From: Microtetraspora malaysiensis
GTDB lineage: Bacteria; Actinomycetota; Actinomycetes; Streptosporangiales; Streptosporangiaceae
Direction: 5' to 3'
DNA: 64,000 nt
NCBI RefSeq assembly: GCF_001528665.1
Contig: NZ_BBYJ01000004.1
Location: forward strand, 246,472-310,471
The position numbers and the translations under genes were made by a program. The notes under the pieces are model-generated. The model made no database searches and was not told where the DNA came from. It saw nothing but the letters and a program-made list of their open reading frames with translations. Positions within the stretch are counted from its first letter, which is position 1; every line of letters starts with the position of its first letter. This document shows positions 1 to 64,000 of the stretch, piece after piece.

Positions 1-1
1 G

Positions 2-424
2 TTCCGCTACTCGGGGCCGGTGGACGTCCCGCTCGCGCCGGAGACGCTGGAACGGATGGTCAAGACGGTGCTCGACGAGCGGGTCGGCATGCTCGTCGTC
101 ACGTTCCCGGACGGCCGCACCGCGACCGTGGAGCGCACCGAGGCCGTGGGACGGGCCCTCCGGCTGGCCCGCCCGGGCGAGCCGCGTGCGGACGTCATCC
201 GGCAGACCCACGGCGTACGGCACAGCCCGGCGGACGCGTTCTGGCCCTCGGCGGCGGAACCGCCGGCCGCCCCCGTCCGGGCCGCGGCTCCGCAGAAGGA
301 CATGAGGTCGGCGATGGCGGGCCTCACCGACGCGCGCGGGCCCGCCGCGCGCCCGCGCGCGAAGCGCTCGTGGGTCCGGCGGCTGCGCACCGCCATCCGG
401 ACCCACTACCGGATTCGTCCGTAG
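2..424 (+). CDS. C-terminal part of an unrecognised protein (5' truncated)
   Basis: The reading frame is open from the first bases of the window, so the true start lies upstream; a GTG at 20 is available but has no ribosome binding site. About 140 residues are visible. The first part is a compact region ending near residue 50, followed by an Ala/Pro-rich low-complexity linker and a strongly basic tail ending YRIRP. Basic tails of this kind also end the glycosyltransferases downstream (for example VIYR at 4816), which makes a link with the glycan island possible but not proven. No family was recognised. Confidence 0.6.
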   Translation, partial: FRYSGPVDVPLAPETLERMVKTVLDERVGMLVVTFPDGRTATVERTEAVGRALRLARPGEPRADVIRQTHGVRHSPADAFWPSAAEPPAAPVRAAAPQKDMRSAMAGLTDARGPAARPRAKRSWVRRLRTAIRTHYRIRP

Positions 425-640
425 CCCTCCCGCCTGCGTCCATGCGTAGCGGAGCCGCCGGGTGGTGCTCTCTGCGTCGGCGATATCGACGGCGCCTCAC
501 TGCGCGAACTGACCCGAGGGGCGAACGTGAGAACAATCCGGGAGAACCCCGCATCTAACGGTTCGCGATCGGAACGTTTGCCGGACGCGACGGCGCCGGC
601 GGCCGAACCGCGTGCGTATCAGATCGACAAGGGGGATCAC

Positions 641-1054
641 ATGGAGCTTCTCGGGCATCCGGGCAGGAAGATCGCACTGATCGGCGCCGGAGTCGGGGTG
701 CTGGCGATGGGGGCGCTCGCGCTGGGCGGGATCGCCTCGGCAGACCAGAGCGGCGGGTCGAGCGGGCTCCGCGGGTCGGAGGTGACCGTGGTGAAGGAGA
801 CGCGGAAGGTCCCGGGCCGCGGAATCCTTGACACCAACGTGGTGTGCGGGAAGGGCAGACGCGCGGTGGGCGGCGGTCACGCCTTCCACGGCGCGCACGA
901 CCCGCGCAAGCCGGTGGCCTTCCCGGTCAGCGCGCCCGGCAGCACGCGCGACGATCCCGGCGGCGTCCAGAACGCGTGGGACTTCGTCGCCGTGAACCCG
1001 ATGAAGAAGGAGATCAGTGTCGAGTTCTACGCGATCTGCGTCCCCCTCGGCTGA
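641..1054 (+). CDS. Small secreted protein with one cysteine pair
   Basis: The protein has 137 residues. The ATG at 641 was chosen over an in-frame upstream GTG at 527 because a strong Shine-Dalgarno (AAGGGGGA) lies just before it and a signal peptide then begins at once: basic start, hydrophobic run IALIGAGVGVLAMGALALGG, cleavage near ASA-DQ. The mature part of about 105 residues is predicted to be exported. It holds two cysteines, one near NVVCGKG and one near the end (FYAICVPLG), which could form a disulfide. It is followed by the kinase gene on the same strand after about 80 bases. No family was recognised; the function is unknown. Confidence 0.75.
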   Translation: MELLGHPGRKIALIGAGVGVLAMGALALGGIASADQSGGSSGLRGSEVTVVKETRKVPGRGILDTNVVCGKGRRAVGGGHAFHGAHDPRKPVAFPVSAPGSTRDDPGGVQNAWDFVAVNPMKKEISVEFYAICVPLG

Positions 1055-1134
1055 TCCATCCCCCGCCCGGGCCGTACGGCCCGGGCGGGGTTCGCCGTGA
1101 CAACCCCGGTCCGAAGGCGGGGAACTTTGCGGGA

Positions 1135-4100
1135 ATGATCCGCATCCAACCCGCTGTGAAATCCTTGCTGCCCGGCGATCCCCACCACGTCGGCGACTAC
1201 TGGCTGGCGGGGCGGCTGGGAGAGGGCGGTCAGGGCGTCGTCTACGACGCCTACGACGGCGAGGGGCGCCGGGTCGCGATCAAGGTGCTGCATGCGTCCG
1301 GCGACGAGCGGACGCGTGAGCAGCTCGCCAGGGAGGCCGCCGCCGCGCGGCGCGTCGCCTCCTTCTGCACGGCGCGCGTCCTCCACACCGATCTCGAGGC
1401 GCGCAAGCCTTACATCGTCAGCGAATATGTCGAGGGACGGAGCCTGCGTGCGGCAGGGCGCCGGTTCACCGGTGACGACCTGCACCGGCTCGGCACGGCC
1501 ATCGTCACCGCGCTGACCGCGATCCACGAGGCCGGAGTCCTGCACCGCGATCTCAAGCCCGACAACGTGCTGCTCTCCCCTGACGGGCCGCGCGTGATCG
1601 ACTTCGGCGTGGCGCGTACGGCCGACATGTCGCTCACCGCGACGGGCCAGGTGGCCGGCACGCCGACGTACATGGCGCCGGAGGTCTTCACGGGCCAACG
1701 CGCCGACGCGAAGGCCGACGTGTTCGCCTGGGGCGCGATCATGGTGTTCGCGGCCACCGGCGAGGACCCGTTCAGGGCGGACACCCTGGGCGCTGTCATG
1801 CACAAGGTGCTGTCGCTGCACCCGGACCTGAGCGCCATCCCGCCCAGCATGCGCCCGCTGGTGGAGGCCGCGCTGGAGAAGGATCCCGAGGCCCGCCCGA
1901 CCTCTCGTGGCCTGCTTCTCGCGCTGGTCAGCGGCTACGGCGGCGACACCCCCGGGCTCATGGCGGAGGGCACCCGTACGGCCAGGGGCGTGCATGTGCC
2001 CGACACCGCAGATCCAGCACTGGGCACGATCGCCGAGGACGCCTACGGCGCGCTCGCCCCTGAGCAGCGGGAACTGGCGCCCGAGGTGTTCCTGCGGCTG
2101 GTCTCGATCGGCGAGGACGGGCGTGAGTCAGGCCGCCTGGCGCCCAGGGAGGAGCTGATCGAGGGGCGGCCCGAGCGCGAGGCCACGGCCGTCGAGCACA
2201 TCCTGCGGGTGTTCTCCTACCTGGTCAGCGAGAAGGACGGCGCCGTGGGGCTCACCCGCCCGGCGCTGCTGCGGGCCTGGCCCCGGCTGCGGATGTGGGT
2301 CGAGGCCGACCGTGACGGGCTGGCCCTGCTCGGCCAGATCGCCACCGCGGCACGGTATTGGACGGAGAACGGCCGCAGGGACGGCGACCTGCTGCAGGGC
2401 AGCCGCCTGGAGGGCGCACTGAGCTGGGCCGCCACCCGGCGCAAGCACCTGTCGCTGACCCAGCGGGAGCGCGACTTCCTCACCGCGGGCACCTCACTGG
2501 CCAGGAAACGGGCCCGCCGGCGCCGGCTCACCACGATCGCACTGGCGGGGCTGCTCGTGGCGGCCCTCGCCGCGGGCGGCGTGGCAGTACGGCAGAGCGG
2601 GCTCGCCGACGACCGGCGCGACATCGCCATCGGCAGGCAGGTGGCCGCGGAGGCCGACCGGCTGCGCACCACGGACGCGGTCAAGGCGATGCTGTTGAGT
2701 GTGGCCGGCTGGCGTCTCGCGCCCGGTGCCGACACCAGGGCGAGCTTGATGGCCTCGCTCTACCGTCCGGAGAGAGCCGTTTTCCGGCAGCCGCCGGCCA
2801 AGGGCATCGGAGTGCGGACCGTGAGCCAGGACGGGCGCACGCTGGTGAGCGCCAGTGAGGAGGGCACGGCGGTCTACGACGTGCCCACCGGCAGGCGCCG
2901 GGCGTTCTGGAAATGGCCGGGCGCGAGGATCGTGCCCCTCGCCGCCGAGCTGAGCCCGAGCGGGAAGCTGCTCGTGGTGGTCACGGAGCGCTCGGTCATC
3001 GCGTGGGACACCATGACAGGCGCGAAGCTCGCGGAGCACCCCGTCAAGGACGGGGCGAGCGCGGTGCCGGCCTTCGGCGGCAACGAGTCGATCGTGGCGA
3101 TCAAGCTGGAGAGCGAGGACGCGGTCCTCTGGAACGTCCGCACCGGCAGGATCGTGCAGACCCCGCTGGGGCAGATGGACAGCGTGGTCGTCGCCCCGGA
3201 CGGCCGGATGGTGGCGGGTGTGGGCCTCCGCGGGTTGGAGGTGCGCCGGCTGCCCGGGCTGGGGAAGGACACCCGCTTCCCCGAGGACTGCGGCACGCTC
3301 GTCACGTTCAGCCGGGACGGCAGATACCTGCTGTGCGCCGGCGCCGAGCTCACCAGATTCGATGTGGCGACGGGCGAGGCGGTGCCGGTGGCGGACGACA
3401 CCGCGTGGTGGGCCTGGGCGGAGGACGGATCGGCTGTCGAAGTCGACCGGGCCGTGCACAAGGGCGTGCGGTTCAGCGCCGACGGCACGCTGGTCGTGGG
3501 CTTCGCCGACGCGTCGATCAGACTGTGGAGCGTGACGACGGGCGCGCGGCTCTTCAGCTATCACACGGAAGGCGTGCCGTCCGACGTCTGGATCGACCCC
3601 GACGGACGGACCATCCGCTACCTGCAGGACGACGAGGTCGTCAGCCTCGACGCGCGGTCCCCCGTCTCCACGTCCACGATGCGGAGAAGCGGTGAGGAGC
3701 CGCGGCTCAGCCCCGACGGCCGCTGGGTCGTCACCACCGACGGGAACGGCGAGTCCCCGCTGCGGATCTGGGATGTGCGGGCGCGCCGATACTCGGGCGT
3801 CCTGCCCGGCACCGAGTTCTCCAACGGGGATGTGGTCTTCGACAGGTCAGGGCGCACCGTGGTCACCGGGATCTCGGGGAACGATCTGCTACGTGCCTGG
3901 GACGTCGCCACGCGCAGGTTGCGATGGCGGACGCCCGTTCCGGACGGCGACGTGGTGACGGATGCCACCTTCACCGCGGACGGCAAGAGGCTCCTCGTGG
4001 TGCTCGCGCATCTCCAGCGAGGACGCCGGCCGGTCTATCGCCTCTGGGAGCTCGACGCCGGCAGCGGCCGACCGATCAGGAAGGTGCCACTGAGCATGCC

Positions 4101-4728
4101 GATCGGCTCTGTCGCCTACACCGGCGACGGGAAGTCGGTGGTCTCCGACGTCGGCAGGATCTTCGACGCGGCCACCGGCAGGCCGGTCGACCTGGGCTTC
4201 CCCACGATCGGTTCGGCCGGGCTCGTCGCCACAAGCCCGATCGGCCCCTTGGTGGCCGTCAGCGGCGGCGAGGGGACGTTCGTTCTCTGGGACACCCAGC
4301 AGTACGCCCCGGTCTCGCCGGCACTGCGGGGAATGCTGGGAATCAGCGCGGTCAGCCTCGCCTTCAGCCCGGACGGCAGCCTCGTCGCGGCGTACGGCGA
4401 CGACGAGAATGTCATCGGTACGTCCGGAAGGAGCGGGCTCGTCCAGGTGTGGGACGTCGAGACCAAGCGCCTTGTGGCCGCCGTCCCTCTCTTCGGCGAC
4501 GCCGCCAAGGGCCTCGCCTTCACCGCGGACGGCCGCCGGCTGATCGCGATCGACCGGCGGGGCACATTGTCGGAGATCCCGGTGGCGGAGGACCAGGTCG
4601 CCGAGGTCGTGTGCGAGCGTGCGGGCCGCACGCTCGCTCCCGCCGAATGGCGGCGCTATCTGATCGACGTCCCCTATCTCGACATCTGCCCGCCTGCGGG
4701 GCGCCAGAGCGCCTCCAGCACTCCGTGA
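1135..4728 (+). CDS. Membrane Ser/Thr protein kinase fused to a WD40-like beta-propeller
   Basis: The protein has 1197 residues and starts at the ATG of MIRIQP. Residues about 21-290 are a Hanks-type kinase: glycine loop GEGGQGVVY, Lys50 in VAIK, catalytic HRDLKPDN with Asp139, DFG at 156-158, and APE at 181-183. Residues about 300-460 resemble the winged-helix linker normally found C-terminal to nSTAND1 NTPases (signature LTRPALLRAWPRL, then RERDFLTAG). A single transmembrane helix follows at about 465-487, and the rest, from about 545, is a WD40-like propeller with repeated SPDG/DGR turns. The propeller would lie outside and the kinase inside the cell, so it probably senses an extracellular cue and phosphorylates cytoplasmic targets. 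The kinase sits where an NTPase is usually found in relatives. No partner gene is obvious. Confidence 0.9.
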   Translation: MIRIQPAVKSLLPGDPHHVGDYWLAGRLGEGGQGVVYDAYDGEGRRVAIKVLHASGDERTREQLAREAAAARRVASFCTARVLHTDLEARKPYIVSEYVEGRSLRAAGRRFTGDDLHRLGTAIVTALTAIHEAGVLHRDLKPDNVLLSPDGPRVIDFGVARTADMSLTATGQVAGTPTYMAPEVFTGQRADAKADVFAWGAIMVFAATGEDPFRADTLGAVMHKVLSLHPDLSAIPPSMRPLVEAALEKDPEARPTSRGLLLALVSGYGGDTPGLMAEGTRTARGVHVPDTADPALGTIAEDAYGALAPEQRELAPEVFLRLVSIGEDGRESGRLAPREELIEGRPEREATAVEHILRVFSYLVSEKDGAVGLTRPALLRAWPRLRMWVEADRDGLALLGQIATAARYWTENGRRDGDLLQGSRLEGALSWAATRRKHLSLTQRERDFLTAGTSLARKRARRRRLTTIALAGLLVAALAAGGVAVRQSGLADDRRDIAIGRQVAAEADRLRTTDAVKAMLLSVAGWRLAPGADTRASLMASLYRPERAVFRQPPAKGIGVRTVSQDGRTLVSASEEGTAVYDVPTGRRRAFWKWPGARIVPLAAELSPSGKLLVVVTERSVIAWDTMTGAKLAEHPVKDGASAVPAFGGNESIVAIKLESEDAVLWNVRTGRIVQTPLGQMDSVVVAPDGRMVAGVGLRGLEVRRLPGLGKDTRFPEDCGTLVTFSRDGRYLLCAGAELTRFDVATGEAVPVADDTAWWAWAEDGSAVEVDRAVHKGVRFSADGTLVVGFADASIRLWSVTTGARLFSYHTEGVPSDVWIDPDGRTIRYLQDDEVVSLDARSPVSTSTMRRSGEEPRLSPDGRWVVTTDGNGESPLRIWDVRARRYSGVLPGTEFSNGDVVFDRSGRTVVTGISGNDLLRAWDVATRRLRWRTPVPDGDVVTDATFTADGKRLLVVLAHLQRGRRPVYRLWELDAGSGRPIRKVPLSMPIGSVAYTGDGKSVVSDVGRIFDAATGRPVDLGFPTIGSAGLVATSPIGPLVAVSGGEGTFVLWDTQQYAPVSPALRGMLGISAVSLAFSPDGSLVAAYGDDENVIGTSGRSGLVQVWDVETKRLVAAVPLFGDAAKGLAFTADGRRLIAIDRRGTLSEIPVAEDQVAEVVCERAGRTLAPAEWRRYLIDVPYLDICPPAGRQSASSTP

Positions 4729-4743
4729 GGCGCGAGCGGTGTC

Positions 4744-4765
4744 CGGCCCCCTGGCCTGGGGGCCG
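4744..4765. terminator. Hairpin between convergent genes
   Basis: A perfect 8-bp stem (CGGCCCCC / GGGGGCCG) with a 6-base loop lies between the kinase gene and the convergent glycosyltransferase gene. There is no T tract, which is common in very GC-rich genomes; it could serve both strands. Confidence 0.55.
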
Positions 4766-4815
4766 AGGGCGGATCACCAGAGGACCCAGGGGACTTTCCA
4801 CACCGCCGCCATTGA

Positions 4816-6510
4816 CTAGCGGTAGATCACGCGGCGGACGATGGCCTTGATGCCCCGCTTGCGGCGCAACGCGCCGACCTCCTTGCGCAGGGAGCTCACC
4901 TCGCGGCGCAGTTCCACGGTGGATTTGCGCCACTTGGCGGCTTCGTCGCGCCACTTCCCCACCTGGCCGCGCAGCCGTTCGACCTCCTTGGCGAGCTTGG
5001 CCGCCTCGGCCTGCGCCTCGGCCCTCGCCCGGTAGGCGCTGCGCCGCCCGGTGGGAACCGGCGCCTGGTCCGCCGGGAGGAGGCCGGCGGGGGCCCCGTC
5101 GATCCACACCGCGCCGAACATCTCGGCCACGGCGTCGTCCAGCGCCTCCGTTTCCGCGTCGCTTCTCCCGGCGCCGGCCGCCCGTCCGGCCGCTCCTGCC
5201 GCTCCGGGCTCCTGGACGAAGGTCGCCCGGTTGAACGCCGCCGTACGCTCCAGACGCGCGACCGTCACCCCTCCCCCGGGGCCTTCGCCGTCCTCGGACA
5301 GGAGAAGGCCGACCAGGCCCAGCCCGCGCTCCTCGATCAGGTCGACGAGCGTCGCCAGGGTGTCCTCCCCCAGCGCCCACCCCGCCGGGACGCGTAACCG
5401 GAACGGCGCGGGGGCAGCCGACGGGGTGAACCGTACGCGCGCCTCGTGGGCGTAGATGCCATGGACGAGCGTCAGGTCGAGGGAGGGGTCGGTCAGCGGC
5501 GCCCGCCGTTCCCGGGTCTCCGGCTCGGGCACCCCGGTCACCACCACGCCCACGTCGGGGACCGTGCCGGCGAGGGCGGTGTCCACCGTGGCCCGTACGT
5601 CCTCGTAGGAGGCGCCCGCGCCGTCCACGACGACCTCGACGTACGGCACCAGCCACTGGCGGGCCGGGTGGGAGCGGAGCCAGCGATATTGCGGGACGCG
5701 ATCGGGGATGAACGCGTGGCTGACCCGGGTGACCCGGTCCATGTCGCGCATCCGCATCGTGGGGCCGAGGTGGTAGGCCCGAGAGCGGGGCTCGGGGACG
5801 AAGACCGCGCCCGCTTGGGCCAGGCGGTATCCCATCTCGGTGTCCTGGCCCAGCATGAGGCCGGTGTCCATCGGACCGGTCATCTCGATCAGCCGCCGGC
5901 TGACCGAGGTCGATCCCCCGACGTGCAGGCTGAAGGCCCGGCGCGCGTCGCGCAGGCCGTCCGTACGCCCGACGAGGTCGACGATCCAGGAGTGCGGCTC
6001 AGCGGGTTCGAAGAACGGCGCGAGCTCCGCGGCGTCCGCGATCTGCGCGGGCTGGGGCGGCCGCGCCTCGCTGAACCGCAGATATCCGGTCACGGAGAGG
6101 TAGGGGGCGAGGTGGTGCCAGCGCATCTGCGCCTCGACCGCGTCCCGCTCCAGCACGACGTCGGAGTCCAGCCAGTGGACGACGTCCCCGCCGGACGCGG
6201 CGAGCCCGGCGTTCCTGGCGTCGGCCCGGCCCGGCGTCTCGCATCTGATCAGCCGGGTGCCGACGGGCCGCAACTCCGGGAGGTGCAGCGGCGGGGAGCT
6301 GCCGTTGTCCACGACCACGACCTCGGTGAGCTCCGCCGGATAGGTCTGGACGGCGAGCGCGGCGAGCACGAGGTCGAGCTTGTCCTGCCCGCCGTACGCG
6401 GGGATGACGACACTGACCGACAGCCGGGGCGTCCAGGAGCCGATCTCAGCGGGTGTGAGGAGGGAATAGTCGTTCCCCTTGACCCGGGGGACGCTTACGG
6501 GCGTTTCCAT
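4816..6510 (-). CDS. Type A glycosyltransferase, GT2 family, with C-terminal coiled coil
   Basis: The protein has 564 residues. Its ATG overlaps the stop of the upstream type B gene by one base, so the two are translationally coupled. It opens with a short motif shared with its paralogs (GNDYSLLTP), then a GT-A domain at about 32-230: SVVIPAY, the metal-binding DSD at 115-117, and a GQDTEMGYRLAQAG acceptor motif near 221. A second domain at about 300-440 of unknown fold follows, then a heptad-rich coiled coil (LAKEVERLRGQVGKW region) and a basic tail. It likely transfers an activated sugar to a surface polymer or lipid carrier at the inner membrane face. Paralogs are at 9088 and 12683. Donor and acceptor cannot be told from sequence. 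Confidence 0.88.
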   Translation of the reverse strand: METPVSVPRVKGNDYSLLTPAEIGSWTPRLSVSVVIPAYGGQDKLDLVLAALAVQTYPAELTEVVVVDNGSSPPLHLPELRPVGTRLIRCETPGRADARNAGLAASGGDVVHWLDSDVVLERDAVEAQMRWHHLAPYLSVTGYLRFSEARPPQPAQIADAAELAPFFEPAEPHSWIVDLVGRTDGLRDARRAFSLHVGGSTSVSRRLIEMTGPMDTGLMLGQDTEMGYRLAQAGAVFVPEPRSRAYHLGPTMRMRDMDRVTRVSHAFIPDRVPQYRWLRSHPARQWLVPYVEVVVDGAGASYEDVRATVDTALAGTVPDVGVVVTGVPEPETRERRAPLTDPSLDLTLVHGIYAHEARVRFTPSAAPAPFRLRVPAGWALGEDTLATLVDLIEERGLGLVGLLLSEDGEGPGGGVTVARLERTAAFNRATFVQEPGAAGAAGRAAGAGRSDAETEALDDAVAEMFGAVWIDGAPAGLLPADQAPVPTGRRSAYRARAEAQAEAAKLAKEVERLRGQVGKWRDEAAKWRKSTVELRREVSSLRKEVGALRRKRGIKAIVRRVIYR

Positions 6511-7649
6511 CAATGGGCCGGCTCCAGGATGTGGCTGGGCCGCACGCCCCGCCATTGGTTGGTCGCGACTTTCAGGAAGTGGGCGAGCGGCAGCCGCCAG
6601 GTGTGCCGGTCCGCCGTCGAGCGCCTGAGCATGTAGCCGAGGCCGTGCGTCCGGTAGATGCGGGCTCCCGCCGCGTCGGCCGCGGTGAGCATCCCCTCGT
6701 CCACCGCGCGCGGCACCGAGGGGAAGCCGGTGAACACGGCGCGGTCGAGCATGATGGTGCCGCCCGCGACGTGCCGGTTCCAGACCTCGCTCTTGTAGTC
6801 GGTGCGCCGGATGGTGAGGTTCAGCGGTTCGAGATGGAAGAACTCGGCCGTCGTGCCGACGATGTCCGCGCCCGAGTAGGAGCGGGCGAGCAGGAGGTCG
6901 GCGAGGTGCTCGGGGCCGTACCAGTCGTCGTCGTCCCATTTGGCGAGCAGGTCTCCACTCGCCCGGCGCGCGGCCTCGTTCAACACGTCTCCGAACATCG
7001 TGTCGCCGTCCGCCTCGATCACCTCGACGGGGATGTCCAACCCCTTGGCGGCCCGCCGTACGACGTCGGCGGGGTAGCCGTGGGCGGCGAAGACGACCTC
7101 GACGTCCACGTGCCGCTGCCGGGCGATCTGGGCCAGTGCCCAGCCCGCCATCGACGGCCGCCTGCTGGCCATGATCACGCTGACGTTCGCCCGCGTACGG
7201 CGGGCGGCGAGGGCGTGGCGGCGGAGCCGCACGCTGTGCTCCTCCCGGCGGAGCGCGGCCACGGAGACCCCGGACGTGTCGGTCTCCGGTTCGAGCCAGC
7301 CGGTCGAGGTGAGCAGCTCGGCCAGCGCGGGATCGTCAGTGGCGAGCCACCGCGGGACCGTCTCCGCGTGCAGCGGCACCCCGGCCGCCGCGAGCGTCAG
7401 CACGGCGTCGAGAGATCGGCGGGCGTCGGCGTCGTACGGCGTTTCGCCGTCGGGTGTGGGGGCGGCGTGGGCGGAAACGCTGCCGGGCCAGGCGAGGCGC
7501 ACGCTCTGGTGTGCGCGCAGCGGCGCCACCGCCTCCCCTGGCGATTCTTCGGGGAAGGGCGTTCCGGCGACCATCCACCGGATTCCGTCCCATGTGGCCT
7601 GCGCCGGCTCCGCGTCCGCACTGCTCAGGAACCCCTGAGGGCTCGTCAT
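6510..7649 (-). CDS. Type B glycosyltransferase (GT-A fold) with DDDD motif
   Basis: The protein has 379 residues. The ATG is preceded by an AGGACGG ribosome binding site. The N-terminal 130 residues are a variable region without recognised fold; then comes the shared REEHSVRLRRHAL element and a GT-A domain (VSVIMASRRPSM, then KWDDDDWYGPEHLADLLL with the acidic cluster at 239-242 as the probable metal and nucleotide-sugar site). The end carries the YRTHGLGYMLRR and QWRGVRPS motifs also seen in the type B paralog at 10689, which is longer because its N-terminal part is extended. It is first in a two-gene operon with the type A gene, suggesting the two act on the same glycan. The sugar is unknown. 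Confidence 0.85.
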   Translation of the reverse strand: MTSPQGFLSSADAEPAQATWDGIRWMVAGTPFPEESPGEAVAPLRAHQSVRLAWPGSVSAHAAPTPDGETPYDADARRSLDAVLTLAAAGVPLHAETVPRWLATDDPALAELLTSTGWLEPETDTSGVSVAALRREEHSVRLRRHALAARRTRANVSVIMASRRPSMAGWALAQIARQRHVDVEVVFAAHGYPADVVRRAAKGLDIPVEVIEADGDTMFGDVLNEAARRASGDLLAKWDDDDWYGPEHLADLLLARSYSGADIVGTTAEFFHLEPLNLTIRRTDYKSEVWNRHVAGGTIMLDRAVFTGFPSVPRAVDEGMLTAADAAGARIYRTHGLGYMLRRSTADRHTWRLPLAHFLKVATNQWRGVRPSHILEPAH

Positions 7650-7996
7650 GACCGTCCTATCAGGAAACTTTCAGGAATTATCCATGGTTTACCTACGAAA
7701 CATCGCTAGAACATACATATACGCCGAAGCTCGGAAGATTCCGCAATGTTCGGTGATCATCACAATTCCATTGAAGTCGTGACTACAACAGTCCCGTAGA
7801 CCATTTCGGTACTGTTCCGCGGATCCGCCGCCCGAGCGGATCCGGACGGACGCGCCACGAGGCGGGGAGAGAGCGCGCGACACGCGCGCGGCGGCACCGC
7901 CGCCGAGGTCCTCCTGACGCCGGCGCGGGCGGATCCGGGGAGATGCCCCGCGCTCGCAGGTGAGCCGTCGGGACGTACCACGGAGGTAGACAACGA
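7650..7996. promoter_or_regulatory. AT-rich divergent promoter region of the glycosyltransferase island
   Basis: This gap of about 350 bases separates the two divergently read halves of the island. Its first 160 bases are far more AT-rich than the neighbouring coding DNA, as expected for promoters. Two direct copies of TCAGGAA lie at about 7660 and 7671, close to the minus-strand start. No consensus -35/-10 pair could be assigned with confidence, and no credible small gene was found. Confidence 0.4.
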
Positions 7997-9091
7997 ATGC
8001 CCACCACCCGTCGGCTCATCGTGGCCGCCGCGGCGGTCGGCGCGTTGACGCTGGCGGCGTTGACCGTGCTGATCCTGCTGGAGATCGTCGAAATCCTCGC
8101 CGGGCTGACCCTCGGCCTCCTGATCTGCGCGACCGGCCTGATGTTCCTCGTCGCCCTCTCCGTACGCCGCGTGGACGGGAAGGCGCTGCGCATCGACGAC
8201 CGGGTCAAGCGCCAGGAGGCCGCCCTCGCCAAGGTCGCGAACGCCCTCGGGAGCGTCACCGAGCGGCTGGAGCAGGTCGCGGCGGCGGCCGAGGCGCGCG
8301 GCCCGCGCCGCGAGGAGGACCTGCGCGCGATCCTCACCTCGCTCGGGGAGGACCGCGTCAACGCGACGCTCGCCCGGCAGGAGATCGAGAAGGCCGTGGG
8401 CGACGCCGGCGCGCTCGTCGGCACCCGGCTTGACCACGTCGAGAAGGCCCTGACCAGGGAGTTCCGGCAGGGGTACCGCCAGGTCGAGGCGTACGTCGAT
8501 CTCCGGTCGCTGATCGAGCCGCGGGCGCCGCTGCCCGAGCTGAGAGGGTGGGCCGCCTCGCCCGACCTGCTGCGCCGGCTGGTCGGCCACATCTGCGAGC
8601 ACCGGCCCCGGCTGGTCGTCGAGTGCGGCAGCGGATCGTCGACCGTCTGGCTCGGCTACGCCGTGGAACGTTACGGCGGCGGCCGGGTCGTCTCCCTGGA
8701 GCACGACGAGCGCTATTACGCGCTCTCCCGCGACCTGGTGCGCGCCCACGGGCTGTCCCACATCGTGGAGGTGCGGCACGCCCCGCTGCGCCCCTGGCGG
8801 CACGGCGCCGAGTCCTGGAGCTGGTACGACGAGGACGCCACGCGGGATCTCGACGGGATCGGCCTGCTCCTCGTGGACGGCCCGCCCGGCGCGACCGGAC
8901 CGCAGGCGCGCTATCCGGCCGTCCCGGCCCTGCTGGACCGGTGCGCGAAGGACGTGCGCATCCTCGTCGACGACGCCGCCCGCGCCGACGAGCGGGCGGC
9001 GGTCCGGCGCTGGCTGGACGAGTTCCCCCTGGAAGCCGTGGAGCACGAGGCCGACAAGGGGCTCGTGACACTCACCCGCGCCACGCCATGA
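7997..9091 (+). CDS. Membrane-anchored class I SAM-dependent methyltransferase
   Basis: The protein has 364 residues. Two hydrophobic helices at about 6-28 and 30-52 anchor it, a coiled coil spans about 60-120, and a Rossmann methyltransferase domain (Methyltransf_24 type) starts near 190. Motif I is VVECGSGSST (about 207-216), motif II ends VSLEHDERYY, and LLLVDGPPG near 296 matches the acidic post-motif of this family. The plus-strand glycosyltransferase begins inside its stop codon (ATGA). It probably methylates a surface sugar or lipid-linked glycan made by the neighbouring transferases; the substrate is inferred from context only. Confidence 0.82.
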   Translation: MPTTRRLIVAAAAVGALTLAALTVLILLEIVEILAGLTLGLLICATGLMFLVALSVRRVDGKALRIDDRVKRQEAALAKVANALGSVTERLEQVAAAAEARGPRREEDLRAILTSLGEDRVNATLARQEIEKAVGDAGALVGTRLDHVEKALTREFRQGYRQVEAYVDLRSLIEPRAPLPELRGWAASPDLLRRLVGHICEHRPRLVVECGSGSSTVWLGYAVERYGGGRVVSLEHDERYYALSRDLVRAHGLSHIVEVRHAPLRPWRHGAESWSWYDEDATRDLDGIGLLLVDGPPGATGPQARYPAVPALLDRCAKDVRILVDDAARADERAAVRRWLDEFPLEAVEHEADKGLVTLTRATP

Positions 9092-10689
9092 CAATTCCGG
9101 ATATGCCGCGCGTTCGACGCAACGACTACGGCACCCTGCGTCCCCCGGCGCTCGGCGCCTGGGAGCCCCGGCTGACGGTCAGCGTCGTCATCCCCGCGTA
9201 CGAGTGCCAGGAGGCGCTGGACCGGACGCTCGCCGGGCTCGCCGCGCAGACCTACCCCCGGGATCTGACGGAGGTCGTCGTCGCCGACGACGGCAGCGAC
9301 CCGGCGCTCCGCGTCCCCCGCATCGCCCCCGAGGCGACCCGGATCGTACGCGTACCCGAGGGCCGGTGGGGACGCGGCTGGGCCAGGCAGACGGGCGCGG
9401 AGGCGGCGGGCGGGGACGTCGTCCACTGGGTCGACTCCGACATGATCCTCGCGCGGGACCACATCGAGGCGCACCTGCGGTGGCACCACCTGGCGAGCTA
9501 CGCCGTGGTCCACGGGAGGGTGGGGTTCGTCGCCGACGACGTTTTGCCGCCCGCGCCCGAGGCCGTCTTCGCCGGGACGTACGAGGACGCGGCGGCCTTC
9601 GAGGAGGCACGGCCGCACGGCTGGACCGCCGAGGTGCTCGGCACGACGCGGGAGCTGCGCGACGAGGTCGCCGGGGCGTACCGGCTGCACTCCGGCGCGA
9701 CAACGTCGGTCGCCGCGTGGCTGCTGAAGGCGGCGGGCGGCGTGAACACGTCGCTGAACATGGCCGAGGACACCGACCTCGGATACCGGCTCGCGCAGCA
9801 GGGAGCGGTCTTCATCCCGGACCCCGAGGCCCGGGCGTGGCACCTCGGCACGTCCACGGTCATGCGCCGGGAGGCCGACGTCCACCGGCACAACTGGTCG
9901 TTCCTCGGCGACCTGATCCCCGACCTGCGCTGGCTGCGCCGTCATCCCCGCCGCCACTGGGCGGTGCCCTACGTCGAGGTGGTGATCGACGCGCACGGCG
10001 CGACGTACGAGCAGGTGCGCGCCAGTGTGGACGCCGCCCTGGCGGGGACCGTGGCCGACACCTCGGTGGTGCTCCTCGGCCCGTGGGACAAGCTGCCCTC
10101 GGGCCGCCGGGCCTCGCTCGACGAGCCGATGCTCGACACCCGGCTCGCGTACAACCTGTACGAGCACGAGCCGAGGGTGCGCTTCGCGCGGGCGGCGGCG
10201 GAGAGCTGCGCGCCCACGCCCTTCCGGGTCACCTGCCCCGCCGGATGGGTGCTCGGCCCCGACTCCCTGGCGTCGCTCGTCGAGCTGGCCGAACGCCGGG
10301 GGTACGGCCTCGTGTCGGCGATCGTGCAGGAGACCGCGGCGGGCGTGTCGGCGCTGAGGCTGGAACGGACCGCCGCGTTCTCCCGCGCCGCCCGTTTCCC
10401 GGGCGCCGACGCCCCCGACGCACTGGTGGACGAGATGTACGGGTCGATCTGGGTCGCGGCGGAGGATTTCGGCGTCGTGCGGGACGAGAACGCCGAGCCG
10501 GTGGGCGGCGACCCGGCCAAGTGGCGGGCGAGCGCGACCAGGTGGCGCTCCGAGGCTACACGGCTGCGGGCCGAGGTGGCCCGGCTGGAGGCCGACCTCC
10601 GGCACGCCCATGACACGGAGGCGGCCGACACCGGTCGCGGCGTTCGCGGCCTTCGCGGTGTTCGCGGCCGGAGGTTCAGGCGGCGCTGA
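9088..10689 (+). CDS. Type A glycosyltransferase, GT2 family (second copy)
   Basis: The protein has 533 residues. The ATG at 9088 overlaps the methyltransferase stop by four bases; longer upstream readings of this frame would run through that gene and are rejected. The layout matches the type A gene at 4816: RRNDYGTL opener, SVVIPAYECQEALD, WVDSDMIL near 113-120, RWHHLASY, AEDTDLGYRLAQQGAVF, then the EVVIDAHGATYEQVRAS second domain and a shorter C-terminal coiled coil with a repetitive GVRGLRGVRGRRFRRR tail. It is probably a processive or single-step glycosyltransferase acting with the genes on either side. Confidence 0.88.
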   Translation: MTIPDMPRVRRNDYGTLRPPALGAWEPRLTVSVVIPAYECQEALDRTLAGLAAQTYPRDLTEVVVADDGSDPALRVPRIAPEATRIVRVPEGRWGRGWARQTGAEAAGGDVVHWVDSDMILARDHIEAHLRWHHLASYAVVHGRVGFVADDVLPPAPEAVFAGTYEDAAAFEEARPHGWTAEVLGTTRELRDEVAGAYRLHSGATTSVAAWLLKAAGGVNTSLNMAEDTDLGYRLAQQGAVFIPDPEARAWHLGTSTVMRREADVHRHNWSFLGDLIPDLRWLRRHPRRHWAVPYVEVVIDAHGATYEQVRASVDAALAGTVADTSVVLLGPWDKLPSGRRASLDEPMLDTRLAYNLYEHEPRVRFARAAAESCAPTPFRVTCPAGWVLGPDSLASLVELAERRGYGLVSAIVQETAAGVSALRLERTAAFSRAARFPGADAPDALVDEMYGSIWVAAEDFGVVRDENAEPVGGDPAKWRASATRWRSEATRLRAEVARLEADLRHAHDTEAADTGRGVRGLRGVRGRRFRRR

Positions 10690-12686
10690 TGTTCGAGCGG
10701 ATCATCGGCGAGGCCGTACGGCGCGGCGCGGGGCGGCGGGTCGCCGTGTACTGCGTCGGAGTGGAGTCACCGGAGAGCCTCGCCGTCACGGGCGTCCGGC
10801 ACCTCGTGGACCTCGACGGCGACCCCCGGCGCGCCCTGCCTCCGGAGAGCCCCGGGACGCCGCCGCCGGGTGGGGCGGCTCCGTCGCCGGACGAGGAGGT
10901 TACCGAGGTCCTCGTGCTCGCGCGCACTCCGACGGATCTGCGCCGGGCCGCGACCCTGCACACGCTGCTGCCCCGCGCCGAACGGGTGATCGTGGTCACC
11001 GCCGAGACCCCGTACTGGTACCCGGCGCCCGCGCCGTCGCTCACGCCCGCCCACCGCTGGCGGGCCCTCACGGAGCTGAGAGTCCACCGGCCGGCGAACG
11101 GCGCGTGGGCGGTGGACGCGAGGTTCTCCGCCGCGACCCCGGCCGGGCGTACCGTGGCCGCGACCGCCCGCGCGTTCGCGGGGAACCGCCTCGACGGCAT
11201 CGCCGCCCCCGTGGCGGCGCTGGCCGGGCCGGGCGCGGCCCATTGGCGGCCGGGGGACCCCAACGCGTCCCCGGTGGAGCCGGGGGGTCCTCTGCCCGTA
11301 CGTGTCGGCGCTCCGGGCGGCGACGTGGTGCTCCGCACCTCCTTCCCGGAGGGCCTGCCCGCCTGGGAGGGGGACGCGCCCGTGGTGGATCTCCCCGCCC
11401 TGGAGGAGCTGAGCTGGGAACGCCTCGGCGAGCCCGGAGGCGCCGTGCCTCTGGCCGTCGGTACGGAGGCCGCGAACAGGCGGCCTGCCGTACATGTGAA
11501 CGATGTCCGGCTGCTCCCCCCGGTGGACGACCGGTCGGTGAATCCGATGGGCTTCGTCACCACGCCCACGCTGGGCGTCGGCCGCCTCGAACTGGCCGAC
11601 GGCCGCTGGAACGCCGTCCACGACGGGAAGGTGCTCACCCGCTTCGCCGCGTCCGGGTGCGTCACCGTCACGGACGTCGCCCGCCTCCGGCAGGTGCGCG
11701 GGCTGCGGATCGACTGGCGGAACGGCCACACGGGGCCGATCGCGGCCGTGCGGGTGGTCGCCTCGCTGGCGGCGGCGGGCGTGCCGATGCTGGCCGGCGA
11801 GATCCCTCCGTGGGCCGGGGCGCTCGGCGACGGGCTCATCGGGCTGCTCCGCGCGGTCACGCCCGAGGACCTGGAGGACGACCTGCGGCGTGAGGAGCAC
11901 AGCGTCCTGCTCCGTAGGCGCGCCCTCCGGGACCACGGCGTCGAGGCCCGATGGGAGCGGCTCGGCGCCCCCGCCCGGCAGCGGCCGCTCACGTCCGTGC
12001 TGCTGACCACCCGCCGCCCGGAGATGGTGCCCTTCGCCCTCGGCCAGGCGGCCCGGCAGCGCGACGCGGAGCTGGAGGTCGTCCTGGCCCTGCACGGGAT
12101 CCCGCGCGATCATCCGTCCGTGGCCCCGGCCGTCGCCTCGTTCGAGCGGCCGATCACGGTCGTGGAGGGGGCGGCGTCGCTCGCGTTCGGGGCGCTGCTC
12201 AACCGGGCGGCGGCCCGCGCGTCCGGCTCGTTCCTGCTGAAGATGGACGACGACGACTGGTACGGCCCGGACTTCCTGGCCGACCTGCTGCTCGCCCACT
12301 CGTACACCGGCGCGAACGTGCTGGGCGCGGCCCTGGAGTTCGTCTACCTCGCGGCGATCGACATCACCGTACGCCGCGACCAGGTCACCGAGCAGATCAC
12401 CAACTTCGTGGCGGGCGGCACGATCTTCACCGAGCGGGCGGCGTTCGACGCGGTCGGCGGCTTCCGCCCGCTCCCCCGCGCCGTGGACACCCAGTTCCAG
12501 CACGCCGTGCAGAGCGCGGGCGGGCAGGTGTACCGCACCCACGGCCTCGGGTACGTGCTGCGGCGCGGCCCGGCGTCCCAGCACACCTGGCGCGAGCCGA
12601 TCGGCACCTTCCTGCGCAGGAACAAGCGGCAGTGGCGCGGTTTCCGGCCGAGCGCCCTCATGGAGCTCCCGGAGGGCGCGTCATGA
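10689..12686 (+). CDS. Type B glycosyltransferase with extended N-terminal half
   Basis: The protein has 665 residues; its ATG shares one base with the preceding stop. The C-terminal half (from about 400) aligns by eye with the type B gene at 6510: REEHSVLLRRRALRDHG, TSVLLTTRRPEMV, LKMDDDDWYGPDFLADLLLAHSY near 515-540, VAGGTIFTERA, YRTHGLGYVLRR and QWRGFRPS. The first 400 residues are longer than in the other copy. They begin with a region ending in a hydrophobic VTEVLVLARTPTDLRRAA segment and are not recognised. Tight coupling on both sides puts it in one transcript from 7997 to 14425. Confidence 0.85.
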   Translation: MFERIIGEAVRRGAGRRVAVYCVGVESPESLAVTGVRHLVDLDGDPRRALPPESPGTPPPGGAAPSPDEEVTEVLVLARTPTDLRRAATLHTLLPRAERVIVVTAETPYWYPAPAPSLTPAHRWRALTELRVHRPANGAWAVDARFSAATPAGRTVAATARAFAGNRLDGIAAPVAALAGPGAAHWRPGDPNASPVEPGGPLPVRVGAPGGDVVLRTSFPEGLPAWEGDAPVVDLPALEELSWERLGEPGGAVPLAVGTEAANRRPAVHVNDVRLLPPVDDRSVNPMGFVTTPTLGVGRLELADGRWNAVHDGKVLTRFAASGCVTVTDVARLRQVRGLRIDWRNGHTGPIAAVRVVASLAAAGVPMLAGEIPPWAGALGDGLIGLLRAVTPEDLEDDLRREEHSVLLRRRALRDHGVEARWERLGAPARQRPLTSVLLTTRRPEMVPFALGQAARQRDAELEVVLALHGIPRDHPSVAPAVASFERPITVVEGAASLAFGALLNRAAARASGSFLLKMDDDDWYGPDFLADLLLAHSYTGANVLGAALEFVYLAAIDITVRRDQVTEQITNFVAGGTIFTERAAFDAVGGFRPLPRAVDTQFQHAVQSAGGQVYRTHGLGYVLRRGPASQHTWREPIGTFLRRNKRQWRGFRPSALMELPEGAS

Positions 12687-14425
12687 CCCCGTCGGCGCCG
12701 TTCACGGGCCGCGCTCCGCGGATCCGGCGCAACGACTACGCGGTCCTCGACGTGCCCGCGCCGGGCGAGTGGGAGCCCCACCTGTCGGTCAGCGTGGTCA
12801 TCCCCGCCCGGAACTGCCAGGAGAAGCTGGATCTCACCCTTGCGGCGCTGGCCGGGCAGAGCTACCCCGACCACCTCCTGGAAGTGATCGTCGTGGACGA
12901 CGGCAGCGGCCCGCCGCTCCGGGTGCCCCCGATCGCGCCGAGCCGTACCCGCCTCGTGCCGGCCCGTCCCGGGGGGTGGGGCATAGCCTGGGCCCTCGCG
13001 ACCGGTACGGCCCTCGCCGAGGGCGACGTGATCCATCGCGTCGACGCGGACATCGTCCCGTACCGGGTGCACGTCGAGACGCACATGCGATGGCATCACC
13101 TGGCCGACTACCTGGTCGTCCTCGGGACACTGCGGTTCGCCGACGTGGCGGACGGGCTGCCCTCCCCCTCGGACGTACGGAGCGCGGTGGAGGCGCGGAA
13201 CGCGGACGCGCTGTTCGATCTGCCGTCCAGCGCGGCGCACGACTGGTGGGAGGACCTCGTCGACGAGCACGACGGGTTCAGGACCGCCCCCAGTTCCGTC
13301 CTGCACCGCGTCCACGTCGGGGCGACGGCCTCGCTCCCCGCCGGGCTGCTGCGCGCGGCGGGCGGCCTGGACACGTCGCTGGTCCTCGCCGAGGACACCG
13401 AGTTGGGATATCGCCTCACCCAGGCGGGGGCGGTGTTCGTGCCGGACCGGGCGGCGCGGAGCTGGCATCTCGGCACGCCGACCGCCATGCGGCGCGGGGA
13501 CGAGGTCCGCCGGTACAACTCACCGTTCGTCGCGGACCGCATCCCCTACCGGCGCTTCCTGCGGGTCGAGGGCGGCCGGCAGTGGCTCGTGCCGTACGTC
13601 GAGGTGCTCGTGGACGCGTCGGCGGCGGGCTACGAGAGCGTCGCAGGGACCGTGGACGCCGCGCTCGTCAGCACGCTCCCGGACGTCCAGGTCACCGTGA
13701 CCGGCCCGTGGAACGCGCTGGACGACGGGCGGCGGGCGCCGCTGGACGACCCACTCCTCGATCTCCGGCTCGTCCGGGGCCGCTACACGCATGACGGGCG
13801 GGTCGGGTTCGCCGCCTCCGCCCCCGCGTCGGCGGCTCCCGCGCCGTTCCGGCTGGTCTGTCCGCCCGGCTGGGGCGTCGCGGCCGACACGCTCGACCGG
13901 CTGATCAAGTACGCCGAGGAGGGCGACCTCGGGCTGCTGTGCGTGGCTCTGGACGAGGACACCGGCGGCGTGTTGTGCGCCCGCCTGGAACGGACGTCGT
14001 CCGTCGCGCGGGCGGCGCGCCTGGCCGAGGACGGCGAGCACCTCGACGAGGTGATCCACGAGACCTTCGGCGTGGAGTGGCTCGACGGGGAGACCTGGGG
14101 TTTCACCCGGCTCGACCCGGCGGACCGGCCGCCCCGGCGCGGCCGCAACACTGAGGCCGCCCACTGGAAGGCGCTGGCCGTCCAGCGCAAGATCGACGGC
14201 GGACGGGTGAAGTCACGCCTGACGGCGCTGGAGAAGGAGGTCGCCCGGCTGCGGAAGGAGGCCGCGAAGGGCAAGGCGGACACCGCCCGGTGGCGGGCCA
14301 AGGCCGAACAGTGGCGGGTCGAGGCGGTCCGCCTGCGGCGCGAGCGCGACCTGACGGTCGTGCGCCGGGCGATCAGGAAGGCCCGCCGCCTGCTCCGCGA
14401 CCGCCCCGAACCCCCCGCAACCTGA
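12683..14425 (+). CDS. Type A glycosyltransferase, GT2 family (third copy)
   Basis: The protein has 580 residues. The ATG overlaps the previous stop (ATGA). Family features are RRNDYAVLDVP, SVVIPARNCQEKLD, RVDADIVPY (metal site, Asp-Ala-Asp instead of the Asp-Ser-Asp of its paralogs), RWHHLADY and AEDTELGYRLTQAGAVF. Then come the second domain (EVLVDASAAGYESV) and a long Lys/Arg/Glu coiled coil in which W-R-x-K/E-A repeats are plain (KADTARWRAKAEQWRVEAVRL split over heptads). It ends only 10 bases before the convergent deacetylase gene, so no terminator fits between them. Confidence 0.88.
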   Translation: MTPSAPFTGRAPRIRRNDYAVLDVPAPGEWEPHLSVSVVIPARNCQEKLDLTLAALAGQSYPDHLLEVIVVDDGSGPPLRVPPIAPSRTRLVPARPGGWGIAWALATGTALAEGDVIHRVDADIVPYRVHVETHMRWHHLADYLVVLGTLRFADVADGLPSPSDVRSAVEARNADALFDLPSSAAHDWWEDLVDEHDGFRTAPSSVLHRVHVGATASLPAGLLRAAGGLDTSLVLAEDTELGYRLTQAGAVFVPDRAARSWHLGTPTAMRRGDEVRRYNSPFVADRIPYRRFLRVEGGRQWLVPYVEVLVDASAAGYESVAGTVDAALVSTLPDVQVTVTGPWNALDDGRRAPLDDPLLDLRLVRGRYTHDGRVGFAASAPASAAPAPFRLVCPPGWGVAADTLDRLIKYAEEGDLGLLCVALDEDTGGVLCARLERTSSVARAARLAEDGEHLDEVIHETFGVEWLDGETWGFTRLDPADRPPRRGRNTEAAHWKALAVQRKIDGGRVKSRLTALEKEVARLRKEAAKGKADTARWRAKAEQWRVEAVRLRRERDLTVVRRAIRKARRLLRDRPEPPAT

Positions 14426-14435
14426 CATCTCCGTG

Positions 14436-15365
14436 TTACGGGGCGGCGGGATCGGCGGGGACGGGACGCACCCGGCCCCCGGTGACGTCCCCGAGCGTGC
14501 GGACGGCCGTGCCGTGCCCCTCACGCCTGGCCAGCCAGGCGAGGAACCCGTCGAGCACGTCCGTACGGACCGAGAAGGTGCCGCAGCCTCGCGCGCACAC
14601 CTTGTGGAAGGCCAGCGGGAGCAGGCCGCCGCCGCCCTGTTCGGCGCGGATCACGTAGCCCTTCAGGGCCGCCAGTGTGGCGCTCTCGCGGACCGATCCC
14701 GGCGTGCGGATCTCGTAGGGCCGCTCGGGCCGGGCGGGCTCCGCCACGACGCAGTCGCGGCACGGCCGCTGGGCGATGCCGCCGATGGTCCGCGCCGCGT
14801 TGTAGCCGCAGTCCCGCGCGGCCTGCCGGGCGGTGGCGTCCACCGCGCCGTACGGGTAGGCGAAGGTCCGCACCTGGAGGCCCGTTCCGAGGAGGGCGCG
14901 ACGATCGGCGCAGATCGTCTCCGCCTGCTCCTCGGGGTCGAGGTCGGTCAGCCGCTCGTGGTCCACCGTGTGGCCGCCGATCTCGTGGCCCGCCTTCGCG
15001 ATCGCGGTCACCTGGCGGCGGGAGAGCTTGCCCGACGTCCCGAGATCGCCGCTGTTGACGTAGAACGTGCCGCGCAGCCCGTGTTTCTCCAGCAGCCTCG
15101 CGGCCACGGCATGGCTGCGGTCGCCGTCGTCGAAGGTGAGCGCGACGACCGTCGTGGGTCGTCGCGCGGGCCTCGGCTTGGGGCTCTTCCCGGGCTTCGC
15201 CGTCGGTTTGGCCGCCGGTACGGCGGCGGCCGCGGTCCCCCCCGCGACGGCGGGACGGCTCGCGGCCTGGAGTGCGGGACGCGACGCCGCGTGGGCGGCC
15301 GGCCCCGCGAACACCGAGGCGGCGAGAGCGGAGAGCGCGAGTGTCGCCCACAGTGTTCTGCGCAT
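14436..15365 (-). CDS. Secreted polysaccharide deacetylase (NodB domain, CE4)
   Basis: The protein has 309 residues. The inner ATG at 15365 was chosen because a clean signal peptide starts there (MRRTLWATLALSALAASVFAG, cut near AHA-AS). A low-complexity Ala/Pro/Lys linker of about 50 residues follows, then the NodB fold: TFDDGD (catalytic base and metal Asp), the metal His pair in GGHTVDH, and FAYPYG. Four cysteines lie in the C-terminal part (CRDC, CARGC). Family members remove N-acetyl groups from cell-wall or capsular sugars. It sits immediately beyond the glycosyltransferase island and probably trims its product outside the membrane. Confidence 0.9.
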   Translation of the reverse strand: MRRTLWATLALSALAASVFAGPAAHAASRPALQAASRPAVAGGTAAAAVPAAKPTAKPGKSPKPRPARRPTTVVALTFDDGDRSHAVAARLLEKHGLRGTFYVNSGDLGTSGKLSRRQVTAIAKAGHEIGGHTVDHERLTDLDPEEQAETICADRRALLGTGLQVRTFAYPYGAVDATARQAARDCGYNAARTIGGIAQRPCRDCVVAEPARPERPYEIRTPGSVRESATLAALKGYVIRAEQGGGGLLPLAFHKVCARGCGTFSVRTDVLDGFLAWLARREGHGTAVRTLGDVTGGRVRPVPADPAAP

Positions 15366-15478
15366 CTCACGTCCCCGCGGTGTCCGGCCTTCCGGCCTAC
15401 GGGCGCGCCCCTCGCGCCTCACATTCCCAGATATATCGGAATTGCGAGGCCCGAGGGGCAGGAGATGCCGGAGAGCCC

Positions 15479-15530
15479 GTTACAGGGCCTCGTTACGGAG
15501 CCTCGTTACGGGGCCTCTTTACGGGGCCTC
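15479..15530. repeat. Four tandem 13-bp units over the hom stop codon
   Basis: Units at 15479, 15492, 15505 and 15518 share the core TTACGGGGCCTC with one or two changes each. The last unit contains the TAA stop of hom on the minus strand. Because 13 is not a multiple of three, the extra copies place further TAA triplets in shifted frames just past the gene. This is most easily explained by replication slippage. Confidence 0.85.
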
Positions 15531-16817
15531 GTCGCCTTCGACCCGCATGACGCCGGCGACCGCGCGGACGATGTCCATCTCACGCAGGCTCCCGATCGTC
15601 GCCTGGAGCGCGGCGTCGGTGGCCCGGTGGGAGACGATGACGAGCTGGGCGTCATCGCCCCTACCCTCCTGGCGGACGGTCTGGATGGAGACGTCGTGCT
15701 TGGCGAAGATCTCGGCCACCCTGGCGAGGACGCCCGGCTTGTCCGCCACGTCGAGGGAGACATGGCACCGCGTGATGCTGTCACCCATCGGGTGCACCCG
15801 CAGGTCCGCGTACGTGGACTCCTCGGGGCCCCGGGTGTTCGCGATGCGGTTGCGCGCGACGGCGACGATGTCGCCGAGCACCGCCGAGGCGGTGGGCGCG
15901 CCACCCGCGCCCGCGCCGTAGAACATCAGCCGCCCGGCCGACTCGGCCTCCACGAAGACCGCGTTGTACGCCTCGCGGACGCCCGCGAGGGGGTGGGACC
16001 TCGGGATCATCGCGGGGTGGACCCGGACGCCCACGGACCCGCCGTCGTCGGACCGCGCGCAGATGGCGAGCAGCTTGATGACGTATCCCATGGCCTTGGC
16101 CGAGGCGACGTCGGCCGCGGTGATCTCGGTGATGCCCTCGCGGTACACGTCCGCAGCGGTGACCCGGGTGTGGAAGGCGATGCCCGCGAGGATCGCCGCC
16201 TTGGCCGCGGCGTCGAAGCCCTCGACGTCGGCGGTCGGGTCGGCCTCGGCGTAGCCGAGCGCCTGGGCCTCCTCCAGGGCGTCGGTGAACGACGCGCCGG
16301 TGGAGTCCATCTTGTCGAGGATGTAGTTCGTGGTGCCGTTCACGATGCCGAGCACCCGCTGGACGCGGTCACCGGCCATCGACTCCCGCAGCGGGCGCAG
16401 CAGCGGGATCGCCCCCGCGACGCTGGCCTCGAAGTAGAGGTCGGCGTTGTTCTCGCGCGCGGCGCGGTGGATGGTGGCACCGTCCTCGGCGAGCAGCGCC
16501 TTGTTGGCGGTGACCACGGACTTGCCGGAGGCCATCGCGGACAGGATCAGCGACCGGGCCGGCTCGATGCCGCCGATCACCTCGACCACGATGTCGACGT
16601 CGTCACGGGTCACCAGGCTCTCGGCGTCCGTGGTGAGGAGCTCCGGGTCGATCTCGGTGTCGCGCTTGCGGCCGATCTTGCGCACCGCCACCCCGGCGAG
16701 TTCGAGCGGGGCGCCCACGCGCGCGGCGAGGTCGTTCTCCTGCTCGCGCAGGAGCCGGACGACCTGCGAGCCGACGACCCCGCAGCCCAGCAGCGCGATT
16801 TTCAGCGGTTTGGTCAC
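15519..16817 (-). CDS. hom: Homoserine dehydrogenase
   Basis: The enzyme reduces aspartate semialdehyde to homoserine, the branch point to threonine and methionine. It has 432 residues, the usual length for the actinobacterial form with an ACT domain. The N-terminal Rossmann motif is [12 protein letters not shown], the catalytic lysine lies in TANKALLA, the substrate region in [14 protein letters not shown] and [10 protein letters not shown], and the ACT domain ([18 protein letters not shown]) fills about the last 80 residues, implying feedback control by threonine. The GTG start overlaps the lysA stop (GTGA) and has a GAGGGG ribosome binding site inside lysA. Threonine synthase and homoserine kinase genes, which often follow hom, are absent here. 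Confidence 0.96.
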
Positions 16818-18193
16818 AGTTGTCCCCTCAGGAGGTCGTCCTCGGTCTCCCGGCGCACGATGACGCGCGACTGGCCGTGGGCCACCGCCACGACAGCCGG
16901 CTTGGGCAGGTAGTTGTAGTTGTTGGCGAGCGAGCGGCAGTACGCGCCGGTCCCGGCCACGGCGACCAGGTCGCCCGGCGCGAGGTCGGCGGGGAACCAC
17001 AGGTCGCGCACGACCATGTCGCCGCTCTCGCAGTGCTTGCCGACGAGGCGGGAGAGCATCGGCTCGGCCTCGCTCTCACGGGAGGCGAGCGTCGCGGTGT
17101 AGTCCGCGCCGTACAACGCGGTGCGGATGTTGTCGCTCATGCCGCCGTCCACGCTGACGTAGGTGCGCAGGCCCTCGACGTCCTTGACCGTGCCGACCTC
17201 GTAGAGCGTCACACCGGCGAGCCCGGCGATGGACCGGCCCGGCTCGACGGTCAGCCGGGGCACGGGCAGGCCGGCCGCCTCGCACGCCTTGATGATGATG
17301 TCGCGCAGGCTGTCCGCGAGCTCCTTCACGTCCAGGACGTCGTCGCCCTGGACGTACGGGATGCCGTAGCCGCCGCCGAGGTCCAACTCGGGCAGGACGA
17401 CGCCGTGCTCCTCCTTGACCTGGACGAGCAGCGCGGCGAGGCGGTGCGCCGCCACCTCGAAGCCGGCCGTGTCGGTGATCTGGGACCCGATGTGGGAGTG
17501 CAGGCCGACCAGTTCGAGCTGGGGCAGCGCCAGGATGCGCCGGACCGCCTCCGCCGCCGCGCCGCTGTTCAGCGAGAGGCCGAACTTCTGGTCGTCGTGC
17601 GCCGTGGCGATGAACTCGTGCGTGTGCGCCTCGACGCCCACCGTCACCCGGATCATGACCTTGGGGCGGGTGCCGTACTTTTCCGCGAGGAACCCGAGCC
17701 GGGCGATCTCCTCGAACGAGTCGACCACGATGTGGCCGACGCCGACGTCGACGGCCCGCTCCAGCTCGGCGAGCGACTTGTTGTTACCGTGCATCGTGAT
17801 GCGCTCGGGCGGGAAACCGACGCTCAGCGCGACCGCGAGCTCGCCCGCGCTGCACACGTCGAGGCCGAGGTCCTCCTGCTGGATCCAGCGGGCGATCTCC
17901 CGGCACAGGAACGCCTTGCCCGCGTAGTGGACCTCGCCGTCGCTGAACGCCGCGCGATAGTCGCGGCAGCGGGAGCGGAAGTCCTCCTCGTCGACCACGT
18001 AGAGCGGCGTGCCGTGCTGCGCCGCCAGATCGCGTACGTCGACGCCGCCGATCGTGATCGCACCGTCGATGCGGCCGGACGTTCGCGTCCAGATCGCCGG
18101 ATCGAGGGTGTTCAGATCTGTGGGGGCGTGCGGTGGTACCTCGGGCAGCGCTTCAGCGTGCCCGTCACCGGCGGAATGGGCGAATCGGCTCAC
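16814..18193 (-). CDS. lysA: Diaminopimelate decarboxylase
   Basis: This PLP enzyme makes L-lysine from meso-diaminopimelate. The start was set at the GTG of [11 protein letters not shown] because Streptomyces homologs begin at that motif; another GTG lies 30 bases upstream. The 459 residues include the PLP lysine in [24 protein letters not shown], the phosphate-binding GGGYGIPY and the CESGD active-site motif of the second subunit. It is co-transcribed with hom by a four-base overlap. The gap of about 255 bases upstream suggests it may also have its own promoter. Confidence 0.96.
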
Positions 18194-18286
18194 CCGAACG
18201 AGGCTATCCGACCCCACCGGCACGGCGAGACGGATGACCGATAGGCGAGACAGACGACCATATGAAATGCGGGAATATCATCGTTC

Positions 18287-18303
18287 CAACGAAAAATTCG
18301 TTG
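18287..18303. promoter_or_regulatory. AT-rich palindrome upstream of lysA
   Basis: A perfect inverted repeat CAACGAA / TTCGTTG with a 3-base AAA centre lies about 95 bases before the lysA start, in the most AT-rich part of the 18194-18448 gap. On the minus strand a TTGCAA hexamer overlaps its start. It could be an operator or part of a promoter; no regulator is identified. Nothing else gene-like was seen in the gap. Confidence 0.4.
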
Positions 18304-18448
18304 CAAAGCCCCGAAGATAGTGAACCTCCTTTTCCGTGGCCCGGGAGCGCCCTCCCCTGCGGCGTCCCCCGATCGTCTCCGCTCCGGCCACGGTCGTGAC
18401 GGCGGTGCACGACTGTGGAAGGACGGGTGAAGCCGGCACCGGACGCCG

Positions 18449-19123
18449 TCACAGCCGTTCGGGCAGAGCGGGCGCCACGACCGCGGCCAGGACGGCCTGT
18501 ACGGCGGCCGCCAGCCGGAGCCGGGCGGTGTGGACGTCGCCCGCGGGCCGATCTCCCCACGGCACGGCCGGGCAGTGCTCGTGCGCGTCGTGGTAGGCGA
18601 GCGCGAGCTGCCCCGCGTACGTCCCCCACGCCGGGTCGCGGCTCGTCATACGGCTCGGCAGCTCGGCGAGCAGCCGCAACACGGCGCGCTCGCGTGGATC
18701 GTCCAGCGCCTCGGGCCGGAACCCCTCCTCGGGGACGCCGAGAGCGCGCGCCCAGCGCCGTACCGCCGCCGCCCGCGCGTACGCGTACCGGACGACGAAC
18801 CCGGGGTTGTCCCACGTGCGGGGGAAGTCCGGGGCGAGCGCGGCGGGCTCGCGGATCTCCGGCGGCCCCTTCCGCACGATCTCACCGGCGACCTCGCCTG
18901 GCGCCGTCACCGCGATCAGCAGGAGCCCGTCGGGCCGTACCCTGACCTCCTGAATCCCGCGGTGCTCGCGCAGGCGCTCCGCGATCTCCGCGGCGACCTC
19001 GCGCGGCGGCCGCCCCGAGGCGGCACGGAACGCGACCGGCGAGCCGTAGACCGCCTCACTCGCCCACGATCCCCATGGCGCGGGCGGCGCCCCGAGGAGC
19101 TCGGCGAGCAGGTCAGGAGTCAT
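18449..19123 (-). CDS. nrtL: ArgS-derived anticodon-binding protein without catalytic core
   Basis: The protein has 224 residues, against about 550-590 for arginyl-tRNA synthetase. The first 80 residues resemble the ArgRS N-terminal additional domain; then, near residue 105, it jumps to the DALR anticodon-binding region (NPGFVVRYAYARAAAVRRW, LAYHDAHEHCPAVPW, ARLRLAAAVQAVLA, ending APALPERL). The HIGH and KMSKS signatures and the whole Rossmann core are missing, so it cannot charge tRNA. Proteins of this type next to lysA have been called NrtL in actinomycete annotation; I recall the name but cannot verify it here. argS itself, the usual neighbour of lysA, is not in the window. Confidence 0.8.
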   Translation of the reverse strand: MTPDLLAELLGAPPAPWGSWASEAVYGSPVAFRAASGRPPREVAAEIAERLREHRGIQEVRVRPDGLLLIAVTAPGEVAGEIVRKGPPEIREPAALAPDFPRTWDNPGFVVRYAYARAAAVRRWARALGVPEEGFRPEALDDPRERAVLRLLAELPSRMTSRDPAWGTYAGQLALAYHDAHEHCPAVPWGDRPAGDVHTARLRLAAAVQAVLAAVVAPALPERL

Positions 19124-19167
19124 CCCGGCAGCCTAGCCAGTGTCCGGCGAAATCCCCGGTTGTGCGG

Positions 19168-21291
19168 CTAGATCAGGGCGAGGGGCTCGACGGGGAAGTA
19201 GCCCTGGAGCTGGGCGGAGCCGAGCAGGCGGCCGACGGCGGACTCGCGCACACAGACATAGGAGTACCGGTCCGCCGAGTACACCCGGACCCCGTCGGCC
19301 CGGCACTGACGCATGAGCGTCTCGTCCCAGTCGTCCGAGACGTCGGCGAAGCCGAGCTCGGCGAGCGCCTGGCGGCGGCCCAGCAGGGTCCCGCCGCCGA
19401 TCTCGGGCAGGAACCTGTGCTCGGCGCCCGGCTGGCGCAGGAGGGTGGCCCCCACCTCGGGCAGGTGCGCGTAGAACGACGCCTTCCCGACGATCTCGGT
19501 TTCCGTCGAGCCGAAGTAGCGGATCAGATCGGACAGGTAATGCTGGCCGTACACGTCGCGGGGGTCGAAGACCGCGACGTAGTCGCCCTCAGCCATCCGC
19601 AGCGCCCGGTCGAGCGCCGCGCCCCGCGTCATCGGGGCGTCCGGCACCCGTACGACGAGGTCCTGGAGGACGGCCACGCCCTGCGGGAGCGACAGCCCCG
19701 GGGCGGCCTCGGCGGAGGTCTGGAGCGGGGTGAGGATCTGGCGGGCGCTCTTCTCGACCAGCCCGGCGTCCAGTCCCTCGGCCACGATGACGAGCTGTCC
19801 CGGCACGTGGGCCTGGCGCGCGATCTGGTCCAGAAGGTGCTCCAGCTCGGCCGCGCCCTGGACGGCCGCGATGACCGAGACGGTGCCGGTGTTGCGGACG
19901 TTGGGCAGCCCGACCACGTCGAACATCGGGTCGAGCAGCGGCGTGATCGGAACGGTCCGCCGCCAGCCCAGGTGGGCCTCGCGCTCGAGGCCCGCGGCGT
20001 CCGCGAGCAGCGCCTCGGCCTGCGCCACGGTCACCTCGGGCTTGACGCCCGCGGCCAGCCTGAGCACGGGCGTGGCGCAGGCGGCGATCTCCGCGACCAC
20101 CCGCGCGTCCGCGTCGGCCACGGCGACCACCAGCCCGGCCCGCCGGTACGCGGTCAGCACGTCGTCGTAGGACGTCTTGTCGTCGTCCTGCCCGGGGAGC
20201 GGCTGCCAGGCGCGGCCGCCCGGGGCGGGCTCGGCGGCCTCCGCCCGCGGCGCCGCGCCGGCCTGGTCCGGCTCGCTCACCTCGACGGGCGGCACCGGCA
20301 GCGCCACCGGGCCGAGCGTGAAGACGTCGGAGGTGCGCCCGCCGATCGCGGGGATCGGGTTGTGGATGCGCGGCTGGACGGCCATCGGGAGGACGCCGAC
20401 GCGATCGTGGCGCAGCGCGGCCTTCCATTCCCTGACCCGGGCCTCGGTCGCCGTCAGCACGTACTCGAAGTGCTCGGCGGCCGGCACCGCGCGGGAGACG
20501 GCGCCGCCGGAGTGCCAGAAGACGGTCTTGACGCCGCGCTTGCGGCACGCCTCCACAAGGTCGCGCAGCGCCCGCGACTCCCCGGCCAGGGCCTCCAGCC
20601 AGCGCCCGCCGTTGCCCTGCCGCGGGCCGGGCTGTACGGACTCGACGAAGAGCAGGTGCGGCTGGTGCTGGTCGAGCATCGCGGCCCAGTTCTCGGGGCC
20701 GAAGTTCGTCACCTGCCGCCACTCGTAGCGCAGCAGCGCCTCGGTCTGCCGGTCCACGATCGACGCCACGGTGAGGTACGGCCGGGCCAGCGGCCCCTTG
20801 GGCACCTCGAAGCCGTCGACCATGGGCGCGGAGACCTGCGGCGCGCGCGGGTCTGGCGCGGCCGGCGTCGCGGGGGGCTCACCGACGTCCGGCAGCTCCG
20901 GCTTGAACTCGGAACGCTTGGGCGCGGGCCGCTTCTTCACCGGCTCCTTGAGGGTCCGGGCCACCGTGCCGGGGCTCTTGGTGTGCAGGGCGTCGCCGAG
21001 CTTGAGCCAGCGACTGTCCTGCACCGAGGCGAGCTTCCAGGTGGCGACCTCGGTCTGGTAGCGCTGCTCGGCCAGCTGCTTGGCGAGCTGCGCGTTCTGC
21101 CGCTCGGCCCTCCGCGCCCGCACCTCGGCCTCGCGCATCCGCGTCAGTGCCTCGGCCTCCGAGCGCGCCACCTCGTCGAGCCGCCGCTCGTACTCGGTGA
21201 GCAGCCGGGACAGCTCCGCCGCCCCCGCGGCCTCCTCGACGGCCTGCGCCAATGCGCGTTTGACGCTCTCGAGGTCGCTCGTCTCGCTCAT
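19168..21291 (-). CDS. Multidomain glycosyltransferase: coiled coil, CgeB-like, GT2-like
   Basis: The protein has 707 residues. Residues about 1-95 form a coiled coil, followed by a Pro/Lys-rich linker. Residues about 150-360 resemble the DUF3880/CgeB region (RGVKTVFWHSGGAV, then VLPMAVQPRIHNPI, a near-diagnostic motif). Residues about 372-460 look like the group 1 transferase module of CgeB proteins (YDDVLTAYRRAG, ACATPVLRL, HLGWRR). Residues about 485-700 look like a GT2 domain with GDYVAVFDPRDVYGQHYLSDLIRYF. The gene precedes nrtL by 44 bases on the same strand. It is probably another surface-glycan or teichoic-acid-type transferase; the acceptor is unknown. Confidence 0.8.
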   Translation of the reverse strand: MSETSDLESVKRALAQAVEEAAGAAELSRLLTEYERRLDEVARSEAEALTRMREAEVRARRAERQNAQLAKQLAEQRYQTEVATWKLASVQDSRWLKLGDALHTKSPGTVARTLKEPVKKRPAPKRSEFKPELPDVGEPPATPAAPDPRAPQVSAPMVDGFEVPKGPLARPYLTVASIVDRQTEALLRYEWRQVTNFGPENWAAMLDQHQPHLLFVESVQPGPRQGNGGRWLEALAGESRALRDLVEACRKRGVKTVFWHSGGAVSRAVPAAEHFEYVLTATEARVREWKAALRHDRVGVLPMAVQPRIHNPIPAIGGRTSDVFTLGPVALPVPPVEVSEPDQAGAAPRAEAAEPAPGGRAWQPLPGQDDDKTSYDDVLTAYRRAGLVVAVADADARVVAEIAACATPVLRLAAGVKPEVTVAQAEALLADAAGLEREAHLGWRRTVPITPLLDPMFDVVGLPNVRNTGTVSVIAAVQGAAELEHLLDQIARQAHVPGQLVIVAEGLDAGLVEKSARQILTPLQTSAEAAPGLSLPQGVAVLQDLVVRVPDAPMTRGAALDRALRMAEGDYVAVFDPRDVYGQHYLSDLIRYFGSTETEIVGKASFYAHLPEVGATLLRQPGAEHRFLPEIGGGTLLGRRQALAELGFADVSDDWDETLMRQCRADGVRVYSADRYSYVCVRESAVGRLLGSAQLQGYFPVEPLALI

Positions 21292-21501
21292 GGGTCACTC
21301 CGCGGTAGTCCGAAAAGGCGGGAGCCACAATATTCGCAGATCACTTGGATCGATCTCAGCTCCCCGAACCATCGCGAAGCGCTCCATAGCCCCCAAGATC
21401 CCGCCGATCATGAACTTACCGGCGAAGCGCCACGACATACCCCGCGAATCCGGCCCAGGCTCGCTGGCGAATCGTCCACGGCACCGGCGACGAATCATCC
21501 G

Positions 21502-21571
21502 CACACCTAGCGACCATCTCGCCACGCCCCCGGCGACTATCCGTCCACACACCCAGCGGCCATCTCGCCAC
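21502..21571. repeat. Direct repeat pair in the 21292-21594 intergenic region
   Basis: Two 24-base copies (21502-21525 and 21548-21571) differ at two positions and share the core CCATCTCGCCAC. They lie just before the ATPase gene and could bind a regulator or be a slippage product. The remaining roughly 230 bases of this gap show no gene and no clear promoter. Confidence 0.6.
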
Positions 21572-21594
21572 ACCGGCTTCTCCCGCGCGCGTCT

Positions 21595-22884
21595 GTGTGG
21601 CATCGTGACCTGGTGGTCACCCCTTCTCAGACGCCGTTGGGCCGGGTCGTTCCGCGCCATGCCGAACGTACGGTCGCGGAGGCGATGTCGGACACCCGCG
21701 TGGTGCTCCTCAACGGAGCACGACAGTGCGGCAAGAGCACGCTCGTGCGACTGATCTCGAAGGATCGGACGGCGGAGTGGCGCAATCTCGACGCGCCCGC
21801 CGTACGGCAGGCCGCACTCGCCGACCCGGGCGGATTCGTGGCGTTCCCGGAGCTCATGGTGATCGACGAGATCCAGCGAGCCCCGGAACTGCTCCTGGCC
21901 ATCAAGGAGCAGGTCGACGAGGATCCCCGCCCCGGCCGCTATCTGCTGACCGGGTCCGCGCGGGTGCTCGGCCTGCGTACGTTGCCCGACACATTGCCCG
22001 GGCGCATGGAGACGGTCGAGCTGTGGCCGTTCTCCCAGGGAGAGATCGACGGCGCGCCCGACGGATTCGTGGATGCGATCTTCGCCGAAGGCGAGAACCT
22101 CCACCACACCTCTGCCGTGACACGCGGCGATTACGCGGCGCGAGTGGTCCGCGGTGGATTTCCCGAGGCGGTGGCGCGGACCAATCCGCGGCGGCGGGAA
22201 CGCTTCCTCGACTCCTACGTCTCCGATCTCATCGCCCGCGACGTCAGCCAGTTGTCGGAGATCGAGCGGACGAGTGAGATGCGACAGCTCGTACGGCTCG
22301 TCGCGGCACGATCGGGGCAACTTCTGCTCAGTGCCTCGCTCGGCCGGGGCGCCGGACTGCCCGGGAACACCGCGAGCCGATATCTGAGCCTTCTCGAAGA
22401 GGTCTTCCTGATCAAGCGCATCCCCGCCTGGTCGCGGAACCTGAGTTCGCGAGCGACATCCACCCCCAAGGTGGCTTTCGTCGATTCCGGTGTCGCGGCG
22501 AACCTTCTCGGCGTCGACGCCCGGAGCCTGGTACGCCCCGAAGGCCCCTTCGGACCACTCCTTGAGGGATTCGTGCTAACGGAACTCGCCCGTCAGCTGA
22601 CCTGGTCCGATCAACGTGCGGAGCTCTTCCACTACCGGACCAAGGACATGATCGAAGTGGACGCCGTCCTGGAGAACCGCCAGGGCAAGGTCGTCGGCGT
22701 GGAGGTGAAGGCTTCCTCCACCGTCCGGTCGGAAGACTTCAAGGGGCTGCGCCATCTGGCGGACCGGCTGGGTGACGACTTCGTCGCGGGAGTCGTCCTC
22801 TACACGGGGACGCAGACGCTGCCTTTCGGGCCGAAACTGCGGGCCATGCCGGTGGGCGCGCTGTGGGAGGTCGCCGGGCGGTGA
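21595..22884 (+). CDS. AAA+ ATPase with DUF4143-type C-terminal domain
   Basis: The protein has 429 residues. The start is uncertain: GTG at 21595 or 21613, neither with a ribosome binding site; a leaderless transcript is possible. Walker A is LLNGARQCGKSTL and Walker B is LMVIDEIQ, as in the AAA_14 family. The C-terminal half carries DUF4143 features: DSGVAANLLG, then EGFVLTELARQL, then a PD-(D/E)XK-like core with Asp in IEVDAVLEN and the pair VGVEVKA. Family members occur as isolated genes in many bacteria and archaea and their role is not settled; defence and toxin-antitoxin roles have been suggested. It stands alone here. Confidence 0.88.
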   Translation: MWHRDLVVTPSQTPLGRVVPRHAERTVAEAMSDTRVVLLNGARQCGKSTLVRLISKDRTAEWRNLDAPAVRQAALADPGGFVAFPELMVIDEIQRAPELLLAIKEQVDEDPRPGRYLLTGSARVLGLRTLPDTLPGRMETVELWPFSQGEIDGAPDGFVDAIFAEGENLHHTSAVTRGDYAARVVRGGFPEAVARTNPRRRERFLDSYVSDLIARDVSQLSEIERTSEMRQLVRLVAARSGQLLLSASLGRGAGLPGNTASRYLSLLEEVFLIKRIPAWSRNLSSRATSTPKVAFVDSGVAANLLGVDARSLVRPEGPFGPLLEGFVLTELARQLTWSDQRAELFHYRTKDMIEVDAVLENRQGKVVGVEVKASSTVRSEDFKGLRHLADRLGDDFVAGVVLYTGTQTLPFGPKLRAMPVGALWEVAGR

Positions 22885-22986
22885 GCCCGCCAGGGCGGCG
22901 GCTGAGCGGGCCGCGCGGTTTCGCGCGTCGTTGGGTGGTGGCCTAAATCCGTAGACTCTCCCGTCGAAGTAGAAGGAGGGCAAACG

Positions 22987-24744
22987 GTGCGCAAAGGTGA
23001 GTGGCCGCGATACCAGGCCAGGCCGTACGTGTGTGGTGCCATCGGGCCCTTCGATCCGGCCAGGCTGGACGTGCTGGCCCGCTCGGGCCCGGCCGTGCGG
23101 CTGGTCCACCGGACGCCGGACGCGGCCCTTCTCACCTCCGCGCCCATCCGCCCGTACGGCACGGGGACAGACGCGTCGGACAGCGGGGAGCGGGGCCAGG
23201 CGGGCGATTCCGGCCACGCCGCCTTCGCCTGGGGCGGCCGCCTGACGGCGAGCGCCGCTCCGGGAGGCGGGCTTCCGGGCGTGCCCGCCGGGACGGGTGC
23301 CCGGCCGGGCTGGCTGTCCGCGGCCGAGACCTACGAGACGCCCGGCCTGATCGACGAGCCGGACGAGGTGATCCTGCACACCGGGGCCTTCGGCCTGGAC
23401 GACGTCTACTACCTGGCCGACGGCGACGTGATCTACTTCGCGGGCCTGATCGAGCCGCTGCTCGCCCTGGCGCGCACGCCGTACGAGGTGAACTGGGACG
23501 CCTGGGCCGCCATTCTCAAGCTGACCTATCCGCTGCTTGAGGACACCCCGTACCGGCAGGTCAAGCGGCTGCCGGGGGCGTCCGCGCTGATCTGGTCCCG
23601 GGCCGACCGGCGGATGCGGGTGGACCGGCGGGCGCCGCGCTGGGTGCGTGAGGAGCCGTTCGACCGGGGCGTGACCGGCGGCGACCTGGTCGCGCTGCTG
23701 CACGACGCGCTCGCGCCGTACGACCGCGTGCTGGTCCCGGTGAGCGGCGGGTACGACTCGCGGCTGCTGGCGAGCGTCGCGGTGGCCAGGGAGATGGACG
23801 TCGAGTCGTGGACGACCAGTCCGGACGACGGGCTGGACAACGACATCGACTTCGCGCGCTACATCACGCGGGAACTCGGCCTGGCGCATCGGATTATCCC
23901 GCAATATCCCGAAAGATACCCGGAAGAGGCGCTGTGGGCGGCGCGACGGCTGGAGTACCTGACCAGCCACCACGCCTGGTACTCCCCGTTCGCCCGCGAG
24001 GTCCACGCGGCGGGGCGACCGGTGGTGGACGGCCTGGCCGGCGGCCCGCTGATGAAGAACTTCCTCATCACCGCCGACGCGGTGGACGCCGGGACCGGCG
24101 CCTCCCGCCGTGAGGCGCTCCTGGCCGCGCTGGCGACCGGCGAGCCGCACATGCCCGTCCTCGGCGAGGCCGCGCTCGGCTGGATGGACGGCAGGGTCCG
24201 CGCGGCCTTCACCCGGGCGACCTCGATGCTGCACGGCCACCGTTCCGAGCTGCCGCTCAGCGTGCTGCACACGCGCACCGCCCGGGGCATCGCCCGCTCC
24301 CCGGTCAACCTGGTGGGCCCGGAGGCCACGCCGGTGTTCCCGTTCCTGCACCCGGAGTTCTTCGACGCGGCCCTCTCGGTGCCCGTCACCCGCAAGGAGG
24401 GGGGCAAGTTCTACCGGGAGATCCTGCGGGCGGCCAACCTCAAGGTCGCGACGCTGCCGTCCACCAACGGCGCGCTCCCGCACCGCCGGGTGCCGCTGCG
24501 CTCGAACGGGCCGGTCGCCCGGGAGTGGAACCACCGGATGCTGCTGAAGGCCGCGACGATCCCCGGCCTGATGTCGCCCCAGATGCTGGACGTCGTGGCC
24601 GAGGGGCCGGACGCGCTGGCGTCGTTCGGCTCATGGAACTCCCGGTTCTGGCTGCGCGGCCTGGTGCTGTTCGGCACCTGGCTGGCCGACTACGAGGACG
24701 TCCTCGGCGACCTCACGCCGCCGTGGGCCGGGAACCTCGGCTGA
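22987..24744 (+). CDS. Asparagine-synthase-like amide-forming enzyme without glutaminase cysteine
   Basis: The protein has 585 residues. The GTG start has an excellent ribosome binding site (AAGGAGGG). The C-terminal half is a PP-loop synthetase domain: LVPVSGGYDSRLL near 249 binds and splits ATP. The N-terminal half keeps traces of the Ntn glutaminase fold (AETYETPGLID, VYYLADGDVIYFAG) but the conserved catalytic Cys2 is absent, the protein starting Met-Arg-Lys. It may therefore use ammonia, an amine donor, or only adenylate a carboxylate. Lasso-peptide cyclases are of this superfamily but no lasso partner genes are present. With glycan genes nearby, amidation of a surface uronic acid is one option; this is inference. 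Confidence 0.78.
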   Translation: MRKGEWPRYQARPYVCGAIGPFDPARLDVLARSGPAVRLVHRTPDAALLTSAPIRPYGTGTDASDSGERGQAGDSGHAAFAWGGRLTASAAPGGGLPGVPAGTGARPGWLSAAETYETPGLIDEPDEVILHTGAFGLDDVYYLADGDVIYFAGLIEPLLALARTPYEVNWDAWAAILKLTYPLLEDTPYRQVKRLPGASALIWSRADRRMRVDRRAPRWVREEPFDRGVTGGDLVALLHDALAPYDRVLVPVSGGYDSRLLASVAVAREMDVESWTTSPDDGLDNDIDFARYITRELGLAHRIIPQYPERYPEEALWAARRLEYLTSHHAWYSPFAREVHAAGRPVVDGLAGGPLMKNFLITADAVDAGTGASRREALLAALATGEPHMPVLGEAALGWMDGRVRAAFTRATSMLHGHRSELPLSVLHTRTARGIARSPVNLVGPEATPVFPFLHPEFFDAALSVPVTRKEGGKFYREILRAANLKVATLPSTNGALPHRRVPLRSNGPVAREWNHRMLLKAATIPGLMSPQMLDVVAEGPDALASFGSWNSRFWLRGLVLFGTWLADYEDVLGDLTPPWAGNLG

Positions 24745-24793
24745 CCGTCTTCGGCGACCTCACGCCACCGTGGGCGGGGAGCGTCGGCTGACC
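24700..24793. repeat. 47-bp tandem duplication spanning a stop codon
   Basis: Copies at 24700-24746 and 24747-24793 match at 42 of 47 positions by eye. The first copy encodes the last 14 residues and TGA of the asparagine-synthase-like protein; the second repeats the same segment, including a TGA, downstream and untranslated. The five differences suggest the duplication is not recent. The remaining stretch to 25068 is AT-richer toward its end and holds no gene. Confidence 0.9.
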
Positions 24794-25068
24794 CGCGCCG
24801 CACCTCGGCGTCTCGTCCGCCGCCGACTCCGTTCCGGCGGCCTCGCCGTCGCCCGCGCACGACTCTGCGGGCGACTCTGCGGGCGACAGCGAGATAACTG
24901 TGCGCGACCAGACGGCAACAGACGAAAAGCACTTGTCAGGACGAGGTAACGACTCCTTGTCAAACCCGGGCTGATGGTAGTTTCTTGTTATGTATATGGC
25001 ATGAGCTGGCATACAGCTGCGGAGTGTGACCAGGCCACCCCCACCCCTTCTTCATCAAGCGAGACCAG

Positions 25069-26913
<1,845 letters not shown>

Positions 26914-26946
26914 GAACCGTCCTCCCGGCTCTCGTCTGCTTCTCGT

Positions 26947-26983
26947 CGGTTGGGGCGAGCGCCTTCGGCGCGCGCCCCAACCG
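26947..26983. terminator. Strong bidirectional hairpin
   Basis: An inverted repeat with arms CGGTTGGGGCG and CGCCCCAACCG, extended inward by a GCGCC/GGCGC-type stem with one mismatch and a short TTC loop, gives about 16 paired bases. It lies between the convergent treS gene and the secreted-repeat gene and should end transcription from both sides. Confidence 0.8.
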
Positions 26984-27006
26984 GACGGGCATCCACGGAA
27001 GGCCCG

Positions 27007-27861
27007 TCACCTGGCGGTGAACACGGCGGCATAGACGCCGTTCTCCATGTCGATCCAGATCGGGTACAGGCCCTTGGCCGTCATCTCGTCGAACCGCGCC
27101 TGGTACTGAGCGGCGCTCATCGCGTGGAAGGAGTACCAGGCGCCGATGCTGTCATTGCGCCAGACAGCGAGATAGCCCTTGCCGTCAGGGCTCACCGCGA
27201 TGGCGGACGATCGGAATCCGCGCTTGACGTTGTATTCGAAATCGCTCTGGTACTCGGCCGCGGACGAGGAGACCGTGACGTGCGCGAAGACGCCTGACGG
27301 CCTGGCCGCCCACACCGCCACCACGCGCGGGTCGGACGGCGTGCCGTACAGGTTGACGGAGATCGGCATGTAGCCGTTGGCGTTGAAGCTGTTGTTGGCC
27401 AATTGGAATTCGGGGATGCTGAGGCCGTGGCGGGCGTAGAACTTGCCCGGCTTCTTCTCCCAAATGGCAATAAAGCTGGCGCTCGATCCGCTACCCGTCG
27501 CGGTCACCATGGTGGGCTGGTAGCCCTGCGCGGTGAGCCGATCGAATTCCTGCTGATAGGTGCCGCTCCCACTGGAACCCCCGCCCAGCTTCCAGTCGGG
27601 CCCAGGCCTGTTGTCCCAGAACATGGCATATCTTTCCTGTGACTTCTGCTGTCCGTTCGTGATGACCACCGGACGTAACCCCGAGCCGGACTTCGGGACC
27701 GAGGAGATGAACCCCCATTCATCCAGGCCGTGGTAGGCGCGGTACTGATAGCGGGCGGTGGTGGCGGCCCGGGAGGTATCCGCCGACGCCGATGGGGAGG
27801 CCACCGAAACAGCGGTCAGGACCATCGCAGCGGCTGCCATGATCTTCCGTAGAGGACTCAT
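27007..27861 (-). CDS. Secreted protein of tandem BTRD1-type repeats
   Basis: The protein has 284 residues. The ATG at 27861 was preferred over one 12 bases upstream because GGAGGAG, the best ribosome binding site, overlaps that upstream codon. A signal peptide (KIMAAAAMVLTAVSVASPSASA) is followed by four to five copies of a repeat of about 45 residues with the pattern FDRLTAQGY-P, hydrophobic strand, then AIWEKKPGKFYARHG-type end (also VWAARPSGVFAHVTV and VWRNDSIGAWYSFHAM). This matches my memory of the bacterial tandem repeat domain found with polyglycine hydrolases and beta-lactamase-like proteins. No catalytic domain is attached, so it is probably a binding module acting outside the cell. 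Confidence 0.75.
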   Translation of the reverse strand: MSPLRKIMAAAAMVLTAVSVASPSASADTSRAATTARYQYRAYHGLDEWGFISSVPKSGSGLRPVVITNGQQKSQERYAMFWDNRPGPDWKLGGGSSGSGTYQQEFDRLTAQGYQPTMVTATGSGSSASFIAIWEKKPGKFYARHGLSIPEFQLANNSFNANGYMPISVNLYGTPSDPRVVAVWAARPSGVFAHVTVSSSAAEYQSDFEYNVKRGFRSSAIAVSPDGKGYLAVWRNDSIGAWYSFHAMSAAQYQARFDEMTAKGLYPIWIDMENGVYAAVFTAR

Positions 27862-28059
27862 CGTCTCCTCCATTGAGGGTCCGGTCCGGCGCGGGCGCGG
27901 CGGACACAGGTCGGTGCGCGACAGCCTTCGAGGAGAGAGCCCGCGGAGCGAGCGCGGATCAATTCCCTCCAGCTGCTTCGCCTGAGCGCTGGGCGATCTG
28001 GTTGACAGCGCAGGGGCACCTGCCAGGAGTCGCGGGGCTGGCCTCCGCGCCAGGCAGCG

Positions 28060-29271
28060 TCAGCCGTACCGGAGGATGGACGTCTTCTCCCCGTCCATCC
28101 CGCCGTCGCCGTCGCCGTTCCGGCCGACGGCCCACATACCGTTCGAGCCGGGAATCCGGGTGATGCTCACCGCGCGCACCTCGCCGAACCGGAAGTCGGG
28201 CCCGTACGTCGTGGTCCATCGGCCCCGCGACTGCCGCAGGAAGAGCGCCTGCTTCGGGTGGGACGCGTCGATGCCGGTCACCCAGATGTCTCCGGACGCG
28301 TCGGCGGTGATGCCGGTGAGGCGGCCTTTCTTCACCGGGAGGGGCACCCGGGTCCACGACCTGCCGTCGAAGTGGAGCATGAGCGGCTTCGCCGACGCGA
28401 GGTCGCGGCCGGCGCCGATGTGACCGATCGCCCAGACGTCGGCAGCGCTGATCGGCCAGACCTGGGTGAGAACGCCCTCGGGGGTCCTCGGGACGGAGAT
28501 CTCACTCCAACCCATGGCGCCGGCTTTCCCGGTTCCCCGCACGACAAGGGGCCCGTCGGTGGAGTGGCCGACGGCCCAGATCTCGCCGGTCCTGCTGCGG
28601 GCGGACACCGCGGCGAGGGCGCCATTGTGGATGGACTCGCTGGTGAACCCCGTGCGCCCGTTCCAGCTCAGGATGACGCCGCGGTTGTCGTTGGTGGTCC
28701 CGGCGAACCACACCCGTCCCTGAGCGACCTCGACGTCGGACAGTTGGTAGTTCTCGGACACGCCGAACGGCCGGTACATGCGCCAGCTTCCGCCGCTCCA
28801 GTGCCCGACCCGCACGGTGCGCCCGTTGCCCACCACCCACACGTCGTCGCCGGACGCCGCGCTGACGGCGTCGAACGTGTAGATATCCGAGTCGTACCCG
28901 GCGGGAAAGCGGTAGGCGGGCATGGTCGCGTTCTTCCACTGGACGCCGTTCCAGCGCGCGATCGCCGGACACGGCACGTGCTTCTCCACGGTGCAGGCGT
29001 ACCCCACCGCCCAGGCGTCCCGCGGGCCGGTCGCGGCCACCTCCATCAGGCCGCCGCCGTCCGGCCCGAGGGTGGTGCCCGGAACGACCCGCCACTGCGG
29101 GGCGGCGGCTTCCGCGACCCCGCCGGTCATCGCGGACGCGACCACGATCGGAAGGGCCAGGGCGAGTGCGGCACGCGTGAGCTTCCGCCGCCTCCGAGGG
29201 CCGGCGGAAACGTGCGGAGGGATGGCTGCGCCGACGATCGGGTCGCCGGCCGGGGCGTGGGGGATGACCAT
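28060..29271 (-). CDS. Secreted beta-propeller protein
   Basis: The protein has 403 residues and starts at the ATG of MVIPHA, with GAGAGGA upstream. A longer N-terminal region than usual (about 30 residues with RRRRK) precedes a hydrophobic export segment (LALALPIVVASAMTGG, then AEAAAP). The mature part is built from blades marked by DAWAVG, DVWVVG, EIWAVG, DVWAIG, DIWVTG and GMWAVG, about six in all, each followed by a strand such as LSWNGR or LHFDGRSW. Such folds bind surface ligands or proteins; no active site is visible. It lies 104 bases downstream of the ABC permease gene on the same strand and could be co-transcribed. Confidence 0.75.
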   Translation of the reverse strand: MVIPHAPAGDPIVGAAIPPHVSAGPRRRRKLTRAALALALPIVVASAMTGGVAEAAAPQWRVVPGTTLGPDGGGLMEVAATGPRDAWAVGYACTVEKHVPCPAIARWNGVQWKNATMPAYRFPAGYDSDIYTFDAVSAASGDDVWVVGNGRTVRVGHWSGGSWRMYRPFGVSENYQLSDVEVAQGRVWFAGTTNDNRGVILSWNGRTGFTSESIHNGALAAVSARSRTGEIWAVGHSTDGPLVVRGTGKAGAMGWSEISVPRTPEGVLTQVWPISAADVWAIGHIGAGRDLASAKPLMLHFDGRSWTRVPLPVKKGRLTGITADASGDIWVTGIDASHPKQALFLRQSRGRWTTTYGPDFRFGEVRAVSITRIPGSNGMWAVGRNGDGDGGMDGEKTSILRYG

Positions 29272-29375
29272 CGCAAAGATCCTCTCAGGCTGCGTTGGGC
29301 GCAGTCTGCGACCGACCGCTTGCAACCCCCTTGATCGTCGCCTTCGGTGACGCGTCCAGCGGGCCGTACGGAGTG

Positions 29376-31634
29376 TCAGCGGGCGCTGTGCGGAACCCGG
29401 GCGCGTGCCGCCCGGCGGGCCGGGATCAGCGTGACGAGCAGGGACGCGCCCACCGCGACCAGCATGGAGGCGGCGAGCATCCCCGGTGTGGGAGCGCGAC
29501 CGATCCCCGCTCCGACACCGCTCTCCCGGCCCTCCAGATCGATCAGCACGGCCGCGAGCGGCGCGCCCGCCGCGGTGCCGATGACCACGCCGCCGACGGC
29601 GAGCAGGCCGGTGCCGGTCACCAGCGTCGCCATGACCTGGCGCGGGGTGAGCCCCATCGCCTTGAGCACCGCGAGGTCCGGCGCGTGATCGCGTAGCCCG
29701 AGCGCGCTCGCGGTCAGCAGGTTCGCCAGGCCGATCAGCGCCAGCACGACGACCAGCGCGATGATGATCACCCTGATGATCGCCAGCCGCTCGGCCGGGT
29801 TCACCACCGGGGAGACCTCCAGCGACACGTTGAGGAGCCGGGTCCGCACCTCGGCGGGGTCGGCGCCCTCGCGCAGCACGATGCTGTAGAACTGCGGCAC
29901 CGCGTCCTTGGCCGCCAGGCTGTCCAGGCCGAACGACAGCACCTCGCCGTCGTGCTCCGGCTCCACGACCCGGCCGACGATCCTGACGATCAGCGGGGTG
30001 CCGCCGATCGTCATCCGCACCCGGTCGCCGATGCGGACGCCGAGCAGGTCGAGCAGCCCCTGCCCGGCCACCGCCTCGCCCTGGTCCCGGTAGATCCGTC
30101 CCTCCACGACGGGGAACGGATAGGGGTCGGCGGACCGGCCGAGCGCCCGGGTGCGCACCGTCCTGGTCTGCCACGGCACGAGCGCGTCCGGCTCGGCTCC
30201 GGGATAGACCGCCGCCACGTCCGGGTCGGCCGCGGCCCGCCGCTGTGCCTCGTCCGCCGCCAGGTCTCCCGGGCGTACGGTCAGCGCGGCCGCCTGGCCG
30301 ACCCGCTCGGGATGGCGGATGAAGTCGTCGAGCGTCGCCCAGCAGCCGAGCCCGATGGCGATCATCATCATCGGGATGGCCACCCCGCACACCGTGAGCA
30401 GCGCCGGCGTCCTGCGCGTGAACGCGTCCCGCGCGCCGAGCACCAGCGCGGGCGGCAGCCGTACGAGCAGGGCCAGCCGGGCCAGCCGGGACAGGTGGCC
30501 GCTCGGGGGCGCGGCCGGCGTGGCGGGGATCGGCGGCGTCCGGCCGCCGCCCCAGGCGGGCACCCAGACCGAGCCCAGGACCACCAGCCCCGTGCCGAGG
30601 GCGATCGCGGCGAACGGCCCGGGCGAGAGCGGGACGACCACGGTGTCCGGCAGCGCGTACACGGTGATCGACCGGCCGGCGACCAGCCCGAGCACGATCC
30701 CGAGCAGGCCGAGGACACCGTGCTCGGCGACCAGGGTCCAGGTCACCTGGCGCCGGGTGAATCCGAGCGACTTCAGCGTGGCGATGTCGCGTACCTGGCC
30801 GAGCACCCGGCCGCCGGTGGCGTTGGCGAGGGCGAGGGCCGCGGCGACCAGGCCCGCGATGCCGAACAGCGCGAGCAGCAGGCCGAGCAGCCGGTTGTCG
30901 AGCTCCATCGAGGCCCGTACCTCGCGCCAGGTGGAGACCCGCTGCACCTGGTTGTCCAGCACGGTGACCGCGCGCTGCACGACGAGGTCGGTGTCGTCGG
31001 GGTCGGTGAGCCGTAACCCGATGACGCTCTCGGTGCGACCGGCGGCGGGCTCGACCACGTTGAGCGTCCCGGCCAGCGTCCAGACCAGGCCCGGAGCCCA
31101 GTCGGGGTAGAAGCCCTGGTCGCCGCTCTCGGCCAGCCCGGCCACCACCAGCGCGTGCGAGGCGCCGTTCAGGCCGGTGACCGGGAACGGACTGCCCGGC
31201 CGCAGCCCCAGTTCGCGCGCGAACGACCGCTCGACCACGACCGCGTCCGGGTCGCGCACGTCGAGCCAGCGCCCCTCGCGCAGCAGTGGGCGCGCGACGG
31301 CCTGGAACGCGGCGGGCGTCTCCTGCAGGGCGATGGGCACCTTGCGCCCGTGCGCGGCCAGGGTGGCCGGCGCGCTCCGGTACGGCCCGGCGAGGTCGGT
31401 GACGCCGTCCAGCGACCGCAGGGCGACCACGTCGGGCGTGTCCTTGGTGTGGATCCAGATGTGCGCGCCGTTCCCCCGGGTGAACAGGCCGCGCCAGGGG
31501 TTCGTGCCGTCTTCGAGCAGGGTGGCGGCGGTGATGAGCGCGGTGACGATCCCGGCGACGGTGAGGATCGTGAGCAGCGCCTGCCCCCGGCGCGCCCGCA
31601 GGTCGGCGCGGATCCAGCGCAGCTCCGCCCGCAC
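29376..31634 (-). CDS. FtsX/MacB-like ABC transporter permease
   Basis: The protein has 752 residues and a GTG start three bases after the stop of the ATPase gene. It has the double FtsX layout: a transmembrane helix at about 18-36, a large extracytoplasmic domain to about 240, three helices near 250-355, a second cluster around 390-420, another external domain, and three closing helices after about 610 with the repeated pattern LAVLKAMGLTPRQVMATLV (also IATLKSLGFTRRQVTWTLV in the first half). Such permeases do not import; they use ATP hydrolysis to drive export or mechanical signalling. The cargo is unknown. Confidence 0.9.
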   Translation of the reverse strand: MRAELRWIRADLRARRGQALLTILTVAGIVTALITAATLLEDGTNPWRGLFTRGNGAHIWIHTKDTPDVVALRSLDGVTDLAGPYRSAPATLAAHGRKVPIALQETPAAFQAVARPLLREGRWLDVRDPDAVVVERSFARELGLRPGSPFPVTGLNGASHALVVAGLAESGDQGFYPDWAPGLVWTLAGTLNVVEPAAGRTESVIGLRLTDPDDTDLVVQRAVTVLDNQVQRVSTWREVRASMELDNRLLGLLLALFGIAGLVAAALALANATGGRVLGQVRDIATLKSLGFTRRQVTWTLVAEHGVLGLLGIVLGLVAGRSITVYALPDTVVVPLSPGPFAAIALGTGLVVLGSVWVPAWGGGRTPPIPATPAAPPSGHLSRLARLALLVRLPPALVLGARDAFTRRTPALLTVCGVAIPMMMIAIGLGCWATLDDFIRHPERVGQAAALTVRPGDLAADEAQRRAAADPDVAAVYPGAEPDALVPWQTRTVRTRALGRSADPYPFPVVEGRIYRDQGEAVAGQGLLDLLGVRIGDRVRMTIGGTPLIVRIVGRVVEPEHDGEVLSFGLDSLAAKDAVPQFYSIVLREGADPAEVRTRLLNVSLEVSPVVNPAERLAIIRVIIIALVVVLALIGLANLLTASALGLRDHAPDLAVLKAMGLTPRQVMATLVTGTGLLAVGGVVIGTAAGAPLAAVLIDLEGRESGVGAGIGRAPTPGMLAASMLVAVGASLLVTLIPARRAARARVPHSAR

Positions 31635-31637
31635 GCC

Positions 31638-32384
31638 TCAGCCTCGCAGCTCGACGACGTCGCCGACCGTGCCCATCGGGCGGCGGCGCGTCCTGGGCAG
31701 GGCGCCGTCGTCGACGACCTCGCCGTCCAGGAGGCTGACCACGCGGTCGGCCATGCTGGCCACCCGCGCGTCGTGGGTGACGAGGACGATCGTCTGGCCC
31801 TTCTTGTGCACGTCGGACAGCAGGCGCAGCACGTCCTTGGTGTTGCGGCTGTCCAGGTTGCCGGTGGGCTCGTCGGCGAGGAGCAGCCGGGGCTGGTTGG
31901 CCAGCGCGCGGGCCAGCGCGACCCGCTGCTGCTCGCCGCCGGAGAGCTGCGCGGGAGCGGCCGCGGCCCGTTCGGTGAGCCCCAGTTCACCGAGGAGGTA
32001 CTCGCGCCGCTCCCGGGCCTGGCGGGGAGACGCCCCGCCCAGCAGCGCGGGCAGCTCGACGTTGTCGGCGATGGTCATGTTGGCGACCAGGTTGAAGAAC
32101 TGGAAGACGAAGCCGACCTTCTGCCGCCGCAGCAGCGCCCACCCGCTCTCGGAGAGGGTGTCGGCGCGGGTGCCGTCCAGCCAGATCTCCCCGCTCGTCC
32201 GGACGTCGAGCCCGCCGAGCATGTGGACGAGAGTGGACTTGCCCGAACCCGACGGGCCCATGATGGCGACGAACTCCCCGCTCTCGACCCGCATGTCGAT
32301 GCCGCGGACGGCCGGAACCGGGACGCCGCCGGACTGGTAGATCTTGACGAGGTTGATCGCCTTGATCGCGGGGGCGCCGGTCAC
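31638..32384 (-). CDS. ABC transporter ATP-binding protein, MacB/LolD type
   Basis: The protein has 248 residues. Walker A is GPSGSGKST, the Q loop follows in FVFQFFNL, the signature is LSGGEQQRVALARA, Walker B is LLLADEPTGNLDS, and the switch His is in LVTHDARVA. A GTG start with a GAGAGGGG ribosome binding site was used. It pairs with the FtsX-like permease directly downstream and follows the PadR gene by 64 bases, so the three form one operon that PadR probably controls. Confidence 0.94.
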   Translation of the reverse strand: MTGAPAIKAINLVKIYQSGGVPVPAVRGIDMRVESGEFVAIMGPSGSGKSTLVHMLGGLDVRTSGEIWLDGTRADTLSESGWALLRRQKVGFVFQFFNLVANMTIADNVELPALLGGASPRQARERREYLLGELGLTERAAAAPAQLSGGEQQRVALARALANQPRLLLADEPTGNLDSRNTKDVLRLLSDVHKKGQTIVLVTHDARVASMADRVVSLLDGEVVDDGALPRTRRRPMGTVGDVVELRG

Positions 32385-32448
32385 GACCGGCCCCTCTCAG
32401 GGGTACGCGATGCGCGGAAGGTTCGGAGCGTGGGGGGTGTGGGGGGCA

Positions 32449-32955
32449 TCAGGGAAGTTCCTCCTGGCAGCGTTCCAGCCAGTCGAGGTCGGCCTGCAGG
32501 TGGAGCATGGCGCCCTCGATCAGCAGCAGAGCCACCCGATTCTCCGGATCGGTGCGCTCGGCGAGTTCGTTGAGGTCCCGCATCAGCGAGAGGTAGTGGC
32601 GGCGCTGACGGTTGACCAGCGTCATCCGGTCGGCGATGCCTGTCAGCGGGGCGAGCACGAGCTTCATGAAGAACTCGTCCCGCACCCGCGGCCCCTCGGT
32701 AGGCTCGTCGACCCAGTCGTCCAGCTTCTCGCGGCCGGTGGCCGTAAGGTAGTAGACCTTCTTGTTCGGCCGGTTCACCTGCTCGACGTCCACGGCGCGG
32801 ACGAAGCCGTCCTTCTCCAGGCGGCCGAGCGTGACGTAGATCTGGCCGATGTTCGGCGACGGGTACGCGTCTCCGAACGTCTTCTCGAGAGCATGCTTCA
32901 GTTCGTAGCCGTGGGCAGGTTCCTTCGCGAGGAGCGCCAGCAGCGGCAGCCGCAC
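32449..32955 (-). CDS. PadR family transcriptional regulator
   Basis: The protein has 168 residues. The GTG giving MRLPLLALLAKEPAHGYELKHAL was chosen because GGGAGG sits seven bases before it; a GTG six bases upstream is too close to that site. The winged helix fills the first 90 residues, including PNIGQIYVTLGRLEKDG and YYLTATGREKL, and a long C-terminal helical part (RRHYLSLMRDLNEL) is for dimerisation. PadR proteins repress adjacent exporters until a ligand binds, which fits the ABC exporter genes immediately downstream. Confidence 0.92.
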   Translation of the reverse strand: MRLPLLALLAKEPAHGYELKHALEKTFGDAYPSPNIGQIYVTLGRLEKDGFVRAVDVEQVNRPNKKVYYLTATGREKLDDWVDEPTEGPRVRDEFFMKLVLAPLTGIADRMTLVNRQRRHYLSLMRDLNELAERTDPENRVALLLIEGAMLHLQADLDWLERCQEELP

Positions 32956-33013
32956 GCGCACACCTCCCAGAGCGTAGTGACCGGAACGTTACCGAGCGGA
33001 CTGGATACACCCG

Positions 33014-33048
33014 TTGACGCCCACATTATCGCTATGCATAACATGCAT
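33014..33048 (+). promoter_or_regulatory. Candidate promoter with overlapping palindromic operator
   Basis: TTGACG (33014-33019) and CATAAC (33037-33042) are 17 bases apart and face the sugar-transport operon. Two ATGCAT hexamers (33034-33039 and 33043-33048) separated by AAC form a palindrome over the -10 element. The site lies between the divergent PadR and lipoprotein genes. PadR operators often contain ATG/CAT half-sites, so this PadR is a candidate binder, but a sugar-responsive repressor is equally possible. Confidence 0.5.
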
Positions 33049-33094
33049 GCACCTACCTAACACGTATGTAACTCGGACTTAATCCGGAGGTCAC

Positions 33095-34360
33095 GTGGTT
33101 CGCCGCGGCTGTCTGCTCCTGGCCACCCTGCTGCTCGCGGGATGTTCCGGGTTCGGCGGCGAGCCAGGCCCCGCGCAGGGAGACGGCACCGGGGGCACCG
33201 GTCCGATCACGCTCGCCATCGGCCGCGACACGACCGCGTACCTCCGGCCGCTGCTCGACCGGTGGAACCAGACCCATCCCGCCGAACGGGTGACGCTGCT
33301 CGAACTGCCGGAGGCGGCCGACGAGCAGCGTGCCCAGATGGTGGCCAACCTGCAGGCGCACAGCGACCGCTATGACGTGCTCGGGCTGGACGTGGTCTGG
33401 ACGGCGGAGTTCGCCGACGCCGGGTGGATCGTCCCGCTGGACCGCGGCCTGTTCCCCATGGGCAAGCTGCTGCGTCCGGTCGTGGACACCGCCGTCTACC
33501 GGGACCGGCTGTGGGCCGTGCCGTTCACGAGCAACGCCGGGTTGCTGTACTACCGGTCCGACATCCTCAAGAAGGAGCACCTCAAACCGCCCACGACCTG
33601 GGCGGAGCTCCGCGATCAGGCCAAGCGCCTGGGGAAGAAATATGACATAGGTGGATATGCGGGTCAGTTCCTGACGTACGAGGGACTGACGGTGAACTTC
33701 ACGGAAGCGGTCCACTCGGCCGGCGGGACGATCCTCTCGTCGGACGCGCGGACCGTGACGATGGACCCGGAAACCGCCCGGACCGCGCTCAGCTTCCTCG
33801 CCGACGGCCTCAAGGAGGGGTGGATCCCCCAGGAGGCGCTCGCGTACAAGGAGGAGGAGTCGCGGCTCGCCTTCCAGCGCGGCGAGTTGCTCTTCACCCG
33901 CAACTGGCCGCACGCGTACGGCCCGGCCACGCACTCCGCCGTGGCCGGCAAGTTCCAGGTCACCCGGCTCCCGGGCCGCACCGGCCCGGGGTCCAGCACG
34001 CTGGGCGGGCAGAACCTCGCCATCAGCGCGTACTCGAAGCGGCAGAAGTCGGCTCTCAACTTCATCCGCTACTTCACCGGACCGGAGTGCCAGCGGCTGG
34101 TCCTCGCCCAGGGGTCGTTCCCCCCGGTGTGGGCCGACCTGTACGACGATCCGGAGCTCATCAAGCGGTTCCCGTACCTGCCCGTGCTCAAGGAGGCGAT
34201 CCTCTCAGCGCGGCCGAGGCCGGTCACCGCCGACTACAACCAGCTCAGTCTGGTCATCTCCAGCGCCGTCTCCAGCGCGCTCACCCTCGGCAAACCCGTC
34301 GACGAAACAGTCACCGAGCTGAAACAGCAGCTCGGCGAGGTCATTCAGACCGGAGGATAG
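33095..34360 (+). CDS. ABC sugar transporter solute-binding lipoprotein (first copy)
   Basis: The protein has 421 residues, with GGAGG just before the GTG start. The lipobox is LLLAGCSG, so Cys16 or thereabouts is lipidated and the protein is held outside the membrane. The family-1 binding-protein fold is shown by YDVLGLDVVWTAEFADAGWI, VPFTSNAGLLYYRSDIL, TWAELRDQAKRL, MFTRNWPHAY-type loops and GGQNLAISAYSKRQKSALNFIRYFTG. It resembles trehalose/maltose-type binding proteins. It is the first gene of a four-gene operon; the second gene encodes another binding protein that is only distantly similar. Confidence 0.9.
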   Translation: MVRRGCLLLATLLLAGCSGFGGEPGPAQGDGTGGTGPITLAIGRDTTAYLRPLLDRWNQTHPAERVTLLELPEAADEQRAQMVANLQAHSDRYDVLGLDVVWTAEFADAGWIVPLDRGLFPMGKLLRPVVDTAVYRDRLWAVPFTSNAGLLYYRSDILKKEHLKPPTTWAELRDQAKRLGKKYDIGGYAGQFLTYEGLTVNFTEAVHSAGGTILSSDARTVTMDPETARTALSFLADGLKEGWIPQEALAYKEEESRLAFQRGELLFTRNWPHAYGPATHSAVAGKFQVTRLPGRTGPGSSTLGGQNLAISAYSKRQKSALNFIRYFTGPECQRLVLAQGSFPPVWADLYDDPELIKRFPYLPVLKEAILSARPRPVTADYNQLSLVISSAVSSALTLGKPVDETVTELKQQLGEVIQTGG

Positions 34361-34363
34361 ACA

Positions 34364-35692
34364 ATGCGGAAACTCCCCCCGCTCAAGATCGGTGTGGCCG
34401 CCGCCCTCGCCCTCGCGGCAGCCGCGTGCAGCAGCTCACCGTCCGAGCCCGCCACCACCGGAAACGCCGCCGCCTCGTCGGAGGCCAAGCCCCTCGCCGG
34501 CACCACCATCGAGGTCGCGGCGAAGTGGACGGGTGACGAGCAGGCCAGCTTCGAGAAGGTCCTCAGGGCGTTCGAGGAGAAGACCGGCGCCAAGGTCACC
34601 TACGCCTCCACGGGCGAGGACACCGGCGCCTACCTCGGCCCGCGCATCGAGGGCGGCAACCCGCCGGACGTGGCGATCCTGCCGCAGCCCGGCCTGGTGC
34701 AGCAGTACGCCGACCAGAGCGCGCTCAAGCCGCTCACCCCCGAAGTCCTGTCGCAGATCGACCAGAACTACACGCCGTACTGGAAGGAGCTCGGCTCCGC
34801 GGGCGGCAAGGTGTACGGCGTGCTCGTGAAGGCGGCGCACAAGTCCCTGGTCTGGTACCGCCAGTCGGCCTTCGACGACGCGGGCGTCCAGGAGGCCGCG
34901 ACCTGGGACGACCTGATCGGCAAGACCGCGCAGACGCTGGCCGACTCCGGCACCGCCCCGTTCGCGCTCTGCGCCGCCTCCGGGTGGACGCTCACCGACC
35001 TGTTCGAGAACGTCTACCTGTCCTCGGCGGGCCCGGAGAACTACGACAAGCTGGCCAAGCACGAGATCCCGTGGACCGACCCGTCGGTCACCACCGCGCT
35101 GGAGAAGATGGCCCAGATCTTCGGCAAGAAGGACTTCATGCTCGGCGGGTCGTCCGGCGCGCTGCAGACCGACTTCCCGACCTGCGTCACCCAGGTCTAC
35201 GGCCAGAAGAAGGCCGCGATGGTCATCGAGGCCGACTTCGTCGCCGCCTCCGTGGGCCAGTCGGGCGCCCAGGTCGGCGAAGAGGCGAAGATCATGGCGT
35301 TCCCGAAGGTCGGGGACACCGCTCCGGTCGTGCTCGGCGGCGACGTCGGCGTGGTCATGAAGGACTCCAAGGGCGCGCAGGCGCTGCTGGAGTTCCTGGC
35401 CTCCAAGGAGGGCGGCGAGGTCTGGGCCAAGGAGCCGGGTTACCTCTCCCCGAACCGCAACGTCTCGCCCGACAACTACCCGAACGAGCTGACCAAGAAG
35501 CTCGCCGAGACGATCATCTCCTCGGGTGAGGCAGTCCGCTACGACATGTCCGACCTCGCGCCGAGCGCCTTCGGCGGCACGGACGGCAAGGGCGAGTGGA
35601 AGCAGCTGCAGGACTTCCTGCGCAACCCCAAGGACATCAAGGGGATCCAGGAGAAGCTCGAGGCGGACGCCGCCAAGGCCTACACCAAGTAA
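34364..35692 (+). CDS. ABC sugar transporter solute-binding lipoprotein (second copy)
   Basis: The protein has 442 residues. The lipobox is LAAAACSS after a basic start (MRKLPPLK). Alpha-glucoside-type binding-protein features include VTYASTGEDTGAYLGPRIEGGNPPDV split around the domain hinge, LVWYRQSAFDDAG, TWDDLIGKTAQTL, ALCAASGWTLTDLFENVYL and LEFLASKEGGEVWAKEPGYLSPN. It begins three bases after the first binding-protein gene and is only about 12 bases before the permease gene. Having two different binding proteins in front of one permease pair suggests the importer accepts more than one oligosaccharide, or that one has turned into a sensor. Confidence 0.92.
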   Translation: MRKLPPLKIGVAAALALAAAACSSSPSEPATTGNAAASSEAKPLAGTTIEVAAKWTGDEQASFEKVLRAFEEKTGAKVTYASTGEDTGAYLGPRIEGGNPPDVAILPQPGLVQQYADQSALKPLTPEVLSQIDQNYTPYWKELGSAGGKVYGVLVKAAHKSLVWYRQSAFDDAGVQEAATWDDLIGKTAQTLADSGTAPFALCAASGWTLTDLFENVYLSSAGPENYDKLAKHEIPWTDPSVTTALEKMAQIFGKKDFMLGGSSGALQTDFPTCVTQVYGQKKAAMVIEADFVAASVGQSGAQVGEEAKIMAFPKVGDTAPVVLGGDVGVVMKDSKGAQALLEFLASKEGGEVWAKEPGYLSPNRNVSPDNYPNELTKKLAETIISSGEAVRYDMSDLAPSAFGGTDGKGEWKQLQDFLRNPKDIKGIQEKLEADAAKAYTK

Positions 35693-35704
35693 GGGGAGAA
35701 GGCC

Positions 35705-37188
<1,484 letters not shown>

Positions 37189-37192
<4 letters not shown>

Positions 37193-38076
37193 CAACCCTG
37201 ACCGAGGCGGGGCACGCGCGTGCGATCCAGCGCGGCCTCCTCGGGCGCCTCGTCGACCGGATCGGCGGCGGCCTGCTCCAGGTGGCCCTGGTCCTCATCG
37301 CGGTGTTCTGGCTCGTCCCGACACTCGGCCTGCTGGTCGTCTCGCTGCGGGGCGAGAAGGAGAACAACTCCACCGGCTGGTGGACCCTCTTCACCAAGCC
37401 GGCCCAGGTCACCTTCGAGAACTACAGCAACCTGCTGGCCTCCGGGTTCACCTCGTCGTTCTGGAACACGGTGCTGATCACCGTGCCCGCGACGCTGCTG
37501 GTCATCGGCATCGCGGCCATGGCGGCGTACGCGTTCGCCTGGATCGACTTCCCCGGCCGGGACGCCATCTTCCTCGTGGTCATCGGCCTGCTGGTGGTGC
37601 CGGTCCAGATCGCCCTGATCCCCATCGCCAAGCTGTACGGCGCGCTGGACATCTTCGGCTCCATCCTCGGAGTGGTGCTGTTCCACGTGGCGTTCGGCCT
37701 GCCGTTCGCGATCTTCCTGCTGCGCAACTTCTTCGTGGGCATCCCCCGCGAGCTCCTGGAAGCGGCGCGGATGGACGGCGCGCCGGAGTGGCGGATCTTC
37801 ATGACGGTCGTGTTCCCGCTGGCCAAGCCGGCGATCGCGTCGCTCGGGATCTTCCAGTTCCTGTGGGTGTGGAACGACCTGCTGGTGGCCCTGGTTTACG
37901 CCGACAGCGCCAACCAGCCGATGACCAAGGCCCTGCAGTCCCAGATGCGGCAGTTCGGCACCAACGTCGACATCCTCGCGCCCGGCGCCTTCCTGTCGCT
38001 GATCATCCCGCTGGTGCTCTTCTTCGCCTTCCAGCGGTACTTCGTCCAGGGCCTGCTCGCCGGATCGGTGAAGTAG
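37189..38076 (+). CDS. ABC sugar permease (MalG type)
   Basis: The protein has 295 residues, the normal size. Six helices are visible, starting with [25 protein letters not shown], and the EAA motif is [14 protein letters not shown]. The loop [13 protein letters not shown] and the closing [28 protein letters not shown] pattern (split) are typical of MalG/AglG proteins. The ATG overlaps the first permease stop. No ATP-binding subunit follows; actinomycete sugar importers often borrow a shared ATPase such as MsiK encoded elsewhere. Confidence 0.93.
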
Positions 38077-38096
38077 GGCCCCGAAGCGACGGCGGC

Positions 38097-38128
38097 GGCT
38101 CCGGACCGGTGACGTGCGGTCCGGAGCC
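38097..38128 (+). terminator. Perfect 12-bp hairpin after the transporter operon
   Basis: Arms GGCTCCGGACCG and CGGTCCGGAGCC pair without mismatch around an 8-base loop, about 20 bases after the last permease stop. There is no T tract. This is the expected end of the four-gene transport operon. Confidence 0.8.
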
Positions 38129-38281
38129 CCCGCCGCGGCTCGGACGGCTCGTATGGCCCGGACGCGTGCCCCTCAGGGGTGGGCACGCGCCCGGGCCCCT
38201 GCCGTGCCGAGAGATTTGTCGTCCGAGCGGTTGTACCGACACTTCATCCTTGATCCCGAAAAGCCGATAGGCTTCCCCACC

Positions 38282-38959
38282 ATGGCAGGGCGTCCCTTAA
38301 ACGAAATCATGGAAGCCGGATGGGCCACGGCCCTCGAACCCGTCGCTGAGCAGATCTCCGCCATGGGTGACTTCCTCCGGCAGGAGATCGCCGAAGAACG
38401 GCAGTATCTCCCCTCCGGGGCCAACGTGCTCCGCGCGTTCCAGCAGCCCCTCGACGAGGTCCGCGTGCTGATCGTCGGCCAGGATCCCTATCCGACGCCC
38501 GGCCACCCGATCGGTCTGAGCTTCTCCGTCGCCGCCGATGTCCGCCCGCTGCCTGCCAGCCTGGTGAACATCTACAAGGAGTACGTGGCCGACCTCGACT
38601 ATCCGAAGCCCGGCAACGGCGACCTCACCCCGTGGACCGAGCAGGGAGTGCTGCTCCTCAACAGGGTGCTGACCGTGATGCCCGGCAAGCCGGCTTCGCA
38701 CCGGGGCAAGGGCTGGGAGCAGGTCACCGAGCGGGCGATCACCGCGCTCGTCGAGCGGGGTGGCCCGCTGGTGGCCATCCTGTGGGGCCGTGACGCCCGG
38801 AACCTGCGCCCCATGCTCGGCCAGGTGCCGTGCATCGAGTCGGCGCACCCCAGCCCCCTTTCGGCGCGGAGCGGGTTCTTCGGGTCTCGCCCGTTCAGCC
38901 GTGCCAACGAGTTGCTCGTACAGCAGGGCGCCGCCCCTGTCGAGTGGAAGCTCCCCTGA
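38282..38959 (+). CDS. ung: Uracil-DNA glycosylase (family 1)
   Basis: This base-excision repair enzyme removes uracil from DNA. It has 225 residues. The water-activating motif is [17 protein letters not shown], and the uracil/DNA loop is [18 protein letters not shown], both intact. ATG at 38282 was chosen because homologs begin close to it; an in-frame reading from 38114 would run through the intergenic region. Confidence 0.96.
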
Positions 38960-38983
38960 CCGCTGGCACTAGGATCAACCACC

Positions 38984-39322
38984 ATGAGCGATGAAACGGA
39001 TACCGGACGCTACCTTCGACTGACGGTCGACCTGGTGGTCGAGGTTCAGGATGTTAAGGCGTTGCAGGCGGCGGCCCTGGCGGAGATCCGCCACCCGGAC
39101 GCCGAGCTTGACGACGACGAGCGCCAGGAGCAGACCGAGCTGGTCAACGCGGACGACACGGGTGCGGCGGCCCTCCAGTGGCTGATCGAGCCCGACCACG
39201 TCCTCGGCCTGGTCGAGCACGTGACCGACGTGGAGCCCCGCGAGGCGATGCTCGGCGTCGAGCCGTCGGACGGCATCCTCGAGGACGAGGATGAGCACGA
39301 CCACGACGACCACGCGCACTGA
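38984..39322 (+). CDS. Acidic small protein with His/Asp-rich tail
   Basis: The protein has 112 residues, strongly acidic, starting 24 bases after ung and probably co-transcribed. The first 60 residues look like an alpha/beta fold (YLRLTVDLVVEVQDVKALQ), and the end is a run of Asp, Glu and His (EDEDEHDHDDHAH) that could bind metal ions. I do not recognise the family; proteins of this sort occur in other actinomycetes as hypothetical genes. No signal peptide is present. Confidence 0.75.
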   Translation: MSDETDTGRYLRLTVDLVVEVQDVKALQAAALAEIRHPDAELDDDERQEQTELVNADDTGAAALQWLIEPDHVLGLVEHVTDVEPREAMLGVEPSDGILEDEDEHDHDDHAH

Positions 39323-39331
39323 GCACACACC

Positions 39332-39353
39332 GCGAGCCCGGCATCGGGCTCGC
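39332..39353 (+). terminator. Hairpin after the ung operon
   Basis: A perfect 9-bp stem (GCGAGCCCG / CGGGCTCGC) with loop GCAT lies about 10 bases after the stop of the acidic protein gene. Confidence 0.8.
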
Positions 39354-39661
39354 AACCGCTGAGAAGTGAGCACGCGCGCTCAGCACGACACTGGGCGCGC
39401 CGTCCACTCCGCTTCTCCCCCGTCACTCCACTTTCCCCGGCTGACCCACCGCAACGGTCAGCCCAACAACCCGGAAACGCACTCCACCCGTCCCCGGCCG
39501 TCCGCTCGGGGGCCGTGCGACGAGCGTTCGCGGTGCCGCCGCCCGGCGCGACCGCGAGGATCCGGGAGAAGACCCCGGAGTTCGCCACCACCGGCGGCAG
39601 AAACGCCGGGAAACTCCCTCGACCTCGGCGTACCGCGCCCTCTTGCCGGTGCGCCCGGGCA
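39354..39661. other. Intergenic stretch without recognised gene
   Basis: About 300 bases lie between the ung-operon terminator and the end of the convergent PadR gene. Short open frames exist on both strands but none has a ribosome binding site or protein-like composition. Nothing else was recognised. Confidence 0.6.
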
Positions 39662-40213
39662 CTAAGAGTGTGATGGGGGAGATCGGCGCGCGACCTTGTC
39701 GAGCTCGCCGAGCGCCCACCGGGCCCAGTCGTGAGACGCCTCGTACTGGCGGAGTCCGTAGCCGGCGGCGAGCCAGCCGAAGGGGAGCCGTCCGTCGGGT
39801 GAGACCGGTGTGTCCCCCGCCATCGCTTCGCCGAGTTCTGCGATCTGGCGTTCGCTGTCGTCGGCGATGTCGCGCAGCACTTTACGGGCGTCTTCGGGGT
39901 CGAGCGCGGACAGCAGGAAGAGCCTGAGCACCGGCTCGTTGCGGACGGCGCCGCCCGTGCGTGGCGTCAGCAGCCAGTTGCGCAACTCGGTGCGCCCCGC
40001 CTCGGTGACCGCATAAGTGCGGCGGCCCCTGGCCCCCTCATCGGCGTGCTCGATCAGCCCCTCGTCGACCAGGCGCGCCAGCTCCGGATAGATGCGGTTG
40101 TGTCCGGCGTGCCAGGCGTAGGACCCAAGCTCGCCCTCGAACGCCTTGGCCAGGTCGTAGCCGCTCGCGGGCCGTTCCGACAGGAGGCCGAGCAGGGCGT
40201 ATCGCAATGCCAT
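39662..40213 (-). CDS. PadR family transcriptional regulator (Vir-like)
   Basis: The protein has 183 residues and starts at the ATG of MALRYALLGLLSERPASGYDL, the standard start motif of this family; an upstream ATG gives a 12-residue extension that would run through the operator. The winged helix (YAWHAGHNRIYPELARLVDEG, RRTYAVTEAGRTEL) is followed by a C-terminal helical domain ending near WARWALGEL. The gene is divergent from the carotenoid oxygenase gene across 80 bases with a perfect inverted repeat, so it likely represses both. Confidence 0.93.
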   Translation of the reverse strand: MALRYALLGLLSERPASGYDLAKAFEGELGSYAWHAGHNRIYPELARLVDEGLIEHADEGARGRRTYAVTEAGRTELRNWLLTPRTGGAVRNEPVLRLFLLSALDPEDARKVLRDIADDSERQIAELGEAMAGDTPVSPDGRLPFGWLAAGYGLRQYEASHDWARWALGELDKVARRSPPSHS

Positions 40214-40228
40214 GCACCCCACTTTACC

Positions 40229-40256
40229 TATCCAAATTGACATATCCATTTGGATA
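40229..40256. promoter_or_regulatory. Palindromic operator between PadR and oxygenase genes
   Basis: Perfect 9-bp arms TATCCAAAT and ATTTGGATA flank a 10-base centre. A consensus -35 hexamer TTGACA (40237-40242) for the plus-strand gene lies inside it, with a weak GAAACT -10 at 40261. The location, 16 bases from the PadR start, and the symmetry make it a good autoregulatory PadR site that would block the oxygenase promoter. Confidence 0.75.
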
Positions 40257-40292
40257 CGTGGAAACTCGGGGGGACCTCACGAAGGAGCTGAG

Positions 40293-41633
40293 ATGTCCTA
40301 CCTGACTCCCGTGCCCGACGAGATCGACGCCGTCGACCTGCCCGTATCAGGCGCGCTGCCGCCGGAACTGACCGGCCGCTACTTCCGCAACGGCCCCAAC
40401 CCGCTGCCCGGCGAACGGTCCGGCCACTGGTTCATCGGGCACGGCATGGTGCACGGTGTCCGGCTGCGCGACGGCCGGGCGGAGTGGTACCGCAATCGCT
40501 GGGTGCACACCGGCAAGCTCGCCGGTCGACCGAACGTGCGACCCGACGGCCACCCTGATCTGGCGGTGGCGTCGGCGAACACGCATGTGATCGAGCACGC
40601 CGGACGCATCCTGGCCCTGGTGGAGAACGGCCTGCCGCACCAGATCACCCCCGACCTCGACACGGTCGGCGCCGTGGACTTCGAGGGCCGGCTGACCACG
40701 GCCATGACCGCCCACCCCAAACAGGACCCCGTGACCGGCGACCTGCACTTCTTCGGCTATGGGGTGCGCCCGCCGTACCTGACGTACCACCGGCTGGACG
40801 CATCAGGCGCACTTGTACACAGCCGCGAGGTCACGGTCCCCGGCGGCACCATGATGCACGACTTCGCCGTCACCGAGCATCACGTCGTCTGGCTCGACCT
40901 GCCGGTCACCTTCCAACCGCATCTGGTCGGCACGACCATGCCCTACCAGTGGGACGACCGCTACGGCGCCCGGCTGGGGGTCATGCGCCACGACCGTCCC
41001 GACGCCCCGGTCCACTGGTTCGACATCGCCCCCTGCTACGTCTTCCATGTGGGCAACGCCCACGAGGACGACAGCGGGCGTATCGTGCTCGACGCCGTCC
41101 GCTACAGCCGTGCCGACTTCACCGCCGTCTGGCGGGTGGCGGGCGGCGCCGCGAACCCGGCCGGCCCCGCCGCATCCGCGGCCGCCTCCCCCGACGGCGC
41201 GGCGCGGCTCCACCGCTGGACTCTCGATCCCGCCGCCGGCACCGTCACCGAGCAGCCGCTCGACGACCGCGCGGTGGAGTTCCCGACCCTGGACGACGAG
41301 CGGGTCGGCCGCGCCGCCCGTTACCTCTACACCAGCGACGACTCCGCGATCGTCAAATACGACCTCGTCGGCGGCGGTGTCAGCAGTCACCGTCTGGAGC
41401 CGGGCATCTACGTCGGAGAGGCGGTCTTCGTACCTGCCACCACCGGTCCGCGCCGGGAGGACGACGGCTGGCTGCTGTCGATCACCACCCGGCACGACGG
41501 CAGCGCCTCCCAGCTCCTGGTGCTCGACGCCGCAGACCTGACCGCACCCCCGGTAGCGGCCGTCGACCTGCCCCGGGCCGTCCCGGCAGGTTTCCACGGC
41601 TCATGGATCGCCGACGCCCCGGTCACCACCTGA
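40293..41633 (+). CDS. Carotenoid cleavage oxygenase (RPE65 family)
   Basis: This iron(II) dioxygenase family cleaves a carbon double bond in carotenoids, apocarotenoids or stilbenes. The protein has 446 residues, with GGAG before the ATG. The fold start is GRYFRNGPNP. The four iron histidines are plausibly those in TAHPKQD, MMHDFAVTEHH, VFHVGNAHED and GFHGSW, the last near the C-terminus as in the family. There is no signal peptide. No carotenoid synthesis genes are in the window, so the substrate is open. Expression is probably controlled by the divergent PadR. Confidence 0.92.
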   Translation: MSYLTPVPDEIDAVDLPVSGALPPELTGRYFRNGPNPLPGERSGHWFIGHGMVHGVRLRDGRAEWYRNRWVHTGKLAGRPNVRPDGHPDLAVASANTHVIEHAGRILALVENGLPHQITPDLDTVGAVDFEGRLTTAMTAHPKQDPVTGDLHFFGYGVRPPYLTYHRLDASGALVHSREVTVPGGTMMHDFAVTEHHVVWLDLPVTFQPHLVGTTMPYQWDDRYGARLGVMRHDRPDAPVHWFDIAPCYVFHVGNAHEDDSGRIVLDAVRYSRADFTAVWRVAGGAANPAGPAASAAASPDGAARLHRWTLDPAAGTVTEQPLDDRAVEFPTLDDERVGRAARYLYTSDDSAIVKYDLVGGGVSSHRLEPGIYVGEAVFVPATTGPRREDDGWLLSITTRHDGSASQLLVLDAADLTAPPVAAVDLPRAVPAGFHGSWIADAPVTT

Positions 41634-41669
41634 GAAGCACATTCGCGGTGCCGTCGTCCCGGCGTCGCG

Positions 41670-41688
41670 ACCTCGGGCAGGCCGAGGT
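41670..41688. terminator. Possible hairpin between convergent genes
   Basis: A 7-bp inverted repeat (ACCTCGG / CCGAGGT) with a 5-base loop lies in the 160 bases between the oxygenase gene and the convergent coiled-coil gene. It is short, so the call is weak. Confidence 0.4.
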
Positions 41689-41795
41689 GGAGGTGGTTGG
41701 ACACGCCGGGCTCCGGACGGCCGTACGGGTCGAGGTGGGCCCAGACGGGGCGTGCGGTCTGTGCGGCGTTCCCGGCCTGGCCTGAACGCGAGGCG

Positions 41796-42728
41796 TCAGG
41801 CTTCAAGCAGGTTTTCGCGGCGGGTGGCGAGGGCGTCCCGCTGCCGCGACAGTTCCTCGCACTGAGCGGCGAGCTGGCCGAGCATGCCGTCGATCCAGCG
41901 CGCCACCTCCTGAACCTCCTGGCCGGTCCGCGTGATCTTCTGATGCCGGTACATGTCGACGATGACGTTGTCGAAGACCATGTCGGCGAACCAGCGCGTG
42001 TCCACCTTGGGAAGCCGGGGGTGCGCAACGACTCCGACGTCGGCCAGCTCACGGGAGAACGCGTCGAGCGCTCGCTGCGCCTGCCAGGCCGCCTGGTCGG
42101 CGTCCCGGAGATGGCCGTGCTCGACCATGTCGGCGATGGTGCCGCCGCCGAGCACGTCCCAGGTGGACGCGCCGCGCGCCCCGCCGAGGGAGCGCAGGAC
42201 GTGCCCGACCCCGTTGGCCGCCGCCATCCCGGCGTGCCGCGCCTCCTCGTGCTCACGCAGATCCGCCTCGACGTGCGCGAGCTGCTCGGCGATCCCGGCC
42301 AGCTGCCGGCCGCGCGGGTCGTCGGAGTCGAGCAGCATCCGCTCCTTGCGGGCGAGCAGCCCGTTGAGCTCGCCGTCGGCGCTCGCCACCTCGGCGAGGC
42401 TCGCCTCGGCGGTACGCAGGTCGGCGGTCAGCCACTCCAGCCGGGTGCGCTGCCCGTGGACGCGCTGCCGGACGGCTTCCGCCTCGGCGCGCTCGCGGGC
42501 GAGCCGCTCCTCCTTGGTGCCGAGGAGCGAGGCGAAGAACCCGCCCTGCTCCAGCTTGACGACGTCCCGATCCTCCTTGGCGAGCTGCCGCTCCAGCTCG
42601 GCGAGCAACCGGGCGACCTCGTCGATCTGCCCGGTGAGAGCGGCGCGCTGCCGGGTCAGCCGCTCCCGGCGACGGGCCCGCTCCCTGGCGTCGCGGATCT
42701 CTTCGTCAAGAGCGTCAAAGGAGGTCAT
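41796..42728 (-). CDS. Cytoplasmic coiled-coil protein of unknown function
   Basis: The protein has 310 residues starting at MTSFDALDEE; a longer reading to 42854 adds a basic stretch without a ribosome binding site. Residues about 5-110 and 120-180 are predicted coiled coil (RERARRRERLTRQRAAL, LAELERQLAKEDRDVV). A compact region around 185-260 contains VLGGGTIADMVEHGHL and DTRWFADMVFDNVIVDMY, and a final helix pair ends at LLEA. No signal peptide or membrane segment is visible. I do not recognise the family. The 245 bases upstream, before the peptide-cassette gene, hold nothing recognisable. Confidence 0.75.
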   Translation of the reverse strand: MTSFDALDEEIRDARERARRRERLTRQRAALTGQIDEVARLLAELERQLAKEDRDVVKLEQGGFFASLLGTKEERLARERAEAEAVRQRVHGQRTRLEWLTADLRTAEASLAEVASADGELNGLLARKERMLLDSDDPRGRQLAGIAEQLAHVEADLREHEEARHAGMAAANGVGHVLRSLGGARGASTWDVLGGGTIADMVEHGHLRDADQAAWQAQRALDAFSRELADVGVVAHPRLPKVDTRWFADMVFDNVIVDMYRHQKITRTGQEVQEVARWIDGMLGQLAAQCEELSRQRDALATRRENLLEA

Positions 42729-42974
42729 ATCCGACAAGACGTACGAGCGACCGGCAGCGTTCCCCACCTCCCTCCGCTTCCGGTCACCCCGCCTCACTCG
42801 GGGTCTCGCCGGGAACCTGCAGCCGACCCTCGACGCGTTCAACCCGCACGCCACGAACGGCCAGGCCCTCGCGCACTCCCCGCGCCCCCGCGCCCCCGCT
42901 CACCCCCGCCCTCCTCACCTCTGCGCCCCGCTCGCCCTCGCGCAGGCGATGCAGCCGATGCGGCCGGTGACGAC

Positions 42975-43850
42975 TCAGGCGGCGAGTAAGCCGGGAGTGC
43001 GGCAGAGCCAGTCGTTGAGCGTTCCGGCGAAGCCGGACGGCGGGCCGATGCTGAGGCACGAGCCGTCGGCGCGACTGCCGAGCCGTACCCGGAACGGTCG
43101 CCGGCCGAGATCGGGGGCGCCGGAGACGCGCGCGGACTCGGCGCCGCCTATCCACAGGTGCTCGCCGATCGAGCGGCACCTCGCCTTGGGGCTCGCGGCG
43201 CTCCACGCGAGATGCCCGGGGAGCAGACACCGCGCCACACTGCGGAGCACGGAGACGGTGCAGAGACCGTGCACGCAGGCGGCCCCCTCCAGCATGATCT
43301 CGGGCAGGCCGAACCTCCGGAGCCCGCGTGTCGCGACGGTGAGGCAGGTGCAGGCGCCGCTGCCCGCCGGATCGCAGGGCGGGCAGGAGCCGCCGGAGCC
43401 GACGTCCGTGCTCCAGCCGAGCCAGTCGTCCTCAAGGTGGAACTCGCCCGGCTCCGCCTGGCATCCCGTGTGCGGCACGACGCCACCGGTGCGGACGTCG
43501 ACGATCACGCCGCGACAGGTGTCGGCGACACCGCGGGCCACCGCCCTGGCGACCTGCGCCGCCTCGGGCTGCCCGGCGACGGGCGCGGTGGCGGTGACCA
43601 CGATGTGATGACGGGCCGCGTGGAGCGCGGCACGCCCCTCGTCACCAAGACTCGTGCGCCGCCACGGTGACTGCGCGGCGGGGAACACCCGCAGGTCCAG
43701 CCGGGGCGTGCCGATCGCCCGGGCGGCCGCCTTCCGATGCGGCCCGCCCGTCCGCCATGGGACGGCCGCGCCAAGATCGGCCGACCGCCGATCGGCGGCG
43801 ACGACGAACACCGAGGTGGTCTCGGCCGGGACGGGATAGGTGATCTTCAT
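42975..43850 (-). CDS. Unrecognised Cys-rich protein at the end of the peptide cassette
   Basis: The protein has 291 residues. ATG at 43850 has GGAGG five bases before it. The middle part carries a cysteine cluster (GSCPPCDPAGSGACTC at about 160-175) and further cysteines around ACVHGLC and RCLL. The first 120 residues include a VVTATAPVAGQPEAAQVARAV segment that looks like a compact alpha/beta domain. It begins 38 bases after the M50 peptidase gene on the same strand, so it is likely the last gene of that operon. Immunity, tailoring of the peptide, or metal binding are all possible; none can be shown from sequence. Confidence 0.65.
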   Translation of the reverse strand: MKITYPVPAETTSVFVVAADRRSADLGAAVPWRTGGPHRKAAARAIGTPRLDLRVFPAAQSPWRRTSLGDEGRAALHAARHHIVVTATAPVAGQPEAAQVARAVARGVADTCRGVIVDVRTGGVVPHTGCQAEPGEFHLEDDWLGWSTDVGSGGSCPPCDPAGSGACTCLTVATRGLRRFGLPEIMLEGAACVHGLCTVSVLRSVARCLLPGHLAWSAASPKARCRSIGEHLWIGGAESARVSGAPDLGRRPFRVRLGSRADGSCLSIGPPSGFAGTLNDWLCRTPGLLAA

Positions 43851-43888
43851 GAGGTCCTCCTGTCGTTCCTGGAGACCCCAGCCTGCGG

Positions 43889-45199
43889 TCACGCGCGGCG
43901 GCCCGGCTCAACCGAACGCCGCTCTGTGGAAAACTCCGGCTCATCCACAGCCGGGCGGGCGCCGCCGGCCCGGATGGGAGCCGCCAGGACCGCGACGACC
44001 GACGCGAACCATCGCCTGATCCTGGACCCGTGCCTGCGCCACCACGTGCGCACCCAGAGCCCCTGGACCCCGGCCAGGACCGCGACCACGATCACGGCGT
44101 CGGCGACCGCCGCCCCCTCGCCGCCGTTCAGCAGGGTGCCGATCGCGGGCATCGCGATGGCTGAGAGGGCCGGCACCACGATCGTCGTCGCGACCGCCAG
44201 GCACACCACCGTGCCCAGCACGAGAAGCATCGTGTAGAGGCGCACCGCGGAGCGCTCCCGCCGGGAGAAGCGCGCCAGCGGGTTCGCGCCGCCCCGGCCC
44301 AGCAGGCGGGCGATCAGGTGCCGCCCGTACGCCACGCCGTCGCCGTACAGGTTCCGGCACCCGGCGAGGTCCTGGGCCACGAAGTAGAGGTCCGTACGCA
44401 TGAAGATGAGGAGTTGGAAGCTCATCGCGTCGATCTGCGTCAGCACGACGATGGAGAGGCCGGTGTGGGCGCCCTCCTCCGACGGTACAACGCACAACAG
44501 GACAAATCCGGCGGCGGCGATGGCGGCGTCCAGGGCCATTCCGGCGAGGTAGACGGTCATCCGGACCCGCTTCTCCTCGCCCCAGACGCCGGAGACGTCC
44601 GTCTGCGCCACGAGGAACTGCAGGCGCGAGCCGAGGGTGATCCGTCCGGGCACCCCGGCGGCCCGCGCCGTGCACAGGTGGGCGAGCTCGTGCAGCATCA
44701 CCAGGGACCAGGCGATGGCGATCTGGGAGACCAGCGAGATGGTGCCGAACTCGCTCCAGGCCATGATGCTCGGGCTCGGCATGATCTCCGGCCGTACGGC
44801 GAGCGCGGCCAGCCCGCAGAGGATGAGCCCCACCAGCCCGGCGTGCACCCCCGACCTCAGCGTCCACCGGACATGGCGCGGCTTCAGCCAGGGCAGCGAG
44901 GGGCTCTCCCGGTCGGTTTCGCCGGTGGGCCGTCCGTCGATCTCGGCGACGAAGCCGACGTCGATCAGAGCCGCGACGAAGTCGGCCACGTCGACGGTGG
45001 TCCCGGTCTCGGCCGCGACGCGTGCGGCCACGGCGTCGATGGGCCCGCCCTCGGCCAGCAACTCGATGACCCGTTGCCCGATGTCCGGAAAGGACACGAA
45101 ATCCCCGGTCTCGACCCGTCCGACGATCCAGTCGTCGCCGTCGCGGCGCGTTCGGAGCGGGTGCAGCCGCACGCGGGACGCTCCGGTCACCGCGCGCAT
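43889..45199 (-). CDS. Membrane M50-type zinc peptidase with N-terminal PqqD-like domain
   Basis: The protein has 436 residues. ATG at 45199 lies inside the end of the ThiF gene, so the two overlap by 13 bases and are coupled. Residues about 8-90 look like a PqqD-like winged helix (DDWIVGRVETGDFVSFPDIGQ, then two helices), the fold used to hold leader peptides. After a helix at about 118-137, the zinc motif HELAH is at 170-174 within a membrane segment, and a second family motif RTDLYFVAQDL supplies the third ligand Asp. Four or five more helices follow. The architecture recalls YydH, the membrane peptidase of the Bacillus epipeptide system. It probably cuts the leader from the peptide encoded at 46565 during or before export. 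Confidence 0.82.
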   Translation of the reverse strand: MRAVTGASRVRLHPLRTRRDGDDWIVGRVETGDFVSFPDIGQRVIELLAEGGPIDAVAARVAAETGTTVDVADFVAALIDVGFVAEIDGRPTGETDRESPSLPWLKPRHVRWTLRSGVHAGLVGLILCGLAALAVRPEIMPSPSIMAWSEFGTISLVSQIAIAWSLVMLHELAHLCTARAAGVPGRITLGSRLQFLVAQTDVSGVWGEEKRVRMTVYLAGMALDAAIAAAGFVLLCVVPSEEGAHTGLSIVVLTQIDAMSFQLLIFMRTDLYFVAQDLAGCRNLYGDGVAYGRHLIARLLGRGGANPLARFSRRERSAVRLYTMLLVLGTVVCLAVATTIVVPALSAIAMPAIGTLLNGGEGAAVADAVIVVAVLAGVQGLWVRTWWRRHGSRIRRWFASVVAVLAAPIRAGGARPAVDEPEFSTERRSVEPGRRA

Positions 45200-46332
45200 A
45201 CGGAGCACCCCGCTTCACCGCGCGGGAACTCGGCGTAGATCGGCTGCTGCGGGGCGATGAGGTTGGTTCCCTGGATGAAACCGGCGGTGATCGGGGGCAC
45301 GCCGGTGATGACGCGGAGGACGCTTTGGGCGACGAGGTTGCCGCACAACCCCGCCGATGTGGCGATGGCGCCCGGTCCCCCGAGATCGACAGGACGGTAC
45401 GCGGCGTCCGTCCGCTTCCGGTCCTCGATCCGCTGCATGCACTCATAGCAGGCCCCTCGCCCCGGCACGAAGACGCCCGTGGTGACGAGAGGGCCGCTGT
45501 AGCCGCCGCCCACCCACGGGACCCCCGCCGCGAAGCAGGCCCGGCTGGCCCAGACGCGGATGCCGTCCTCGCCTCTGGGCTCGTCGGCGCACAGCGCCAG
45601 CACGTCGAACCCCGGCAGCAGGTCGGCCAGGTCTTGCTCGCCCCGGACACGCGCCGGCACGCCGGACACCTCGATGTCGGAGTTCAGCGTCGTCAGCCTC
45701 TCGACGGCGACCTCCACCTTGGGGCGGCCGATGTCGTCCTCGGCGAAGATGAGCTGCCGGTTGAGGTTGGACAGCTCGACCCGGTCGTCGTCGATCAGAT
45801 GCAGGGCTCCCACTCCGGAGGCGGCCAGGGCCAGCGCCACCGACGCCCCCGCGCCGCCAACGCCGACCAGCAGCACCCGCGACCGGCGCAACCTGAGCTG
45901 GGCGTCCCAGCCGCGCTCGCGCGGGGTGAGGTCGGCCCACCGGAAGAACGCGTGGCCCCGGCTGTAACGTTCGCGCTCCCGGCGGCTCAGCTCGGGGGCC
46001 TCCGTCGCCCCCGCGTCCTCGATGTGGCCGGTGCCGACGAGCTGCGCGACGATCGCCACCGCGTCGTGCCGGGTCAGTTCCGGGAAGCCCGCACGCACCA
46101 CCTCGGCGACGTCCGCGCAGGTGCGCGTGCCGTTCATCGCCTCGATGGCCGTCCACACCCAGCCGTGGGGGTCGTTGATTTCATGGGCCAGCCCGTAGAT
46201 GTCGCCTCCGATGCGTATCCGGCCGTCGTCAAGGCGATAGGCCGCATGCTCGGGCTTTATTCTCGGCAACCGCAATCGGGCCTCCCGTAAAGATGTGAAA
46301 CCGCTCTCATGCCACCCGGACACCGTCTCCAT
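45187..46332 (-). CDS. E1/ThiF-family adenylyltransferase with recognition domain (MccB-like)
   Basis: The protein has 381 residues. The ATG at 46332 has only a weak GGAAAG ahead; GTG 46323 is possible. Residues about 20-105 form a winged-helix region (AYRLDDGRIRIGGDIYGLAHE, then helices) of the kind that binds precursor peptides. The E1 domain starts near 150: LLVGVGGAGASVA (ATP loop), LIDDDRVELSNLNRQ and IGRPKVEVA are canonical. Four cysteines, 295/298 (CYEC) and 376/379 (CSVC), bind structural zinc. MccB of microcin C has this same order and adenylates a C-terminal Asn. ThiF relatives in thiamine, molybdopterin or TOMM pathways are alternatives, but no ThiS/MoaD-type protein with a GG end is nearby. 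Confidence 0.85.
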   Translation of the reverse strand: METVSGWHESGFTSLREARLRLPRIKPEHAAYRLDDGRIRIGGDIYGLAHEINDPHGWVWTAIEAMNGTRTCADVAEVVRAGFPELTRHDAVAIVAQLVGTGHIEDAGATEAPELSRRERERYSRGHAFFRWADLTPRERGWDAQLRLRRSRVLLVGVGGAGASVALALAASGVGALHLIDDDRVELSNLNRQLIFAEDDIGRPKVEVAVERLTTLNSDIEVSGVPARVRGEQDLADLLPGFDVLALCADEPRGEDGIRVWASRACFAAGVPWVGGGYSGPLVTTGVFVPGRGACYECMQRIEDRKRTDAAYRPVDLGGPGAIATSAGLCGNLVAQSVLRVITGVPPITAGFIQGTNLIAPQQPIYAEFPRGEAGCSVCAR

Positions 46333-46402
46333 GCGCTTTCCACGGCGCGGCCCGCGCGCTTTCCCCTTTCCCCGCCCGTGCGTCCGCCGGAGGACGCCGA
46401 CG

Positions 46403-46480
46403 ATGAAGCCCGGAAAAAGACACGAGCACCCCAAGAAAGGGTCGGATAAGAAAGGAAAAGGCGCGCCGAAAGTCAGATAA
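46403..46480 (+). CDS. Possible 25-residue Lys-rich ORF, antisense to the cassette
   Basis: GGAGGAC lies eight bases before an ATG, and the frame encodes a very basic 25-residue peptide (starts MKPGKRHEHPKK, ends APKVR). The strand is opposite to the surrounding operon and lysine is rare in this genome. It could be a real small protein or a chance frame with a good ribosome binding site. It overlaps no other gene and sits between the peptide gene and thiF. Confidence 0.3.
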   Translation: MKPGKRHEHPKKGSDKKGKGAPKVR

Positions 46481-46501
46481 AGGCGTACGGGATCCAGGAA
46501 A

Positions 46502-46515
46502 CGCGGAGAGCCGCG
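46502..46515 (-). terminator. Short hairpin between peptide and ThiF genes
   Basis: CGCGG and CCGCG flank a four-base loop AGAG. In microcin C operons a hairpin after the peptide gene reduces read-through so that more peptide than enzyme is made; this one lies in the right place but is short, so the call is weak. Confidence 0.3.
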
Positions 46516-46564
46516 ATCGGGCGCCGGAAAGGCCTCCTCTCGTGGCTCCGCCTGCGATACGGGA

Positions 46565-46699
46565 TCAGTTTCCCGTGGAGTTGCTCATCCGTACGGTGGT
46601 TTCGAGCCGGTCGAGCCGGCGGATCTCGATCTTGACCGCTTCCTCGACTGAGGTGTTTTCCGCGGGCTTGTTCTCGTCGAGGTCCCTGAGTTCGCTCAC
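46565..46699 (-). CDS. Candidate precursor peptide (MccA-like), 44 residues ending in Asn
   Basis: A GTG start at 46699 has a good ribosome binding site (AGAGGAAG, six bases away). The frame continues upstream to a second GTG at 46720. The peptide begins MSELRDLDENKPAE, is acidic and helix-prone in the middle (EEAVKIEIRRLDRLE), and ends RMSNSTGN. The final seven residues, MSNSTGN, start with Met and end in Gly-Asn, and a C-terminal Asn is the residue modified in microcin C (MRTGNAN). An ATG at 46588 could even encode this heptapeptide directly, though without a ribosome binding site. The gene lies between the exporter and the ThiF enzyme on the same strand. No cysteines are present, so thiazole chemistry is not expected. 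Confidence 0.65.
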   Translation of the reverse strand: MSELRDLDENKPAENTSVEEAVKIEIRRLDRLETTVRMSNSTGN

Positions 46700-46762
46700 G
46701 AGCTTCCTCTTTTCGCACACCTGATTGACGTTGCCGACCAATTAGCGGCCGGCGCGGATGTC

Positions 46763-46791
46763 AGAGTAGATCACCGGCCACGTAAGGGAAA
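46763..46791 (-). promoter_or_regulatory. Possible promoter for the peptide gene
   Basis: On the minus strand TTTCCC and TACTCT are 17 bases apart, about 65 bases before the peptide start, in an AT-richer pocket after the exporter stop. The -10 fits the TAnnnT pattern; the -35 is poor. Its presence would let the peptide be made separately from the exporter. Confidence 0.3.
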
Positions 46792-46823
46792 GATCTGATT
46801 TACCGCCGATTTCGAACTCTTCG

Positions 46824-48125
46824 TCAGGGCGCTTTGAGCGATGTCGGCGTCGCCTCCGCCGCCCCGTCCGGGGCGGCCGGAGCGACGTCGCTGTGGAAAC
46901 GCGTCATTCCACGGAAAAAGAGAGCGGCGAGTGGCACGGCGAATCCGCCGACCGTGCCGATCACCAGCAGTGCCGACCGGCCGATCGCCGCGCTGACCGG
47001 ACCGGTCAGCGCCAGCCCGAGGGGCATCATGACGGAGGAGGCCAGCCAGTCCACCGACGTGACCCGGGCGAGCCGCTCCGGAGGGATCTCGCGCTGCAGG
47101 TTCATGACCCACTGCACGGCGAAGATCTCCAGCCCCAGCCCGGCGACGATGTAGCAGCCGTACAGGAACTCCGGCGTCACCGGCCAGATGAGGGCGAGCG
47201 GCACGGCTCCGTACAGCGCGAGCCCGATGACGCCGGTCAGCCCGGCCCGGCCGGGTTTCCATTTCATGCTGACGACCCCGCCCGCCAGGCCGCCGACCGA
47301 GAGCAGGGCGAGGGCGGTGCCGTACACGGCGTCGCCACCGAATGTGTCGCGGGAGACCAGGGGCAGCAGGACCTGCGTGGGCGCGACCGTGAGCATGAGC
47401 TGGAGCGCGACGGCGATGATGACGCCGGTCACCCAGGGCCGCCGCAGCACCTCGGAGAGGCCGTCCGCGATCTCCCGTACGGCCGAGGAACGCGGGGCGG
47501 CGGCGACCGGGGGTTCCCGCAGCGGCAGCAGCAGGAGGAGTCCGAGCACGTAGGCCGCCAGCACGGCGAGGAACCCGACCCGGGGAGACCAGACGGTCAC
47601 CACGTACGCGCCGAGCCCCGGCCCGACGATGGCGCCGATCCGCCAGGAGACCGCGCCCATCGCGACGCCCGTCGGGCGCTGCTCGGGGGTGAGGACGGAC
47701 GACAGGCACGCCTGGTAGGCGGGCCGGTGGAACGCCTCCGCGGCCCCGACGAGGAAGACCAGGACGGCGAGGAGCGACGCGGGAGCGTCGCCGCGCAGCC
47801 CGACGGCGACCGCGCAGCACTGGAAGCCGAGAGAGACGATCATGACCGTCCGGCGGGGCAGCCGGTCCGCCCACAACCCGCCGAGCAACGCGAAAAGGAT
47901 CAGCGCGATCCACCGGCCGGTGAATATCGCGCCCACGGTCGAGGCGGTCCCACCCGAGTTCAGGGCCGCGATGGTCACCGTGACCGGGAAGATCTGATCG
48001 GCCGCCACCGACATCGTGAAGCTGAGCCACAGCAGTCGAAACTCACGGTTTCGCACCAGGGAGCCATCGGCGGGTCGGCGCGGACGAATGAGCCTTCGCA
48101 TACGAGCGCGCATGCACGAAATCAT
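46824..48125 (-). CDS. MFS transporter, putative peptide-nucleotide exporter
   Basis: The protein has 433 residues with 12 predicted helices and an internal repeat. A basic N-terminus (RMRRLIRPRRPADGS) precedes helix 1; the MFS loop 2-3 motif appears as GGLWADRLPRRTV. The similarity is to the DHA3/Enterobactin-exporter (MFS_3) type that moves small peptides, siderophores and drugs. It is the first gene of the minus-strand cassette and stands 125 bases before the peptide gene. In microcin C operons an MFS exporter (MccC) removes the finished compound and gives self-protection. The long AT-rich leader at 48126-48190 may hold its promoter. Confidence 0.85.
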   Translation of the reverse strand: MISCMRARMRRLIRPRRPADGSLVRNREFRLLWLSFTMSVAADQIFPVTVTIAALNSGGTASTVGAIFTGRWIALILFALLGGLWADRLPRRTVMIVSLGFQCCAVAVGLRGDAPASLLAVLVFLVGAAEAFHRPAYQACLSSVLTPEQRPTGVAMGAVSWRIGAIVGPGLGAYVVTVWSPRVGFLAVLAAYVLGLLLLLPLREPPVAAAPRSSAVREIADGLSEVLRRPWVTGVIIAVALQLMLTVAPTQVLLPLVSRDTFGGDAVYGTALALLSVGGLAGGVVSMKWKPGRAGLTGVIGLALYGAVPLALIWPVTPEFLYGCYIVAGLGLEIFAVQWVMNLQREIPPERLARVTSVDWLASSVMMPLGLALTGPVSAAIGRSALLVIGTVGGFAVPLAALFFRGMTRFHSDVAPAAPDGAAEATPTSLKAP

Positions 48126-48250
48126 CCCTGCCCGTTCAAATCAGGCAATAGATGTTATTTCCCGCCTACAGCTCACCGGGTTGTTTCTCGCCCTCGCGCG
48201 GACCGAGACCCCTGCCCCACACAATGTCCCTCGACAGCCCGTTCGAGAAC

Positions 48251-48988
48251 TCACCCGGGATTCACGGGCTCCCATCTCCCCCGGCGTACGACGGCGGAAG
48301 CCAGGAGATACTGGCCGGCGATGTACGTGGCCATGATGACGAATCCCCGGTACGGGAAATCGAGGTCGGCGATCCCGAACGCGATGAGCGTGTCCGACAG
48401 GAAGAACAACCCGCCGCCGACCCCGGCCCGCGGCCCGTACCACGACGAGGTGACCGCGGTGGCGGTGAGCACCAGGGAGTACGCGGCGACCGGGATCTGG
48501 AGCGCACCGAGCCCGGGCCAGAGGAACGCGACCAAGGCCGCCCACACCACCGCGTAGGCCGCCACCGACATCCACCACCGGACCGGCCGGCGCCCAGACG
48601 TTCCGCCGACGCCCACCGAATCGGATGCGGCGGAGGTCCGGAACCCGGGCCGCTTCCGCACGAAGAAGGTGATGTAGCAGAGGTGCGCGATGGCGAAGAA
48701 CCCCATGCCGGGAACGAACATCCCGTCGATCTCCAGCGCGATGTCCCCCGCGGTGGAGGCCAGGAGAGCCGCCACGATGATCCCGGGGCCGCGCCTGGCG
48801 ATCACCCAGAGCGCGAGGAGCGGCATCAACAGGGCCTTGGTCACCGGGTCGACCAGGCCGAGCCCGGCGAGCCCCGCGACCAGGTGAACCACCGAGCACG
48901 CCCAGAAGAGGACCAGCAACGGCCCGGCGACCCGTGCCGGAGCACCGGGGACAGGACCCGACAGAACGACGTTCGGTTTCTCACCCAT
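48251..48988 (-). CDS. YhhN/TMEM86-family membrane protein (lysoplasmalogenase-like)
   Basis: The protein has 245 residues with about eight helices. Family motifs are TKALLMPLLALWVIARR, GDIALEI, FVPGMGFFAIAHLCYITFF, GGGLFFLSDTLIAF and YIAGQYLL near the end. Vertebrate and some bacterial members hydrolyse the vinyl-ether bond of lysoplasmalogens; actinomycetes mostly lack plasmalogens, so the substrate here is uncertain. It is upstream of the exporter gene on the same strand with a 125-base gap, so a role in the peptide cassette is not excluded but not suggested by the family. Confidence 0.85.
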   Translation of the reverse strand: MGEKPNVVLSGPVPGAPARVAGPLLVLFWACSVVHLVAGLAGLGLVDPVTKALLMPLLALWVIARRGPGIIVAALLASTAGDIALEIDGMFVPGMGFFAIAHLCYITFFVRKRPGFRTSAASDSVGVGGTSGRRPVRWWMSVAAYAVVWAALVAFLWPGLGALQIPVAAYSLVLTATAVTSSWYGPRAGVGGGLFFLSDTLIAFGIADLDFPYRGFVIMATYIAGQYLLASAVVRRGRWEPVNPG

Positions 48989-49085
48989 GGAGGGATCCTA
49001 GTGAGCGGGCCTCCCGTCAGTAAGACCCCTGGCGAGACGCCCACCGGCCCGGGTGCGGCGCGGCTTCGTGCCCGCCCCCGGGGTG

Positions 49086-50900
49086 TCAGGTCATCCGGAA
49101 GACCGGCCCTCTCGGGCGGAACGGCAGGAACGCCGCGGCGGGGATCAGGAAGGCGTGTTCCCTGCGGATCCGCACCACGTCGCACGCGCCGTCGGTGATC
49201 ACCAGGATCGGCCCGTCCGCCGGGAAGTCGTCCGCCCGCTCCAGCAGATCGATCCCGGGCTGGAGGACCGTGCCGCCCCGGCCCCGTACGCGGACCTTCG
49301 CGGCGATGTCCTCGACGGCGAGATATCCCGCGTCGTACGCCGCGGCGTCGCAGAACACCACGCGGGCACGCGGCACGTCCCTGGCGATCGCGTAGGAGGC
49401 GATGGCGCCCAGCGCCTTGCCGAGCAGCTTCGCGTCCATCGAGCCGGACGTGTCCAGCACGACGCCGAAGGTGGCCCGCCGTACGACTTCGTCGGGACGG
49501 GTCCAGCCGGGGCGCGGGATGTCCGGCGTGGCCGACTGCCGCCGCGAGGCGCGGCCGTAGGAGCGGCGCCGCTCGACAGCGGGCAGGTGCTCCTCGAACC
49601 AGCGCGCGAGCGCGGCGTCCCACGGCAGCGGGGGCTGGTCGAGCGCGCGGATCTCCTCCTCGAGGCCGGCGGGGACGTCGCCGCGGCCGCTGCCGCGGTG
49701 GTAGACGAGACCGCTCGCGAGCGCGTTCCGGTAGTAGTCGTCGAGGTCGACGTACCGTCCCGGAGCCCCGGGACGCGGCAGCGGCTCGCCCAGCACGTCG
49801 CCGACCCCGCGCCCGCGCAGGGTGGCCAGCTTGCGCATCCGGCGCAGGTCTCCGACGATCCGGTCGTAGACGGCCTCGCCGGACAGCCCCTTGAGTGACA
49901 GGTCGTAGAGGAGCCCCTCCGGCATCGTCCCGACACCCATCTCCACCAGCCAGCCGTTGATGACGTAGTCGCAGGCGACGTTCCACAGGTACGGATCACG
50001 CCACCCGGCCCGGTCGCCGTGCCGCAGCGCCGCGTGCAGCATCTCGTGCGCCAGCACGAACCGCCACTCGTGCGTCGTCATCGTCACCAGCGGATTGACG
50101 TATATCTCGGCGGCCTGGGCGTTGACGGCGGCGATCGAGATGTCCCAGGAGCGGGTCAGGTCCGCGTCCGCGACGATCGTCATACCGGTCGCGAGCGCGC
50201 CCAGCAGCGGGTACGACGACACGAACCAACCCAGGGCGACGTCCCACGGCTTCTTGACGCCGTCGGCGAGCGAGCTCCTGGCGCCGCCCGCGACCTCGAT
50301 CGCCAGGGTGGCGGCGGCCGACACCCCGATCGCGAACGAGCGTGGGAAGTCGAGCCGAATGGCGAGTTGCTCCGAACCGGCGAAGAAGTCCGGGAACCCC
50401 GTGGTGCGGTAGTCGGCGGGCACCCCGGTGACGCGCCACCGCGCGGCGAGCGCCCGCTCGTCCTCCTCCGGGAGCGTATGCGGCAGCGGCTCCGGCGGCC
50501 GGCCGATTTTCAGGGTGTGGAGGAACCGGTCGACGGCCAGGCAGCACGCGGCGTGGTAGGCGGCCGAGGGCGCGCGTCGCGGCCCGTTCCATCGCGCGGC
50601 CTCGTCCGGCCCCAGGTCCTCCGCGGCGGCCGAGCGGGGGTCGAGGTGGCCGAACCCGGCGTGCAGCAGGCAGTGGGCGAAGACCCAGGCCCACTCGGCC
50701 GGGTCCGCCCGCCTCTTCGGATGGTGGTGCACATTGCCGCCCGCCGTGATGTACGCCCACGCGTCCTTGGGCAGCTCGCCGTCCCGGGCCTCGTACAGGT
50801 AGCCGCGCAGAGTCCCGAACAGCGGGTGCGCCGCCATCAGGTCCCACCCTTTGTGCACGGCGTCGCGCCAGGGGTCCGCCTTCTTCGCGCGCCGGGCCAC
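49086..50900 (-). CDS. VWA domain protein with HExxH (DUF2201-type putative metallopeptidase)
   Basis: The protein has 604 residues. The N-terminal half resembles DUF2201 metallopeptidase-like proteins: a first AHCLLHAGFGH segment and a full zinc motif HEMLHAALRHGD near 285. The C-terminal half holds a von Willebrand A fold with the metal-site sequence VVLDTSGSMD and VITDGACDV. The GTG start is one base after the stop of the MoxR gene, so they form an operon. VWA proteins paired with MoxR ATPases act as remodelling complexes (for example CoxD/CoxE or RavA/ViaA); here the metallopeptidase-like part could be the working end. Confidence 0.88.
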   Translation of the reverse strand: MARRAKKADPWRDAVHKGWDLMAAHPLFGTLRGYLYEARDGELPKDAWAYITAGGNVHHHPKRRADPAEWAWVFAHCLLHAGFGHLDPRSAAAEDLGPDEAARWNGPRRAPSAAYHAACCLAVDRFLHTLKIGRPPEPLPHTLPEEDERALAARWRVTGVPADYRTTGFPDFFAGSEQLAIRLDFPRSFAIGVSAAATLAIEVAGGARSSLADGVKKPWDVALGWFVSSYPLLGALATGMTIVADADLTRSWDISIAAVNAQAAEIYVNPLVTMTTHEWRFVLAHEMLHAALRHGDRAGWRDPYLWNVACDYVINGWLVEMGVGTMPEGLLYDLSLKGLSGEAVYDRIVGDLRRMRKLATLRGRGVGDVLGEPLPRPGAPGRYVDLDDYYRNALASGLVYHRGSGRGDVPAGLEEEIRALDQPPLPWDAALARWFEEHLPAVERRRSYGRASRRQSATPDIPRPGWTRPDEVVRRATFGVVLDTSGSMDAKLLGKALGAIASYAIARDVPRARVVFCDAAAYDAGYLAVEDIAAKVRVRGRGGTVLQPGIDLLERADDFPADGPILVITDGACDVVRIRREHAFLIPAAAFLPFRPRGPVFRMT

Positions 50901-50901
50901 G

Positions 50902-51963
50902 TCAGCTCCGCGCGGCGGCGAGCCGGGGCAGGTCCCGGCTGACCTCGACGAGGAACCACGAGGGCAGCACCGGAGCGCCGTCGTCTCCCGTGGCGATGAC
51001 GAGCTGGGCGCATTCGAGTGAGATCTCGGCGAGCTCGACGAGCAGCGTCTTGGCCCGGAAGGCGAGGTGCCTCCCGTCCGGCGGAGCGTGCTCCTTCGAC
51101 CTCGGCAGCCCCCGGATGAGGCGCGCGCGGAACGTCTCGGCCAGGAAGTAGAGCAGGTCGCGGTTCTCCGGGTCGCGCGGCCAGCCCGCGTCTCCCTTGA
51201 GCACGGCGTCCAGGTCGTAGGCGTGCCGCACCGTCTTCACGTACGCCCGGAACGCCGAAGCGTGCGCGGCGGTGAGGGTGCCGTGCGCGAGCACGCCCAG
51301 CATGTCGTCGTCGATGCCCTGGCCGTAGGAGTGGAGGGCGTCGGAGAGCATGTGCCAGCCGCGCGGCGTGGAGAACGGCTCCTCCACCTTCGGTGGGGCG
51401 CTCCACAGGTGGTCCGGGCGCTGCGTGAGATAGCCGACGATCCACGGGTGGATGCCGTGGTCGGCCGCCCATTTCAGCCAGTCGTCGACCGACGCCCGCA
51501 GGTGGACGTGCACCATGCGATTGACCAGGGCGGACGCCATCGGCCTGGCGAGAGCGTTGTCGGCCGCCCGGTTGCCCGCGCCGATGACGACCGACCCCTC
51601 GGGCAGCTCGTACGTGCCGATGCGGCGGTCCAGGATCAGCGAGTAGAACGCCTTCTGCACCTCGGGCGCCGAGGCGTTGAGCTCGTCGAGGAACAGGCAG
51701 TACGGCTCGTCCCTGGCGATGGTCTCGGGGGGCGCGAAGCGGCTGCGGCCGTCCACGATCTGGGGCACGCCGATGAGGTCCTCCGGCGCGAGCTGGGTGC
51801 CGAGCAGCGTGACGCAGTCCAGCCCGAGTGACGCGGCGAACGCCTGGACCAGCGAGCTCTTCCCGATGCCGGGCGCTCCCCAGAGGAATACCGGTCGCGC
51901 GACCGCGACGTGCAGCAGCACGTCGGGAAGCTGTGCCGGGGTCACGGTCACGGTGGCCTGCAT
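50902..51963 (-). CDS. MoxR-family AAA+ ATPase
   Basis: The protein has 353 residues and starts at MQATVTVTPAQL. Walker A is LWGAPGIGKSSLV, Walker B is YCLFLDELNASAPEVQ, and sensor 1 appears in VVIGAGNRAADNALARPM. The arginine-finger and sensor 2 regions follow. MoxR ATPases bind VWA partners and remodel or activate target proteins by ATP hydrolysis. It is directly upstream of the VWA/metallopeptidase gene. No further target gene (for example a cofactor-dependent enzyme) is in the same operon. Confidence 0.92.
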   Translation of the reverse strand: MQATVTVTPAQLPDVLLHVAVARPVFLWGAPGIGKSSLVQAFAASLGLDCVTLLGTQLAPEDLIGVPQIVDGRSRFAPPETIARDEPYCLFLDELNASAPEVQKAFYSLILDRRIGTYELPEGSVVIGAGNRAADNALARPMASALVNRMVHVHLRASVDDWLKWAADHGIHPWIVGYLTQRPDHLWSAPPKVEEPFSTPRGWHMLSDALHSYGQGIDDDMLGVLAHGTLTAAHASAFRAYVKTVRHAYDLDAVLKGDAGWPRDPENRDLLYFLAETFRARLIRGLPRSKEHAPPDGRHLAFRAKTLLVELAEISLECAQLVIATGDDGAPVLPSWFLVEVSRDLPRLAAARS

Positions 51964-52066
51964 GGCGACCAGATTCCCGTACGACCCGCCGGAAAGCACC
52001 CGATTTATCCAGACGCCTCTGGACCGAGCCGCTGACCCGATGCGATCGGAGCCGCGTCGGACACTG

Positions 52067-53071
52067 CTACGGCCTGCCGGGGGCGGCGGCGCGGGGCCGG
52101 CAGATCCGGAGGGCCAGCAGGGCGAGCAGGCACACCATGACCGCGCCGACGACCGCGAGGCCGATCCGGTCGGCCACCGTGTCGGCGTTGGAGATCAGGC
52201 CGAACGCGGTGTGGGCGACCAGGGCGCCGGTGGCCAGGCCGAGGCTGTGCCGGTCCGTCCACAGGCCGCCGACCGTCCAGCGCCGCAGGAGCCATCCGGC
52301 GACCACGGCCAGCGCGGCCGCGGCCGTCATGGGAACGGCCACCCACCCGCCGTGGGTGAAGGCGGGCTGGGTCGCGCCGCCGAAGGGGAACAGCAACGCC
52401 AGGTATCCGAAGGCGGCCACCGCGCCGAACGCCCCGGCCGCCACCGGTCCGGGCGGCCCGGCCGAGGACCTTCCCGGACGAGGCTTCAGCCGTAGGCCCG
52501 CCACCGTCAGCAGGACCACGGCGGCCGCACAGCCCGCCATGATCGCCGGCGGCGCCTGGTATCCGGGGTCGATGGAGGTCACCACGGTCACCCGCAGCAA
52601 CAGCGCGCCGAGGACGAAGACCGCGCCGGCCAGCCAGGTGCCGAGCCTGCCCAGGTAGGGCCGGTCGCGCAGGGACGGGACGATCAGGTCGGTCAGCAGG
52701 ATCGGGATCGCGGCGCTGAAGACCGCGTGGTAGGGGATCTGCAGCTGGGTGTAGGCGCTGTTCACGCCCAGGATCCGGGGCGCCCACCCGGCGGCGCCGT
52801 AGATCGTGGGGCTGCTCAGCGCCTGCAGCGCCAAGCCCTCCTCGACGATGCCGTAGGCGGCGCCGAGGAGCAGCACCCCGGCCCGGCCCGTCCCGGCGCG
52901 ACGTACCAGCTCGCGCACCAGGACGACGCCGGCGCCGTAGATCGGGATCCACAGCAGCAGGAGCCAGGCCATGCGCGGTGGCGAGTTGCCGAGGGTGAAC
53001 TCGGCGACGAGCGGTGTGATCACCGCGAGCAGCAGCGCGGCCCAGCGGCCGCGGGTCCGGTTCGTCGTCAT
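52067..53071 (-). CDS. Polytopic membrane protein, divergent from a two-component system
   Basis: The protein has 334 residues and about ten predicted helices, starting with RWAALLLAVITPLVAEFTLG. A YGIVEEGLALQAL segment contains an acidic pair inside a helix. I do not recognise the family. It is divergent from the histidine kinase gene across about 130 bases, so it is a reasonable target or input of that system. The start at the ATG of MTTNRTRGRW was taken because the sequence further upstream overlaps the regulatory region. Confidence 0.75.
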   Translation of the reverse strand: MTTNRTRGRWAALLLAVITPLVAEFTLGNSPPRMAWLLLLWIPIYGAGVVLVRELVRRAGTGRAGVLLLGAAYGIVEEGLALQALSSPTIYGAAGWAPRILGVNSAYTQLQIPYHAVFSAAIPILLTDLIVPSLRDRPYLGRLGTWLAGAVFVLGALLLRVTVVTSIDPGYQAPPAIMAGCAAAVVLLTVAGLRLKPRPGRSSAGPPGPVAAGAFGAVAAFGYLALLFPFGGATQPAFTHGGWVAVPMTAAAALAVVAGWLLRRWTVGGLWTDRHSLGLATGALVAHTAFGLISNADTVADRIGLAVVGAVMVCLLALLALRICRPRAAAPGRP

Positions 53072-53202
53072 GCGGCCAGGGTGGTCCGCGCCCGGGGCCC
53101 GCGGCTGCCGCCCCGGGTCCCGTCCGTGGCAACCCAGGTGACATCTCGGCATCGACTTTGGTCACTCCCGTCGGCGGGCCGGCCTGATTACGCTGGGCGT
53201 CC

Positions 53203-54339
53203 GTGGTGGCAGACGTACGGCCGGGCCCCGCCAGAAGCCGATGGGACCGGGCGACCCGGATGGGCACCTTCGCCTGCGCGGCGGCCGCGGCGGCGGTCGC
53301 CGTGGCAGGTGACCTCGGCACGGCGCCTGCCTGGTACCTGGTCGCGGACGTGGCCGGCGGCGCGGCGGCGTCCCTGGCGCTGTTGTGGTCGCGCCGGTGG
53401 CCGGTCGCGACGGCGCTGGCGGCCGTGGCGCTGTCGGTGCCCGCGGCCTCGGCGTCGGTGGCGGCGGGCATCGCGACGCTGATGACCGCTCTGTACCGGC
53501 GCCCGGTGGTGGCGCTCGGGGTGGGCGCGGCCTACGTCGCGGCGACGCTGGCCCGGTTCCGGCTGCGGCCGCCGGGGCTGGCGCCGTACCCGGTGTGGGC
53601 GCTGGTCGCGGTGCTGTTCGGGGTGGCGTTGACCGGCTGGGGGATGCTCCTGCGGGCCCGCCGCCGGGTGGTCCTGTCGCTCGTGGAGGAGGCCCACAGA
53701 GCCGAGGAGGAGCAGCGGCGGCGCGCGGAGCGGGCCCGCCACACGGAACGCCTGGCCATCGCCCGCGAGATGCACGACGTGCTGGCGCACCGGCTGTCGC
53801 TGCTGGCGCTGCACGCGGGAGCGCTGGAATTCAACGCGCGGGCCGACCCGGCGGAGGTGGTCGAGGCGGCCACGGTCGTGCGCTCCAACGCGCACCAGGC
53901 GCTGCAGGAGCTGCGCCAGGTCATCTCGGTGCTGCGGGAAGCGCCCGTCCTGGCCGAACCGGACCTGCCCGCCCTGGTCGACGAGGTACGGCGGGCCGGC
54001 ATGACGGTCGAGATGGACGACGGCGGCGTACGCGTGCCCGACCTGCCGGGCGCGACGGCGCGGGCCGCCTACCGGATCGTCCAGGAGGGCCTCACCAACG
54101 CCCGCAAGCACGCGCCGGCCCGGCCGGTGACCCTCCGCCTCGACGGCGGGCCGGACCGGGGGCTCACCATCGAGGTGCGCAACCCCGTCGTGGACGCTCC
54201 CCGGGGCGAGGGCCGGGGCGAGGGCGCCGGCCTGGCCGGGATGCGGGAGCGGGCCGAGCTGGCGGGCGGACGGGTCGAGCGGGCGGGGGCGGAGGACGGC
54301 GAGTTCCGGCTGGCGGTCTGGCTACCATGGCCGGCGTGA
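53203..54339 (+). CDS. Sensor histidine kinase (HisKA_3/DesK type)
   Basis: The protein has 378 residues and a GTG start. Four or five N-terminal helices (to about 155) form the sensor; a short coiled coil follows; the phospho-acceptor His is in the REMHDVLAHRLSLLALHAG motif near 190; the HATPase N box is EGLTNARKHA near 300 and GAGLAGMRER is the G box. This type phosphorylates a LuxR-family response regulator, encoded next. The input is probably a membrane or envelope signal since no large external domain is present. Confidence 0.93.
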   Translation: MVADVRPGPARSRWDRATRMGTFACAAAAAAVAVAGDLGTAPAWYLVADVAGGAAASLALLWSRRWPVATALAAVALSVPAASASVAAGIATLMTALYRRPVVALGVGAAYVAATLARFRLRPPGLAPYPVWALVAVLFGVALTGWGMLLRARRRVVLSLVEEAHRAEEEQRRRAERARHTERLAIAREMHDVLAHRLSLLALHAGALEFNARADPAEVVEAATVVRSNAHQALQELRQVISVLREAPVLAEPDLPALVDEVRRAGMTVEMDDGGVRVPDLPGATARAAYRIVQEGLTNARKHAPARPVTLRLDGGPDRGLTIEVRNPVVDAPRGEGRGEGAGLAGMRERAELAGGRVERAGAEDGEFRLAVWLPWPA

Positions 54340-54992
54340 GCGCCATACGCGTGCTGATCGTGGACGACGACCCACTCGTCAGAGCCGGGCTGACGCTGAT
54401 GCTCAAGGGCGCCGCCGAACTGGTCGTGGTGGGCGGCGTGGCCGACGGCGCCGACGTCGCGGCCGCGGTCGACGCCCACGCGCCCGACGTGGTGCTCATG
54501 GACATCCGGATGCCGGGCCTGAACGGGATCGACGCCACCCGGCTGCTGCGGAGGCGGCCCGACCCGCCGCACGTCGTCATGCTGACCACGTTCGACGCCG
54601 ACGAGCACGTCTTCGGCGCGCTGCGTGCCGGGGCCGGCGGGTTCCTGCTCAAGGACACCCCGCCGGAGGGCATCGTGGACGCGGTCCGCCGGGTCGCGGC
54701 CGGCGAGCCGATCCTGTCGCCCGACGTGACCCGGCGTCTGATCGCCCACCTGGCGCCGGAGACGGAGAGCCGCCGCCGCGACGACGCCCACCGGCTGTTG
54801 TCCAGGCTCAGCGGCCGCGAGCGCGAGGTCGCCGCGGCGGTCGGGCGGGGCATGTCCAACGGTGACATCGCGGCCGAGCTCCACATGAGCGTCGGCACGG
54901 TCAAGAGCTACGTCTCCCGCGTCCTCGCCAAGACCGGCCTGGAGAACCGCGTCCAGCTCGCCCTCATCGCGCACGACGACCGCCCGTCCTAG
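54327..54992 (+). CDS. LuxR-family response regulator (NarL/DesR type)
   Basis: The protein has 221 residues counting from the ATG at 54327; a GTG at 54336, which overlaps the kinase stop as GTGA, is the alternative and is equally likely. The receiver domain has VDDDPLVRAG, the phospho-Asp in VVLMDIRMPGLNG, TTFDADEHV and LLKDTPPE. The LuxR-type helix-turn-helix is LSGREREVAAAVGRGMSNGDIA with TVKSYVSRVLAKTG. It is the partner of the kinase and probably controls the divergent membrane-protein gene. Confidence 0.94.
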   Translation: MAGVSAIRVLIVDDDPLVRAGLTLMLKGAAELVVVGGVADGADVAAAVDAHAPDVVLMDIRMPGLNGIDATRLLRRRPDPPHVVMLTTFDADEHVFGALRAGAGGFLLKDTPPEGIVDAVRRVAAGEPILSPDVTRRLIAHLAPETESRRRDDAHRLLSRLSGREREVAAAVGRGMSNGDIAAELHMSVGTVKSYVSRVLAKTGLENRVQLALIAHDDRPS

Positions 54993-55005
54993 ACAACCGG
55001 AGGCG

Positions 55006-55029
55006 CCCGGCGTCCCGGGGACGGCCGGG
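55006..55029. terminator. Hairpin between response regulator and treZ
   Basis: Arms CCCGGC and GCCGGG enclose an inner GTCC/GGAC stem with one unpaired base and a 3-base loop. The genes on either side converge here, and treZ ends within a base or two of it. Confidence 0.6.
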
Positions 55030-55030
55030 A

Positions 55031-56806
55031 TCAGATCTGCGCGACCGCGAAGGACTGGGCGGGGAGGTAGAGATCGCCGCCCATGACCCCGACGGCGTCG
55101 TCGGAGGCGAGCAGCACGTGCCGGGCCCCCGGCGAGAGCCGTACCGGGGTGGGGAAGGAGCCGAAGTTGGCCACGACGCGCAGCGAGCCGCGCTCCATGA
55201 CGAGGAAGTGGCGCTCCTCGTCGAAGCGGACCCTGACCCGGTCCAGGCGCGGGTCGGCGAGGTCGGGGTGCGTCTTGCGCAGCGCGATGAGGTCGCGGTA
55301 CCAGCCGAGCAGGGACATCCCCCCGTCCTCGGAGATCTCGCTCCAGTCGAGTTTGGAGCGCAGGAAGGTGGCCTCGTCCTGCGGGTCGGGGGCCTTCCAG
55401 TCGTAGCCGAACCCCTCGAACTCGCGCCTGCGCCGCTCGGCCTCGCCCGCGGCGAGCTCCGGGTCGTGGTGGTCGGTGAAGAAATAGAACGGCGTCGTGG
55501 CCCCCCACTCCTCGCCCATGAACAGCATCGGCGTGAACGGCGCGGTCAGCAGCAGCCCGGCGGCGACCCAGAGCTGCTCGGGCTCCACCCGGTCGCCGAG
55601 CGGCCGGTTGCCGATCTGGTCGTGGTTCTGTACGCAGCAGACGAACCGGTAGCCGGGAACCCCGTTCGCCGACCTGCCGTGGGTCCGCCCACGGAACGAC
55701 GAATAGGTTCCGTCATGGAAATATCCGGATGTGAGCACCTTAGCCAGGGCGGACAGATCGGCGAAGTCCGCGTAGTAGGCGTGCCGCTCCCCCGTCACCG
55801 CCGCGTGGATGGCGTGGTGGACGTCGTCGTTCCACGCCGCGTGCATCCCGAGCCCGCCCGCCTCGCGCGAGGTGACCAGGCGCGGGTCGTTCAGGTCCGA
55901 CTCGGCGATCAGCGTGAGCGGGCGTCCGAGGTTCGTGGACAACGCCTCCACCTCGGCCGACAGCTCCTCCAGGAAGTGCGTCGCGCGCCGGTCGTGCAGC
56001 GCGTGCACCGCGTCCAGCCGCAGGCCGTCGACGTGGTAGTCGCGCAGCCACTGCAGCGCGTTCTCGATGAAGTACCGCCGGACCTCGTCCGAACCCGGGC
56101 CGTCGAGGTTGATCGCGTCGCCCCAGTACGACCCCTTGAACCCGTGCAGGTACGGCCCGAACATCGACAGGTAGTTCCCCGACGGGCCCAGGTGGTTGTA
56201 GACCACGTCGAGGATCACGCCGATCCCGGCCCGGTGACACGCGTCGACCAGGTCCTTCAGGCCGTCCGGCCCGCCGTACACCTCGTTGACCGCGTAGAGG
56301 TCGACGCCGTCGTACCCCCAGTTGCGCCGGCCGGGGACCGGGGCCACCGGCATGAGCTCGACGAAGTCGGCGCCGAGGTCCACCAGGTGCCGCAGCCGCT
56401 CCGCGACGGCGGCGAAGGTGCCATCCGGGGTGAACGTGCCGACGTGCAGCTCGTAGATGACCGACCCGCGCAGGTCCCGACCGTGCCAGTCCTGGTCGCT
56501 CCAGGTGTACCGGTCGTGGTCGTAGACCCGGCTCGGCCCCTCGACGCCGTACGGCTGCCGCCGCGTCCTCGGGTCGGGGAAGGGACCCTCCCCGTCCACG
56601 TGGAAGGCGTAGTCGACGCCGTGCTCCGCGCCGGTGGCGCGCCACCAGCCGCCCGGGCCGGCCGTCATGTCCCGCCGGACGCCTCCCGACTCGACCTCCA
56701 CGCGTTCCGCCTCGGGCGCCCAGACCTCGAACATGCCTCTCCCGTCCTTGTGCTCCGCCGTGTCGTACATGGGGTCGTGCATGGGGTCGTACGTGGGGTC
56801 GTTCAC
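55031..56806 (-). CDS. treZ: Malto-oligosyltrehalose trehalohydrolase
   Basis: This GH13 enzyme cuts trehalose from the end of maltooligosyl trehalose. It has 591 residues by the GTG at 56806; family members often start at the motif MFEVWAPEAERV, 24 residues later, so the first residues (a repeated Asp-Pro-Met/Thr-x pattern) may be spurious. Motifs are GTFTPDGTF, VVYNHLGPSGNY, GLRLDAVHAL with the nucleophile, IAESDLNDPR with the acid/base, and VQNHDQIGNR. It begins just after the treY stop, so the two steps of the pathway are co-expressed. Confidence 0.95.
   Translation of the reverse strand: MNDPTYDPMHDPMYDTAEHKDGRGMFEVWAPEAERVEVESGGVRRDMTAGPGGWWRATGAEHGVDYAFHVDGEGPFPDPRTRRQPYGVEGPSRVYDHDRYTWSDQDWHGRDLRGSVIYELHVGTFTPDGTFAAVAERLRHLVDLGADFVELMPVAPVPGRRNWGYDGVDLYAVNEVYGGPDGLKDLVDACHRAGIGVILDVVYNHLGPSGNYLSMFGPYLHGFKGSYWGDAINLDGPGSDEVRRYFIENALQWLRDYHVDGLRLDAVHALHDRRATHFLEELSAEVEALSTNLGRPLTLIAESDLNDPRLVTSREAGGLGMHAAWNDDVHHAIHAAVTGERHAYYADFADLSALAKVLTSGYFHDGTYSSFRGRTHGRSANGVPGYRFVCCVQNHDQIGNRPLGDRVEPEQLWVAAGLLLTAPFTPMLFMGEEWGATTPFYFFTDHHDPELAAGEAERRRREFEGFGYDWKAPDPQDEATFLRSKLDWSEISEDGGMSLLGWYRDLIALRKTHPDLADPRLDRVRVRFDEERHFLVMERGSLRVVANFGSFPTPVRLSPGARHVLLASDDAVGVMGGDLYLPAQSFAVAQI
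56765..56800. repeat. Three 12-bp tandem units at the 5' end of treZ
   Basis: Units GTACATGGGGTC, GTGCATGGGGTC and GTACGTGGGGTC encode the repeated Asp-Pro pattern at the treZ start. Each unit carries a start-like ATG or GTG on the minus strand, so copy number could change the number of usable starts. Confidence 0.75.
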
Positions 56807-56809
56807 AGG

Positions 56810-59083
56810 TCACCGCCCGAGGATCGCGACCGGATACCGGGACAGCAGGTGCCCCATCGGGACGCGCCCGGTGTGCTCGTGTCCCGTCAGCAGATCGCGC
56901 CACCGGCCCCGGGGAAGCGTGAGGGTCTCGCCTCCCCAGCCGCCGCGCCGTTCGAGTCCCACGGGCAGGCGGGTGGCCACCACCACCGCCTCGTCGCCGC
57001 GCGCGAAGGCGACCGCGTGCTCGCCCGCCTCCACCGGCGCGTACGGCGCGGCCGGGTCGAGCCGGCCCCTGAGCCGCAGCGCGGTGGCGGTGACCAGCAT
57101 CTTCTGGCCCTCCCAGGTGGTGGGGCGAGCCCCGGGGGCGAGCACCTCGGCCAGCAGCGCCCGGCGGCGGCGGAAGTCCACCGGCCGCCGGTTGTCCGGG
57201 TCGACCAGGGAGAAGTCGGTGATCTCGTTGCCCTGGTAGACGTCCGGTACGCCCGGCATCATCAGCTGGACGGCCTTCTGGCCGAGCGAGTTGGCCCGGG
57301 CGTACCGGTCCACGACCGCCGTGAAGGCGGCCACCGACGCGCCGCAGACGTCGATCGCCCGCTGGGCGAACTCCCTGACGCCGTTCTCGTAGCCGGGTTC
57401 GCGGTTCTGCCAGGAGATCGCCGTCTTGGCCTCCCGTGCCGCTTTGAGCAGATATTTCGTGAAACGTTCGATGTTGATCGGCCAGGACGCCATCAACGTC
57501 TGCCAGCCCAGGTAGTCGAGCCGGGGGTCGAACGTCACCTCCGCCGCCCAGGAGTCGACGGCGAGGGCCCACTCGTCGGGCATCTCGGACAGCACCGCCA
57601 ACCGGGCCCGCACGTCCTCCGAGCGTTTCGTGTCATGGGTGGACAGGGTGGTCATCGTGCGCGGCGGCAGCCCGGCGCAGAACGCGTGGAACTCCGCCGC
57701 GGACACGCCGAACCGGTCCGGCTCGCCGCCCACCTCGTTCAGCGCGGCCAGCGGAAACCACCGGTAGAGCGCGGTGTCCTCGACCCCCTTGGCCATCACC
57801 GGACCGCAGGTCTGCTGGAACCGCGTCACCGCCGCGGGTGGGCCGTACAGGACCAGGTCGGCGACACGCGCGACCGCGGCGGGGTCGGCGTGCGCGGCCG
57901 CCTCCCGCGCCGCGCCCCTGACGACGCGGATCGACTCCACCGGCGGCGGCTCGCCGGGATCGACGTACGCCCGGTAGACCGGCATCGCGGCGAGCAGCTC
58001 GACCACCGCCTCGCGCAGCGCGTCCGCGTCACCGCCGGTCTCGGGCCGGGCGCCGAGCAGGGCCGCCATGAGCCGGTCGATCTCACCGCGGAAGAACAGC
58101 TCGATGACGTGCTTCTTCGCCGTGTGCCGCACCGTCTCGTAGTCCTCGGTCACGCCGGTGTGGCGGGCGAACGTCTTGACGAGCTGCTCCGCGGAGGCCG
58201 GGTCCACGAACAGCCGGGTGACCATGTTGAGCGGGTCGTAGCCGGTCGTGCCGTCGCACGGCCAGTGCTCCGGCAGCCGCTCGCCGTCGATCAGGATCTT
58301 CTCGACCCACAGCGGCCCGGGTACGCGGGGCCGCAGCCGCCGGAGATAGCCGCGCGGGTCGGCCAGCCCGTCCGGGTGGTCCACCCGGAGGCCGTGGAGC
58401 ACGCCCCCGTCGAGCAGGGAGAGGATCACCGCGTGGGTGGCGTCGTAGACCTCCGGGTCCTCCACGCGGAGGCCGATCAGCGAGGAGACGTCGAAGAACC
58501 GCCGGTAGCCGGGGCTGTCGCGCCAGCCGGTCAGCCGGTAGTGCTGGGCCCTGAGCAGCTCGGGCAGCGGGAGGCCCTCCGTGCCCGGCCTGATCGGGAA
58601 CTCGTGCTCGTGATAGCGCAGCACGTTGCCGTCCACGGAGAACCCATCGCACCCGGCCCCGCCCTCGTTACCGGTCCCACCTCCGTACAGGTCGCCCACG
58701 TCGTCGCCGAGCACGGGGAACGCCACCGGCCACTCCAGGTCGAACCACCGGGCGTACGGCGAGGCCGGCCCGTCCCGGAGCGCCGCCCACAACGCCGCGT
58801 TCCCCGACTCCGGGACCGGCACGGTCATGTGGTTCGGCACCACGTCGGCGACCAGCGGCAGGCCCCGCGCGGCCAGGGCGCGCAGGGCCGGGAGGCCGCC
58901 GAACTCGGCCCGTACGGCGGCGTGGTCGGTGACGTCGTATCCGTGCGCGGACCCGGGCACGGCCTGCAGGACCGGCGAGAGGTAGAGGGCGCCGACGCCG
59001 AGCTCCCGGAGATAGCCGGTCAGCTCGGCCGCCTCCGCGAATCCGAGGTCGGGGGTCAGTTGCAGTCGGTACGTCGAGGTCAC
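56810..59083 (-). CDS. treY: Maltooligosyl trehalose synthase
   Basis: This GH13 isomerase turns the reducing-end alpha-1,4 bond of a maltooligosaccharide into an alpha-1,1 bond, the first committed step from glycogen to trehalose. It has 757 residues, the usual length. The GTG of VTSTYRLQLTPDLGF is used because this is the family start; a reading to 59344 would add an unlikely Arg/Pro-rich stretch. Motifs are VVPNHM, GLRVDHPDGLADPRGYLRRL (split), and TTLSTHDTKRSEDVRAR with the VYQGNEITDFSLVDPDNRRPV region. The gap of 257 bases to glgX shows no gene. Confidence 0.95.
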   Translation of the reverse strand: MTSTYRLQLTPDLGFAEAAELTGYLRELGVGALYLSPVLQAVPGSAHGYDVTDHAAVRAEFGGLPALRALAARGLPLVADVVPNHMTVPVPESGNAALWAALRDGPASPYARWFDLEWPVAFPVLGDDVGDLYGGGTGNEGGAGCDGFSVDGNVLRYHEHEFPIRPGTEGLPLPELLRAQHYRLTGWRDSPGYRRFFDVSSLIGLRVEDPEVYDATHAVILSLLDGGVLHGLRVDHPDGLADPRGYLRRLRPRVPGPLWVEKILIDGERLPEHWPCDGTTGYDPLNMVTRLFVDPASAEQLVKTFARHTGVTEDYETVRHTAKKHVIELFFRGEIDRLMAALLGARPETGGDADALREAVVELLAAMPVYRAYVDPGEPPPVESIRVVRGAAREAAAHADPAAVARVADLVLYGPPAAVTRFQQTCGPVMAKGVEDTALYRWFPLAALNEVGGEPDRFGVSAAEFHAFCAGLPPRTMTTLSTHDTKRSEDVRARLAVLSEMPDEWALAVDSWAAEVTFDPRLDYLGWQTLMASWPINIERFTKYLLKAAREAKTAISWQNREPGYENGVREFAQRAIDVCGASVAAFTAVVDRYARANSLGQKAVQLMMPGVPDVYQGNEITDFSLVDPDNRRPVDFRRRRALLAEVLAPGARPTTWEGQKMLVTATALRLRGRLDPAAPYAPVEAGEHAVAFARGDEAVVVATRLPVGLERRGGWGGETLTLPRGRWRDLLTGHEHTGRVPMGHLLSRYPVAILGR

Positions 59084-59340
59084 GGCACCACCCTTCGTCG
59101 GGTCTTGCGGCCCGGTCGTGTTCCGCGGATCCCGCCGGGCGCGCCCCGCCACGCCGGCGCGGCCGTCCCGCCGTGTCTCCGGTGCCTCCGGCGTCTCCAC
59201 CGGCCTCGTGCCGGGCGGTCCGGGGGCCGGGACGGCACGTGGACCGGCCGCTCGCCTGATCCGTAACTCCCTGGCTTCGTCCTCATACTGACGGCGCGAC
59301 CACGTCACCGCCAGGCCATCCCGCCCGGCGGCACGCCGGG

Positions 59341-61458
<2,118 letters not shown>

Positions 61459-61591
61459 TCACGCCATCGTTCCCACCCTCGGGGGACTTCGACAGTTCGG
61501 CGATGTTAAAGACATGTGTCCTGGTTTTCCCAGGGAGTGGCGCGAAGCCGGTGGGTTCGGCTGCCGGGCCGTCGCTCCGGTCCGTCCTTCC

Positions 61592-61631
61592 GGTCCGCTT
61601 CCTGGTCCGCTTCCTGGTCCGCTTCCTGGTC
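61592..61631. repeat. Three 12-bp tandem units just after the MBL hydrolase stop
   Basis: Units of GGTCCGCTTCCT at 61592, 61604 and 61616, and a partial fourth, lie directly against the TGA of the hydrolase gene (61630-61632 on the minus strand). An imperfect further copy precedes them. Nothing else is seen in the 61459-61629 gap. Confidence 0.85.
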
Positions 61632-62877
61632 AGGCGCCTCCGGCGGCCTTCCGTGACTCCTCGGCCGCCCAGGCGAACACGCCCCGCGCCATCAGGGACG
61701 CCTCCGACGCCGCGCGGGCGGCGTACACCCGGGCGCGCACGAGGTGCGCCCCTGGGTCGTCCGGCGCGGCCTGTACGGCCATCTCCGCGAAGTGCCCCGC
61801 CAGCCGCTGGTCGCCGTCGGCCAGCGCCTTGAGCGCGGCGTCGCGCAGCCGCTCCGTGCCGCCCGCCAGCTCGGCCACGGCCGCGGCGAGCACGGCGTCG
61901 GGCGCGGGCTTCAGGTGGGCGGGGTTGCCGTCGTACCAGCCGCCGTACAGCCGCCAGATGTTGCGCACCACGAACTCCGGCTCGTCGTAGTGCGGCCGCA
62001 GGTAGGGCCGGTCCGCCAGCCGCGCCGGAGGCCGTACGGCCCGGACGATGTCGTCCAGCCTGGCCCCCTCGTTGAGCATCTCCAGGGAGCGTTCGACGAT
62101 GGCCTCAAGCCACTCCGCGGTCTCGGTCAGCGCCTGCTCGACCCGGTCGGCACCGAAGATCGGGGCGCCGTGGCTCGGCAGCATGGTCTGCGCGCCGAGC
62201 GCGGCCATCCGGCGCAGCGCGACGGCCCACTCGCGCGGGTAACGCTGCGCCTTCTGCGGGTTGCCGCAGTTGGGGCTCACCCAGATGAACAGGTCGCCGG
62301 GGAGCAGGATGCGCCGCGACGGCACCCACCCGACACTCGCGTCATCGGTCTCGCCCTTGGCGTGGAAGAGCTCCACGGGCCCGGCCGCCAGCTCGTCGCG
62401 GTACGTCACGTCGGGGTAGCGGTACTCGGTCGGCCAGGTCAGGTCCGGCGCCTGGAACTGCCGCTGGTTGATCACCGCGTTGTATCCGTTGGTGAGGATG
62501 TACCGGTCAAAACGGGCGGGGATCGCCTCGTGTCCCACCACCGTGGGCCTGGGCCGTCCCGCCGCGTCGGCCTCCGCGTCGAACGGGCCCACGCCCGACA
62601 CGTGGTCGATGTGCCCGTGCGAATAGATCACGGTCGTCACCGGCTCGTCGGTCCACGCCCGCAGTTCGGCGTGCAGCCGGTCCGCGTCGAAGGGGTTGCC
62701 GGTGTCGAAGAGCGTGACCTTCCCGCCCTCGCGTATCGCGATCGTGTTGCCGAACCCGCTGCGGAAGCCCACGCCGTCGGCGACCTCGACGAAGCCCTGC
62801 CCGGCGAGGCCCGTGTGCACGATGCTGTCCGGGACCTCGCCCCGCCAGACGCTGTCGGCGTACTCGGTGATGTTCAA
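61630..62877 (-). CDS. Metallo-beta-lactamase-fold hydrolase, alkyl-sulfatase-like
   Basis: The protein has 415 residues. The rare TTG start at 62877 overlaps the MFS stop (TTGA), and AAGG-rich sequence lies upstream in that gene; no other start fits the family beginning. The zinc motif is YSHGHIDHVSGVG (HxHxDH), with GPFDAE, LPGDLFI and PSHGAPIFG supplying other ligands. The second half carries the dimerisation domain of linear alkyl sulfatases (NIWRLYGGWYDGNPAHLKP, then a helical part). The C-terminal SCP2-like domain of SdsA1 is absent. Hydrolysis of an alkyl sulfate or a related ester is likely; the coupled transporter could import it. Confidence 0.85.
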   Translation of the reverse strand: MNITEYADSVWRGEVPDSIVHTGLAGQGFVEVADGVGFRSGFGNTIAIREGGKVTLFDTGNPFDADRLHAELRAWTDEPVTTVIYSHGHIDHVSGVGPFDAEADAAGRPRPTVVGHEAIPARFDRYILTNGYNAVINQRQFQAPDLTWPTEYRYPDVTYRDELAAGPVELFHAKGETDDASVGWVPSRRILLPGDLFIWVSPNCGNPQKAQRYPREWAVALRRMAALGAQTMLPSHGAPIFGADRVEQALTETAEWLEAIVERSLEMLNEGARLDDIVRAVRPPARLADRPYLRPHYDEPEFVVRNIWRLYGGWYDGNPAHLKPAPDAVLAAAVAELAGGTERLRDAALKALADGDQRLAGHFAEMAVQAAPDDPGAHLVRARVYAARAASEASLMARGVFAWAAEESRKAAGGA

Positions 62878-64000
62878 CGGGAAGCCAGCCTTTCCTTGTC
62901 CAGCTCCGGGCGGACGGCCAGCGCGGCCAGCGCGCCTCCCCCCAGCATGAGCAGTCCCGCGACGGTCAACGCCGTGCCGTATCCCTCGGCCGGATCCGCC
63001 GCTCCCTGTACCAATGCCCCCGTGACCACCGGTGCCAGCACGCCCGCCATGGTGGCGACCGCGGTGACGGTGCCGAGAACCGCGCCACGCTGGGCGACAG
63101 GGGCGATCTCGGCGGCGACCGCGGTGGCCAAGGGGAAGACGACATAGCCGAAGGACGCCGCGACGGTGAGCAGCACGAGGTGCGTCGCGGGGTCGCCGAC
63201 ACGGGGCAGCGCCGTCATGGCCGCTCCGGCCACGAGGACGGCGACGCCGCCGACCACCCCGCGGGCGATCCGGGTGGAGACCCCGCGCGCCAGTAGCCGC
63301 TGGGTGAGCACGCCCACCACGACGATGACCACGAATCCCGCGACGTTCCAGATGATCGAGAGCGGCCCGACCTGGGCGAGGCTGTATCCCCTGACCTTCT
63401 GGAGGTACTGCGGGAACCAGGTGAGCGCCAGCGCGAGCGTCCAATAGACGGCGAAGCTCGCCGCGACGCCGCCCAGCACGGTCCCGTTGCAGAGCAGCCG
63501 CCGGTACGGCGCGCGCCTCTCGGCCGACGCCGTCTCGCTCCGTGCGCCGTACGGGCCTTCGCCGCCGCGGCGCAGCCAGAACGGGAGCCAGGCGAGCCCG
63601 GCCAGCGCGGTGAAGCCGAACGCCCAGCGCCAGCCACAGTTCGTGATGATGAAGATGAGGACCGGCGCGCCCAGCGCGACGCCCATGCCCGAGCCGAGCG
63701 TCAGCACGCTGGCGGGAAGGTTCCGCATCCTGTCGGGGAACCACGTGAAAGCGGCGTGGTTGGCGACGGCATGGGCCGGGCCCTCGGCCGCGCCGAGAAC
63801 GACCCGGGTGGCAACCAGCGTGCCGAATCCGGCGGCGGGGATCAGCAGCGGTAACTGTGACAGGCACCAGCACGCCATCATCGCGACCAGGATCCAGGTG
63901 GAGTCGAACCGGGTCGTCAGCCCGCCGACGACGATGCCGGAGAGGCTGAACAGCAGGTAGAAGGCGCTGCCCACGGCGCCGAACTCGGTCGAGGTGAGGC
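62874..64000 (-). CDS. MFS transporter, anion:cation symporter type (5' end outside window)
   Basis: The frame stays open to the window edge, reading LTSTEFGAVGSAFYLLFSLSG, so the start and helix 1 lie beyond 64000; an in-frame GTG at 63974 is not the start. The visible 374 or so residues have ten or eleven helices with SQLPLLIPAAGFGTLVATRVVLG and the helix-5 motif GVALGAPVLIFI. It looks like the ACS family that carries organic anions (sugar acids, phthalate). It is coupled to the hydrolase by four overlapping bases, so the pair probably takes up and degrades the same organic compound. Confidence 0.85.
   Translation of the reverse strand, partial: LTSTEFGAVGSAFYLLFSLSGIVVGGLTTRFDSTWILVAMMACWCLSQLPLLIPAAGFGTLVATRVVLGAAEGPAHAVANHAAFTWFPDRMRNLPASVLTLGSGMGVALGAPVLIFIITNCGWRWAFGFTALAGLAWLPFWLRRGGEGPYGARSETASAERRAPYRRLLCNGTVLGGVAASFAVYWTLALALTWFPQYLQKVRGYSLAQVGPLSIIWNVAGFVVIVVVGVLTQRLLARGVSTRIARGVVGGVAVLVAGAAMTALPRVGDPATHLVLLTVAASFGYVVFPLATAVAAEIAPVAQRGAVLGTVTAVATMAGVLAPVVTGALVQGAADPAEGYGTALTVAGLLMLGGGALAALAVRPELDKERLASR

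Follow-up and report, generated by a model that had tools for sequence, protein, structure and literature searches.

The window, a stretch of 64,000 nucleotides from Microtetraspora malaysiensis (contig NZ_BBYJ01000004.1), contains a small group of genes around an E1-type adenylating enzyme and a 44-residue peptide ending in Asn, and the question arises what these genes make. The original prediction was a microcin C-like peptide-nucleotide system built from an MFS transporter, the peptide, the E1 enzyme, an M50 peptidase and a Cys-rich protein. All five open reading frames proposed on the minus strand of 42975–48125 are real and their arrangement on one strand was confirmed. The Cys-rich gene (42975–43853), however, is a chromosomal neighbour and not a part of the system. 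It is present in 45 of 150 family genomes and adjoins the E1 gene in only five, and its chromosomal flanks are conserved even where the E1 unit is missing. The unit consists of four genes (minus strand, 43889–48125) encoding the precursor and, judging by their families, an MFS transporter, an RRE-E1 enzyme and a membrane RRE-M50 protease.

The 44-residue peptide (46565–46699, minus strand, GTG start, C-terminal end IRRLDRLETTVRMSNSTGN) is a genuine precursor as judged from sequence, since the motif I-x-I-R-x-L-D-K-x-E-T-T followed by a variable core of 6–13 residues recurs beside the E1 gene at 99 of the 131 distinct loci, compared to a single match among 33,129 shuffled open reading frames. 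In the window the motif spans precursor residues 22–35 (VKIEIRRLDRLETT; 46595–46636, minus strand). Among 102 unique precursors its Leu is conserved in 101, its Glu in 99, the first Thr in 98 and the Arg in 95. The near-invariant Glu could itself be an activated carboxylate, as in pantocin. Homologues of the window peptide are found at the same gene location in relatives. Of the seven public entries found for the precursor, the named ones bear the label "hypothetical protein". A short precursor, a conserved leader, a variable core and an adjoining RRE-bearing modifying enzyme, the hallmarks of a RiPP, are all present.

The MFS transporter (433 residues, 46824–48125, minus strand; PF07690, E 3.6e-35) is a predicted exporter. 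It adjoins the precursor and the E1 gene in the window and in the eight closest relatives (L031–L038). The RRE-M50 membrane metalloprotease (436 residues, 43889–45199, minus strand) carries a HELAH zinc motif (44678–44692, minus strand), and residues H170, E171, H174 and D270 are invariant in 20/20. The predicted PqqD-like domain was found as an RRE-like domain fused to the protease, which would be an unusual means of directing leader removal. The M50 gene (73/131 E1 loci) and the MFS gene (matches within 5 kb of E1 on either strand, 18/131) are optional. At loci lacking the M50 gene another protease must serve.

The E1 enzyme (362 residues, 45187–46275, minus strand, with a TTG start inferred) carries the ThiF domain PF00899. 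Its sequence matches MccB with 173 bits and PaaA with 168 bits. The predicted model (pLDDT 89.6) has its best fold match in MccB (TM 0.70 by query), followed by PaaA. The N-terminal winged-helix RRE (45991–46275, minus strand), when used alone in a profile search, matched PaaA residues 8–86 with an E-value of 4.6e-8, and MccB was absent from the matches. PF21475 (PaaA-like_N) is matched by the window E1 with E 0.0018, below the family cut-off, and by 7 of 19 aligned E1 enzymes at E≤0.01. By sequence comparison and predicted fold, the enzyme and its RRE are closest to MccB and PaaA. In the 19 sequences the ATP-site residues are invariant, and no Cys is conserved beyond the two CxxC pairs, i.e. 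no thioester or catalytic Cys is conserved. The family forms its own clade in the E1 tree (28 rows, support 100/98), with E. coli MccB and the PaaA-like enzyme outside on long branches. The GrcB-like enzyme from Macrococcoides lies far from the family, also on a long branch. The anticipated relationship to MccB is seen in the top match, and an E1-based, leader-dependent peptide system with precursor, protease and MFS protein is borne out.

The precursor tails are restricted at two positions. The last residue is Asn, Gly, Ser, Ala or Thr in 73 of 77 distinct cores, where permutation expects 48.9 (0/10,000 as high). With one precursor per E1 group the small last residue is retained in 40/44, 18/22 and 13/15 at 70, 60 and 55% identity, respectively (0, 151 and 52 of 5,000 permutations as high). 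Additionally, Ser, Cys or Lys occupies position −6 in 45 of 66 distinct tails (17.1 expected, 0/10,000 permutations as high), a set that leaves out the Gly-ending clade and includes four hand-read precursors. With one precursor per E1 group this signal persists at 70% identity (25/44; 0/5,000) and 60% (10/22; 99/5,000) and is lost under the strictest control at 55% (5/15; 1,122/5,000, not significant). Fifteen of the 21 tails without such a residue at −6 carry it at −5 or −7, and six at neither position. L059 ends in SGNSNS, and L063 and L051 both end in CGNSNS, hexapeptides that differ solely by Ser or Cys at −6. In the Gly-ending clade, whose tails include LREGG and WRDGGG, none of 15 distinct tails has Ser, Cys or Lys at −6, so ring closure there would call for the Thr of ETT or for a different chemistry. 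Eight Pseudonocardiaceae-type loci carry a second precursor type, picked by eye; in 8/8 the last residue is small and position −7 or −8 holds Ser or Cys.

Asn is the last residue of 34 of the 102 unique precursors and of 24 of the 77 distinct cores (10.6 by permutation, 2/10,000 as high). This enrichment weakens when each E1 group contributes a single precursor (11/44, 5/22 and 3/15; 79, 411 and 1,190 of 5,000 permutations as high). In the window's clade the best-scoring precursor ends in Asn for 36 of 48 E1 rows, a frequency not explained by a plain lactone. The pattern SN[SPA]xGx ends 23 of the 66 tails, and Asn (15), Ser (3), Ala (2), Thr (2) and Glu (1) interchange at its final position. 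E1 enzymes 73–76% identical to that of the window adjoin precursors ending in SNPSGS and SNSTGA, and in the close relatives L035, L037 and P0209 the last residue is Ala or Ser, not Asn.

The small last residue and the Ser, Cys or Lys at −6 fit activation of the C-terminus followed by ring closure. The best reading, held tentatively at a little under an even chance, is that the four genes produce a short peptide of ribosomal origin. The E1 enzyme would activate the C-terminal carboxylate of the precursor and join it to Ser39 in a macrolactone of six residues (Ser-Asn-Ser-Thr-Gly-Asn, Ser39 to Asn44; 46568–46585, minus strand). The RRE of the E1 enzyme would bind the IxIRxLDKxETT strand, and the enzyme would adenylate the small C-terminal residue with ATP. 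Ser39 (Cys or Lys in relatives) would then attack from six residues back and AMP would leave. The M50 protease may bind the same leader via its own RRE and cut near ETT, and the MFS protein would export the product.

In a microcin C-type pathway the E1 enzyme would instead convert Asn44 to a succinimide and form an N-P bond to a nucleotide, with the MFS protein exporting the peptidyl-nucleotide and the M50 protease trimming the leader. MccB as the top match by sequence and fold, the terminal Asn of the window peptide and of most of its clade, the overall Asn enrichment and the MFS exporter are in line with such a pathway, and precursors of 17–56 residues are described for microcin C in the survey of PMC6495379. 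All McC precursors in that survey end in Asn and require it, but 68 of the 102 unique precursors here lack it, including those beside the closely related E1 enzymes mentioned above. The nucleotide reading is thus not supported and is judged unlikely. The weakening of the Asn enrichment once E1 relatedness is controlled, the separate E1 clade (on a tree where MccB has a long branch) and the absence of McC immunity and tailoring families from the eight window sequences scanned also count against it. The original prediction is partly supported: the relatedness to MccB and the many Asn ends in the window's clade speak for it, and the nucleotide lacks support.

Less probable still is a different fate of the adenylated tail, namely transfer to a small molecule or a sulfur donor to yield an amide or thiocarboxylate, as in ThiS-type carriers. 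The Gly-ending tails recall ubiquitin-like C-termini and the last residue is small throughout. This chemistry, however, leaves the Ser or Cys at −6 unexplained, the eight sequences scanned include no sulfur-transfer gene and the E1 enzyme has no conserved catalytic Cys.

A pantocin-like reaction is improbable. The E1 enzyme would activate the side chain of Glu33 in ETT for reaction with the adjacent Thr or the backbone, in keeping with an RRE closest to that of PaaA and the conservation of this Glu and the first Thr. Glu-Thr-Thr abuts the I-x-I-R-x-L-D-K strand, though, and may be a mere recognition sequence. The core of the pantocin precursor is Glu-Glu-Asn, which is absent from the window peptide. 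Furthermore, no dioxygenase of the Pantoea kind occurs among the eight sequences scanned, and the size limit at the C-terminus is left unexplained. YcaO/TOMM azoline peptides were rejected, as no YcaO family is present among the same eight sequences.

The family is spread over Streptosporangiaceae, Streptomyces, Micromonospora, Nocardia and others, with similar precursor-E1 pairs in many actinomycetes. No description of it was found in the literature searched. On sequence grounds it is likely an actinomycete family of E1-made peptides without prior characterisation, the product here being likely a macrolactone. Possibly, with less confidence than for the window's own product, it is a new RiPP class in which E1 enzymes recognise the IxIRxLDKxETT leader and close Ser/Asn/Gly-rich tails to lactones of six residues (or, with Cys or Lys in place of Ser, to thiolactones or lactams), freed by an RRE-guided M50 protease: an actinomycete counterpart of the autoinducing peptides of Gram-positive bacteria. 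Should such rings be formed, the family would point to small cyclic actinomycete signals or antibiotics as a class. With precursor, leader motif and variable core identified, synthesis and mass measurement of the product are within direct reach.

Compared to known systems, the unit shares with microcin C the RRE-E1 fold (an adenylation domain preceded by an RRE and lacking a thioester Cys), a precursor, an MFS exporter and the Asn at the end of the window peptide. It differs in that Asn is not conserved, in the E1 clade that is separate on the present tree, in the conserved leader motif, in the RRE-bearing M50 protease and in the missing McC families among the scanned sequences. With PaaA it has the closest RRE and the PF21475 matches in common; the Glu-Glu-Asn core is lacking, as is a TauD/TfdA-type dioxygenase in the scanned neighbours, which a PaaA-like gene in Pantoea has beside it. 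Membrane M50 proteases also occur in the peptide operons of pearlins (TglG, TmoG) and epipeptides (EpeP), as described in PMC10885120; that of the window, the one enzyme whose RRE content was compared, is fused to an RRE-like domain. GrcB (thiolactone), EnfB and IndF of Bacillota act on other precursors in other hosts. They are presented in PMC12250964 and PMC12150305 as RRE-ThiF enzymes that close C-terminal rings, which makes them a precedent for the macrolactone reading, and the proposed likeness is that a single enzyme of this kind would do so here with ATP.

An MFS transporter gene, a 44-codon open reading frame, an E1/ThiF gene and an M50 protease gene lie in that order on the minus strand (48125-43889) of an 8.8 Mb genome. 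From gene order and strand alone we infer that the four genes form one operon. The E1 (362 residues, MRLPRIKPEH...) probably starts at TTG 46275, which follows GGGAGG and agrees with most relatives; the M50 protease probably starts at ATG 45199. Precursor and E1 are separated by 289 bases (46276-46564). Microtetraspora fusca has the closest named relative of the E1 (95%) among the matches listed, and 247 of 277 aligned bases of the gap are identical there; gap length is 125-359 in the remaining relatives compared.

The peptide encoded between MFS and E1 was originally predicted to be a precursor, and related loci confirm this. E1 loci were pooled from 60 of 61 outside places, the best 80 of at least 515 confirmed and four more (145 with the window, 131 distinct after removal of duplicates). 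A motif model built on 35 seed motifs, all taken from the first loci, finds at least one precursor at 99 of the 131 distinct loci, window counted, versus one match at the same score in 33,129 small ORFs, each shuffled once. Among distinct loci that supplied no seed, 49 of 66 match. The motif I-x-I-R-x-L-D-K-x-E-T-T is common to the 102 unique precursors, with its Leu present in 101, Glu in 99, the first Thr in 98 and Arg in 95; a variable stretch of 6-13 residues, with much Gly, Ser and Asn, follows it. AAGAGGAARCTC precedes the precursor start in the window and L031-L035; many loci from Streptomyces and Actinacidiphila have their precursor upstream on the opposite strand. Database entries of the precursor, where named, are called hypothetical protein. 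Hand reading recovered precursors missed by the filter (L045, L046, L118, L131) and a diverged type of 19-24 residues (MIEFIEVHRETTFSSPTQQS type) directly 5' of related E1s in eight Pseudonocardiaceae-type loci (L159, L165, L167, L169, L170, L171, L174, L186). As a positive control, this method found MccA (MRTGNAN) next to E. coli MccB. Eight loci (L041, L067, L070, L091, L143, L158, L183, L185) have two or three precursor copies with differing cores per single E1; this would be consistent with enzyme tolerance.

The predicted resemblance of the E1 to MccB is seen in profile and fold. MccB gives the highest profile score (173 bits; PaaA 168, MoeB 162, ThiF 145) and the best fold match of the predicted model (pLDDT 89.6; E 1.9e-26, next PaaA with 2.5e-23). 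In a 44-row tree the E1 family forms a separate clade (28 rows, 100/98), and the MccB, PaaA-like and GrcB-like references are placed outside it, though on long branches. The winged-helix RRE on its own matches PaaA (4.6e-8), and MccB is absent from its matches up to E 10. In 19 E1 sequences the ATP-site residues are invariant and two CxxC pairs are the sole conserved cysteines. The search gave E<=1e-20 for 928 of 7,997 scored candidates; relatives among the matches listed are named ThiF/HesA/MoeB family and similar. In whole genomes, the E1 is present in 49 of 150 from the family (E<=1e-30) and 13 of 394 from the class (E<=1e-40). A second ThiF protein of the window's genome (G000:C16:119316-119999, E 6e-51) is not a near relative of the window E1.

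The core is limited at two positions. Of 77 distinct cores, 73 end in Asn, Gly, Ser, Ala or Thr, against 48.9 expected (0 of 10,000 permutations as high). With one precursor per E1 group at 70%, 60% and 55% identity as relatedness control, the last residue is one of these in 40/44, 18/22 and 13/15 (0, 151 and 52 of 5,000 permutations as high). The C-terminus would sit in a tight pocket, as expected with an adenylated carboxylate. With the Gly-ending clade left out and four hand-read precursors included, 45 of 66 distinct tails have Ser, Cys or Lys at position -6, counted back from the end, which is Ser39 in the window (17.1 expected; 0 of 10,000 permutations). Under the same control this signal stands at 70% (25/44), is weaker at 60% (10/22; 99 of 5,000 permutations) and is gone at 55% (5/15). 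The last six residues of L059 are identical to those of L063 and L051 except for Ser to Cys at -6. The eight diverged precursors, chosen by eye, all end in a small residue, with Ser or Cys at -7 or -8. A predicted ring, in which the precursor C-terminus would close onto the Ser at -6, would explain both limits; the available parts of two papers describe ring closure by GrcB, EnfB and IndF (PMC12250964, PMC12150305). Two loci of a different E1 clade (L082, L087; about 35% identity) encode short peptides ~100 bases upstream of E1. Since these distant E1s have unrelated leaders but hand-picked tails (SNSIGN, SNSAGN) like the window core SNSTGN, the hexapeptide itself is suggested to be the product.

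Ring closure leaves the Gly-ending clade (Ser, Cys or Lys at -6 in 0/15) and the enrichment of Asn unexplained. Alternatively, the window peptide's own Asn may receive a nucleotide. The originally predicted microcin C-like system agrees with this Asn and the MccB-like E1, but not with the family as a whole: in the part of a survey available (PMC6495379) all microcin C precursors, predicted and validated, end in Asn, a defining trait of such systems, whereas here 34 of 102 unique precursors do. In the window's clade (48 E1 rows, best-scoring precursor each) 36 end in Asn, 11 in Ala, Ser or Thr and one in Gly, and over the full 103-row tree the Asn end requires ten changes. The tail is SNSTGA in L035 (E1 76% identical to the window's) and SNPSGS in both L037 (73%) and P0209, an entry from Sphaerisporangium. 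Because the Asn end is not conserved, even in close relatives, the unit is not filed as microcin C. The predicted ring is the preferred reading.

The Cys-rich protein of unassigned function (42975-43853; relatives L197-L204), proposed as a fifth member, is dismissed: its gene is found in 45 of 150 family genomes and adjoins E1 in just five (window, G137, G117, G095, G060). It often adjoins uracil-DNA glycosylase (UDG) and ABC genes, and 0 of 82 relatives among the matches listed have a precomputed Pfam domain. Eight Cys-rich loci that lack the MFS-precursor-E1 unit were compared with the window, and in six of them the UDG, DUF and ABC genes of its far flank are conserved. L197 also keeps the near-flank AAA and VWA genes, with zero MFS, peptide, E1 or M50 matches (E<=1e-8) between the flanks. 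MFS, precursor and E1 occur together in L035-L038 in different surroundings. Thus, we infer that the travelling unit is MFS-precursor-E1(-M50). Of the 131 loci, 32 encode DUF6879 (PF21806), a name not found in the literature searched, close to precursor and E1 (within L039-L066, L110-L125, L163, L166, L173); 18 of the 32 lack M50.

More distant E1-M50 pairs (L083, L084, L086, L088, L090) have tiny upstream peptides, e.g. MKIEIKKVEEVETTGNSNSC and MKIEVRKVEAVKATQFMT. A Bacillota E1 on Sporosarcina plasmid pA38H4 (L191) has a similar N-terminus (MKYPKIKEIHG...RIRIG) and lies next to M3 peptidase and ABC transporter genes. No account of the E1-precursor family was found in the literature searched. 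It may be among the further unannotated RRE-ThiF clusters mentioned in the available part of the 2025 IndF paper. RRE-ThiF ribosomal peptides are already known; compared with these, the leader, the core, the host range and the M50 partner carrying an RRE are new.
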